Shown in pieces: positions 1 to 38,389 of a stretch of 38,389 bases of DNA. The stretch is taken from the IMG/VR virus record IMGVR_UViG_3300010392_000267, positions 1 through 38,389 of that record; one strand, 5' to 3'. Made by a program: the position numbers and the translations under genes. Within the stretch, counting starts at the first letter, position 1. Each line of letters opens with the position of its first letter. Under the pieces are notes generated by a model that did not search any database, was not told the origin of the DNA, and worked only from the letters and a program-made list of their open reading frames with translations. The DNA is from a virus.

Positions 1-127
1 GGTCACAGCGCGATTTCTTACGCGGTGCGCCGGCCGGGTTCGTCGGGCAACGCGGTGGCCGTGTTCAATGCGCTGACGGTTACGCGCACCACGGCGTTAA
101 CCCTGAGCGGCACGATCTTCGGTTCCA
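1..127. repeat. Terminal direct repeat, left copy (circular closure overlap)
   Basis: Bases 1-127 are identical to 38263-38389, with no mismatch seen. The repeat lies inside a coding region and keeps frame across the join. A length of exactly 127 is a common maximum k-mer size in de Bruijn graph assemblers, so this is most simply an assembly overlap of a circular contig rather than a biological terminal repeat. Confidence 0.95.
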
Positions 128-2490
128 TTGGCGACGGCATTTCGATGGAAGTGCCGCTCATGGGTGCCGACCAGCCGCGACTGGACAAGGGCATCGTCGA
201 TGTCACCCGTGCACCCTTCAACTGCGATCCGACAGCGACGAACGTCTGCACATCGGGACTGCAGCACGCGGCGGATTTCTGCCGCGACTGGTCGTTGATG
301 ATGTACGCGCCGGCCGACGCCGAGTTCCTGATCGACGACATGGTCTTGTTCCACACCAACCAGTGGTACCGGACGTCGAAGATCAGCGCCGAGACGGACC
401 TCGAGGGGCCGAACTTCGCCGAGCCGAACGTGTTCCGCGGTGGCAACCAGGGCGCACGGCCGAAGCTGATCCTCACGGACAACAACCGGCGGTTCCAGAG
501 CACCAGCGTGCCGCGTGCCATGGTCGCGCTGTTCAGCCGTCATCCGAGCAACCTGTGGAACCCGAAGCAGAACGAAGCGATGGCGCAGGAAGTCATCGGC
601 ATCGATCTCGACACCGGCACCGGCAATCCGGGGGCGGTGGGTTTCAACTGGCGCGGTGCACAGGGCTGCGGCGTTCGGGACAGCATCGTCGATGCGACCG
701 GCTCGCTGGCCGGCTTCGACGGCATCACGGGCTCGGGTGGCGCGAACATGAACGTCGAGGTAATCGGCGGGCAATACGCGATCATCGGACAGGACGCGCA
801 CGACTACAAAGGCGATGACGCCGAGCAGGACGCGCAACCCGCGCCGCTGATATGCGGGCTCAAGGCGCACGGTCAGACCGTCGATATCATCAAGTACCAC
901 GCGCAAAGCGCCTTGACGCTCAAAGGCTGCGACCTGGTTGTGCCCGTTGGCAGTCGGTTCTTCTCATCAAAGAACGCGAACGGCGCGTGGACAGTTGACC
1001 GCGGTCAGCTGGTGGTGCTGAACAGCAAGATCGCTTTCGAAGGACAGGACGCCGGCAACATCGCCATTCAGACGCGCCGCTCGGTGTACATCGCGAACAC
1101 CTACATGCGGTATGCCACGACCATGGTCGATTACTACGACGGCGTGGCGATCGACCGGGCCGGGCGTGCCGACGGCTGGCGCCTGGTGATCGAATACGGT
1201 GCCGGTATTGACGGGCCGCTGTCACAGAACTCCAACGCACAATACTCGCAGCCGATCTGGCGTGACGGTTTGCGCCTGGGCAACGAAACCGGCTGGGTCG
1301 AAGGCGTCAATTACGTGGACGTCGCAGACGGTTCAGTACCTGCTGACGTGGTATCGGCGGCCGTGCCGCAAAGTCTGGCGCACATCGACGACCCCGATGC
1401 GGTGTGGTTCGGTGCGGGCCTCGACCTGACCGGCTACACGAACCTGACTGATGAGATCAAGACGTTCGTCGCCAACAATCCCAAAGGGTTGTTCCCGAAG
1501 ATGATCGCCTGGATCGACGAGCAGGTGCTCGGCCGCACGGATACGAACCTCGGCGGCGTCGGGCGCTCGCTGGCGCGCTGGGTGGTGCGCTACTCGACGG
1601 ATGCGATCGCCGGAGACTTTGCGGTCAAGGCACCGATGTTCCTGTCGGCGGCGACCGGATCCACCGTGCTGTCGGATTTCTGTTTCCATGCGCCCGTGGA
1701 GCACCCGAACGTCGAGTGCTTCCACATCCGCAACACGTACGAGATCTGCAACATTCACATTGATACCGATGACGCGTTCGGGTTCGCGAGCATGCCGCAG
1801 CAGCGCGGCTCGTCACCGCAGGGCAAGGTGCTGTGTCGCATCGAGGGCGCGAACGCAACCGGCCACCTGTGGAACCTGAGCGAAGGCCGCGACTACAAGC
1901 AGACGGCGGACTACCGCATGCTGCTGGTGAAAGACACGGATCTGCCCAACGAGCTGGATGACGTGAACTGCGAGCACATCAAGTCGGACTGTGCCATCGA
2001 GGTAGACAACGCCCGCGCCACGTTCACGGTCGTGAAACACGAGGGTCAATTTTGGGTGATCTGGTGTCGTAACGGTGCCAAGGTCAAGCTGTATTCGATG
2101 GGCGGCAACGGCTGCGCCTGGTGGCACAACGACCACCCGAACAACTGGGTGTCGGGCAGCGGTGATCCCGAGAAGGCGGCGAAGCATCTCAGCCCGGACG
2201 AGGGCGATGCGCCGAACTACGACCCCACCACGCCGTCACTGGTGCGCATTACCGACTGCCCGGACGTCAAGGTGGTGATGACGCAGAACATCGACAAGGG
2301 CACCGAAACACCGGGCAGCCGCAATCCGCGGCCGGTGTTTGGGTTCTCGGTCGGGCCAAAACATTTTCACTTCCTGTCCGACCATGTCGACACGGGTGTC
2401 GGGTCGCCGCTGCTGACGCCGTGCCAGCAGGCGGGCGGCTCCACAAACGATCGGCCGCTGATTTATGAACGCGGTGATGTCGACGCTTAA
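1..2490 (+). CDS. Tail fibre/tailspike protein, C-terminal part (gene continues from 36235)
   Basis: This is the 3' part of a gene cut by the arbitrary linearisation point. Position 1 is the first base of a codon, and the identical 127 bases at the right end are in the same frame of the open reading frame that starts at 36235. The joined protein is about 1505 residues; this part supplies the last 829. It is rich in Gly, Asp and Asn and has the short alternating hydrophobic strands of a right-handed beta-helix, like the receptor-binding or polysaccharide-degrading part of podovirus tailspikes. No catalytic residues can be named. The stop is followed after 14 bases by the next tail gene, which has its own Shine-Dalgarno sequence (AGAGGGAACAGGC-ATG). 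The apparent start at 25 is not a real start. The tail role is inferred from fold pattern and position downstream of the lysis genes. Confidence 0.85.
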   Translation, partial: GHSAISYAVRRPGSSGNAVAVFNALTVTRTTALTLSGTIFGSIGDGISMEVPLMGADQPRLDKGIVDVTRAPFNCDPTATNVCTSGLQHAADFCRDWSLMMYAPADAEFLIDDMVLFHTNQWYRTSKISAETDLEGPNFAEPNVFRGGNQGARPKLILTDNNRRFQSTSVPRAMVALFSRHPSNLWNPKQNEAMAQEVIGIDLDTGTGNPGAVGFNWRGAQGCGVRDSIVDATGSLAGFDGITGSGGANMNVEVIGGQYAIIGQDAHDYKGDDAEQDAQPAPLICGLKAHGQTVDIIKYHAQSALTLKGCDLVVPVGSRFFSSKNANGAWTVDRGQLVVLNSKIAFEGQDAGNIAIQTRRSVYIANTYMRYATTMVDYYDGVAIDRAGRADGWRLVIEYGAGIDGPLSQNSNAQYSQPIWRDGLRLGNETGWVEGVNYVDVADGSVPADVVSAAVPQSLAHIDDPDAVWFGAGLDLTGYTNLTDEIKTFVANNPKGLFPKMIAWIDEQVLGRTDTNLGGVGRSLARWVVRYSTDAIAGDFAVKAPMFLSAATGSTVLSDFCFHAPVEHPNVECFHIRNTYEICNIHIDTDDAFGFASMPQQRGSSPQGKVLCRIEGANATGHLWNLSEGRDYKQTADYRMLLVKDTDLPNELDDVNCEHIKSDCAIEVDNARATFTVVKHEGQFWVIWCRNGAKVKLYSMGGNGCAWWHNDHPNNWVSGSGDPEKAAKHLSPDEGDAPNYDPTTPSLVRITDCPDVKVVMTQNIDKGTETPGSRNPRPVFGFSVGPKHFHFLSDHVDTGVGSPLLTPCQQAGGSTNDRPLIYERGDVDA

Positions 2491-2504
2491 CAGAGGGAAC
2501 AGGC

Positions 2505-4124
2505 ATGTCTTTAGCTGATGCAAAATACGAAGGCTTAGCAAGCCGAACAGGCCAGCGCACCACCACTTCGGATATGGAGTTCGAGTGGCTCGCTGCGCTG
2601 ACAGGCCAGCGCACCACCATCCCAGACATGTGGAAGGTCTATCTTGTATCGCTCGGATTTACTGGCAGCGTTCCGGACGCGCAGTTCGCCTGGCTGGGTT
2701 CGCTCGGTTACACGGGCACGCTTGCAGATCGATTCGAAGCGTTCTGGTCCAACAACACAAACAACCAGAACTTCCCGCTTACTGATGGGCGCATTGCGAT
2801 GTTCGTCCCTATTGATGCAGATGATGCGGCAGGGGATGAGATACATTCGGTCAGCGCAAGGCGCGACAACGACGTAAGGGTGGTGACAAGTGGCTGGCCC
2901 GACGAAGCGCCAGTCTTGGCTCTCACACATAATGCGCCTGAGCACCATGCGTCGGGGGGCGGTTGGACAGAATACAGTTCGCCGGCGTCAGCAGTGACTT
3001 TTGCGGGGCGAGTCGTTTACGGGGATGAATACGACAACAACTCACCATTTCTCGGTAGGCTAATCGACCCGGCCAACACATCCTACATATTTATGATAAC
3101 GGGCAGACATGATTCAGCCGACCCTATCCATACCTTGCTGCTTGACACCGCGCCGGACACATCGCCTGTTTGGCGAGTAAGCTCAAACGGGTCAGGGTAT
3201 CAGTTCACTATTGGTTTGGAAGCTGGTGTAAGCAAAACCGACAACCATGCGCCAGCAGCAACTTTTGCTGATGATGACATCATTACTGCCGCTTTGATCT
3301 GGAACCATGAAACAGCAAAGTACAGCTACCTAGGTTATCGCTACGATGATAGCGCAGGGGTTAATGTTGAAGATGTGTTGTCAGAGGGCAACACGCTTTC
3401 TTTCAACGGCACGTATGTTAATAGCCGCCCGCTTGGGTTTTCGTTTGGCCTAAACCAGACGTTAGGCATGGCAATACTTGAGTTTGAAACATTCCCCGCT
3501 GATTGGAAAGAGGGCATCATCTGGAACCATGATGCGTGGCGCGCTGGCGACAAGTCGATGTATGGCTTGTGGGGTACTCACGCCAAATCAAAAGGGTGGA
3601 TTAACCCCGCTTATCTGCGAATTGGTTATGAAAACATATCGGGCTTCCCCGGCAAGTGGAACCCGTCCACATTTTATTGTGGAAACGTTGGGGCGCTTTA
3701 TACCGGCGTTATTATCATTGACAATGTTGATGTTGCTCAAGGTGCGGATATAAGCGTGGCGTACTTAGATGTGACCACAAAGGCCGGAGCGGGCGCAGGA
3801 ACATTTGGCAATGTAGAGGTGCGCGCTGTAGCGGAAGGCGTGCCGGGGCTTGGGGTAGATGGTAATTGTCCGAGCGATAACACTCTAACCACGGCGGTTA
3901 CTACGGTAAGCGGCGCGGCATGGAACGCAGCAAGCGCCACTGCCGCCATCATCCGAATAGATGTTACCGACATAATCAAAGAACTGGTTGCGTTGGGTGG
4001 CTTTAATGGGTCAGGCGTTTACTTCGCCTTCACGCCTGTAGGGACCTATGATGCGTTTCATTGGCTACAGGCAGACGCAGCGACACCGGGTTCGCATGTA
4101 CTGCGCATTGCCGAGGTGCTCTAA
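2505..4124 (+). CDS. Putative tail-associated/receptor-binding protein with N-terminal repeats
   Basis: A 539-residue protein of unknown exact function at the end of the tail operon. Residues 5-75 hold four tandem repeats of about 18 residues (pattern xxFEWLxxLGYTGTxxD; the best copies are FEWLAALTGQRTTIPD and FAWLGSLGYTGTLAD), followed by FEAFW. The middle looks like a beta-sandwich of LamG/concanavalin type, and the last 150 residues are beta-rich and resemble DNRLRE-like sandwich domains; both fold calls are impressions. Base composition is clearly AT-richer than the flanking tail genes (codons such as GAT, AAT and TTT are common), which suggests recent acquisition. It is the last gene before the attachment site, so in the prophage it lies beside the host DNA, the usual place for exchangeable host-range or lysogenic conversion genes. 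Confidence 0.7.
   Translation: MSLADAKYEGLASRTGQRTTTSDMEFEWLAALTGQRTTIPDMWKVYLVSLGFTGSVPDAQFAWLGSLGYTGTLADRFEAFWSNNTNNQNFPLTDGRIAMFVPIDADDAAGDEIHSVSARRDNDVRVVTSGWPDEAPVLALTHNAPEHHASGGGWTEYSSPASAVTFAGRVVYGDEYDNNSPFLGRLIDPANTSYIFMITGRHDSADPIHTLLLDTAPDTSPVWRVSSNGSGYQFTIGLEAGVSKTDNHAPAATFADDDIITAALIWNHETAKYSYLGYRYDDSAGVNVEDVLSEGNTLSFNGTYVNSRPLGFSFGLNQTLGMAILEFETFPADWKEGIIWNHDAWRAGDKSMYGLWGTHAKSKGWINPAYLRIGYENISGFPGKWNPSTFYCGNVGALYTGVIIIDNVDVAQGADISVAYLDVTTKAGAGAGTFGNVEVRAVAEGVPGLGVDGNCPSDNTLTTAVTTVSGAAWNAASATAAIIRIDVTDIIKELVALGGFNGSGVYFAFTPVGTYDAFHWLQADAATPGSHVLRIAEVL
2547..2619 (+). repeat. 19-bp direct repeat inside tail gene
   Basis: ACAGGCCAGCGCACCACCA occurs at 2547-2565 and again at 2601-2619, 54 bases (18 codons) apart. 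It encodes the TGQRTT part of the first two protein repeats. The near-perfect DNA identity suggests recent duplication of the repeat unit or a hotspot for recombination between tail genes. Confidence 0.85.
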
Positions 4125-4131
4125 GTAAGTA

Positions 4132-4197
4132 GACCTGGCCTATGTGGTGGATGGCGTAACTGGCGCTGATGCCAACTCGACGTTCAACGCGGCGTAG
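4132..4197 (+). pseudogene. Remnant of a tail-gene 3' end
   Basis: Just after the stop of the 539-residue tail gene, the stretch 4132-4197 reads DLAYVVDGVTGADANSTFNAA and then a stop. It has no start codon and is closed upstream by a stop at 4126-4128. The sequence looks like a real protein C-terminus and not random translation. I infer it is the leftover end of an older tail gene whose body was replaced by the AT-rich cassette. Alternatively it is chance. Confidence 0.4.
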
Positions 4198-4224
4198 TGA
4201 CCCGGACGATTTTGTACCAAGAAC

Positions 4225-4249
4225 CCGCTTTAGTACCAAAGCGGATTTT
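4225..4249 (+). terminator. Rho-independent terminator of the late/tail operon
   Basis: CCGCTTT at 4225-4231 pairs with AAAGCGG at 4238-4244 around a 6-base loop and is followed by ATTTT. It lies about 100 bases after the last tail gene and just before the attachment site, so it probably ends late transcription and protects the integrase region (or host DNA in the prophage). Confidence 0.65.
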
Positions 4250-4263
4250 CGAAACTCTCTGAA

Positions 4264-4295
4264 AGTGGCCTACCGTGGCCAATAGTGGCCTACCG
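4264..4295. repeat. Candidate integrase arm-type sites, left pair
   Basis: AGTGGCCTACCG occurs twice, at 4264-4275 and 4284-4295 (period 20). The 9-base core GTGGCCTAC occurs twice more, in the same orientation, on the other side of the tRNA-like core. A longer 13-base repeat CTCTGAAAGTGGC (4257-4269 and 4302-4314) also connects this arm to the core. Spaced direct repeats either side of a crossover region are typical of arm-type binding sites of tyrosine integrases. Confidence 0.6.
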
Positions 4296-4310
4296 GCGAT
4301 GCTCTGAAAG

Positions 4311-4355
4311 TGGCTCCCCGACCCGGACTCGAACCAGGGACCAATTGATTAACAG
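4311..4355 (-). other. attP: attP core: 3' part of a tRNA-Asn gene
   Basis: Read on the minus strand, this 45-bp stretch runs from the anticodon loop CTGTTAA (anticodon GTT, Asn) through the 3' anticodon stem TCAAT, a good T-arm (CCTGG-TTCGAGT-CCGGG), the 3' acceptor strand TCGGGGA, discriminator G and CCA. No matching 5' half is present: the bases before the anticodon loop do not pair with TCAAT and no D-arm is visible, so this is not a functional tRNA. It is the standard arrangement by which a phage integrates into a tRNA gene and restores its 3' end. The host site is therefore predicted to be a tRNA-Asn(GTT) gene. Confidence 0.85.
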
Positions 4356-4399
4356 TTAGTCAACTCAAGCCAGAGAAATCAGGCGGTTACGCTCCACGG

Positions 4400-4463
4400 G
4401 TGGCCTACTTACGTCGATATCGAGCGAGTTGTTATGCGGTTTCCAGCGGGTGGTGGCCTACTT
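4400..4463. repeat. Candidate integrase arm-type sites, right pair
   Basis: GTGGCCTACTT occurs at 4400-4410 and at 4453-4463, in the same orientation as the two left copies of GTGGCCTAC. The second copy overlaps the stop codon of the integrase gene. Together with the left pair this gives four direct repeats flanking the attP core. Confidence 0.6.
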
Positions 4464-5402
4464 GATGGCGGTGATCCGGCGCTGGCGTTTGTACAGGCTC
4501 AGCAGCCCCAAGCCGTTCTCGGAATCGCTTTCTGCCTTGGCCCGGACGTTGTGCAGGGTGAACCCCGGACGATGCCGCATCAGGTAGTTCTGTAGGGCCG
4601 ATTCTGTCCACTTCTCGCCGCGTGTGTTGGTCAGCACGTAGGGGCTTTCACAGCGGCGCATGGCGCGATCCAGCACCTTCCTGAGCTCGCTGGTGATGGC
4701 AATGATGACCTGTTTGCCGGTCTTGGATTCCTCGATGATGATGCGTTTGGCATACACCTCGTCACGGCGGAGCTCACGCAGTTCGCCGGAGCGCAGCCCG
4801 GTCAGGTAGGCCACTTCGAGAAAGTCACGGAAGGACGGGTTCACGCGCTCCATGAATGCCGTCAGCTCCTCGTCACGCACGTACCGTTGCGAGGGGCGCT
4901 CCGGGTTGCGCTTGATCTTGCGACTGAACGGCGTGTCCTGCACCGTGCCCATGCGCATGGCGTACTGGTAGGCCGATGACAGCACGGCAAATTCGCGGTT
5001 GCCGGTGACGGCACGACCCATCTGCTTGCGACGTTCGAGAAACTGCGCGATGTGCGCGGGCTTGACGTCAGCCGGGGCCATTTCACCGAATACCGTGCGC
5101 AGCGTTTTAATCCACGTCATATAAGCCTTGCGGGATTTAGGTGCCAGATCGGCCATGCCGGTGCTCACGTACAGGTCGAGCATGTCGTTGACGGTTTCGG
5201 CTGCCGGTTTCAGTACCAGGGCGAGTGCCTGGTGCAATGCGTACTCGCCATCGGCAACCCGGCACAGGTAGCGGCGTTGGCGTTTTCCGTCGACCTGCTT
5301 GCGGTAGTAATAGCTACCTTTCAGGATTTCGACATTCGAGGGCAAGTTTGCCAAAGTTCGGCTCCGTTGGTCTTTTGGTGTTGTGGCCGATATAGGTTGC
5401 AC
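4458..5402 (-). CDS. int: Tyrosine-type site-specific integrase
   Basis: A 314-residue phage integrase that would recombine attP with a host tRNA-Asn gene. The N-terminal part (LPSNVEILKGSYYYRKQVDG) resembles the arm-binding start of many phage integrases; residues ~70-160 form the SAM-like core-binding domain; the catalytic domain shows TGLRSGELREL (first catalytic Arg), the ESKTGKQV beta-turn Lys, and HNVRAKAE (His-x-x-Arg). The segment after this Arg is short: the usual LLGH box is not visible and the likely nucleophile is the Tyr in LYKRQRR, about 17 residues after the Arg instead of the usual 30 or more. This is either an unusual subfamily or an internal deletion. A TTG start at codon 17 (just before ANLPSNVE) is an alternative. 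The gene ends at the attP region, as expected. Confidence 0.9.
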   Translation of the reverse strand: MQPISATTPKDQRSRTLANLPSNVEILKGSYYYRKQVDGKRQRRYLCRVADGEYALHQALALVLKPAAETVNDMLDLYVSTGMADLAPKSRKAYMTWIKTLRTVFGEMAPADVKPAHIAQFLERRKQMGRAVTGNREFAVLSSAYQYAMRMGTVQDTPFSRKIKRNPERPSQRYVRDEELTAFMERVNPSFRDFLEVAYLTGLRSGELRELRRDEVYAKRIIIEESKTGKQVIIAITSELRKVLDRAMRRCESPYVLTNTRGEKWTESALQNYLMRHRPGFTLHNVRAKAESDSENGLGLLSLYKRQRRITAIK

Positions 5403-5529
5403 TCAACCTACCGCCGCGACCCGCCGGGTTCAAGCGGTAGAGCGGATTCTTTTTGACCCATCGAGCCATGTCTTTAGGTCTGAAATATCCCGAAAGCCGT
5501 TGAATTTCTTCGTGATCGAGGTTCATGTT
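5314..5529 (-). CDS. DUF4224-like protein, candidate excisionase
   Basis: A 71-residue protein starting MNLDHEEIQRLSGYFRPKDM, with WVKKNPLYRLNPAGRGGRLS following. The pattern LTxxEIxxLTGYxRPxxQxRWLxxN...VNxAGRP is that of the DUF4224 family, small winged-helix-like proteins usually encoded next to phage integrases and thought to act as recombination directionality factors. The ATG at 5529 is chosen over the upstream start at 5562 because the family begins at this point. The last 89 bases overlap the integrase start in another frame, so the two are probably translationally coupled. The excisionase role is inferred from family and context. Confidence 0.65.
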   Translation of the reverse strand, partial: NMNLDHEEIQRLSGYFRPKDMARWVKKNPLYRLNPAGRGGRLSATYIGHNTKRPTEPNFGKLALECRNPER

Positions 5530-5542
5530 TGCAGCCGGACTT

Positions 5543-5734
5543 TCACACACCCTCCAGCGCACTCAGACAGCTTTCACACGGAACCAATCGACTGCCTTGC
5601 TTTACCGCGTCCTGAGCGTGTTCTAAGTCCACAAAGCACCACTCAAAAGGTTTGCGGGTTCTGCCACAGGCGGTTTCGGTTTTGCTTATATGGATGCACT
5701 TGAGCCAGTCTGGCCTTTTGTCAAGGTCACGCAT
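5543..5734 (-). CDS. Small Cys-containing hypothetical protein
   Basis: A 63-residue protein. It has four main Cys residues (KCIHIS, ACGRTRKPFEWCF, CESC near the end), with CxxC at the C-terminus, which suggests a small zinc-binding fold. The ATG at 5734 overlaps the stop of the preceding gene by 8 bases, as for the other genes in this minus-strand run. Function unknown; its place between the excisionase candidate and other small early genes suggests an accessory early protein. Confidence 0.6.
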   Translation of the reverse strand: MRDLDKRPDWLKCIHISKTETACGRTRKPFEWCFVDLEHAQDAVKQGSRLVPCESCLSALEGV

Positions 5735-5921
5735 CAACTTCTACCCACGCATCATCCAGCCCGTACCGGCAACCGTCATCGGCGCAATAGGCTTTCCACG
5801 GGTCGGACGGGCGCAGCACTTCATCGACGACGCGCTCGAACGGGCCGTTATCACCGTTCTGGTGCAGAATGACCGCACCCTCAACAATGTCCTTGGGCTC
5901 TGCTGGTCTAAAGTCACGCAT
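5727..5921 (-). CDS. Hypothetical early protein
   Basis: A 64-residue acidic protein beginning MRDFRPAEPKDIVEGAVI. The start at 5921 is set by GGAGG at 5928-5932, 6 bases upstream; longer versions up to 6059 would run deep into the preceding gene. It overlaps the preceding gene by 8 bases and the next by 8. Two Cys residues (YCADDGCRYG) are present. I do not recognise the family. It reads like many short phage early proteins of unknown role. Confidence 0.6.
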   Translation of the reverse strand: MRDFRPAEPKDIVEGAVILHQNGDNGPFERVVDEVLRPSDPWKAYCADDGCRYGLDDAWVEVDA

Positions 5922-6309
5922 CACCATCCTCCAAAGCGTCCAGCGCAACCTGTTGAAGCGTCTGGTCGGAAAGTAGCCCGCCCCTCGCAATAGCCTTAAG
6001 AGCCGCCCGCGCTGCTTGCAGTTGAGTACGAATACGCTCATGTTCCTGACATTCAGCAATCAGATTGCCTCTACCGTCATGGGTGCAAGCGCAACTATCG
6101 GCAGACTCAGCAATCCGTTTATTAGCCGCTTCGAGGTCGGCGCGGAGTTGGTTGTTGTCCTCATCACGCTCATCCAGTAGGGTTAGCAGGGCTGCACGGC
6201 CTCTCTCGCTCTGCGACTCCGGTTCATAAACAGACCCGTATTCTTTAAGAACACGCCGCTGTTCACTGTCACGTTTATGCCGCGCACGTATCTCTGCTTC
6301 ATTGGTCAT
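5914..6309 (-). CDS. Coiled-coil hypothetical protein
   Basis: A 131-residue protein starting MTNEAEIRARHKRDSEQ, with a GGAG Shine-Dalgarno about 6 bases upstream. Most of it is charged and helical, with a coiled-coil-like heptad stretch around LLDERDEDNNQLRADLEAAN, a His/Cys patch (CACTHD, AECQEHE) and a second helix. Similar Glu/Ala-rich ead/Ea22-like proteins occur in lambdoid early regions, but no firm family match can be claimed. Its ATG overlaps the stop of the preceding gene (ATGA). Confidence 0.6.
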   Translation of the reverse strand: MTNEAEIRARHKRDSEQRRVLKEYGSVYEPESQSERGRAALLTLLDERDEDNNQLRADLEAANKRIAESADSCACTHDGRGNLIAECQEHERIRTQLQAARAALKAIARGGLLSDQTLQQVALDALEDGDA

Positions 6310-6491
6310 TGTCCGCTCCAAATCAACGCATCGCCAGGTCCTGTAAAAACAAGCCATGCTGCATGTATCCGGTTTTTTAATCCTGATAACCCTATAGGTC
6401 GAGCGGGAACCCATCGACCATCAATCTCCGCTTGAGTGCTGGTTGCCTCGCTCACGATGTAGTCAATGTGGTGGATGCTTGGAGTTTTCAT
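6306..6491 (-). CDS. Conserved small phage protein
   Basis: A 61-residue protein starting MKTPSIHHIDYIVSEATSTQ, with EIDGRWVPARP and LIWSGQ at the end. It reads like a small protein in which an input value is checked (DGRWVPARP is a pattern I associate with unnamed phage early proteins), but no function is known. The start directly follows the stop of the upstream gene and its stop overlaps the next start (ATGA), supporting a true coupled gene. Confidence 0.65.
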   Translation of the reverse strand: MKTPSIHHIDYIVSEATSTQAEIDGRWVPARPIGLSGLKNRIHAAWLVFTGPGDALIWSGQ

Positions 6492-6734
6492 TTACTTACC
6501 CCCCCCCTTGCGGCAGTTGGCTGACGGTTCGCTGCCCGGTTCTGGCACTTCCCCGCTTAAAGCACAGCAGCGGTAGAAAGCCGCATCAGCCTCCGCAGCG
6601 GTGAGTGCAGCGACCTTCTGGCGTATAAATCCGCGAACAACATTCACAAGTTCACTGTTTAGATGCCAGAGCCGGTCTAATGCCGCCGCCACTTCCGCAT
6701 CTGAAACGATTTCCTTGTTTAGAGGTGTTTCCAC
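6492..6734 (-). CDS. Hypothetical protein ending in a poly-C/G tract
   Basis: An 80-residue protein with a GTG start at 6734 preceded by AGGAGG 8 bases upstream. It is helical (AEVAAALDRLWHLNSELVNVVRGFI) and ends RKGGGK, encoded by a run of nine G on the minus strand (6499-6507). Slippage there would change only the last few residues and the stop. Its start overlaps the end of the HNH gene by 16 bases. No family recognised. Confidence 0.6.
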   Translation of the reverse strand: METPLNKEIVSDAEVAAALDRLWHLNSELVNVVRGFIRQKVAALTAAEADAAFYRCCALSGEVPEPGSEPSANCRKGGGK

Positions 6735-7309
6735 GATTCATGCCTCCTAACTTTGCCGATGGTTTGGCGACTAACCCCAAAGCTATCCGCCAGCTCTACC
6801 GCTGTTTTCTCTGATGCCCGTATTGTCAGCACCTCGCTCTCGGTCAATTTGGCCTTGTGGCTCTTTTCCCCTTGCTGCCCCGGCATTGTGTATGGGCGGC
6901 GGTTTTTCAGTTGTTGGCGCTGAGTAACCCAACGACAATTATCGGGGCTGTAGCCCTTGTCATTGTCGATCCTGTCAATCGTCAGTGTTTCGCCGTAGCC
7001 GTTAGCTAATGCCCATTCCTCGAATGGCGCAAATGTTACCCAGTCGCTACAGACACTTATTCCGCGAGCGCCGTAGTATCGGTAATCAGAAGCCTTCGGG
7101 TTGGCACAACGCTGCTTCATGCGCGCCCACGTCTCGTACAGGCGCTCTCGTCTTGGTTGCCCGCTGCGGTAATGAGCATTGTCTGCGTGTTGGCAGGGCC
7201 GGCACTCCGATCGTCGCCCGTCTATTGTCATGGAGTTTTTGTTGAAGCTCGAAAGTGGCTTGACCTCGCCGCATTTCGTGCATTGCTTTGTATCTATATC
7301 GTTACTCAT
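6719..7309 (-). CDS. HNH homing endonuclease with zinc ribbon and HTH
   Basis: A 196-residue freestanding endonuclease. Residues 8-40 form a zinc ribbon (QCTKCGEVKPLSSF and ECRPCQ); residues ~58-135 show the family signature (ARMKQRCANP, YYGARGISVC, WALANGYG, LTIDRIDNDKGYSPDNCRW); residues ~150-196 are a helix-turn-helix (LADSFGVSRQTIGKVRRH) that would recognise DNA. Such enzymes make target-specific DNA breaks and spread their own gene. It sits within the run of tiny early genes and overlaps both neighbours, so its insertion has been well tolerated. The start ATG overlaps the preceding stop (ATGA). Confidence 0.88.
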   Translation of the reverse strand: MSNDIDTKQCTKCGEVKPLSSFNKNSMTIDGRRSECRPCQHADNAHYRSGQPRRERLYETWARMKQRCANPKASDYRYYGARGISVCSDWVTFAPFEEWALANGYGETLTIDRIDNDKGYSPDNCRWVTQRQQLKNRRPYTMPGQQGEKSHKAKLTESEVLTIRASEKTAVELADSFGVSRQTIGKVRRHESWKHL

Positions 7310-7515
7310 GTTGATTGCTCTGGTGGTAATGGTTGCCAGTGAGTTATGTCGGGAAAATAGAACCCAACAGGCAAGTCTTTAACAATCCACTTCTTGCGGG
7401 TATACCCTGCGGAACACCAAAACTCGCCTTCGGCCTCTACCCCATTGGTTGTGAGTAGGCGAACCTTCTGCGCATGCTCTGGCAACCGCACACCAACAGG
7501 TATCCACTTGCTCAT
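7306..7515 (-). CDS. DUF551 domain protein
   Basis: A 69-residue protein starting MSKWIPVGVRLPEHAQKV and ending DITHWQPLPPEQST. The pattern W-I-P-V...RLPE ... ITHWxPLP defines the DUF551 family, common in lambdoid phages and prophages. Its biochemical role is unknown. The start at 7515 is chosen because the family begins MSKWI; a longer version from 7599 would overlap the previous gene heavily. The 4-base overlaps on both sides fit a coupled operon. Confidence 0.8.
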   Translation of the reverse strand: MSKWIPVGVRLPEHAQKVRLLTTNGVEAEGEFWCSAGYTRKKWIVKDLPVGFYFPDITHWQPLPPEQST

Positions 7516-7760
7516 GTTGATTGCTCCGCTATTTGCTCGGCTTGAAGATAACTGCAACCGGGAATGTGGTCGTTGCACCCTGAGATACAAATAGGGCACT
7601 CGTCATCTTCTCTGCCCTCTGATAGTTCGTCGTGTAGCGTTTCCATAACATCAGCCACGGCATTGATGAGTGCTATCTTTTGCGCTTCAACTTCTGGTCG
7701 GTAGTTACGTGCCTTTATGTCCTCGCACATTCCCCGCAACTGTTCAGCCGCTTTACTCAC
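7512..7760 (-). CDS. Hypothetical protein with Cys/His-rich C-terminus
   Basis: An 82-residue protein with a GTG start at 7760, placed by AGGAGG six bases upstream. The N-terminal two-thirds is helical; the C-terminus carries CPICISGCNDHIPGC, a likely zinc-binding knuckle. No family recognised. A 19-codon reading frame (7753-7812) ends on its start and may couple translation. Confidence 0.6.
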   Translation of the reverse strand: MSKAAEQLRGMCEDIKARNYRPEVEAQKIALINAVADVMETLHDELSEGREDDECPICISGCNDHIPGCSYLQAEQIAEQST

Positions 7761-7812
7761 CACCTACCTCCTGCTCTGCTACCGACCGGCACTTCTGTAG
7801 TGTGTTATTCAT
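7753..7812 (-). CDS. 19-residue microORF, possible coupling peptide
   Basis: ATG at 7812 is preceded by a very good Shine-Dalgarno (AAGGAG, 7 bases away) and encodes MNNTLQKCRSVAEQEVGGE. It overlaps the stop of the previous gene and its own stop overlaps the start of the next. It may be a true microprotein or only a translational bridge across a 44-base gap. Confidence 0.4.
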   Translation of the reverse strand: MNNTLQKCRSVAEQEVGGE

Positions 7813-8023
7813 CTGATTGCTCCTTGTACCAGCCGCCCGTATATCTGCGTAGCGACCTTAGATTGCACTCTTTCGGGTTGTGGTCAGGCGTTAGTGCTAT
7901 CAGTGACCCATCACGTTCAATGATTGGCGCGACAACGACAACGGGAGGTATGCCATAAGAAAAGCGCACATTGTCTCCCACGGTAACCCATTCGCCATCA
8001 TCATCGCGTAGTCGCTTACCCAC
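7805..8023 (-). CDS. Hypothetical early protein
   Basis: A 72-residue protein, GTG start at 8023, chosen because GAGGAG lies 8 bases upstream (8032-8037) while the farther GTG at 8038 has the same motif inside it. The chain GKRLRDDDGEWVTVGDNVRFSYG...VVVVAPIIERDG is a small beta-barrel-like pattern, often seen in SH3-like or KOW-type folds, but this is only an impression. It overlaps the upstream gene by 8 bases. Function unknown. Confidence 0.55.
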   Translation of the reverse strand: MGKRLRDDDGEWVTVGDNVRFSYGIPPVVVVAPIIERDGSLIALTPDHNPKECNLRSLRRYTGGWYKEQSDE

Positions 8024-8207
8024 CAAACCGCTCCTCACAAAATTCCCGCTCCCGCCTGTTCAACCCCGATTCCTGGCACAACTCGTACTGCATCAATCTA
8101 AAGTCCTCTGGACTTGGGTAATAGCGCGGTAAAGGTTCTCCAACGCATACAGGGTTTATCTGCTGGAAGGACAGGCAGAGTAGGGCGGCTGTGGGGATGA
8201 GTTTCAT
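8016..8207 (-). CDS. Small protein with signal-like N-terminus
   Basis: A 63-residue protein starting MKLIPTAALLCLSF, a short positively charged then hydrophobic N-terminus like a secretion signal. The rest is charged, with two Cys (LCQESG, FCEERFGG) that could form a disulfide in the periplasm. No lipobox is clear. The start overlaps the stop of the upstream gene (ATGA). Function unknown; a host envelope interaction is possible but not shown. Confidence 0.55.
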   Translation of the reverse strand: MKLIPTAALLCLSFQQINPVCVGEPLPRYYPSPEDFRLMQYELCQESGLNRREREFCEERFGG

Positions 8208-8650
8208 TTGCCAGCTAGCCCGCAGTAGCCCAGAGCAGGGTCATCGGTTGGCAACGTCATGCCGAGTCGCAACCCCCGTTCTGCAAGGGCGTTTTTTATC
8301 AAGCCGAATGATTTTTTCCCCAAGCCCGGTTCAATGAGCAACTCTCGCTCTGAACGAACAAGCACGTCCCTTATAGTGTTGATGTCATTTCCAATCAGCG
8401 CGTTTTGCGACCGTATATCCAAACCAAGGCTCTTGACTGATTCGTGGCAAATATCCGAAAGCCCCGGCGCTCCCCACCGCCACATAGCGCACTTGCTGGC
8501 TATGCAGCGCGAGTCCGGTGGGTTCATTTGCATCTCTGTCACGCCGTCCCCACCAGCGCCTATCCAGCGGTTAGCGGCAGGTTCGTCGCAATTCCCCTGA
8601 CTGCGCGCCATCGGACACCACAGTTCTCTGGCTTCTTTCTCGGTGTGCAT
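8204..8650 (-). CDS. Cys-motif phage protein with inserted RNA polymerase alpha-CTD-like domain
   Basis: A 148-residue protein of two interleaved parts. The outer part has WCPMAR (C12), RCIASKC-AMWRW (C49, C54) and YCGLAGK (C143); this set recalls a family of short phage proteins of unknown role and could bind zinc or an iron-sulfur cluster. Between them, residues ~65-131 match the C-terminal domain of RNA polymerase alpha: SLGLDIRSQNALIG, then LLIEPGLGKKSFGLIK, then LAERGLRLGM. Counterparts of the E. coli DNA-contact residues are kept (R265=R80, N268=N83, G296=G111, K298=K113, S299=S114; E302 is Leu). The acidic sigma-contact positions 259 and 261 are Ser and Gly. I infer a minor-groove DNA-binding module, perhaps acting at UP-like sequences or as an alpha mimic. 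SD GGAG precedes the ATG by about 7 bases. Confidence 0.8.
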   Translation of the reverse strand: MHTEKEARELWCPMARSQGNCDEPAANRWIGAGGDGVTEMQMNPPDSRCIASKCAMWRWGAPGLSDICHESVKSLGLDIRSQNALIGNDINTIRDVLVRSERELLIEPGLGKKSFGLIKNALAERGLRLGMTLPTDDPALGYCGLAGK

Positions 8651-8662
8651 ATCTATCTCCAG

Positions 8663-9094
8663 TTAAACAAGCCCGCGTATAGGGGCGAACGGCAAATCGT
8701 CCTCTATCGCCCCACCAGAACCGGCAGCGGGGGCTTGGGAGGAACGATCTTGAGCAGTCGATGCGCCCCCACCACCGGGTTTTTTCGAGTCAGCAAACGA
8801 CCAGCTGTTGGCGATGATCTCCAGCGAAAACCGCTTGCCGTTGTCGGTATCGTAGGGGCGGTTCTGTTCTTCGCCAGCGACGATCACTGCTGAGCCTTTT
8901 TGCAAATGTTTGGCTGCGGCCTCACCGCGTTTGCCAAACACCGTGACGCGCCGCCATGTGGTGCATTCGTTGTCACCGTAGCCGGTGGTGGTCGCGACGC
9001 TGAACGTGCAGCGCGCCAGCCCGCTCGGAGCAAAGGCCAGTTCGGGGTCGGCACCGAGGTGTCCGGCGATGACCAGGTTGCAGAAATTGGGCAT
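8663..9094 (-). CDS. ssb: Single-stranded DNA-binding protein
   Basis: A 143-residue SSB with an OB-fold (residues ~1-105: NLVIAGHLGADPEL, TFSVATTTGYG, TTWRRVTVFGKRGEAAAKHLQKGS, LEIIANSWSF) and a flexible Gly/Ser/Ala linker. The acidic protein-docking motif is DDLPF, but eight further residues (APIRGLV end) follow it, whereas host SSB ends exactly at this tip; docking of host partners may be altered. It forms one operon with the exonuclease and annealing protein upstream; its ATG overlaps their stop (TAATG). It would coat single strands during phage replication and Red-type recombination. Confidence 0.92.
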   Translation of the reverse strand: MPNFCNLVIAGHLGADPELAFAPSGLARCTFSVATTTGYGDNECTTWRRVTVFGKRGEAAAKHLQKGSAVIVAGEEQNRPYDTDNGKRFSLEIIANSWSFADSKKPGGGGASTAQDRSSQAPAAGSGGAIEDDLPFAPIRGLV

Positions 9095-10647
9095 TACGCG
9101 GCCTCCTGCTTTACGAACAGGTCTTGAATCAGCGCCGTGGCTGCGTTGTCGCTCAGGTTGTAAGCGTCGGCGACCAGGCGAACGATGGATGCGCGGGTTG
9201 GCCCACCTTCGGACGCGGTGGGCGCTTTGTAGGTCGGCGGCGGGTCGATGGTGCCCGCTGGCGCCGACTGGTGGCTCGCGGCTTCTGACTGCTGCGCTTT
9301 CTCGGCATCCTCGCGTTCGATGCGCTCACGCTCTTTGCGAGCGGCTTCCGCCGCAATGCGGTCCTGCTCGGCCTTGTGTTCGTTAATGCGCAGCGTGACC
9401 AGGTTGGCAAAATCGTCCGGCTCTTTCGTGACGATCTGCTGCACGTCGCGGAACAGGTGCTCGACGCCAGTGGCTTCCTTGCGCAGCAATTCAAGGTTCA
9501 GGCGAATGCGGTCGCCGATCTCGCTGGCCTCGATCTTGACGCGTGCCACTTCATCGGCACAGGCGTCTTTCAGACTGGTGATCGTGCGCTTGTTTTTCAT
9601 CACGCCGGCAAAGTTCGGTGTGATCGCCGGCAGCGTGACCTTGCCGCCCAGCGTTTCGTTGATCTGCGCGATGTGGTGATCGACCTGCTCTTGTGCGTTG
9701 TTCTTGATTTCGATGCGGATGGCATCTTTGCGGGCCTTCACCAGCTTGTTGAGCTCCAGCCGCTTCTTGCGCATGGATTCGCTCAGGTGATCGAGTGTGC
9801 GGAACAAGTCGTCGATGCTGGCGGTTTGTGCCAGCGCCTGTTTTTTGACCGTCTCGATTTCTTTCTCGCCGGAGTCGAGAAACTTCACCATCTGCTCGGC
9901 GTCGGCAAAGTCCTGATCGGTTTGCAGGTCGGTGTTAATGGCAGCGACACGCGCAGACACCACGTCTTTGTACGTTGCCAGGTTGCTGTTCTTGACCTCG
10001 CCGGCCAGCTCCACGGCCAGCGTGGGCAGGGCGTCGATCTGCTGGGCAACGGCCTCCACGGATTCGTCGGGCACGTAGCCATCAAGATCGGCATTGAACT
10101 GTTGCCAGCCCGCCAGCAGTCGGTCGAAGTCTCCGCACGCATCAACATGTGCCGCTGTAAGCCAGCATGATGCGTTGTTGTCGGCATCGCTCAGCATGTA
10201 CAGGGCTTTCTTCGCGCCGCTGATGTAAAGCTGCTGCACGACTTGCCAGTAGTCGGCAGTGGGCACACGACCGGCTGCGACTTCTTCGGCCTTGGCCTGA
10301 TTCCACAGCTTGTGCTCCCAAACCACTTCGCGGTCCATCGTCAGGCCGTCGAAACTGGCAGACAACTGACCGTCATCATCCAGCCCGGTGACCGGGAAAA
10401 GCTCCGCGCCGATTTCTTTCTCGGCAACGGGTCGGGCAGCTTCCTCGGCGGCGTGGCCTTTGTTGAAGATCGCCTGTTTTACAGCGGACACGTCGCTGGT
10501 CTGCCCGGTCGCTTTCTGGCGCAGCAGCTCAGAGCGTTTCATGTAGGGGCTTTCGCCCATCATGGCGGGCGCTTCGGAAGCCGTTCGGCATTGGGCGCGG
10601 AAAGCGTCCCATTCCGGTGAGCCCTGTACGAGGTTAAGCGTTTTCAT
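9094..10647 (-). CDS. exo: YqaJ/lambda Exo-type 5'-3' exonuclease with long C-terminal extension
   Basis: A 517-residue alkaline exonuclease of the YqaJ family, which resects double-strand ends for the annealing protein. The N-terminal 210 residues are the nuclease: GSPEWDAFR, TASEAPAMMGESPYM, NKGHAAEEAARP (E69), then the metal-binding core with D100 (SASFDGL), E111 and K113 (WEHKLWN), then YWQVVQQLYISG. The remaining 300 residues are mostly helical and coiled-coil-like, with a charged Arg/Glu stretch near 420-450 and a short basic C-terminal helical segment. Lambda Exo is only 226 residues, so the extension is an added domain, perhaps for partner or end binding. The start overlaps the end of the Bet gene. 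Confidence 0.9.
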   Translation of the reverse strand: MKTLNLVQGSPEWDAFRAQCRTASEAPAMMGESPYMKRSELLRQKATGQTSDVSAVKQAIFNKGHAAEEAARPVAEKEIGAELFPVTGLDDDGQLSASFDGLTMDREVVWEHKLWNQAKAEEVAAGRVPTADYWQVVQQLYISGAKKALYMLSDADNNASCWLTAAHVDACGDFDRLLAGWQQFNADLDGYVPDESVEAVAQQIDALPTLAVELAGEVKNSNLATYKDVVSARVAAINTDLQTDQDFADAEQMVKFLDSGEKEIETVKKQALAQTASIDDLFRTLDHLSESMRKKRLELNKLVKARKDAIRIEIKNNAQEQVDHHIAQINETLGGKVTLPAITPNFAGVMKNKRTITSLKDACADEVARVKIEASEIGDRIRLNLELLRKEATGVEHLFRDVQQIVTKEPDDFANLVTLRINEHKAEQDRIAAEAARKERERIEREDAEKAQQSEAASHQSAPAGTIDPPPTYKAPTASEGGPTRASIVRLVADAYNLSDNAATALIQDLFVKQEAA

Positions 10648-11398
10648 TGATTTCTCCGTCGATGATTTCCATGTCGAGCAGTGTTTGTTTCTGCTCGTCG
10701 GTGAGCGTCGCCTTGCTTTCGATCATGTCGATGATGTTGGCGGCGGTGTTCGTGCCGGCTTCGATCAGCTTCGTCCAGGCGGGCAGATTGAAGTCGAACT
10801 GCGATTGCGGGTATGCCTCGCGCTCCGGGCGTTCGGGCGCTGCGGGTTCGGCAGGGGTTACGTCAATAATCCGCTCGGCCTCGTCCTCGTCGTAGATGCC
10901 GGTGTAGCTGAACGCCATCCGCGCACACTGGATGAATGCTTTGTGCCGGAGCATCCGCTTCGGGTGTGAACCCCATGCGGGCGAGTTGGCCTTGCGACAC
11001 TCCGCCAGGTACTCGGTGACTTCGGTCGCGTGGCTGCGATCTTTGCGGAAGATGCGGCAGGTGCACTTTTCATCGTCCTGGTCGAACTCCACCCCGTCGT
11101 ATTGTTTGTTCTCGTTGACGATGCGGCTCCAGCCATCAACGCCTACGACCGGCACAATCCCGCCCTGATGCGGAAAGGCATAGATTTCTTTGGTGAACGG
11201 GTTCAGCCCGTACTGGTCGGCGACGATGATCAGCGCGGCCATCTGCTCGTTCGTGACCTCGCCGTTATTCAGCCGAAAGGCTGTGGCTTTCAGCGTGGTC
11301 ATCATCTTGCCCGGCTCCATGTCGAACTTGCCGGCGAATTTCGCCATCAGTCCACGGTGTTCCGGCTGTGTTTTTTGTTCTGCGATATTGGCGACCAT
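10634..11398 (-). CDS. bet: Bet-type single-strand annealing recombinase
   Basis: A 254-residue member of the lambda Bet/RecT superfamily. Typical segments are EQMAALIIVADQYGLNPFTKEIYAFP, IVPVVGVDGWSRIVNEN, WGSHPKRMLRHKAFIQCARMAF and YDEDEAERI. It anneals complementary strands exposed by the downstream exonuclease; together with SSB it forms a Red-like operon transcribed from the leftward promoter. The last 70 residues after the conserved core are an acidic linker and helix of no known role. The ATG lies only 2 bases after the stop of the 34-residue microORF. Confidence 0.93.
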   Translation of the reverse strand: MVANIAEQKTQPEHRGLMAKFAGKFDMEPGKMMTTLKATAFRLNNGEVTNEQMAALIIVADQYGLNPFTKEIYAFPHQGGIVPVVGVDGWSRIVNENKQYDGVEFDQDDEKCTCRIFRKDRSHATEVTEYLAECRKANSPAWGSHPKRMLRHKAFIQCARMAFSYTGIYDEDEAERIIDVTPAEPAAPERPEREAYPQSQFDFNLPAWTKLIEAGTNTAANIIDMIESKATLTDEQKQTLLDMEIIDGEINENA

Positions 11399-11400
11399 GA

Positions 11401-11505
11401 TCAGTTTCCGTCGGTTAGGTGGTAGTAAAGGGCGCCGGCGAGCATCGGCACGTAAGGCAGCAGCTCGATCAGCATGGTCAGCGGCGTGATGGGTTCAATA
11501 TCCAT
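11401..11505 (-). CDS. 34-residue membrane microprotein
   Basis: A short reading frame, MDIEPITPLTMLIELLPYVP followed by MLAGALYYHLTDGN. It is almost entirely one hydrophobic helix. Its ATG (11505) overlaps the end of the Cys-rich gene and its stop is 2 bases before the bet start, so it sits exactly in register within the operon. That spacing supports a true gene; function unknown. As first-operon genes are made early after induction, it may affect the host membrane. Confidence 0.5.
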   Translation of the reverse strand: MDIEPITPLTMLIELLPYVPMLAGALYYHLTDGN

Positions 11506-11671
11506 CGCGGCATTCCCGTTGCAGCTCGGCTTCGCAGCGGCTGCATTTTTCGCACGGCTTACAGGGGCCGAAGTGCTCGCGGATATAGGTGCCGCACAGG
11601 ATGCAGTTCACCTTCCAGCCCGGTTGGGCGGGGCGGCTCTCGATCTGTGGGTGTTGTTCTGGTGTGCTCAT
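11495..11671 (-). CDS. 58-residue zinc-finger-like early protein
   Basis: The first gene of the leftward operon. It encodes MSTPEQHPQIESRPAQPGWK, then a Cys-rich half with CILCG, PCKPCEKCSRC and ECRDGY: seven Cys in CxxC-type spacing, typical of a small zinc ribbon. A GGGAGAGAG Shine-Dalgarno is a few bases upstream of the ATG. It begins about 20 bases after the likely start of the leftward transcript. No family recognised; position recalls early regulators (N, Kil) of lambda-like phages, but nothing in the sequence shows antitermination activity. Confidence 0.65.
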   Translation of the reverse strand: MSTPEQHPQIESRPAQPGWKVNCILCGTYIREHFGPCKPCEKCSRCEAELQRECRDGY

Positions 11672-11696
11672 TGCTCTCTCCCGATGTGTTGGAGAG

Positions 11697-11726
11697 AGTA
11701 AACCATAGTTAACTAACAGCAGTCAA
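11697..11726 (-). promoter_or_regulatory. Leftward early promoter (PL-like)
   Basis: On the minus strand, TTGACT (plus 11721-11726) and TTTACT (plus 11697-11702) are separated by 18 bases. The same two hexamers, 17 apart, form the rightward promoter. It would drive the Cys-rich gene, bet, exo, ssb and the small early genes. Both hexamers overlap the two operators at 11698-11713 and 11722-11737. Confidence 0.7.
11698..11713. promoter_or_regulatory. Operator OL1
   Basis: GTAAAC-CATA-GTTAAC, a 16-bp imperfect palindrome covering the -10 region of the leftward promoter. It shares the half-site form GNNAAC / GTTNNC with three other 16-bp sites at the two early promoters. Confidence 0.65.
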
Positions 11727-11737
11727 CTAAAGTTTCC
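11722..11737. promoter_or_regulatory. Operator OL2
   Basis: GTCAAC-TAAA-GTTTCC, a 16-bp site covering the -35 region of the leftward promoter. The right half-site GTTTCC is identical to that of OR1. Confidence 0.65.
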
Positions 11738-11747
11738 GAATTAAGGC

Positions 11748-11778
11748 AAAAAAATACCCCGAGCCAGAGCGGGCGGGG
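11748..11778 (-). terminator. Rho-independent terminator of the repressor gene
   Basis: On the minus strand CCCCG (plus 11774-11778) pairs with CGGGG (plus 11757-11761) and is followed by TA and a run of seven T (plus 11748-11754). It directly follows the repressor stop codon and separates repressor transcription from the leftward promoter. Confidence 0.75.
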
Positions 11779-11786
11779 CTTGTGGA

Positions 11787-12209
11787 CTATTCGGTGGAGT
11801 AGTCGGGGCTTTCTTCGTGGACGGTGACAGAGTCCTGAAACGCTTCACGGCGGTCGACATCACCCCCGAAATACAGCGTGCGGCCAATTTTCAGCATGGC
11901 GGCGGCGCTGTCCTGCGCCGTGTGCGGCATATCACGGAAAACATTCAAAAGGTCTAATTCGGCCTCTGAGAGCGGCTCAGACGATTTCATGCTGCCGCTG
12001 CCCATCGCCAGCCATTCCAGGCGGATCTTGAGCACGCGGCATATATCCAGCACGGCATCCAGACCGGGGACGGCCTGACCCTTTTGCCATTTGTAGACCG
12101 CAGGTTTAGTGCGGCCGATTTTCTCCGCCAGCGTGGGCGCCGTGTACTCCGATTGCTTGATGGCTTTCTCAAGCCGCCGGCCAAAGGCAAGTTTCGCTGC
12201 TTCATCCAT
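11787..12209 (-). CDS. cI: CI-like phage repressor, short form
   Basis: A 140-residue repressor starting MDEAAKLAFGRRLEKAI. Residues ~10-72 are an XRE/Cro-type helix-turn-helix domain (TLAEKIGRTKPAVYKWQKG, then PGLDAVLDICRVLKIRLEWLAMG). The rest is a short helix region (EAELDLLNVFRDMPHTAQDSA) and acidic tail; there is no S24/LexA-like peptidase domain and no Ala-Gly cleavage site, so RecA-stimulated self-cleavage is not expected. The ATG at 12209 is chosen because the upstream extension to 12362 runs through the operators and cro. An inverted repeat (CGAGAG/CTCTCG, 12213-12234) lies in its leader and no clear Shine-Dalgarno is seen. Divergent from cro, it should bind the four GKMAAC-N4-GTTWMC sites and maintain lysogeny. 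Confidence 0.85.
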   Translation of the reverse strand: MDEAAKLAFGRRLEKAIKQSEYTAPTLAEKIGRTKPAVYKWQKGQAVPGLDAVLDICRVLKIRLEWLAMGSGSMKSSEPLSEAELDLLNVFRDMPHTAQDSAAAMLKIGRTLYFGGDVDRREAFQDSVTVHEESPDYSTE

Positions 12210-12233
12210 CGGCGAGAGGCTACCGCGTCTCTC

Positions 12234-12249
12234 GGAAACAAAGGTTTCC
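12234..12249. promoter_or_regulatory. Operator OR1
   Basis: GGAAAC-AAAG-GTTTCC, a palindrome with perfect 6-base arms, just upstream of the -35 of the rightward promoter and in the leader of the repressor gene. It is the best match to the shared half-site and probably the strongest site. Confidence 0.75.
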
Positions 12250-12256
12250 CGATGGC

Positions 12257-12285
12257 TTGACTTGCAAAGGAAACTATCGTTTACT
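12257..12285 (+). promoter_or_regulatory. Rightward early promoter (PR-like)
   Basis: TTGACT (12257-12262), 17-base spacer, TTTACT (12280-12285). Only six bases separate the -10 hexamer from the cro ATG, so the predicted transcript starts at or within a base or two of the start codon. OR2 overlaps the spacer and -10 region. Confidence 0.75.
12269..12284. promoter_or_regulatory. Operator OR2
   Basis: GGAAAC-TATC-GTTTAC, 16 bp, in the spacer and -10 of the rightward promoter; its centre is 35 bp from that of OR1. Occupation would block cro transcription. Confidence 0.7.
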
Positions 12286-12291
12286 CTCGGC

Positions 12292-12468
12292 ATGAAGAAA
12301 CAGGACGCAATCGAGCACTTTGGCGACGCGGTGAAACTCGCGAAGGCACTGGGTATCAGCAAGCAGGCCGTCTACAAGTGGCCTGACGTGGTGCCAGAAG
12401 GGCGCCAGTACCAGCTCGAAATTGTCACGCAGGGCAAATTGCAGGCTGAGCGTCCGAGCGCGGCTTAG
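12292..12468 (+). CDS. cro: Cro-type repressor (P22 Cro family)
   Basis: A 58-residue DNA-binding protein starting MKKQDAIEHFGDAVKLAKAL, with helix-turn-helix LAKALGISKQAVYKW and the P22-Cro-family ending VPEGRQYQLEIVTQGKL. It competes with the repressor for the shared operators and favours lytic growth. The ATG at 12292 is the only start that fits the family; upstream extension to 12109 would run through the promoter. The start codon is at the predicted transcription start, with no room for a Shine-Dalgarno sequence, so the mRNA is probably leaderless. Confidence 0.88.
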   Translation: MKKQDAIEHFGDAVKLAKALGISKQAVYKWPDVVPEGRQYQLEIVTQGKLQAERPSAA

Positions 12469-12485
12469 GCCGCTGTTGTTGTTAC

Positions 12486-12530
12486 GCAGGTTATATACCT
12501 GCAAACGGGTGAGCGCAAATTTTTTTGCGC
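12486..12530. other. Two hairpins after cro
   Basis: Perfect inverted repeat GCAGGT-TATAT-ACCTGC (12486-12502), then GCGCAAA-TTTT-TTTGCGC (12513-12530). The second has an AT-rich centre and no T-tail, so neither is a canonical terminator. They lie between cro and the convergent membrane genes and could slow or process transcripts arriving from either side. Confidence 0.5.
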
Positions 12531-12568
12531 CGTATCAAAGGGTTATGTCAATAAACAGAAGCTTATGT

Positions 12569-12796
12569 TCACTCGCAATCGGGAAACATTCGCGTGGTGT
12601 AGTCCCGATCGCAGCTTTCGTCGTCGAAAATTACGACGCCAATGACAATCCACGTGCACACAATCCCGGCAGCAATGTAGCTCCACCACTTGGCGGCATT
12701 TTTTTGCGTGCTCTTGTTGATGCAGAAAATAACCGCGCCGAGGGCACCCAGTTGCCCAAGAACCCGCCAGTCGATGATCTCTATCAGCGCGTCCAT
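12569..12796 (-). CDS. Small two-helix membrane protein
   Basis: A 75-residue protein, MDALIEIIDWRVLGQLGALG at the start, with two hydrophobic segments (about 12-27 and 39-58: LGALGAVIFCI and YIAAGIVCTWIVIGVVIF), joined by a polar NKSTQKNAAK loop, and an acidic Cys-containing tail. Its ATG overlaps the stop of the upstream membrane gene (TGATG), so the two are one translational unit. They lie antisense to the cro-to-replication transcript. Membrane exclusion or immunity is a fair guess for such lysogen-side genes; a holin-like role is possible. No family recognised. Confidence 0.65.
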   Translation of the reverse strand: MDALIEIIDWRVLGQLGALGAVIFCINKSTQKNAAKWWSYIAAGIVCTWIVIGVVIFDDESCDRDYTTRMFPDCE

Positions 12797-13074
12797 CAAT
12801 TGCTGGGCGGTTCATCGTCGGCTATGCGCGTGGCTGCGGGGGCGGCAATCATCTTGTCGCCGAAGTACCGCGCCAGCAAGCCCGGCGCAATGGTGATGCC
12901 GAAAAACAGCCATTGCCCGACATTGAACGGCGACAAGGTGTCGCGTACTGCTGAGAACCCCGATTCCCGCCACATAAGCGCCAGAACCCCGAGGTGGAAC
13001 AGGGCGACGAGGGCGATCCAAAGCATCCCCAGCCCGTTCAGGGCTTTACCAAGATTTCGTTTTAGGCCGGTCAT
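12796..13074 (-). CDS. Small membrane protein, partner of the next
   Basis: A 92-residue protein starting MTGLKRNLGKALNGLGMLWI, with two hydrophobic segments (about 15-34: GMLWIALVALFHLGVLALM; and about 53-68: VGQWLFFGITIAPGLLARYF) and a polar C-terminus. The ATG at 13074 has GGGAG about 6 bases upstream, which fixes the start against a longer frame from 13311. It forms a two-gene minus-strand unit with the preceding entry, probably with its own promoter in 13080-13140. Placed where temperate phages often keep superinfection exclusion genes; the function is inferred only from topology and position. Confidence 0.65.
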   Translation of the reverse strand: MTGLKRNLGKALNGLGMLWIALVALFHLGVLALMWRESGFSAVRDTLSPFNVGQWLFFGITIAPGLLARYFGDKMIAAPAATRIADDEPPSN

Positions 13075-13146
13075 GTGCACTCCCGATATGTTTGGCGCAC
13101 ACAGCATAGCGCATGGCCGGCTCCTTCTTCTGGCTTCCTCCGCGTT

Positions 13147-13173
13147 AGCCCGCTTTCGGGCGGGCTGTTTTTT
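13147..13173 (+). terminator. Strong intrinsic terminator directly before the replication gene
   Basis: AGCCCGC (13147-13153), loop TTTCGG, GCGGGCT (13160-13166), then GTTTTTT (13167-13173). The stem has seven GC-rich pairs. The T-run ends only 12 bases before the replication gene ATG, leaving no space for a promoter between. Transcripts from the rightward promoter must pass it. Confidence 0.8.
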
Positions 13174-13185
13174 CGGGGTGGCCGC

Positions 13186-14025
13186 ATGAGTTTCGACGCG
13201 ATTGCCTGGGCCATCAAGCAGCCGGTCAAGACGCAGGGCGAGCGGCTGGTGCTGATGGCAATCGCCGATGTCGCGGATGAAAAATACCGTTCGTGGCCGT
13301 CGCACCGGCACATTGCCGAGTTCGCGTTGTGCAGTGAGTCAACTGTCAAGCGTGTGCTTAAAAAGCTGGAAGCTGACGGCTTCGTGCTGGTATCTCCGCG
13401 ATACAAGGGCAAATCCCGCACCAGCAATTTGTACATCCTGCCCCCGGGTCAATCTGACCCCACCCTAGGTCACAGTGAACCCACCCCCGGGTCAGATAAT
13501 GAACCCACCCCCAGGTCACCAGATGACCTAGGAACCAATCAATTAACCAATCAAGGAACCATGGGGGGGCGCAAGCGCCCCTCCCGCAAATGTCCTGCTG
13601 ATTGGAAACCGCCCGAGAACTGGCAGCAATGGATCGCGGACAACGCGCCGCTGGTGGAAAACCCGACGCGCGAGATGCAGAAGTTTCGCAACCACGAGTT
13701 TGCCAAGACCTACACCGACTGGAATGCAACCTGCCGCAACTGGTTTCTGAAAGCACAGGGCTGGGCGGAAAAAGACGCCCGGCGCAGCGGGGCGAAAGTC
13801 ACCACGCCGGCGGCGGCCGTCGATCCTGCCGTGGTAGCGCGCCAGACGTTCAGCGAGCGAGTGCTTGACGAAGAGAACCGGCTGTTCACGGCGGTTGTGG
13901 CAAAGGGTGACAGGAACGTCGTGCAGGCGCGGGCCATGAGCATCGCGGAACGCTACGAGCACCTGGGCGAAACCCCGCCGGACTGGATTCTGCCGCGCAT
14001 CAAGGCAGATTTGGAGGCGGCATGA
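13186..14025 (+). CDS. Replication initiator (lambda O-like, winged-helix)
   Basis: A 279-residue protein starting MSFDAIAWAIKQPVKTQGER. Residues 1-95 are a winged-helix domain (LVLMAIADVADEKYRSWPSH, then HIAEFALCSESTVKRVLKKL), as in phage O-type and plasmid initiators. Residues ~85-115 are a Pro/Asp/Gly-rich linker coded by iteron-like repeats. The C-terminal part (WQQWIADNAP, FRNHEFAKTYTDWNATCRNWF) recalls the helicase-loading region of O/DnaT-like proteins. By analogy it binds its own iterons and recruits the host replicative helicase. Start ATG follows GGGGTGG. No phage helicase gene is seen next to it, so host DnaB is probably used. Confidence 0.82.
   Translation: MSFDAIAWAIKQPVKTQGERLVLMAIADVADEKYRSWPSHRHIAEFALCSESTVKRVLKKLEADGFVLVSPRYKGKSRTSNLYILPPGQSDPTLGHSEPTPGSDNEPTPRSPDDLGTNQLTNQGTMGGRKRPSRKCPADWKPPENWQQWIADNAPLVENPTREMQKFRNHEFAKTYTDWNATCRNWFLKAQGWAEKDARRSGAKVTTPAAAVDPAVVARQTFSERVLDEENRLFTAVVAKGDRNVVQARAMSIAERYEHLGETPPDWILPRIKADLEAA
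13455..13518 (+). other. ori: Iterons, probable replication origin
   Basis: Three direct repeats within the initiator gene: TGACCCCACCCTAGGTCA (13455-13472), TGAACCCACCCCCGGGTCA (13476-13494), TGAACCCACCCCCAGGTCA (13500-13518), plus a partial CCCCCGGGTCA (13441-13451). Repeat ends are spaced 21, 22 and 24 bp, near two helical turns. An AT-richer stretch with AACCAATCAA repeats follows at 13532-13557 and could be the melting region, as in lambda ori inside gene O. Confidence 0.7.
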
Positions 14026-14183
14026 GCGGTCGCGCCAAAGCGGTGTTGGCTTTGTTGATTTACATCGCAGCGATGGACCTGTCGCTGCGCATCGACGCTT
14101 TCTCTTGCAAGGGGTCCGGAAATAAGGCCGCGGGGGTTGTCATGCCCTCGCGGCCGCCGTGTTCTCCGGGGGTGTGCGTATGA
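14022..14183 (+). CDS. 53-residue protein with N-terminal hydrophobic helix
   Basis: MSGRAKAVLALLIYIAAMDL starts a protein with one membrane or signal-like helix (residues ~6-20), then a short Lys/Pro-rich tail with three Cys. Both ends overlap neighbours by ATGA, and GGAGG stands 4 bases before the ATG, so translation is likely. Function unknown; a secreted or inner-membrane microprotein. Confidence 0.5.
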   Translation: MSGRAKAVLALLIYIAAMDLSLRIDAFSCKGSGNKAAGVVMPSRPPCSPGVCV

Positions 14184-14437
14184 GCTTGCCGGCGCAACTC
14201 GAGCAACGCGTTGACCGGCTGAGCATGCGACTGCTGGCCGCCGGTGTCGTGGACGTGAAAGTGCACACCAACGAAGCGTGTGGCCTGAACTACGAACAGC
14301 GCGTCGAGCAGTTGTGCGATGACCTCGAGTTGTATCTGGACGGGCGCAGGCAGTCGGTTGATGCGGTTGACGATCGCCGACGCCTGTACGCGGTTCCGTC
14401 GGTGCCGTTTGAACGCCCGGTGGGGTGGTCGTCGTGA
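14180..14437 (+). CDS. Hypothetical phage protein
   Basis: An 85-residue protein starting MSLPAQLEQRVDRLSMRLLA; helical, with a central VKVHTNEACGLNYEQRVEQL segment and many Arg/Asp residues. The ATG at 14180 overlaps the preceding stop and is preferred over 14159, which would run into that gene. The end overlaps the next GTG start (GTGA). No family recognised; typical of the small-gene run after phage replication proteins. Confidence 0.6.
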   Translation: MSLPAQLEQRVDRLSMRLLAAGVVDVKVHTNEACGLNYEQRVEQLCDDLELYLDGRRQSVDAVDDRRRLYAVPSVPFERPVGWSS

Positions 14438-14745
14438 ACCAGCCGGACCTGTTCATGCCCAAGCCCAGCGGCTTCGATCGCTGGCTGGCCGAAAACCGCC
14501 ACATCTACCGCAAGTTCGTGGCACTGGCATTGCAGGCCAAAGACCGCGGCATGGAGCACTGGTCAGCTCGCGCGGTGATCCAGGTGATGCGCTGGCGCAT
14601 GCAGATCCGCGAACGCGGCGACGCGCAATTCAAGATCAACAACAACTACACGCCGGGTCTGGCCCGACTGGCGATGCAGCAGTACCCGCAGCTGGAAGGG
14701 TTCTTTCGTTGCCGGGATTCCCTGGGCCGTGATCAGAGGAGTTAA
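14434..14745 (+). CDS. Conserved hypothetical phage protein
   Basis: A 103-residue basic protein (NQPDLFMPKPSGFDRWLAEN at the start) with the pattern FDRWLAENRHIYRKF...SARAVIQVMRWRMQIR...FKINNNYTPGLARLAMQ...FFRCRDS. I associate this pattern with a conserved phage protein of unknown function coded near replication genes. GTG start at 14434 overlaps the upstream stop. The Trp/Arg-rich pattern suggests nucleic acid contact but this is only inference. Confidence 0.65.
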   Translation: MNQPDLFMPKPSGFDRWLAENRHIYRKFVALALQAKDRGMEHWSARAVIQVMRWRMQIRERGDAQFKINNNYTPGLARLAMQQYPQLEGFFRCRDSLGRDQRS

Positions 14746-14748
14746 GCC

Positions 14749-15240
14749 ATGTCCAAATCAGTCCCCGACCTGCGCATCAAGACGAGCGTAGCCAGCATCA
14801 CCAACCTCAATACCCGCGGCGAAATTCACGGCGAAGAAACCGTGCCAGCCGTGGATATCAGCATTCGTGCCGTCGTGCAGGGCGAGGGCGTCGAGATTCT
14901 GAAAGCCCTGCACGTGCCCGAGCTGGTCAACGCCATGTACGACAGTGACGGCGATCCGTCGGAAGCGTCCACCCACATGCAGTTCAAGATGACGCAGAAG
15001 GTTAAGAACCTGCACGTGGTGATCGAAGACGGTCGCGACAACGTCGCGGTGGCACTCATGGGTTGCGACCTGAAAGCCATCGAGTTTGTGCCGCAGCCGG
15101 GTTTCGGTATTGACCTGAAAGCCAAGGTGCAGACGCAGATCGACATGGAGCTGTTCAAGGTGCTGTGGGCGATGCAGATCGACGGCGAGTGCGCCGTCAC
15201 CATCGAGGCCAGGCAGTCGGAGCTTAATTTAGCCGCGTGA
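14749..15240 (+). CDS. Hypothetical protein, beta-rich
   Basis: A 163-residue protein starting MSKSVPDLRIKTSVASITNL. Alternating strands such as VDISIRAVVQGEGVEIL and NLHVVIEDGRDNVAVALMG, ending with IDGECAVTIEARQSE, suggest a compact alpha/beta or beta-barrel fold. AGAGGAG stands just before the ATG, making it well expressed. It overlaps the nuclease gene that follows (GTGA), so the two are probably functionally linked. No family recognised. Confidence 0.6.
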   Translation: MSKSVPDLRIKTSVASITNLNTRGEIHGEETVPAVDISIRAVVQGEGVEILKALHVPELVNAMYDSDGDPSEASTHMQFKMTQKVKNLHVVIEDGRDNVAVALMGCDLKAIEFVPQPGFGIDLKAKVQTQIDMELFKVLWAMQIDGECAVTIEARQSELNLAA

Positions 15241-15551
15241 ACGAGCACGAACGCAAACTGCTGAAACAGATCACCGGGGCCGGACTGCCAGCCCCGGTGG
15301 TCGAGTATTTGTTTCACCCGGTGCGCAACTGGCGGTTCGATTTTGCCTGGCCGGACCTGAAACTGGCAGTCGAGTTTGAAGGCGCCGTGTTCGTGCAGGG
15401 ACGGCACACCCGCGGCCCCGGCTTTGTCGAAGACTGCGAAAAATACAACGAAGCGATCCTGCGCGGCTGGCGCGTGCTGCGCTTCACCGACAAGCACCTG
15501 TGGAAACAGCGCGCACTGAAAGTGATCACGCGGGCGCTCGGCCATGAGTAG
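15237..15551 (+). CDS. PD-(D/E)XK-like nuclease (Vsr/DUF559-like fold)
   Basis: A 104-residue protein with a compact nuclease pattern: WRFDFAWPDLKLAVEFEGAVF (FD at ~36 and E-x-E at ~46), RHTRGPGFVEDCEKYNEAILRGWRVLRFTDKHLW. The D...ExE core followed by N-E-A and G-W-x-V-x-R-F is found in Vsr and DUF559-type endonucleases. It probably cuts DNA structures or mismatches during recombination or packaging; the substrate is not shown. GTG start at 15237 overlaps the preceding stop. Confidence 0.75.
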   Translation: MNEHERKLLKQITGAGLPAPVVEYLFHPVRNWRFDFAWPDLKLAVEFEGAVFVQGRHTRGPGFVEDCEKYNEAILRGWRVLRFTDKHLWKQRALKVITRALGHE

Positions 15552-15972
15552 TCACGCCTTCGGCAAATTCATGCGCGCCGGCGATATGCCGCGGGATGCG
15601 ATCGTCATGGCGCCGTACGGTGAGGCCAGCGAGGCCAAGTTCCACCGCGCCAAGCGCGACAAGTCGTACCGCTTTGAATACAAAACCGCGCGCTCGGCAC
15701 GCGAGCACAACTTCGTGATGGCGATCATCCGCGACATGTTCGAGAACCAGGACGAATACGAAAGCGAGCGGGCGTTCCGCACCCGCATCAAGATCGAGGC
15801 CGGCTGGATTTACGAGGATCCCGTGATCATCGACGGCGTGGCGCACATCCAGGTGAAGCCGACGAACTGGTCGGACTGCGGGCACGACGAGTTTCAGGAG
15901 TTCAAGAAAAGTTTTATTCCGGTCGTTTACAAGCGACTCGGTCAAGCAGGACTGGATCGGTGGCGATTGTGA
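15544..15972 (+). CDS. Hypothetical phage protein (weakly DUF1367-like)
   Basis: A 142-residue protein starting MSSHAFGKFMRAGDMPRDAI, with basic KFHRAKRDKSYRFEYKTARS, REHNFVMAIIRDMFENQDEY and SERAFRTRIKIEAGW. The spacing of the FHR...H/R...IKI segments is loosely like DUF1367 proteins of lambdoid phages, but the match is weak. Overlaps the nuclease gene by 8 bases and the next by 4. Function unknown. Confidence 0.55.
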   Translation: MSSHAFGKFMRAGDMPRDAIVMAPYGEASEAKFHRAKRDKSYRFEYKTARSAREHNFVMAIIRDMFENQDEYESERAFRTRIKIEAGWIYEDPVIIDGVAHIQVKPTNWSDCGHDEFQEFKKSFIPVVYKRLGQAGLDRWRL

Positions 15973-16256
15973 AGACCGACATCGTCATGACCAAGCACGC
16001 GACCAAGCGATGGGCCTTGCGGTTCGCGTTGCACGACGTCGACGACGAGATCAAAACCGCGCGACGGCTCGGTGCACGGGCATTGAAAAAGCTCAACATC
16101 ACGCCCACGCCCGGCAAGGTCTACCTGCAAACACAATGCGGCGCGATTCTGGTCTGTCGCCCGCAAAAGACGGTCGCGGTAACGGTGTTATCGCCCGAGT
16201 ACGCCGCCCTCGATGTAGACGGGCAGCACAAAAAACGACGCAAGCGCATGGGCTGA
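15969..16256 (+). CDS. Hypothetical basic protein (DUF4258-like?)
   Basis: A 95-residue basic protein. The order H-A-T-K-R (residues ~10-15), ALHDVDDEIKTARR, VYLQTQCGAILVC, TVAVTVLSPE suggests the small RelE/BrnT-like fold of DUF4258-type proteins, though without clear catalytic residues. No antitoxin-like gene is beside it. GTG at 15969 is preferred because it overlaps the preceding TGA, but ATG at 15987 is also possible. Confidence 0.5.
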   Translation: MKTDIVMTKHATKRWALRFALHDVDDEIKTARRLGARALKKLNITPTPGKVYLQTQCGAILVCRPQKTVAVTVLSPEYAALDVDGQHKKRRKRMG

Positions 16257-16309
16257 TGACGTTATGGCAAATGCAACGCTCAATTTCCGCGCAGTGATAG
16301 ACTCGGCGA

Positions 16310-16480
16310 GTGACTTTCACCGAATCCGTCATTGCGCTTCTGATCCTGGGGTACGGACGTACCGCCCTGGTCTACGTGGGGAAACTCGCGATAGCGCAGT
16401 GCTGGACGATCTTCGTGCTCCTGGTTTGTCTCAATAAAATCGTATGGAGCACACCATGGCTAAGCGCAGCACTGCAGTAA
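16310..16480 (+). CDS. Possible 56-residue membrane protein
   Basis: GTG at 16310 opens a frame with two hydrophobic stretches (TESVIALLILGYG and CWTIFVLLVCLNKIVW), ending inside the next gene (25-base overlap). No good Shine-Dalgarno is visible, and the frame crosses an inverted repeat (GGTACG-GA-CGTACC, 16350-16363). It may be real or may be a leader region carrying a promoter for the structural operon; 16257-16455 is otherwise unassigned. Confidence 0.35.
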   Translation: MTFTESVIALLILGYGRTALVYVGKLAIAQCWTIFVLLVCLNKIVWSTPWLSAALQ

Positions 16481-16983
16481 AAGACGACCCGAAAAAGACC
16501 GCCACGCCCGACACCGATCAGCCCCCGGCAAACACCGAGAGCGCCGGCGAAAAAAAGCCCGCCGCTTCGCAGCCGTCATCCGCCATAACCAGTCGCAGCA
16601 ACGGTTTCCCGGCATCGTTGGAAACACGCAACGAAGATGGCTCCCTTGACATCTACTGCCGCACCCCGAAGCCGCGCGGCCTGATCGTCAATGACCAGCA
16701 GGTCGTGTTCCCGGCGTCACACAGTGTCACGGTGCCGGACGGTCACATCGGCGTGTTGCTCGGCGACAGCAAGCTGAGTGCCAGCCGCGTGCACCTGGTC
16801 GGCCCGCTGATGCTCTTGCCCGGGGAACACGCACTGGAGGTGGAGCTCGAGAACCGCCGCGGCGGCGCGTTTCGTTTCGAGTGCCTCGGCGTCGACAGCG
16901 AAGACAAAGCCAAAGCCGTGCCGAAGGTCTGGTTCAGGGCAGCCCGGCTGTACTTGCTCAAGACGGCGGCGGTCGCTCTCTGA
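16456..16983 (+). CDS. Hypothetical protein preceding terminase
   Basis: A 175-residue protein starting MAKRSTAVKDDPKKTATPDT. The first 50 residues are a disordered Lys/Pro/Ser/Ala-rich tail; the rest is a compact beta-rich domain (LDIYCRTPKPRGLIVNDQQV, VTVPDGHIGVLLGD, LLPGEHALEVELEN). The ATG at 16456 has GGAG 6 bases upstream and is preferred to 16444. It directly precedes the terminase pair, so a virion decoration or packaging role is possible. No family recognised. Confidence 0.6.
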   Translation: MAKRSTAVKDDPKKTATPDTDQPPANTESAGEKKPAASQPSSAITSRSNGFPASLETRNEDGSLDIYCRTPKPRGLIVNDQQVVFPASHSVTVPDGHIGVLLGDSKLSASRVHLVGPLMLLPGEHALEVELENRRGGAFRFECLGVDSEDKAKAVPKVWFRAARLYLLKTAAVAL

Positions 16984-16990
16984 GGTCGCT

Positions 16991-17305
16991 ATGGCAGCAC
17001 CGCTCACCAAGCGGCAACGCACAAAGCACATCGACAGCATTCAGACGTCCAAGATACTAAATAAGCTGCAAAGTCATGTACTTGGACGGACGAAACTCTC
17101 GAATACGCAGCTCAAGGCGGCCACCGCGTTGCTGGATCGCACGTTGCCACGGCTCAAGGCCATCGAGCTGTCGGGCAACTTGCCGGCCGGTGCTGCCATG
17201 AGTCGCGAGCAGCTGATCGAACAGGCGCGGCAGTTGGGCATGAAGCCGGACGAGCTGTTTGCGGAAACACTGATCGACGTGACGCCCGAGGAGAACGCGG
17301 AATAA
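16991..17305 (+). CDS. terS: Terminase small subunit
   Basis: A 104-residue protein directly before the large terminase (the stop is immediately followed by its ATG). Residues ~15-60 form a helical pattern (ILNKLQSHVLGRTKLSNTQL, KAATALLDRTLPRLKAIELS) typical of the small terminase DNA-recognition and oligomerisation helices, with an acidic C-terminus that would contact the large subunit. It would recognise the phage packaging site. Confidence 0.75.
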   Translation: MAAPLTKRQRTKHIDSIQTSKILNKLQSHVLGRTKLSNTQLKAATALLDRTLPRLKAIELSGNLPAGAAMSREQLIEQARQLGMKPDELFAETLIDVTPEENAE

Positions 17306-18796
17306 ATGGCCGTGGCTGAAACAGACGAAGCCCTCGACATTGCTCGCCAACGGGTTGAGCTGAAACTGCGCGCGCTGCAGTACAAGCACGCCCATGCGCG
17401 CGAGTTTCCGTGGGACTGGTACGACTGGCAGCGCGGGTTTCAGGAAGCAACCTGGACGCACAGCGACGTGTGGTTGCTGGCCGCTAACCAGATCGGCAAG
17501 ACCGAGGTGGGCGGCTACACCGCATCCGTGCTGATTACCGGTGACTATCCGGATGACTGGCACGGGTTCAAGTTTTCGGTTGCCGGTCTGCGCGTCTGGC
17601 TGATGGGCGTGGACTCGAAGCAGTTGCGCGAAGTACTGCAGGCGCAGATCTTCGGCACGCTGAAACAAGACGGCACGTTCACCGGCGGCTGGATCCACCC
17701 CGACGAGGTGGTCGACGTGATTCGCAGCCGCACCACGTCGGACCTGGCCGAAGAGGTGATGGTCAAGACCCGCCAGGGCGGCGTCAGTCGTGTGGCGTTG
17801 CGTACCTACAGCCAGCTGCAGACCGGATCCGACACGTTGCCGGTCGCCGGCGAAGTGGTCGACCTGATCTATTGCGACGAGCAGCCGCCCGACAAGGCCC
17901 AAGGCCAGCTGACCGTGCGCACGACCAACGGCGACGGTGGCAAGGGCGGACGACGCATCACCACGTTGACACCGGAGCTCGGCCTGACCGATGAACTCGA
18001 GCGCCGCATGAATCACCCCGGCACGGGTCAGATCGTGATCGGTCCGATCGGCTGGGATCGCGCGCCGCACCTGACCGAAGAAAAGAAAGAACGTCTGCTC
18101 GCAGCCATCCCGCCACACGAACGGGAAATGCGCACCAAGGGCGTACCGTATTTCGGCAGCGGACTGGTGTTTCCGGTCAGCGAAGAACGCTTCGTGTGCG
18201 ATCCGTTCCGTCCCGAAGACCGGCCATGGGGCCGGGTGCTGCGCGCCATCGACTTCGGCGCCGATCACCCGACGGCAGTCAGCTGGTTGTTCTACGACCC
18301 GGACATCGACACCACGTACCTGACGCGCACCTACCGTGAAAGCATGAAGTGGGCGGACGGACTCAGTCCCGTGGCCACGCATGCCACGGCTGCCAACAGC
18401 CAGTGGAAACACGCGCCGATGGTGTATCCGCATGACGGCGACAACGAAACGGCCGCCGGCGAAGCCCTGGCACGCCAGTACCTGGACGCTGGCATCGAGG
18501 ACATGCTGGCGTTCTCCAACCCGACGCCGGACGACAAGCGCAACATCCGCGTCGAGCCGGGTATCCAGGCAATGCTCGATGCGATGCAGGCGGGCAAGTT
18601 CAAAGTGTTTAACACCTGCACCCACTTTCTCGAAGAGCGCCGCGCCTATCACCGCAAGGACGGCAAGATCGTCGCCGTGCGTGACGACAGCATCAGCGCC
18701 ACGCGTTACGGCTACATGATGGTGCGCGATCACGGCGTGCCGGTGAAAGGCTACGGCAACCTCGGTTTGAAAACCCACTACAAGGGGACGATCTGA
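17306..18796 (+). CDS. terL: Terminase large subunit
   Basis: A 496-residue packaging ATPase-nuclease. Walker A is AANQIGKTE (residues 59-67), Walker B LIYCDE with D191/E192, a coupling-like TLTPELG at ~221, and the RNase H-like nuclease core begins RAIDFGADHP (D316, D320), with further acidic residues downstream. It pumps DNA through the portal and cuts concatemers or circles. The order small terminase, large terminase, portal is typical. Family-level relation to podovirus/Terminase_6-type enzymes is seen; cos versus headful packaging cannot be decided from it. Confidence 0.93.
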   Translation: MAVAETDEALDIARQRVELKLRALQYKHAHAREFPWDWYDWQRGFQEATWTHSDVWLLAANQIGKTEVGGYTASVLITGDYPDDWHGFKFSVAGLRVWLMGVDSKQLREVLQAQIFGTLKQDGTFTGGWIHPDEVVDVIRSRTTSDLAEEVMVKTRQGGVSRVALRTYSQLQTGSDTLPVAGEVVDLIYCDEQPPDKAQGQLTVRTTNGDGGKGGRRITTLTPELGLTDELERRMNHPGTGQIVIGPIGWDRAPHLTEEKKERLLAAIPPHEREMRTKGVPYFGSGLVFPVSEERFVCDPFRPEDRPWGRVLRAIDFGADHPTAVSWLFYDPDIDTTYLTRTYRESMKWADGLSPVATHATAANSQWKHAPMVYPHDGDNETAAGEALARQYLDAGIEDMLAFSNPTPDDKRNIRVEPGIQAMLDAMQAGKFKVFNTCTHFLEERRAYHRKDGKIVAVRDDSISATRYGYMMVRDHGVPVKGYGNLGLKTHYKGTI

Positions 18797-18903
18797 TGGC
18801 AGCAGCAACTTATCGTTATCGCTCGGCCGTGACGGGCCGCTTCGTCAAGCCCGGGTATGCCAAACGCTACCCGCACCTGACGGTTCGCGAGCGGGTGAAG
18901 TGA
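18796..18903 (+). CDS. 35-residue basic microprotein
   Basis: MAAATYRYRSAVTGRFVKPG and then YAKRYPHLTVRERVK. This pattern (YRSAxTGRFVxxxYAxRHPxTTVxE) is a small, very basic protein I associate with structural regions of many phages. It overlaps the terminase stop (TGATG) and its stop overlaps the next GTG. Role unknown. Confidence 0.65.
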   Translation: MAAATYRYRSAVTGRFVKPGYAKRYPHLTVRERVK

Positions 18904-19100
18904 GCCAAAAGCAGCACAAGCGCATGCGCAAACTGGCGCGGCTGATTCAGCCGGATGCCAAGCCCGTGATCAGTCACATGCACCGACCCGCCGTGCCCGA
19001 CAAAGGCTGGGGTCAGGTATACCGGATTGAAGTCGCGAAGGACAGCCAACGCGGCGTGATCAAAGCACTGAAAAAGGAATCGAGACATGTCCGCAATTAG
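18900..19100 (+). CDS. Small basic hypothetical protein
   Basis: A 66-residue Lys/Arg-rich protein (SQKQHKRMRKLARLIQPDAK at the start; WGQVYRIEVAKDSQRGVIKA later). GTG start at 18900 overlaps the preceding stop (GTGA). Between terminase and portal. No family recognised; base composition matches the neighbouring structural genes. Confidence 0.55.
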   Translation: MSQKQHKRMRKLARLIQPDAKPVISHMHRPAVPDKGWGQVYRIEVAKDSQRGVIKALKKESRHVRN

Positions 19101-19329
19101 AATTACGCTCGGCCAGCAATGCATGGTGTTGCACCACAAGATGAATGCGTTCAAATCGCAGGATTGGCAGCTGGCCCCACTGATTCAGCACTTACAAGAC
19201 GAGCTCACCGAAATGCAAGGTATTTGTGAAGGGCGGCTCGTCATTGATGAAACCGAGCTCGGCAGGTCCGCACTGAGCCTAACCGAGGACGACGACGATG
19301 CAACAGCAGCGCAAGGAACCAACCGCTGA
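19087..19329 (+). CDS. Hypothetical acidic protein before the portal
   Basis: An 80-residue protein starting MSAIRITLGQQCMVLHHKMN, helical, with an acidic C-terminus (LTEDDDDATAAQ) that overlaps the portal start by 32 bases. An AAGGAATCGAG Shine-Dalgarno region precedes the ATG. No family recognised; possibly an assembly cofactor by position. Confidence 0.55.
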   Translation: MSAIRITLGQQCMVLHHKMNAFKSQDWQLAPLIQHLQDELTEMQGICEGRLVIDETELGRSALSLTEDDDDATAAQGTNR

Positions 19330-21013
19330 TCAACTGATCCAGCGGTACGACAAGCTCAACAAATACTGGAACACCTGGCTGACGACCTGGGAGGCCATCG
19401 CCGAGATGGTGATGCCGTCGCGGCTGGGCTTTCAGACCAGTTGGCACCCGGGGCAAACGCGACAGCGCCGGCTGTACGACGGCTTCGGGATGGAGGCAGC
19501 GGTCAAGCTCGCCACCATGTTGCACGCGTTGATGACCAACCCGGCGACGTCGTGGGCGCAGAAAGTGTTTCGCAACGAAGAGTTGCGGGAGCACAGCCTG
19601 GCAGCCGAGTGGCTGGAAGAGAGCGACGAAATCATCGAGAGTGCCCGCGGCGATTCCAACTTCGAAACCGAGATCAACGAGTTTTATCTGGATCACGTCA
19701 CGTTCGGCATGGGCAGTTTCCATTGCGAACCGGAGTTGCCGCTGCATAAGCCCGACGACGGGCTGTTTCATGGCTACTGGTATCACACCTACCACCTGTC
19801 GGAAATTCGTGCCGCGGAAAACTCGAAGGGCATCCTCGACACGCAGTTTCGCAAGTGCAAGTTCACCGTTGAGCAGGCCGTCGAAAAGTTTGGCCTCGAA
19901 GCGTTGGATGAAGTGCGCCGCGGTGTGTCCGACAAGGTGCGGCAGGAATATCAAGCCGGCAATCTCGAGATCGAGCACGAGTATTTGCACGCGATCTACC
20001 CGCGCATGTTGCCCGGCAAGGTGAAGTACCCGGCCATGCCGAACGAGCGCCCGTACGCCAGCGTGTACGTCGATATCACCGAGAAAAAACTGGTTAAGGT
20101 CGACGGCCTTTATGAGCAGTCGCGTTACATGCCCCGCTGGTTGGGTCGTTCGGATGACTGGGGCGGCTACGGCCCGGGCGAGCGGGCGTTGAACGACATC
20201 CTGAGCGCCAACCAGGCACGCAAGCTGCACCTGGCTGGCCATGAAAAGCTGATCGACCCACCGATGCTGGCAAAGGCCAACGCCATCATTGGCGATCCGC
20301 ATTTCGAAGCCAAGGGCATCACCTACCTGACGCGCCTCGATGACCTCAAGGGACTGGACGTGCAGCCAAACCTCACCGGTGCAATGGCCGAGCTCGAACT
20401 GATTCGCGAGAACATTCGGCACGCGTTCATGTGGGATGCGCTCGATTTGCCACGACGTGAAGAGGTCGGGCAGATGACAAAGTACGAGGTGGCCAAGCGC
20501 ATCGAGAAGGCGTACCAGCGACTGGGCCCGACCGTCGGTCGGCTGCAGCGTGAGCTGCTGAACCCGTTGCTGAAACGCGAGTTTGCTATCGCGGCACGGC
20601 GCGGTGCGTTGCCCCGACCGCCGGAGATTGTCATGCAGGCCGGTGGCGCAGCGGAGGTCGACATCATTTACCAAAGCCCGCTTGCCAATGCCCAGCGCAT
20701 GGAGGAAGTGGCGGCCGCGGATGCCTGGGTCGACCGGCTGCTGGAACTGTCGGAGGTCGCGCCGGAAGTGCTCGACAACCTCGAGCCCGACGAGTACGCG
20801 CGGGTCAGCGGTCGTCAGGGCGGTGTGCCGGAGAAAATCATCCGCAATCAGGACAAGGTCAAGAAGCTGCGCAAGCAGCGCCAAGCCCAGGAAGAGGAAG
20901 CGGCCGCTTTGGCTCGCGGTCAGGCCGGCGCAGACGTTTTGAAGACCGCCAGCGACGCCGCGGCCAGCGGTGGGCTGCAAAAACTGGAGCAGGCAAATGT
21001 CGGATCAGGATGA
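19298..21013 (+). CDS. Portal protein (T7-like head-tail connector)
   Basis: A 571-residue portal. Characteristic segments are ADQLIQRYDKLNKYWNTWLT, RLGFQTSWHPGQTRQRRLYD, TMLHALMTNPATSWAQKVF, FYLDHVTFGMGSFHCE and, near 380, DALDLPRREEVGQMTKYEVA. It resembles the podovirus Head-tail connecting family (T7 gp8-like), which forms the dodecameric ring at the vertex for DNA passage and tail attachment. The C-terminus is an acidic/Ala-rich coiled-coil-like tail. It is followed by a small gene and the scaffold, the T7-like order. Confidence 0.9.
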   Translation: MQQQRKEPTADQLIQRYDKLNKYWNTWLTTWEAIAEMVMPSRLGFQTSWHPGQTRQRRLYDGFGMEAAVKLATMLHALMTNPATSWAQKVFRNEELREHSLAAEWLEESDEIIESARGDSNFETEINEFYLDHVTFGMGSFHCEPELPLHKPDDGLFHGYWYHTYHLSEIRAAENSKGILDTQFRKCKFTVEQAVEKFGLEALDEVRRGVSDKVRQEYQAGNLEIEHEYLHAIYPRMLPGKVKYPAMPNERPYASVYVDITEKKLVKVDGLYEQSRYMPRWLGRSDDWGGYGPGERALNDILSANQARKLHLAGHEKLIDPPMLAKANAIIGDPHFEAKGITYLTRLDDLKGLDVQPNLTGAMAELELIRENIRHAFMWDALDLPRREEVGQMTKYEVAKRIEKAYQRLGPTVGRLQRELLNPLLKREFAIAARRGALPRPPEIVMQAGGAAEVDIIYQSPLANAQRMEEVAAADAWVDRLLELSEVAPEVLDNLEPDEYARVSGRQGGVPEKIIRNQDKVKKLRKQRQAQEEEAAALARGQAGADVLKTASDAAASGGLQKLEQANVGSG

Positions 21014-21278
21014 TTTTCAACAGACCGTGTCGGTCGGCGGGGACAAACCCGCCGGCCAGCCGGATCAGATAGGCCGCTACCAGCGGGCCATTGCCAACGT
21101 GTTCGAAGACGGCACGGAGGGTGCCTGGCTGCTGGAGCAATGGCTTGATCTGTTCGGCAACCCGATCGTCAAGGTCGGCGACCCGTATGTGACGCATGCG
21201 CGTGCCGGCGTGATGGATTTTTTACTCGAAATTAAACGTGATAAGGAGCTTGCTAGCCATGTCCGACGCAACACCTGA
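20997..21278 (+). CDS. Hypothetical protein between portal and scaffold
   Basis: A 93-residue protein starting MSDQDDFQQTVSVGGDKPAG, with a conserved-looking WLLEQWLDLFGNPIVKVGDP and VTHARAGVMDFLLEIKRDKE. ATG at 20997 overlaps the end of the portal gene by 17 bases. Such a small gene between portal and scaffold is frequent in T7-like phages of this group; no function is known. Confidence 0.65.
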   Translation: MSDQDDFQQTVSVGGDKPAGQPDQIGRYQRAIANVFEDGTEGAWLLEQWLDLFGNPIVKVGDPYVTHARAGVMDFLLEIKRDKELASHVRRNT

Positions 21279-22185
21279 ATGGATGGAAACACTGGGCGAT
21301 TCTCTTCCCGAGGATCTTCGTGGCAACGACACGCTGTTGCAGACACCGGACGTCGCCACGTTGGCACGCCGGTTTGTGGATGCGAAAGCCTACCAGGGCA
21401 ACAGCGTGCGCTTACCGGGCAAGGACGCCAGCGCGGAAGATCGCGCGACGTTCATTCGTGACCTGTCGGCGAAGGCGCCGCACCTGAGCATTCTTGCAAA
21501 ACCGGGCGAGGAGGCCACCGACGACGAGCGCAATGCGTTTCTGACAGCACTGGGCGTGCCCAAGTCGTCGGCGGACTACAAGTTCGAGGGGCTGGAGGTG
21601 CCCGACGGCATCAAGCTGACCGGCCTCGATAACTTTCGCGAGAAAGCCAGGGAGCTGGGACTGACCGACACGCAGGCCAAGGGCATTCTCGAACTCGACA
21701 TTGCCCGTCTGCAGCAGTCCGGTCAGGCGAGCGCCGAGCAGCTGGCCGAGGGCAAGGCCACCCTCGATAAAGCGTGGGGCGATAACCACGCCAGTCTGCA
21801 GAAGGCGGCGCTGGAAGGTGCAGTGCACCTGGGCAACCTGGCCGGCGACGAGCTCGGCAAGGAACTGCGCACGCTGGCTGACAATGAAACCTTTGCGCAC
21901 TCCTACCCGGCATTGATGCAGGCGCTGTCAGCCTACGGCGTCAAGCTGATCGAGTCGGGCGACGGCCAGCGCGGCGGCACCGGCATGACCGACTTCATCA
22001 CGCCTGTCGAGGCGAAGAAACGCATGTCGGAGATGCGCAGCAACCGGGAGCATCCGCTCAACAACGCCCGCCATCCCGATCACAAGGGCGCCGTCGAGGA
22101 GCTGCAGCGCCTGACACGTATATCGCTCGGCGAACAGGCAGCGAAGCAGGCGCCGACGCAGGAGATCGAAGTCGGGACGCGATAG
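21259..22185 (+). CDS. Capsid scaffolding protein
   Basis: A 308-residue acidic helical protein starting MSDATPEWMETLGDSLPEDL. The N-terminal half has LLQTPDVATLARRFVDAKAY, as in T7-type scaffolds (minor segments with leave-one-out motif ADYKFEGLEVPDG); the second half is coiled-coil, and the C-terminus is basic (KKRMSEMRSNREHPLNNARH), the part that contacts capsid in this family. The ATG at 21259 follows AAGGAG by 10 bases. It is directly upstream of the capsid gene, as expected for a scaffold. Confidence 0.8.
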   Translation: MSDATPEWMETLGDSLPEDLRGNDTLLQTPDVATLARRFVDAKAYQGNSVRLPGKDASAEDRATFIRDLSAKAPHLSILAKPGEEATDDERNAFLTALGVPKSSADYKFEGLEVPDGIKLTGLDNFREKARELGLTDTQAKGILELDIARLQQSGQASAEQLAEGKATLDKAWGDNHASLQKAALEGAVHLGNLAGDELGKELRTLADNETFAHSYPALMQALSAYGVKLIESGDGQRGGTGMTDFITPVEAKKRMSEMRSNREHPLNNARHPDHKGAVEELQRLTRISLGEQAAKQAPTQEIEVGTR

Positions 22186-22193
22186 CACAGGGC

Positions 22194-22225
22194 TTGACTC
22201 CCGCCGCAAATGGCGGGATGATTTT
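22194..22225 (+). promoter_or_regulatory. Promoter-hairpin region before the capsid gene
   Basis: Within the 192-bp gap between scaffold and capsid, TTGACT (22194-22199) and GATGAT (22217-22222) are 17 bases apart. The spacer is an inverted repeat: TCCCGCC (22199-22205), loop GCAAAT, GGCGGGA (22212-22218), then TGATTTTA. The element reads as a promoter and as a weak terminator. A second hairpin CTTGC-TTTTT-GCAAG follows at 22242-22256, and the capsid Shine-Dalgarno (TTAGGAGACTC) is at the end of the gap. Confidence 0.5.
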
Positions 22226-22377
22226 ATCGACATCTGGACTCCTTGCTTTTTGCAAGCCCGGTGACTGCCAGCAAAGACTGGTCGCACGGGGCAGCGAAAA
22301 GCCCAAGCACAAGCGGTCCCGCGAGGGGCTCCCGCAAAAGCGATTCAACTTGTGTTTGGAATATTTAGGAGACTCAG

Positions 22378-23295
22378 ATGGCTTCTTCCATTGATGTCGG
22401 TTTCGTTGAGCAATTCCGCTCAAACGTTTACCACAAGTCCCAGCAGCACGGTTCGCGCCTTGGCAACCTGGTTCACTACGAACCGTTGGTTGGTGAGGTG
22501 CACCACTTCGACCTGCTGGATGCCGATGACGCGCAGACTCAAACTCGCACGAATGCGGGCGACCGTCATGCCGATTCACCCGTACTGGACGCACCGCACG
22601 AGAAGGTTCGCGTCAGCCCGGTTGATTCGGAATGGGGCGACCTGATCGACCGCGAAGACAAGCTGCGCATGCTGCTCGACCCCGAGTCCGAGTACATCAA
22701 GCTGGCGTACGATTCGCTGGGCCGTCAGAAAGACGACCAGATCATCACCGCGTTCACAGCCGATGTGGATCTCAAGAACACCTCGGGCGGTGCGTACACC
22801 ACCACCAACTTCGCCACCCACGGCGGTCAGACCATTGTGCACGGCAGTGCCGGCCTGACCTACGACAAGGTGCTCGAAGGCATCGAGCGGCTGCAGGACT
22901 CCGAGGCGTTCGACGAGGATGACATTGTCATCGTCTACGGCCCGCGGCAGGAACGTGAAGTGCGGCAGATTGCGGCGTTGACCTCGAGCGACTTCGTGTC
23001 GACCGGTGGCAACATGACCCGCGGTATTGCCGGCGGATCAGGTGCTCAGCCGCGTGGTGGCCCGTTGGGGCTGACGTGGGTGCGTTCGGCTCGTTTGCCG
23101 GTCAACACCAACATCCGCAGCTGCTTCATCTACGCACGGCGTGCGATGGCCATGGCGGTGAACGAGGATATGTACTCGTTCGTGATGCCACGTGCCGACA
23201 AGAAGGGTGCCTGGCAGGTGTACTGCCGCCAGACGCTCGGCGCGGCGCGTCGTGAAGGTGCGGGTGTCGTCGAGATCGAGTGCGACGAGTCCTAA
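22378..23295 (+). CDS. Major capsid protein
   Basis: A 305-residue protein starting MASSIDVGFVEQFRSNVYHK, matching the Phage_capsid_2 type of HK97-fold capsid proteins in short-tailed phages: early VxQF...VxHxxQQxGSxL, then EWGDLIDREDKLRMLLDPES, YDSLGRQKDDQIITAFTADV and a C-terminal INxDMYSFVMPRADKKG-like strand. It forms the icosahedral head on the scaffold. A strong Shine-Dalgarno (AGGAG) stands before the ATG, and the leader carries promoter and hairpins, both in keeping with high expression. Confidence 0.93.
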   Translation: MASSIDVGFVEQFRSNVYHKSQQHGSRLGNLVHYEPLVGEVHHFDLLDADDAQTQTRTNAGDRHADSPVLDAPHEKVRVSPVDSEWGDLIDREDKLRMLLDPESEYIKLAYDSLGRQKDDQIITAFTADVDLKNTSGGAYTTTNFATHGGQTIVHGSAGLTYDKVLEGIERLQDSEAFDEDDIVIVYGPRQEREVRQIAALTSSDFVSTGGNMTRGIAGGSGAQPRGGPLGLTWVRSARLPVNTNIRSCFIYARRAMAMAVNEDMYSFVMPRADKKGAWQVYCRQTLGAARREGAGVVEIECDES

Positions 23296-23322
23296 GCAGT
23301 AGCCGGAACGGGGCGCCCTGGT

Positions 23323-23901
23323 ATGTCAGCGACCAAACTCAACATTGGCAACCAGGGCGTCCTGCTGCTCGGCGGCAGGCCGTTAACCTCGTGGAATGAT
23401 GGCGGCAAGACCAAGGAAGCCATCGACATCTACTGGGACACCAGTTATCGCGCCACGCTCTCGGCGCATCGGTGGCACTTCGCAACAACCCGAGCACTGC
23501 TCAATCCGCTGACAGAGGCACCGGTCGGTGCCGAGTGGAGCCACCAGTTTCAGCTGCCGAATGACTGCCTGAAGGTGCAGTCGCTCAGCCCGGACGGCGG
23601 CAGTCCGATCGCCAAAGACGCGTGGCGACGCGAAGGGCGCAAGCTGCTGGCCAACGCCGACTCCCTGATTCTGATCTACACCTACATCTGCCCGGTGGGC
23701 GACATCGATGCCACGTTCGAGCAGGCATTGGCTGCACAACTGGCCTACCAGATGGCGTATTTCCTGACCGGCTCCACGTCGAAAGGCCGCGACATGTTCT
23801 CGCTCTACCAGGAGCGGCTGGACACCGCGAAGACAGAAAACGGTATCGAGCAAACCACGCAGCCGACGTACACGTCGCAGCTGCTGGAGGTGCGGCGCTG
23901 A
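23323..23901 (+). CDS. Tail tubular protein A-like (T7 gp11 analogue)
   Basis: A 192-residue protein with the family pattern: LNIGNQGVLLLGGRPLTSWN, then IYWDTSYRATLSAHRWHFAT, then WSHQFQLPNDCLKVQSLS. It forms the ring that attaches the short tail to the portal. Its stop overlaps the start of the next gene (TGATG), the tail-tip partner. Confidence 0.88.
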   Translation: MSATKLNIGNQGVLLLGGRPLTSWNDGGKTKEAIDIYWDTSYRATLSAHRWHFATTRALLNPLTEAPVGAEWSHQFQLPNDCLKVQSLSPDGGSPIAKDAWRREGRKLLANADSLILIYTYICPVGDIDATFEQALAAQLAYQMAYFLTGSTSKGRDMFSLYQERLDTAKTENGIEQTTQPTYTSQLLEVRR

Positions 23902-26018
23902 TGCCGAGGTACCACTATGCACAAAACCGTTTTACCGGTGGCGAGGTCGGGCCACGCTCGTCCGGTGCTACGGACTCCGAGGTCTACCGCAACGGTTTTT
24001 CCTGTGCGCGCAACATCATTTCATTGCCGCAGGGCGGGGCGTATAAGCGCCTCGGCTCGGTGCTGGTCGGTGAAGCCGCGGGCGAGGAGGTCTGTTACAT
24101 CACGTTCGAAGACGAACCGCGCGACAGCGTCCTCGAGTTAACGCAACAAAAGATGGTGATCTGGCAGGATCACATGAAGGCCACCGAGTTCGCGACGCCC
24201 TGGCCCACTGGCGACCTGTTCGAAATCCATCCCGCACAAGACGGCGCCGAGATGCTGTTCTGGCACCGCGACCACCCGCCGTATCGCCTGGTTAAAACCG
24301 CTGTCGGTTGGTCGTTCGCACAGGCCACGCTGATAGAGATCCCCGACTACCACTTCGAAGACGAAGCCGGCTCGGTGGCCATGGTGCAGAACCTGTCAAT
24401 GATTGACGACGCCACCTGGACAGACGCCGACTGGTTCCGGCTGATCGTGAACGGCTACGAAACCGAGAAGATCTACTGGGTCGACAACAACGCCGTGCTG
24501 GCGCAACGCATTTACCGGGCCATTGAGCCGTACGTGCTGGAGCGCGGCCGGGGTTTGGTGCAAGGGCTAACCGTCGCCGAAGCCAGCAGCGGCCCCGCGA
24601 CCTTTGACATCACGTTCGGTGACGGCATCAAGGGGCTGGACTACATCATCCAGCCGGGTGACGGCGAGGCGGAGGACGCGGCCGCGGCGATCAGTGTGGT
24701 CACGTCAACGCCCGCATCGGGCGACGTGTTCGAACCGGCCTGGTCGGCAACACGCGGCTGGCCGGGTGCGGCCTGTTTTTATCAGCAGCGGTTGTACGTC
24801 GGCGGCACGGACCTGTTGCCGCAAACCCTGTGGGGTTCACGCCTGGGCTCGAGCACCGACTTTGGTGTCGGGGCCAACACCGGCGACGCGCTGTCGTACC
24901 GCATCAAGTCGGAAAAACGCATCTCCATTCAGTGGATGAGCTCCAAGCGCGGCATGGCGATCGGCACCACCGGCGGCGACTGGGTCATTCCCAAAGAGAT
25001 CGGCGTGGTCACGCCATCCAACATTGCATTTGCACGTCAGACGGTGCACCGGTCATCGCGTCGTTTGCCTGTCGAGGTCGATTCAGAAACTTTCTATTTA
25101 CACGGTGGCAACCGCAAGGTGCGCCGTTTTCTGTACGAATGGGGATCGGAATCCTGGCAGTCTTACGACGCGACGTTCTTCTCTGACCACATTGCCGGTC
25201 GCGGCTTCAAGCAGCTCGCCTACACCGATCACCCGGACACCATCGTGTGGGGCGTGACGGAAAACGGCAAGTTCGCCGGCATGACCTACGAACGCGGCCG
25301 CGAGGTGCTGTGTTGGCACCCGCACCAGACAGTCGGGGAAGTGAAATCCATCGCGGTTGCGCACTACGACGGTTATGACGAAATCTGGCTGGCCGTGAAA
25401 CGCGCCAACGGCACGTACAACGAGCGGATCCCGTTCACGTCGCAGGATTACTACGAGCAGGACGACGAGGGCGACCACGAAATTGACGTGCCGTATTGCC
25501 CGCGCTCGAAGATTCGTGACTTCGATGCGTTCATGGATTCCGCCGTGCTGTTCGAAGGCACCGGCTTAACCGAAGTGGCCGTGCCGCACCTCAAGAATCA
25601 GCCCGTCGAAGTGCTGGCCGATGACGCGTACGTCCCCGATTTGTCTGCCAACGTGAACGGCAAGGTCGCGCTGACGCGGCCGGCAGATCGCGTGTGGGTG
25701 GGCCTCAAGTACCCGACACGGTTTCGCCCGATGCCCGTGGAGCAAACCAGCCAGGCCGGTTCGTCGCAGTCGATGAAAACCCGCACGGTCAACCCGACGT
25801 TGCGCCTGGTCGATTCGCACATGCCGCTGATCAACGGACAGCGCCCGCCGTCGCGTTCGACCGAAACGCTGCTCGGCACACCCGAGGGCATGTTCACGGG
25901 TGACATCGACATCGAGGACTGGGGTTACAACCGCGGCCAGGTGACGATCGAGCCGGACCTGCCGTACCCGTTTCACGCCGTGATGCTCTACGGCTGGTTG
26001 CAGCTGGGGATGGACTGA
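23901..26018 (+). CDS. Tail tubular protein B-like (nozzle; T7 gp12 analogue)
   Basis: A 705-residue protein starting MPRYHYAQNRFTGGEVGPRS, with ARNIISLPQGGAYKRLGSVL; the FTGGExxPR and R-N-x-I-x-LPQGGAxxRxG pattern marks the podovirus tail nozzle family. The rest is beta-rich (propeller and platform). It completes the tail tube and carries the fibres. ATG at 23901, overlapping the previous stop, is used; the longer frame from 23622 is out of keeping with the family. Confidence 0.88.
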   Translation: MPRYHYAQNRFTGGEVGPRSSGATDSEVYRNGFSCARNIISLPQGGAYKRLGSVLVGEAAGEEVCYITFEDEPRDSVLELTQQKMVIWQDHMKATEFATPWPTGDLFEIHPAQDGAEMLFWHRDHPPYRLVKTAVGWSFAQATLIEIPDYHFEDEAGSVAMVQNLSMIDDATWTDADWFRLIVNGYETEKIYWVDNNAVLAQRIYRAIEPYVLERGRGLVQGLTVAEASSGPATFDITFGDGIKGLDYIIQPGDGEAEDAAAAISVVTSTPASGDVFEPAWSATRGWPGAACFYQQRLYVGGTDLLPQTLWGSRLGSSTDFGVGANTGDALSYRIKSEKRISIQWMSSKRGMAIGTTGGDWVIPKEIGVVTPSNIAFARQTVHRSSRRLPVEVDSETFYLHGGNRKVRRFLYEWGSESWQSYDATFFSDHIAGRGFKQLAYTDHPDTIVWGVTENGKFAGMTYERGREVLCWHPHQTVGEVKSIAVAHYDGYDEIWLAVKRANGTYNERIPFTSQDYYEQDDEGDHEIDVPYCPRSKIRDFDAFMDSAVLFEGTGLTEVAVPHLKNQPVEVLADDAYVPDLSANVNGKVALTRPADRVWVGLKYPTRFRPMPVEQTSQAGSSQSMKTRTVNPTLRLVDSHMPLINGQRPPSRSTETLLGTPEGMFTGDIDIEDWGYNRGQVTIEPDLPYPFHAVMLYGWLQLGMD

Positions 26019-26019
26019 G

Positions 26020-26478
26020 ATGATATCCGGCGCTCACACCGCAGTCAGCTCGAACGTCGCGCGGCGACTTCGAGAAACAGAGAAATATCGTTACGGCTAC
26101 AGATCCAGCAACGACGACCACGACCGATCACGCTTCGACAGCGAACTGGAGCACACGTCGTCATTGTCGTTATTGGGCTATCTGCGCGCGAAGCGCGAAG
26201 CGCGCTCGTCCACGAGCGGCACGCGCATCGATCAGCTGCACGCGACAGCTCGCAGCAGCGGACTGTTTCGCGACACCATTCGTCAGCGCAAGACGGACAC
26301 ATTCGAACGGTATGCGGAAAACCGCGGTCGTTTGTTACGCGGTGAGCCGCTGTTGCTCGACTCCCAATCGGGCGGCGGTAGCGGTTTATTGCCGTTGGCC
26401 ACGGGGCTGATTGGTGGCGCTGCCAGCAAGTCGAAAAGCCTGGTGGGCGGGTTAGCCAGCAAGGTGTTTGGCTTCTGA
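26020..26478 (+). CDS. Putative internal virion protein
   Basis: A 152-residue basic protein starting MISGAHTAVSSNVARRLRET, Arg- and Ser-rich with helical character, ending in a Gly/Ser-rich hydrophobic segment (SGLLPLATGLIGGAASKSKS, then LVGGLASKVFGF). This hydrophobic C-terminus is like the membrane-active ends of short ejection proteins. Its position between tail nozzle and the other ejection proteins supports a virion role; no family recognised. Confidence 0.55.
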   Translation: MISGAHTAVSSNVARRLRETEKYRYGYRSSNDDHDRSRFDSELEHTSSLSLLGYLRAKREARSSTSGTRIDQLHATARSSGLFRDTIRQRKTDTFERYAENRGRLLRGEPLLLDSQSGGGSGLLPLATGLIGGAASKSKSLVGGLASKVFGF

Positions 26479-26479
26479 T

Positions 26480-26941
26480 ATGCCTGACACGTCGATAATC
26501 CGCGAGGCGACTCATCACGATTTGCAGCGGCTGCTGGAGATGGGCAGGAACATGGGCGATGCCAGTCCGGCAACCGCCTTGATACCGCCGTGCGAGGAGA
26601 GCTTTCTCGACACGTGCCAGAACCTGATCGACAAGCCCGAAGGCATTATCGTGGTGGCTGACAATTGCGAGCTGGCTGGCATGGCCGCCGGCTACCTGGC
26701 ACCGGCTTACTACAACCACAACGTCGTGCAGGCGTTCCAGATGTTCTGGTGGGTCGAGGACGAGTTCCGCGGCTACGGGTTCGGTACGCGCATGCGCAAG
26801 GCGCTGGAGGAGTGGGCGCGCGCCAAGGGCGCTGTGACGTTTTCTGCAGCCATGCACCAGGGGTTGACACCGGACGACGTGAGCGTCGGCGAATACGCCG
26901 AATCGACCACGATGTATCAGAAGGTGCTGTGTCATGGCTGA
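26480..26941 (+). CDS. GNAT-like acetyltransferase fold protein (T7 gp13-like position)
   Basis: A 153-residue protein starting MPDTSIIREATHHDLQRLLE, with GIIVVADNCELAGMAAGYLA and WWVEDEFRGYGFGTRMRKAL: the R-G-x-G-x-G/A acetyl-CoA loop appears as RGYGFGTRM. It would acetylate an amine or only use the fold as a structural part. Many T7-like phages code a GNAT-fold protein exactly here, before the ejection proteins. ATG at 26480 follows the upstream stop by one base. Confidence 0.75.
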   Translation: MPDTSIIREATHHDLQRLLEMGRNMGDASPATALIPPCEESFLDTCQNLIDKPEGIIVVADNCELAGMAAGYLAPAYYNHNVVQAFQMFWWVEDEFRGYGFGTRMRKALEEWARAKGAVTFSAAMHQGLTPDDVSVGEYAESTTMYQKVLCHG

Positions 26942-27344
26942 GTGGGTAGCCGCGGGCGCCGCGGTCATTTCGGTCGGCTCGTCCTTGCTTGGGGCGAATG
27001 CGGCAGGCAAAGCATCGGATCGTCAGGAAGCCAAAATACAGCGCGCGACCGACGAGCAAGTGCGGCGCACGACAAAGGCGCGTGACGAGTTTTCCGGCAA
27101 GCTGGATGCCGCCGTTGCAGGCGCCGGTGCTGACATCGGGTCACGATCGGCGCTGGAGAATCGCAACGATTCCTTGACCGAGTTCCAGTTTGATATCGCG
27201 GTGACGCGTGAAGCCGGGGCCGACGCTGCGGCTGCTGTCGATGCGCAGGGCGATGCCCTCAAGTGGCAAGCCTACGGGCAGGCAGCCTCCAGCATTGGCA
27301 GTTTTGCAACGATCGGCGTTGATGCCGGCTGGTGGGGTGGCTGA
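26934..27344 (+). CDS. Internal virion protein (gp14-like)
   Basis: A 136-residue protein starting MAEWVAAGAAVISVGSSLLG, with a hydrophobic Gly/Ala-rich N-terminal helix followed by a long charged helix and a second hydrophobic part (GQAASSIGSFATIGVDAGWW). This is the pattern of small T7 gp14-like ejection proteins that insert in the host outer membrane. Overlaps the acetyltransferase gene by 8 bases. Confidence 0.65.
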   Translation: MAEWVAAGAAVISVGSSLLGANAAGKASDRQEAKIQRATDEQVRRTTKARDEFSGKLDAAVAGAGADIGSRSALENRNDSLTEFQFDIAVTREAGADAAAAVDAQGDALKWQAYGQAASSIGSFATIGVDAGWWGG

Positions 27345-28723
27345 TGGAGATACCGCGCTATTTCGTGGCCCAGGCCGAACCGAGCACCGGTGTTCCCGCC
27401 AACACCGTGGCCGCACCGTACCTGCAAGCAGGACAGGCGTTCAGCCAGGTCAGCCAGGCCGCGCACGAGTATCACAAAGCCGCGGAGGCCGCTGAGGCAG
27501 GCAGCCAGTACAACCGCGCCATCGCGATTTATCGCACCGGGTTGGTCGAGCTGGAGAACAGCTACACGCAGCGGTTCACCGAGGACGACGCGTCCGGCGA
27601 AGAAAAACGCACCTACGAGGTCATGCTCAAGCAGTCGCAGGAACGACTGAAAACGCTGGAATCGCATGCGCTCAGCAACGTCACGAACCGGCTGGCGAAA
27701 CAGAAGTTCGGTGCCCAGGCGGCCACGCTGCGTGCCGGCACGTGGGACGTGCTGCTGAAGCGTCAGCGCGACCTGTTCATCGAGGACAAGAAAGCCAACC
27801 TCGACGAAGAAACCGCTGTGCTTCGCCAGAGCGGTGATTACGACGGCATTCTCGAGGCCAACACGGTGGCATTCGAAGCGGGCTTTATCGGCGCGGACGA
27901 GCTGTCGGACCGCAACGAGCTGACGTACGAAATGGAGGCAACCGACACTCTGTATCGTGCCGTCACCACCGCGATCAAAAGCGAAAACACCGGCGTGCTC
28001 ACCGACCTGATCGAGCAGATGGGTGCATCCGAAGCGCCTGCCGAGGTCAAGCAGGACATGCTGGACTCTGTGCTGGATGCGATCGACGACATCGACAACC
28101 GCGTCGCTGACCAGAAAGAAAACGCCCAGAAGAGCGCGTTCATTGCCGACATCACTTCGATTGTGGCCGGCCAGATGCCGCGCGGCCAGTTCAACCAGAA
28201 CGTGCGCAGCGGTCGTTACCGCAACACCGACGTGTCAACGCTGAACAACCTGATGTCGCGACGGGAACAGTCCGGCATCAACGATGCGGATCTGGAGCGC
28301 GATTACCTGGTGCGCATTGCCGGGCTGGCCTCGCAGAGCGGTTCGTTTGTCGAAAACCAGTCGGCCCTGCTCGAGGAGATCGCCGCCCGGCGTGACGAGT
28401 TCAACACCACCACCTTCGACAAGCTGGCACAGCGGATCGGCGGCGCGGACGAGGCGCACCTGAAAAACTACCGTTATCGCACGGCGCTCGATTTTGCGTT
28501 CTCGAACATTCGCGGCGCCGGCGTCGACGAGATCACCGAACGCTGGGACGACAAGACCCCGGAGCGTAACGCCAACGCCCGGTTGTTCCAGGCGGAGTTC
28601 GCGGAGTGGTGGTTGAGCAACCCGACTGACGACCCGATGCAGTACGCCAAGGACAACTGGGAACGGTTCAAGGTGTTTGAAGAAACAGACAGCGGCGGCA
28701 CGATATTGAAGGCGGATGAGTGA
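27344..28723 (+). CDS. Internal virion/ejection protein (gp15-like)
   Basis: A 459-residue helical protein starting MEIPRYFVAQAEPSTGVPAN. Long amphipathic helices (HEYHKAAEAAEAGSQYNRAI and later) fit the gp15-type ejection protein that forms part of the periplasmic conduit with its larger partner downstream. ATG at 27344 overlaps the previous stop; its own stop overlaps the next start. Confidence 0.7.
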   Translation: MEIPRYFVAQAEPSTGVPANTVAAPYLQAGQAFSQVSQAAHEYHKAAEAAEAGSQYNRAIAIYRTGLVELENSYTQRFTEDDASGEEKRTYEVMLKQSQERLKTLESHALSNVTNRLAKQKFGAQAATLRAGTWDVLLKRQRDLFIEDKKANLDEETAVLRQSGDYDGILEANTVAFEAGFIGADELSDRNELTYEMEATDTLYRAVTTAIKSENTGVLTDLIEQMGASEAPAEVKQDMLDSVLDAIDDIDNRVADQKENAQKSAFIADITSIVAGQMPRGQFNQNVRSGRYRNTDVSTLNNLMSRREQSGINDADLERDYLVRIAGLASQSGSFVENQSALLEEIAARRDEFNTTTFDKLAQRIGGADEAHLKNYRYRTALDFAFSNIRGAGVDEITERWDDKTPERNANARLFQAEFAEWWLSNPTDDPMQYAKDNWERFKVFEETDSGGTILKADE

Positions 28724-31700
28724 TGGCTGAGAAACCCGTACAAGGACCGCCAGTGCCAGCGCCGCTGCACTCGTTTGAGTCCATGGACACGACCCGTGAC
28801 AGCGCCGATACGTTGTTCATGGAGCGTTCGCAGGAGCGTCGTGAAGACCGGCGCCTGATCGAGATGGCGGAAACCGATTACGAGTCGTTTGCCACTGAAA
28901 TGAATCAGCGGGCCATGTCGAAGATGGGCGAGCCGGTCAGCGATATCTTTATGCGCGCGCTACCGCGGGGTGTGGCGAAGGGCTACGAGCAGTTGATGGA
29001 AACCATGCCGATGCGGGTCGGGCCGACCACCGGCATGCCGGCAGTGCCGCTGCTGTCCGGTAAGTCGGCGCAGGAAGAAGCCAACAACATACAAAACGAG
29101 CTCGCCAACCAGGAATTGACGGTCGATCAGGTGTCAAGCCTGTTCGAAGAGCCGAAAACCGCACCGGGCCAATTCGTGGAACCGGTCGCGCAGTTCTTCG
29201 CGGTGGGCGGACCGGCGGCTGGTGTGCTGAAAACGGCCGGCATGGGCGCATACGCGGCATGGTTGGTCGGCGGCGGCCTCGGCGATGCAACAGCGTTCGA
29301 CCCGGACGACCCTTTGCTGTCGGACATGCTGTTTTTCAACGAAGGCGAAGAGTCGCTCGATCTGCCCGACGAGTTGACAAGTTTTCAGGAAGAAAACCCG
29401 CAAGCCACGCAACTGATCGCGGAATCACTGCGCGAGTCGCTGTACCTGTCAGAGAACCAGTCGCAGGCACTGGGCCGGGTGGCACGACGGCTGCAGATGG
29501 CCGGCGAAGGCGCTGCACTCGGCTGGCTGTTCGAAGGCGCGGTGGGTGCTACGCGCGCCGTTGCTACGCAGTCCGGTCGGGAAGGTCTGCGCGAAGGCGC
29601 ACGCTGGATTGCTGATCAATACGAACAAGCCGTGCAGCATCTGTCATCACTGCCGCGCGGACCGGCATCCGGGTCGCCGGCTTCACAACGCGGTTCAGCT
29701 GACGTGAGTGCACTCGGCACCGTCGTCGATAAGGTCAAGCAAACCGGCCGCGACCTGTTCGACTCGCAGAACACCGCGTTAGGTCGTGACACCGAGCGAT
29801 TCCAGAAACCGGAGCCGCCGGCTGTTTCCCGTGAAACACCTGCGATGTACCAGGCGAGCGCAGAAAAACTCGCCAACGCGAGCGAAGCGCGCAAGGTGCA
29901 GGGGCCACCGGAACCGCGCACAAAAGACCGCAACATCAACATGAATTACATCGAGACGATGGAGGACAACGACGACGTTGCCCGCATCCTCGATGAGGTG
30001 GCGGAGCAGAACAAGGGCTTCGAAGCCGCTCGACGTGGACGCATCTCGACTGACAAGACGATGGAGGACGCGAAGGCGATGTTGCCGTGGGAACGGGAGC
30101 CGATTCGCGTCGAAGAGGGCGAAGACGGCCTGTTTCGCGTGCTCAATCACGACGGCACGCCGGCACACCCGAATGCTTACCGCGATGCCGAGAAGGCGCA
30201 GCGGTGGGCTGACCACTTGCAGCAGCAGCGCGGTGATGCGATTGACATGATGCTGCGGCGCGAGCCCGGCGACATGTGGAACGCAGAGCAGGTCACCGCG
30301 GCACGTATCGTGCTCGCCAACTCGGCCGATGAAATGCAAAAGCGTGCGCGCTGGCTGGTCAACAACGAAGCCGCCGCGTCACCTGCCGACTGGCTGGAAT
30401 TTCGCCGGATGGCTGCCAAGCATTCCTTATTTCAACAGTCCGTGCAGGGGGCGGTCGGCGAGATCGGACGTGCCATGCGGGCGCTGCAGATCCCCGCGCA
30501 ATCGACCGGGCAAACCACGGGTGCGAACTACCAGCAGATCGCCATGGAAGAGATCTTGCAGGCCACCGGCGGCGTGAAAACGGCGAAAGCGTTGGCGAAC
30601 AAGATTGCGTCGGCGAAGGATCTCGGCAGGGTGTCGGACCTGGCGTCCAAGGGCGCCTGGGCAAAATCACGCGACGTCATTCTGCAGGTGTGGATCAACG
30701 GGTTGCTGTCCAGCCCGGTCACGCATGCCAAGAACATGCTCGGCAACACGATGGCCAATGCCATGGCCGTGCCGGAGCGGTTTGCCGCCGCCGGCGTGGG
30801 ATCGATCAGGCGCGCCATCACGGGCGCCGACGACGGCGTGCGCGCATCCGAGGCGATGGGGCAGCTTAACTCGTACCTCGGCGGCTGGGCCGATGGCATT
30901 CGCCTGGCCGGTCGCGCGCTGAAAACCGGCGAAGAAACCCTCGGCATGGGCACCAAGCTGTCCGATGCTGGCCTCGATCGGCATCGCGCTATCAGCGCCA
31001 CCGAGTTTGGCGTGGATCCGGATTCGATTTACGGCAAGGGCGTCGATTTCCTCGGCGACTGGGTCGTGGGCTGGCCGGGCCGTGCACTGATGGCCGAGGA
31101 CGAACTGTTCAAAGGTTTGAACTACCGCATGGAACTGGGGGCGCAGGCGTATCGCAAGGCCAGCCAGGAAGGACTGCCGTTCGGCTCCAAGGAATACGCC
31201 GATCGCGTGTCCGAGCTGTTGAACGAGCCGACCGAGGACATGTACGCCGAGTCTATGTTGCAAGCCCAGAAGATGACGTTCACCGATCCGATCAGCAGCG
31301 ATCTGGTGAAGAGTCTGCAGGGTATGACCGGCCGTTTCCCGATGTTGAAATTCGTCATGCCGTTTGTGCGCACGCCGTTCAACATCGCGAAATACTCGGT
31401 TGAGCGGTCGCCGCTCGCGTGGGCGAACCCAAAATGGTGGGCTGATGTTAAGGCTGGCGGCGCCCGCGCGGACATGGCTATCGGCAAGCTCGTCACGGGC
31501 TCCGGGATCCTGGGCGCCGCCAGCTACTTTACGGTGCAAGGGAACATCACCGGTGCCGGGCCGAAAGACCCGTCCATGAACAAGGTATGGCGTGACCAGG
31601 GTTATCAGCCGTGGTCGATCCGTGTCGGCGATTACCTGTTCAGCTACAACGGGCTGGATCCGGTCGGCATGCAGATCGGCATGATGGCGCAGACGTTGAA

Positions 31701-32610
31701 CGCCATGGCGCTGGAAACCGACCCCGAAAAACAGAATGAAGCGGCGTTTGCGGCCGTGCTGGGTGTTGCCGAGTCGCTGACCTCGAAGTCCTACATGCAG
31801 GGCATGTCCGAGATGTTCGAAATCCTGTCAACGGATTGGAATGCCATCGTGACCGCCAAGCGTTCCAGCCAGAACCTGATGGCATCGATGGTGCCCCGCT
31901 GGGTGACGCACGTCACGACCATCCACGGTGACGAGATTTACAAGGCCGACGACGCTGCGAACCGCCAGGAGTTCTTGGACATGACGGGTTTGCCGGACGA
32001 GGCGGTCGGCGAAGGCAAGATTAAGCGGTCTTACGAAACCGGGAGTTACTGGGGCGATCTGCAACGGATGATCGGCCATCGTTCGGGCTATCTCAGCAAC
32101 GAAATCCCGCCGCGGGTGGACGTGTTCGGACGGCCGATCCTGATGGCCGGCTCGGTCGGGCCGGACTTCTTCATGCCGACGTACAAGTCGAAGCGCAAAT
32201 ACAACCCGTTGCTTGACGAGCTGATGATGAACAACGTGGCACCGTCGCAACCGCGTGCGGTGTTCTCCTACCTGGGTGGCGATATCGACTTGCACAACGA
32301 CGTGCACGACGAGCGCGGCGCCGGCTGGGCACTGTTCGAGTACCAGGTGGCCGTCGGTCGCCGGCGTGCGGAATCACTGCAACGGCTCGTCGGTTCAGAC
32401 ACCTACAAAAAGGCACCGCGCCCGGGCGGCAAAGGTGACATGGGCAGCAACAATCGCGCGCAGCTTCTGCGGATGGCGCTGGCGGAAGCCAACGAGCGGG
32501 CCAAGCTCGACATCATTGATAAGTACGAATTGCAAGGGCTCGCGCAACAGCGCGCACGCGAGCCGGATGAAATGCGCACGAACATGCCGTTCGAGCCGCT
32601 GCAGTTTTGA
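28723..32610 (+). CDS. Large internal virion/ejection protein (gp16-like)
   Basis: A 1295-residue protein, the longest wholly contained gene. It has hydrophobic Gly/Ala stretches (GGPAAGVLKTAGMGAYAAWL near 160-190), then a region ~640-700 with VWINGLLSSPVTHAKNMLGN, a pattern found in large DNA-ejection and core proteins of podoviruses and related 'polyvalent' phage proteins. I see no lytic transglycosylase motif, unlike T7 gp16. It would be ejected with the DNA and help it cross the inner membrane. ATG at 28723 (after GTG at 28720) overlaps the preceding stop. Confidence 0.75.
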   Translation: MAEKPVQGPPVPAPLHSFESMDTTRDSADTLFMERSQERREDRRLIEMAETDYESFATEMNQRAMSKMGEPVSDIFMRALPRGVAKGYEQLMETMPMRVGPTTGMPAVPLLSGKSAQEEANNIQNELANQELTVDQVSSLFEEPKTAPGQFVEPVAQFFAVGGPAAGVLKTAGMGAYAAWLVGGGLGDATAFDPDDPLLSDMLFFNEGEESLDLPDELTSFQEENPQATQLIAESLRESLYLSENQSQALGRVARRLQMAGEGAALGWLFEGAVGATRAVATQSGREGLREGARWIADQYEQAVQHLSSLPRGPASGSPASQRGSADVSALGTVVDKVKQTGRDLFDSQNTALGRDTERFQKPEPPAVSRETPAMYQASAEKLANASEARKVQGPPEPRTKDRNINMNYIETMEDNDDVARILDEVAEQNKGFEAARRGRISTDKTMEDAKAMLPWEREPIRVEEGEDGLFRVLNHDGTPAHPNAYRDAEKAQRWADHLQQQRGDAIDMMLRREPGDMWNAEQVTAARIVLANSADEMQKRARWLVNNEAAASPADWLEFRRMAAKHSLFQQSVQGAVGEIGRAMRALQIPAQSTGQTTGANYQQIAMEEILQATGGVKTAKALANKIASAKDLGRVSDLASKGAWAKSRDVILQVWINGLLSSPVTHAKNMLGNTMANAMAVPERFAAAGVGSIRRAITGADDGVRASEAMGQLNSYLGGWADGIRLAGRALKTGEETLGMGTKLSDAGLDRHRAISATEFGVDPDSIYGKGVDFLGDWVVGWPGRALMAEDELFKGLNYRMELGAQAYRKASQEGLPFGSKEYADRVSELLNEPTEDMYAESMLQAQKMTFTDPISSDLVKSLQGMTGRFPMLKFVMPFVRTPFNIAKYSVERSPLAWANPKWWADVKAGGARADMAIGKLVTGSGILGAASYFTVQGNITGAGPKDPSMNKVWRDQGYQPWSIRVGDYLFSYNGLDPVGMQIGMMAQTLNAMALETDPEKQNEAAFAAVLGVAESLTSKSYMQGMSEMFEILSTDWNAIVTAKRSSQNLMASMVPRWVTHVTTIHGDEIYKADDAANRQEFLDMTGLPDEAVGEGKIKRSYETGSYWGDLQRMIGHRSGYLSNEIPPRVDVFGRPILMAGSVGPDFFMPTYKSKRKYNPLLDELMMNNVAPSQPRAVFSYLGGDIDLHNDVHDERGAGWALFEYQVAVGRRRAESLQRLVGSDTYKKAPRPGGKGDMGSNNRAQLLRMALAEANERAKLDIIDKYELQGLAQQRAREPDEMRTNMPFEPLQF

Positions 32611-32621
32611 GGTAATACGAC

Positions 32622-35075
32622 ATGACGCTGCAAAAAGAGAACTTGTTGATAAACCACACTGCCTCGGGCAGCGCGGTTTTCTATTTCCCGTTTCGGGTCG
32701 ATTCAATCGACGACCTGGTGGTTGCGTTCGATGGCGCTGAGATTGTGTCGGGATTCACCGCGAGCCTGTTTCCCGGTGACGAGAACGGAGGATTCATAAC
32801 GTGCGACACGGCGCCGGCCAACGGCGTGATTGTATCGATCATGCGGCGCTTGCCGCTGGTGCAGTTGACCCGTTACTACGAAGGCAGCCCGTTCCCTCCG
32901 GAAACGGTGGAAGGCGACCAGGACGATGACCGTATGATTGACCAGCAGCTCGCCGAAGAAATCGGCCGCACGCTGCGGCACGGCCCTTACCCGGGGCAGG
33001 AGCAGTTCGATGCGGGCGGCAAGCGGATCACCGGGCTTGCCTACGGTGTTGATCCGGACGATGCGATCAGCGTTGAACAGGCACAGAATGACCCGGACAT
33101 CGGGTCTGGGCTGCCAGGACCGGTGGGCCCACAAGCGGAGCCGTTCGGGTACGACCTGACGCCCGCAGAAACGGCCGCCGGTATCACGGAAAACGATATC
33201 GACAAAGCCATCTTGCCGGGCTGGATCACGCGCTACGGCGCAGACGCGTCCGGGCTGCAGGACAGCGCGCCGGCTGCGACCATGGCGATTAATGCGGCGT
33301 CACACGCGTACCTGGACGGTTCGCATCCGTCAGCGGTGTACGTGCCGTCGGGCGATTTCGTTTGCGACGATGACGTGTACGGGTATTACGACTCGACCAA
33401 CAACCCGAACTTCAACCCGGACAACAAGGGCACAGGCCGCATGATTATCTGGGGCGATTCCGCACCGGGGTATGCGGACATTGACCAGGGCAACAAGCGC
33501 GGCAGCCTGCTGCGGTTTACCGCCGGGCACCAGTTCCTCGGCACCCGCGACGGCGGTGACGAAGCCGGCGGTGCCGATGCGAAGCAGTTCTTGCTGCTCA
33601 ATTTCGGCATCTCGGCCAACATCAACGACTACGCACTGAAGCTGCAAAACAGTCCGGAGCTGCAGGTCTGTCGGCTGACGGTGCACAACGCACACACCGA
33701 CACCAACGTGGGCGGCGTGCTGCTCAACGACTCGTTCACCTCATCGATCGAGCACGTGTATTGCTCGGGCCCGGACCGGAACCAGCGCACGGCCAACGCG
33801 AGCACCAATCCCGGCACCCGCACCACGGCGTGGGGCATCGGCGTCAAGTATTCCGCGACCGAATACGGCGGCGGCAACGTGCACTGGCGAGACGTCAACG
33901 TGAACGGCTTCGGCAAGGGCTTCGAGCTGGGTGACGATTACGCGACCGCGGTGTCGAACGGCGTTGCAGCGACCAACCACGACCTGTTCCAGTGCCAGGC
34001 GCAGTATTGTCGCGAAGGCTTCGACATCAAGGCCGGCATGACCACGGTGCGACTGCGTCAATGCTTCGTCGAGTTTATCTACGCGATCGATGGCTCCCCG
34101 GGTATCGGTTACTGGGTTCACGAATCGGCGGGCAAAGGCAAGCTCAACGAAACCAGCAATCGGCACGGACTGATCGAGCTGATCAGTTGCTCGTCGGGCA
34201 CCAACGACAAGCCCGGTGACGTGGCGTTGAAGGACTATCACGTCCTGCTCGGTTCGTCCGAGTCGGATCCGAATCGCAGCGCCCACGGCAACACCGTGAT
34301 CAGCGGCATGCGCTTCGGCCAGGTGCCGGACGACGTTGCGTGCATCCGTCGCTACAACTCGAAAGAAAACGGCTTTCTGGAAATCAACAAGCCGAGCGTT
34401 TCTGACAACGGCGGCAAGTTCCTGGTCGTCGAACCCGAAGCGCAGCACGGCCTGCTGGAGCTCAAAAACACCGAGGGGCTTTCCTACATGAGCAAGACCG
34501 CGGACTGGATTGTCAGCTCCGCGGACTGGGTAACTGATGCGTCGCCCTGGCTGGCCGGCGAGTCCGACATGGAAGCCGACTACGGCACCGTCAACGGCGG
34601 GTCGCCGGATTACGACTATGCCGATGCGCGGGGAATGCCAGGCTACGGCATCTGTCGCGTCGCGGCCGGCAACACGCAAGCCTTCCGTTTGCCCAGCCAG
34701 GCAAAGATGCACGCCAAGCCGATCATCATCCAGAAAACCGAGGCCGGTAACGGCACCGTGTCGCTGGATCCGGCCGCACCGGCGTGGCAGGCCACCACCT
34801 ACTACAAGCGCGGTGACATCAGATCGAAAGGCGGCTGGCTGTTCGCCTGTGACATACCCGGCACGTCAGGCGCCACCGGCCCGACCGGCGGGAGCGGTGA
34901 CGGCCAGACCGACGGTGGCGTGACGTGGAACGAGCTGGTGAACGGCGATCACGAGATCAACGGCAGCACATCGGCATGGTCACCGACGATGGCGGACTAC
35001 GACCGGATTCTGCTGACGCCCCGTGTGCCTAACGACAACTCGGGCCGCATCGAGTGGTTCGCCAAGGTTTTGTAA
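32622..35075 (+). CDS. Tailspike with T7-like N-terminus and pectate-lyase-like beta-helix
   Basis: An 817-residue protein. Residues ~1-115 are the T7-tail-fibre-like adaptor (SAVFYFPFRVDSIDDLVVAF, then PPETVEGDQDDDRMIDQQLA), which docks on the tail. After a Gly/Pro hinge (~160-175), WITRYGADASGLQDSAPAAT (201-220) starts a beta-helix as in pectate-lyase_3-type tailspikes; Asp/Gly/Asn-rich rungs continue to ~650, and the C-terminus (SLDPAAPAWQATTYYKRGDI, DRILLTPRVPNDNSG) is a small beta domain. It probably binds or cleaves a surface polysaccharide of the host; active residues are not evident. GAGGT stands 8 bases before the ATG. Confidence 0.85.
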   Translation: MTLQKENLLINHTASGSAVFYFPFRVDSIDDLVVAFDGAEIVSGFTASLFPGDENGGFITCDTAPANGVIVSIMRRLPLVQLTRYYEGSPFPPETVEGDQDDDRMIDQQLAEEIGRTLRHGPYPGQEQFDAGGKRITGLAYGVDPDDAISVEQAQNDPDIGSGLPGPVGPQAEPFGYDLTPAETAAGITENDIDKAILPGWITRYGADASGLQDSAPAATMAINAASHAYLDGSHPSAVYVPSGDFVCDDDVYGYYDSTNNPNFNPDNKGTGRMIIWGDSAPGYADIDQGNKRGSLLRFTAGHQFLGTRDGGDEAGGADAKQFLLLNFGISANINDYALKLQNSPELQVCRLTVHNAHTDTNVGGVLLNDSFTSSIEHVYCSGPDRNQRTANASTNPGTRTTAWGIGVKYSATEYGGGNVHWRDVNVNGFGKGFELGDDYATAVSNGVAATNHDLFQCQAQYCREGFDIKAGMTTVRLRQCFVEFIYAIDGSPGIGYWVHESAGKGKLNETSNRHGLIELISCSSGTNDKPGDVALKDYHVLLGSSESDPNRSAHGNTVISGMRFGQVPDDVACIRRYNSKENGFLEINKPSVSDNGGKFLVVEPEAQHGLLELKNTEGLSYMSKTADWIVSSADWVTDASPWLAGESDMEADYGTVNGGSPDYDYADARGMPGYGICRVAAGNTQAFRLPSQAKMHAKPIIIQKTEAGNGTVSLDPAAPAWQATTYYKRGDIRSKGGWLFACDIPGTSGATGPTGGSGDGQTDGGVTWNELVNGDHEINGSTSAWSPTMADYDRILLTPRVPNDNSGRIEWFAKVL

Positions 35076-35077
35076 CC

Positions 35078-35344
35078 GTGGACGATTCGATGCTTTGGAA
35101 ATGGATTCTCAACATCGGCGCGGTCCTGGGCGGCGGCATGTGGCTCGGTCGCGTGCAGGCGAAAGCCAACCGCAACGAAACCGATATCGAGAAGACCCTG
35201 GCAAAGCTCGATAAGCACACCGAAGAAGCGAAGCAGTCCACCGAGGCGATTCATGCACTGAGCGAGCGGATCGTGCGGCTGGAGGAATCCAACAAAACCC
35301 GCAACACGAAAATCGACGCAATCTATGAGGCGGTGAAGAAATGA
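35078..35344 (+). CDS. Small membrane/coiled-coil protein of the lysis region
   Basis: An 88-residue protein from GTG 35078 (84 from ATG 35090). One N-terminal transmembrane helix (LWKWILNIGAVLGGGMWLG) is followed by a hydrophilic coiled coil (NETDIEKTLAKLDKHTEEAK, then LSERIVRLEESNKTRNTKID). This is the topology of i-spanins and of some XhlA-like lysis helpers. It directly precedes the endolysin. No o-spanin lipoprotein was found, so spanin function is tentative. Confidence 0.6.
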   Translation: MDDSMLWKWILNIGAVLGGGMWLGRVQAKANRNETDIEKTLAKLDKHTEEAKQSTEAIHALSERIVRLEESNKTRNTKIDAIYEAVKK

Positions 35345-35850
35345 AATTGTCGCAACACTTTAGTCTCGCAGAGTTCACGCGCTCGCAGACCGCCAAGCGC
35401 ATGGGCCGCACGGTCGTGGCGGACCCGGCGATCATCGACAACCTCACGCAGCTGTGCGAGCACGTTCTCGAACCGGTACGCATGCAGCTGAATTTCAACT
35501 TCGGCGGCGGGGTGCGTATCCATCCTACCAGTGGCTACCGGCCCGCATGGCTTAACAAGGCCATCGGCGGCAGCAAGACCTCAGACCATGTGAACGGCCG
35601 CGCCGCCGATTTCGTTCTCAGTGGCGGCATCGATCTGGATTTGTTCGCTGCCTGCCACTGCATTGCCGATTCGAATATTCCGTTCGACCAGCTGATCCAC
35701 GAAGGCGGCGAATGGATACACATCAGCTTCCGCGACGCCGAGCACCCGCGGCGTGAAGTGAAAACCGCGACGTTCTCGCGGGGGCTGTTCGGCCGCAGAA
35801 AAACCACCTACCACCCGGGATTGATCACCGTTGATGCGCTCGCTGCTTAA
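35341..35850 (+). CDS. Endolysin, peptidase M15 family
   Basis: A 169-residue D-Ala-D-Ala-type zinc peptidase. Key features: SGYRPAWLNKAIGGSKTSDH with H83, D90 (GRAADF), and WIHISF with H127, the three zinc ligands of Peptidase_M15_3. It should cut peptidoglycan cross-links at lysis. No signal peptide is present, so export by the holin beside it is expected. Its stop overlaps the holin start by 17 bases. Confidence 0.9.
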   Translation: MKLSQHFSLAEFTRSQTAKRMGRTVVADPAIIDNLTQLCEHVLEPVRMQLNFNFGGGVRIHPTSGYRPAWLNKAIGGSKTSDHVNGRAADFVLSGGIDLDLFAACHCIADSNIPFDQLIHEGGEWIHISFRDAEHPRREVKTATFSRGLFGRRKTTYHPGLITVDALAA

Positions 35851-36238
35851 AAGCCTGTTTCTGACGACCGATCGGGCGGGTCCCCTGATGGACTCGGTCG
35901 GCAAGGGCGTCAATGCCATCGTCAACACCGCGGAAGAGCGGCAGAACCTGCTGCTGGCGTGGGTTGCTGCGACCGGCCCGACCAACGTGGCGCGGCGGTT
36001 GCTGGCGTTTGTGGTCGCCGGCGTGTGGACGCTCTACCAGCTGGTGTTGCTGGTGCTGTTGATTTTGTCGATCTGGTTTGCGCCGCTGCTCACCACCGTG
36101 GCGCTGATCAAGGACCACATGGACCGCTCCATCAACGGTGCATTCATGCTGGCGATGGCGTTTTATTTCGCGCCGCACGCGATCGCGGCACTCAAGGGCA
36201 CCGCGGTGTTTCAGATGCTGGGGAGCAATAAGTCGTGA
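35834..36238 (+). CDS. Holin (3-TM family)
   Basis: A 134-residue membrane protein starting MRSLLKSLFLTTDRAGPLMD. After an amphipathic N-terminus there are hydrophobic segments at ~55-80 (LLAFVVAGVWTLYQLVLLVL and on) and ~105-125 (GAFMLAMAFYFAPHAIAALK), as in the holin_3TM group found next to M15 endolysins. It would permeabilise the inner membrane to release the endolysin. ATG at 35834 is preferred to the TTG just upstream. The stop overlaps the GTG start of the tail fibre gene. Confidence 0.75.
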   Translation: MRSLLKSLFLTTDRAGPLMDSVGKGVNAIVNTAEERQNLLLAWVAATGPTNVARRLLAFVVAGVWTLYQLVLLVLLILSIWFAPLLTTVALIKDHMDRSINGAFMLAMAFYFAPHAIAALKGTAVFQMLGSNKS

Positions 36239-38389
36239 GCCAATTCACTCTCAATGAGGTTTTGCCGGCCTTCGGCCTCGGAAAGCTGGAGCTCACCGCA
36301 CAATTCCCGGCGCCGGACCCCGACTTCAATCAGATGACGCTGCAGCTTCTGCCGTACAGCTACGAATGGGCGAATCCCGGTCCGAACGGCGGAAGCTGGG
36401 GCATTGAGGTGTGCGACAAGATTGCTGGCACAACCACGCCCATCGCGTCGTGGATTCACGGCAGAAGCCTGACCATAAAACTGGCCGAGGGCAGTGACGC
36501 ATTCACCCGAATCAAGGCGCAGATCATAGCTAACGAAGAACTGACGCTGTGCTTTGCCGCTTTCGAGTCACTTGCCGGTCACTCGAGACAAAACACTATT
36601 AACCCGTACGGCGGCGTAGTCGTCACGCTCACTAACACGCTTGATCTCACGCCAGTCGGTGTAGCGCCTGAGATCACCAAGGACCCAACGTCGAAGACAA
36701 TTGATGAAGGCGGTGTTCTGCTGCTCACCGCAGAGGCAACCGAATTACCGACATACGAGTGGCGCAAAGGTGGCGTGCCGGTGGTTAACGGCGCGCGCAT
36801 ATCCGGCACAAACACCAACCGCCTGACCGTCAACCCAGCCGAACCGGGTGACGCCGGCGACTACACGTGCTACGTGGAAAACCTCTTCGGCAACGACGAA
36901 TCGGCAGTCGCCACGGTCACCATCAACCAGACGGTGGCGACTGTGGCGCCGACGTTTGCGCCGACCATTCTCGACATGAACGACAGCTTCGATAAAAGCA
37001 ATGTCGACGACGCCGATCACTGGGACAAGTACTGGCGACACTACGAGCCGGACGGGGTCAGTACGCCGTTCGCGGGTATTGCCCGGCACAACGCCGGCAA
37101 GCTGGAGCTGCTGAGCTCCGGCCTCAAGGGCGACAACAACCGCACGTTCCTGCGTTCGAAGCAGGATGCGCTGTTCAACATGTTTACGCACGGCGTGGAG
37201 ATCGATCTCGATGGCTACGCACACACCGGTGGCAACGAGTACTCGACGCGTCGCTCGCACATCTACCTGTGCCCGGCGGACACCGGCAACGCCGGCAACG
37301 ATTACTACTTTGCCAACAGCACGTTCTGCATACGGCTGCAGGACAAGAACACCAACCCGTGGTTCTGGATACTGGCTAAGGACGGCGTCGCGGGCGCACC
37401 CGGGGAGCTGGTGCCGCAGACCGAACTCAGTATTCGGCCGGTGGATATCAAGATCGAGCTCAACAGCTCGGCGTACCGGGTCACGCTGATCGATGCCGGC
37501 GGTGTGGAGAAGATCTTCGAGGGCGCGCACGGCCTGACCGCGGCGAACTGGGGCATCAACGGCGACGCGTACCTGACCATTGAGAACGACCACTCCGACA
37601 GTGACGGGTCTGACCCGAACCAGACGCTGCTGTCGTTCGACAACTTCTACGCCCGCAGCCTGCTGTTCATGGAAGCCTTCCAGGCAACGGGCACGCTCGA
37701 CAGTGACCAGCTGGTCGGCATGTACCGGCAGACGGCCAACACCGACACGGCCGTGGCTCGTGCCGCGGGGTCGTTGACCTTGACCGCGGACGGTGCCGGC
37801 GCCGAGCGGTACGACATTCTGTCGGGCCAGTGCACCAAGCACCTGAACTTTTTCCATCACCGCGAGAAGCTGGTCGGCAAGCTGCAGCCGCTCAGCGGAG
37901 CGGGCTACATGTACTACGCACTGGCGTGCAAGACGCCCGGCCAGGACAAACCGGACATCTACACGGCGCCGTACGGCATCGCGGTGCGCGTGGACGAATC
38001 GAACAACGTCGCGCTGGTGACGAAAGAGAACTCAACCAACTCGTGGCCTTCGACCGTGCTCGCGTCGTTCGCGCTGGGCGGCAACAACCCGACCGGCTTC
38101 GTGCTCGATCTCAGCCGCGACGACTACACCGTGGCGGTGACAACGGAGGGCACCGACCCGTCACCGCAAAGCGGTGCCCACGGCCTCGACCCGTGGGAGT
38201 GGGGCGCGTACGACCGCCGGCAAGGCGGTGGCTCGGTGGTGCAGGGCGCGCTCATCAACACCGGTCACAGCGCGATTTCTTACGCGGTGCGCCGGCCGGG
38301 TTCGTCGGGCAACGCGGTGGCCGTGTTCAATGCGCTGACGGTTACGCGCACCACGGCGTTAACCCTGAGCGGCACGATCTTCGGTTCCA
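36235..38389 (+). CDS. Tail fibre with Ig-like domain, N-terminal part (continues at 1)
   Basis: GTG at 36235 overlaps the holin stop (GTGA). The open frame reaches the right edge without a stop and continues in phase at position 1, to end at 2490 (about 1505 residues). Residues ~1-140 are an unrecognised beta domain. Residues ~143-228 are an Ig-like (I-set) domain: PTSKTIDEGGVLLLTAEATE, then YEWRKGGVPVVNG with W176, NRLTVNPAEPGDAGDYTCYV with C212; the usual first Cys is Ala, so there is no disulfide. Residues ~240-480 look like a concanavalin/LamG sandwich (NDSFDKSN, HWDKYWRHYEP), followed by further beta domains and the helix part. Ig domains on phage tails bind host surface carbohydrates weakly. 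Confidence 0.85.
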   Translation, partial: MSQFTLNEVLPAFGLGKLELTAQFPAPDPDFNQMTLQLLPYSYEWANPGPNGGSWGIEVCDKIAGTTTPIASWIHGRSLTIKLAEGSDAFTRIKAQIIANEELTLCFAAFESLAGHSRQNTINPYGGVVVTLTNTLDLTPVGVAPEITKDPTSKTIDEGGVLLLTAEATELPTYEWRKGGVPVVNGARISGTNTNRLTVNPAEPGDAGDYTCYVENLFGNDESAVATVTINQTVATVAPTFAPTILDMNDSFDKSNVDDADHWDKYWRHYEPDGVSTPFAGIARHNAGKLELLSSGLKGDNNRTFLRSKQDALFNMFTHGVEIDLDGYAHTGGNEYSTRRSHIYLCPADTGNAGNDYYFANSTFCIRLQDKNTNPWFWILAKDGVAGAPGELVPQTELSIRPVDIKIELNSSAYRVTLIDAGGVEKIFEGAHGLTAANWGINGDAYLTIENDHSDSDGSDPNQTLLSFDNFYARSLLFMEAFQATGTLDSDQLVGMYRQTANTDTAVARAAGSLTLTADGAGAERYDILSGQCTKHLNFFHHREKLVGKLQPLSGAGYMYYALACKTPGQDKPDIYTAPYGIAVRVDESNNVALVTKENSTNSWPSTVLASFALGGNNPTGFVLDLSRDDYTVAVTTEGTDPSPQSGAHGLDPWEWGAYDRRQGGGSVVQGALINTGHSAISYAVRRPGSSGNAVAVFNALTVTRTTALTLSGTIFGS
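38263..38389. repeat. Terminal direct repeat, right copy
   Basis: Exact copy of bases 1-127. See the left copy; removing it gives a circular genome of 38,262 bp. Confidence 0.95.

Follow-up and report, generated by a model that had tools for sequence, protein, structure and literature searches.

We found that a 148-residue phage protein carries the C-terminal domain of the bacterial RNA polymerase alpha subunit (alpha-CTD) in its middle, where the domain separates the two ends conserved in a four-cysteine family that is otherwise unrelated to it. The window analysed here is the whole of a 38,389-nucleotide virus record (IMG/VR IMGVR_UViG_3300010392_000267), and all positions refer to it. We put the probability at roughly 0.5 that the Cys scaffold is tethered by the alpha-CTD to AT-rich, UP-element-like DNA and competes with, or modulates, the host polymerase. 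In the papers searched, we came across no description of alpha-CTD modules encoded by phages, of such modules inserted in other proteins, or of the Cys family. What is already known is that orphan phage alpha-CTDs have been named in databases, and that the T4 proteins Alt and ModA act on R265 of the alpha-CTD (PMC2988021).

Results and Discussion

The features of the region are collected in Table 1; for the open reading frame itself, an earlier note on this DNA had given the correct strand and coordinates. The gene belongs to a leftward run and follows recT, recE and ssb, with only 12 bases between ssb and its start, while its stop codon shares bases with the start of the following frame (ATGA). 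Elsewhere the 38.4-kb record encodes an integrase, CI-like and Cro-like regulators, a replication initiator, a terminase and a head-tail connector, a gene set that, together with the recombination genes, indicates a temperate phage. The CI-like repressor gene overlaps that of the Cro-like regulator (plus strand, 12109-12468) on the opposite strand, the two spanning 11787-12468. Between positions 7400 and 12700 we counted 14 terminator-like sites against 6.6 in shuffles, or twice as many. The position in the RecT-RecE-SSB operon supports the proposal, made in the earlier note, of an early-type phage protein, which would presumably be expressed early. We count the placement of the recombination operon below a CI-like repressor in favour of the tethering reading, and count against it that no sigma-70-like promoter site was matched between 7400 and 12700.

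Table 1. Positions of the inserted domain, its scaffold and the neighbouring genes in the window.
Feature	Position	Strand	Basis
148-aa ORF, four-cysteine phage protein with inserted alpha-CTD	8204..8650	-	ORF listing, translation
N-terminal half of Cys scaffold, residues 1-60 (...WCPM... CIASKCAMWRWG), with C12, C49, C54	8471..8650	-	alignment with 12 relatives
alpha-CTD insert, about residues 65-134	8249..8458	-	PF03118, AlphaFold, Foldseek
C-terminal scaffold end, residues 139-148 (ALGYCGLAGK), with C143	8207..8236	-	alignment with relatives
Downstream overlapping ORF, 63 aa, no family match in Pfam or PHROG	8016..8207	-	
SSB gene, upstream neighbour of the 148-aa ORF	8663..9094	-	Pfam SSB 2.5e-19; phrog_44 2.6e-34
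RecE-like exonuclease, same operon	9094..10647	-	phrog_7655 3.3e-173
Bet/RecT-like annealing protein, same operon	10634..11398	-	phrog_252 1.9e-79
CI-like repressor, head of the leftward gene run	11787..12362	-	phrog_8 3.7e-10

The identity of the insert is settled by Pfam, phmmer, AlphaFold and Foldseek together. PF03118 (RNA_pol_A_CTD) is the sole Pfam match of the protein (residues 68-124, E=4.3e-10, 39.6 bits against a gathering cut-off of 23.8), and phmmer against the PDB returned only alpha subunits, the best being the E. coli alpha-CTD (residues 65-139, E=1.2e-10); the alpha-CTD-like domain had been claimed at about residues 65-131. AlphaFold, run on an alignment combining phage alpha-CTDs with relatives from the Cys family, models residues 70-130 at a pLDDT of about 97. 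The top Foldseek match is 3n97_C, the E. coli alpha-CTD on UP-element DNA (E=6.4e-6, rmsd 0.9 over 69 columns), so that the fold is predicted to be the helix-hairpin-helix fold of the alpha-CTD. The earlier note had named structure prediction and profile search as the places where its claim might fail; the predicted fold agrees with the claim, and the profile search gave PF03118 rather than only unrelated families.

In sequence the insert is like the RNA polymerase alpha-CTD (PF03118; E. coli structures 3n97, 1lb2 and 3k4g), with 46-52% identity to gammaproteobacterial RpoA. In contrast to RpoA, the phage protein has no alpha-NTD and only 148 residues, matches at the CTD only, and embeds the domain in another protein. 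Its gene is not rpoA and stands beside ssb, recE and recT rather than in an rpoA context, and the NCBIfam RpoA models score far below their cut-off.

Gammaproteobacterial RpoA is also the nearest relative of the insert, and phage alpha-CTDs reach at most 41%, which suggests that the insert may have been taken separately from a host rpoA and have diverged since. The G+C content of 0.49, compared with 0.61 in the N-terminal part, fits an acquired segment. Descent from another phage alpha-CTD found no support (RpoA nearest at 0.456, phage copies at 0.41 or below). An assembly chimera, or a wrongly called frame that fuses a phage gene with the host's rpoA, could be suspected, as the record is a single IMG/VR contig with no second copy. 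We give this hardly any credence: no RpoA seen exceeds 46-52% identity to the segment, the NWPP tail of the RpoA C-terminus is absent, and the frame continues into GYCGLAGK, with an overlapping gene next.

The insert is flanked by RCIASKCAMWRW and GYCGLAGK, which form the conserved ends of a single family and occur in relatives that have no insert, just as the earlier note had supposed in placing the domain inside a single Cys-motif protein. This unnamed Cys4 phage family has 46 distinct members including the window protein, which shows all its motifs in order (WCPM, Cx4C..WR, GYCGLAG). The Cx4C..WR pattern is present in 46/46 members, partly by construction since such a motif was used to gather them; a recognisable (G)YCGLAG end occurs in nearly all, and WCP is shared. 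Across 12 aligned relatives T3, A7, W11-M14, C49 and C54-W59 are invariant in the N-terminal half, as are G141-G144 and A146 at the C-terminal end of the aligned relatives. The conserved cysteines are C12, C49, C54 and C143, exactly the set singled out before, while C21 varies. The relatives come from viral contigs, from Pseudomonas phage Dolphis and rarely from bacterial genomes. Dolphis gp111 and its relatives share WCPM, Cx4CAMWRW, GYCGLAG and the four cysteines with the window protein; unlike it, they hold 6-86 residues of other sequence in place of the alpha-CTD. In Pfam, NCBIfam and the PDB we found no relative of the scaffold, and in PHROG no convincing one. Among the neighbours of family members, ssb was found at 4 loci and recE with recT at 1, which gives no strong gene link. 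The scaffold is modelled at low confidence (pLDDT about 45-60 with the combined alignment). With the Cys family alone the pLDDT is 52.7, and the model hints at strands at 11-15, 54-59 and 140-145, which would arise from the three Cys motifs and are too weak for use.

The linker between the second and third motif is variable in the family, with 6-86 residues in relatives and 83 in the window protein, where the alpha-CTD makes up most of it. We conclude that the Cys family generally accepts insertions at this site. Most linkers are short and belong to no known family. One (L163, 2504 onward) carries a CxxCxGxG pair like that of DnaJ zinc fingers, which scores under the cut-off in Pfam. Four others (L138, L142, L151, L171) are 72-86 residues long, and the two of them that were scanned had no Pfam match; L138, L142 and L151 have a common 72-residue linker with a PPRP...VPA.A.W segment. 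None of the other family members found has an alpha-CTD in the linker, and no second alpha-CTD-bearing member appeared in viral contigs, one genome-contig scan, and samples of 398 and 385 genomes. The search for relatives with and without the insertion, as proposed earlier, thus yielded the latter only, and the exact architecture is held by one sequence among those found.

An alpha-CTD in the middle of a protein was also detected in a second family, phrog_2201 (MNNPPAFP...LRDYFAA...ADAMLKAR), which has a different scaffold without the Cys motif. The protein at L036/L193 (L036:2857-3315) belongs to it with E=5e-16 over two matched stretches. In 58 distinct relatives, where both motifs were found, the stretch from LRDYFAA to ADAMLKAR has 19-36 residues; in the members L193 and L195 it has 108 and 101 and carries the alpha-CTD. 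The N-terminal ~30 residues of L193 are nearly identical to those of the insert-less L198-L208. The insert of L036 is nearer to RpoA (58-61%). In both families the domain therefore sits in the linker of proteins otherwise without it, and the mid-protein insertion in the window is not unique in kind.

Next to the E. coli alpha-CTD, the window copy is alike in fold and has R265, N268, G296, K298 and S299 (here R80, N83, G111, K113 and S114), while D259 and E261 have become S74 and G76; the earlier note had read both the kept contacts and the lost acidic pair correctly. DNA binding by the E. coli domain depends critically on R265 and N268 (PMC11434276). The window copy has further lost R317 (to T) and W321, has R for V287, and keeps some of the residues with which the E. 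coli domain contacts activators (S285, E286, E288, L289). Two more positions, N294 and E302, which we take to be DNA contacts as is often done from alpha-CTD-DNA structures, are lost as well (N294 to G, E302 to L). For a sequence with 46% identity, retention of 5 of the 7 contacts has a P of about 0.17 and loss of both 259 and 261 one of about 0.29, each within chance for a single sequence. Any meaning drawn from these residues in the window sequence would hence be weak, and we argue selection on the contact residues from the wider phage set.

Alpha-CTD alignment scans gave 19 and then 126 viral loci (80/126 kept), and after RpoA and duplicates were dropped, at least 66 distinct alpha-CTDs outside RpoA remained in IMG/VR. 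Nearly all of their carriers are small phage proteins of about 95-370 residues with very varied neighbouring parts. R265 is present in 66/66, N294 in 56/66, N268 in 47/66 and W321 in 11/66. G296 (66/66), K298 (64/66) and S299 (62/66) fall under one search pattern, which builds in part of their conservation, and they also belong to the helix-hairpin-helix motif; we count both points against the tethering reading. Together with R265 they are conserved at least as well as the hydrophobic core. R265 lies outside the patterns of the second (126-locus) scan and is still invariant in 65 sequences without a match to the R265-bearing pattern of the first. This invariance makes it appear that R265 is under strong selection, with DNA contact as the kept function.

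Orphan alpha-CTDs outside RpoA in small phage proteins include a BFVD entry ("RNA polymerase, alpha subunit, C-terminal [uncultured Caudovirales phage]"), Bacillus phage Goe8 gp005, Microbacterium phage Mazun gp26 and Ruegeria phage vB_RpoS-V16 gp23. Their flanks differ from those of the window protein, none has the Cys scaffold, and most orphan domains are placed close to a protein end, not within a second family that can be recognised. By eye, gp23 of the cultured phage vB_RpoS-V16 (L049:1932-2798), annotated as a pyrophosphatase, has a MazG-like part after the alpha-CTD; L093 has a GNAT-like part beside it, and L067 and L047 have zinc-ribbon-like CxxC parts. A short phage protein at L034:2788-3249 shows a weak RNA_pol_L (alpha-NTD-like) match before the alpha-CTD and is possibly a shortened RpoA. 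Finally, L053, L094 and L105 appear by eye to join a sigma-region-4-like helix-turn-helix to a following alpha-CTD; these joins and the phrog_2201 insertion would fit a role in DNA or promoter targeting.

One may ask whether the alpha-CTD is only a passenger, riding along in a loop that tolerates insertions and adding nothing selected to a protein that works through its Cys scaffold alone. The relatives' linkers of 6-86 residues with other, unrelated inserts, the single alpha-CTD-bearing member found, and the loss of N294 and E302 would agree with this. A passenger should, however, have decayed, and at 46% identity to RpoA the frame, the core and R265, N268, G296, K298 and S299 are intact; moreover, alpha-CTDs recur in many unrelated phage proteins with an invariant R265, and in phrog_2201 again mid-protein. 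We consider a passenger unlikely.

A different possibility is that the domain serves as a protein decoy: instead of DNA it would bind activators of the host, NusA or further partners of the alpha-CTD, or it would soak up the alpha-CTD-modifying enzymes of competing phages. Activators converge on the alpha-CTD as a hub (PMC11434276), phage ADP-ribosyltransferases act on it (PMC2988021), and besides the activator-contact residues that the window copy keeps, E286 is found in 51/66 and E288 in 41/66 of the other phage domains. On the other hand, the window copy has the changes at 287 and 317 and has lost 259 and 261, and protein-contact positions vary across phage alpha-CTDs (acidic at 259 in 45/66, at 261 in 49/66), but R265 never does. 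Both decoy variants taken together therefore seem improbable to us.

For the tethering reading we picture the following course. The outer scaffold would probably form one Zn or Fe-S site from C12, C49, C54 and C143, with the proteobacterial-type alpha-CTD sitting in its variable linker. The conserved scaffold ends presumably still close on each other, such that the alpha-CTD may project as an independent module. This module would most likely bind AT-rich, UP-element-like DNA via its R265 surface; docking on UP elements, as first proposed in the earlier note, is plausible, and the conserved R265 surface fits it. The scaffold would be held upstream of promoters and, early in infection, may compete with the host alpha-CTDs or form a bridge to another factor. 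Besides the lack of a promoter match, the lost N294 and E302, the single sequence found with this architecture and the low confidence of the scaffold model weigh against this reading.

Conclusion

Beyond what the earlier note had described, the loss of N294 and E302, the general insertion spot, the wide occurrence of phage alpha-CTDs and the second family had escaped it. Phages were known to modify the alpha-CTD (PMC2988021); here copies of it have apparently been built into unrelated phage proteins on more than one occasion, and its DNA-contact arginine is kept in every phage alpha-CTD seen. Tentatively, we propose that phages reuse the alpha-CTD as a mobile plug-in, set repeatedly into permissive loops of small early proteins unrelated to each other, where it may target UP elements and steer or block host transcription as part of host takeover. 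The natural insert-less relatives provide ready controls. If the modules do bind UP elements, they would constitute a widespread and almost unstudied class of transcription-targeting phage proteins.
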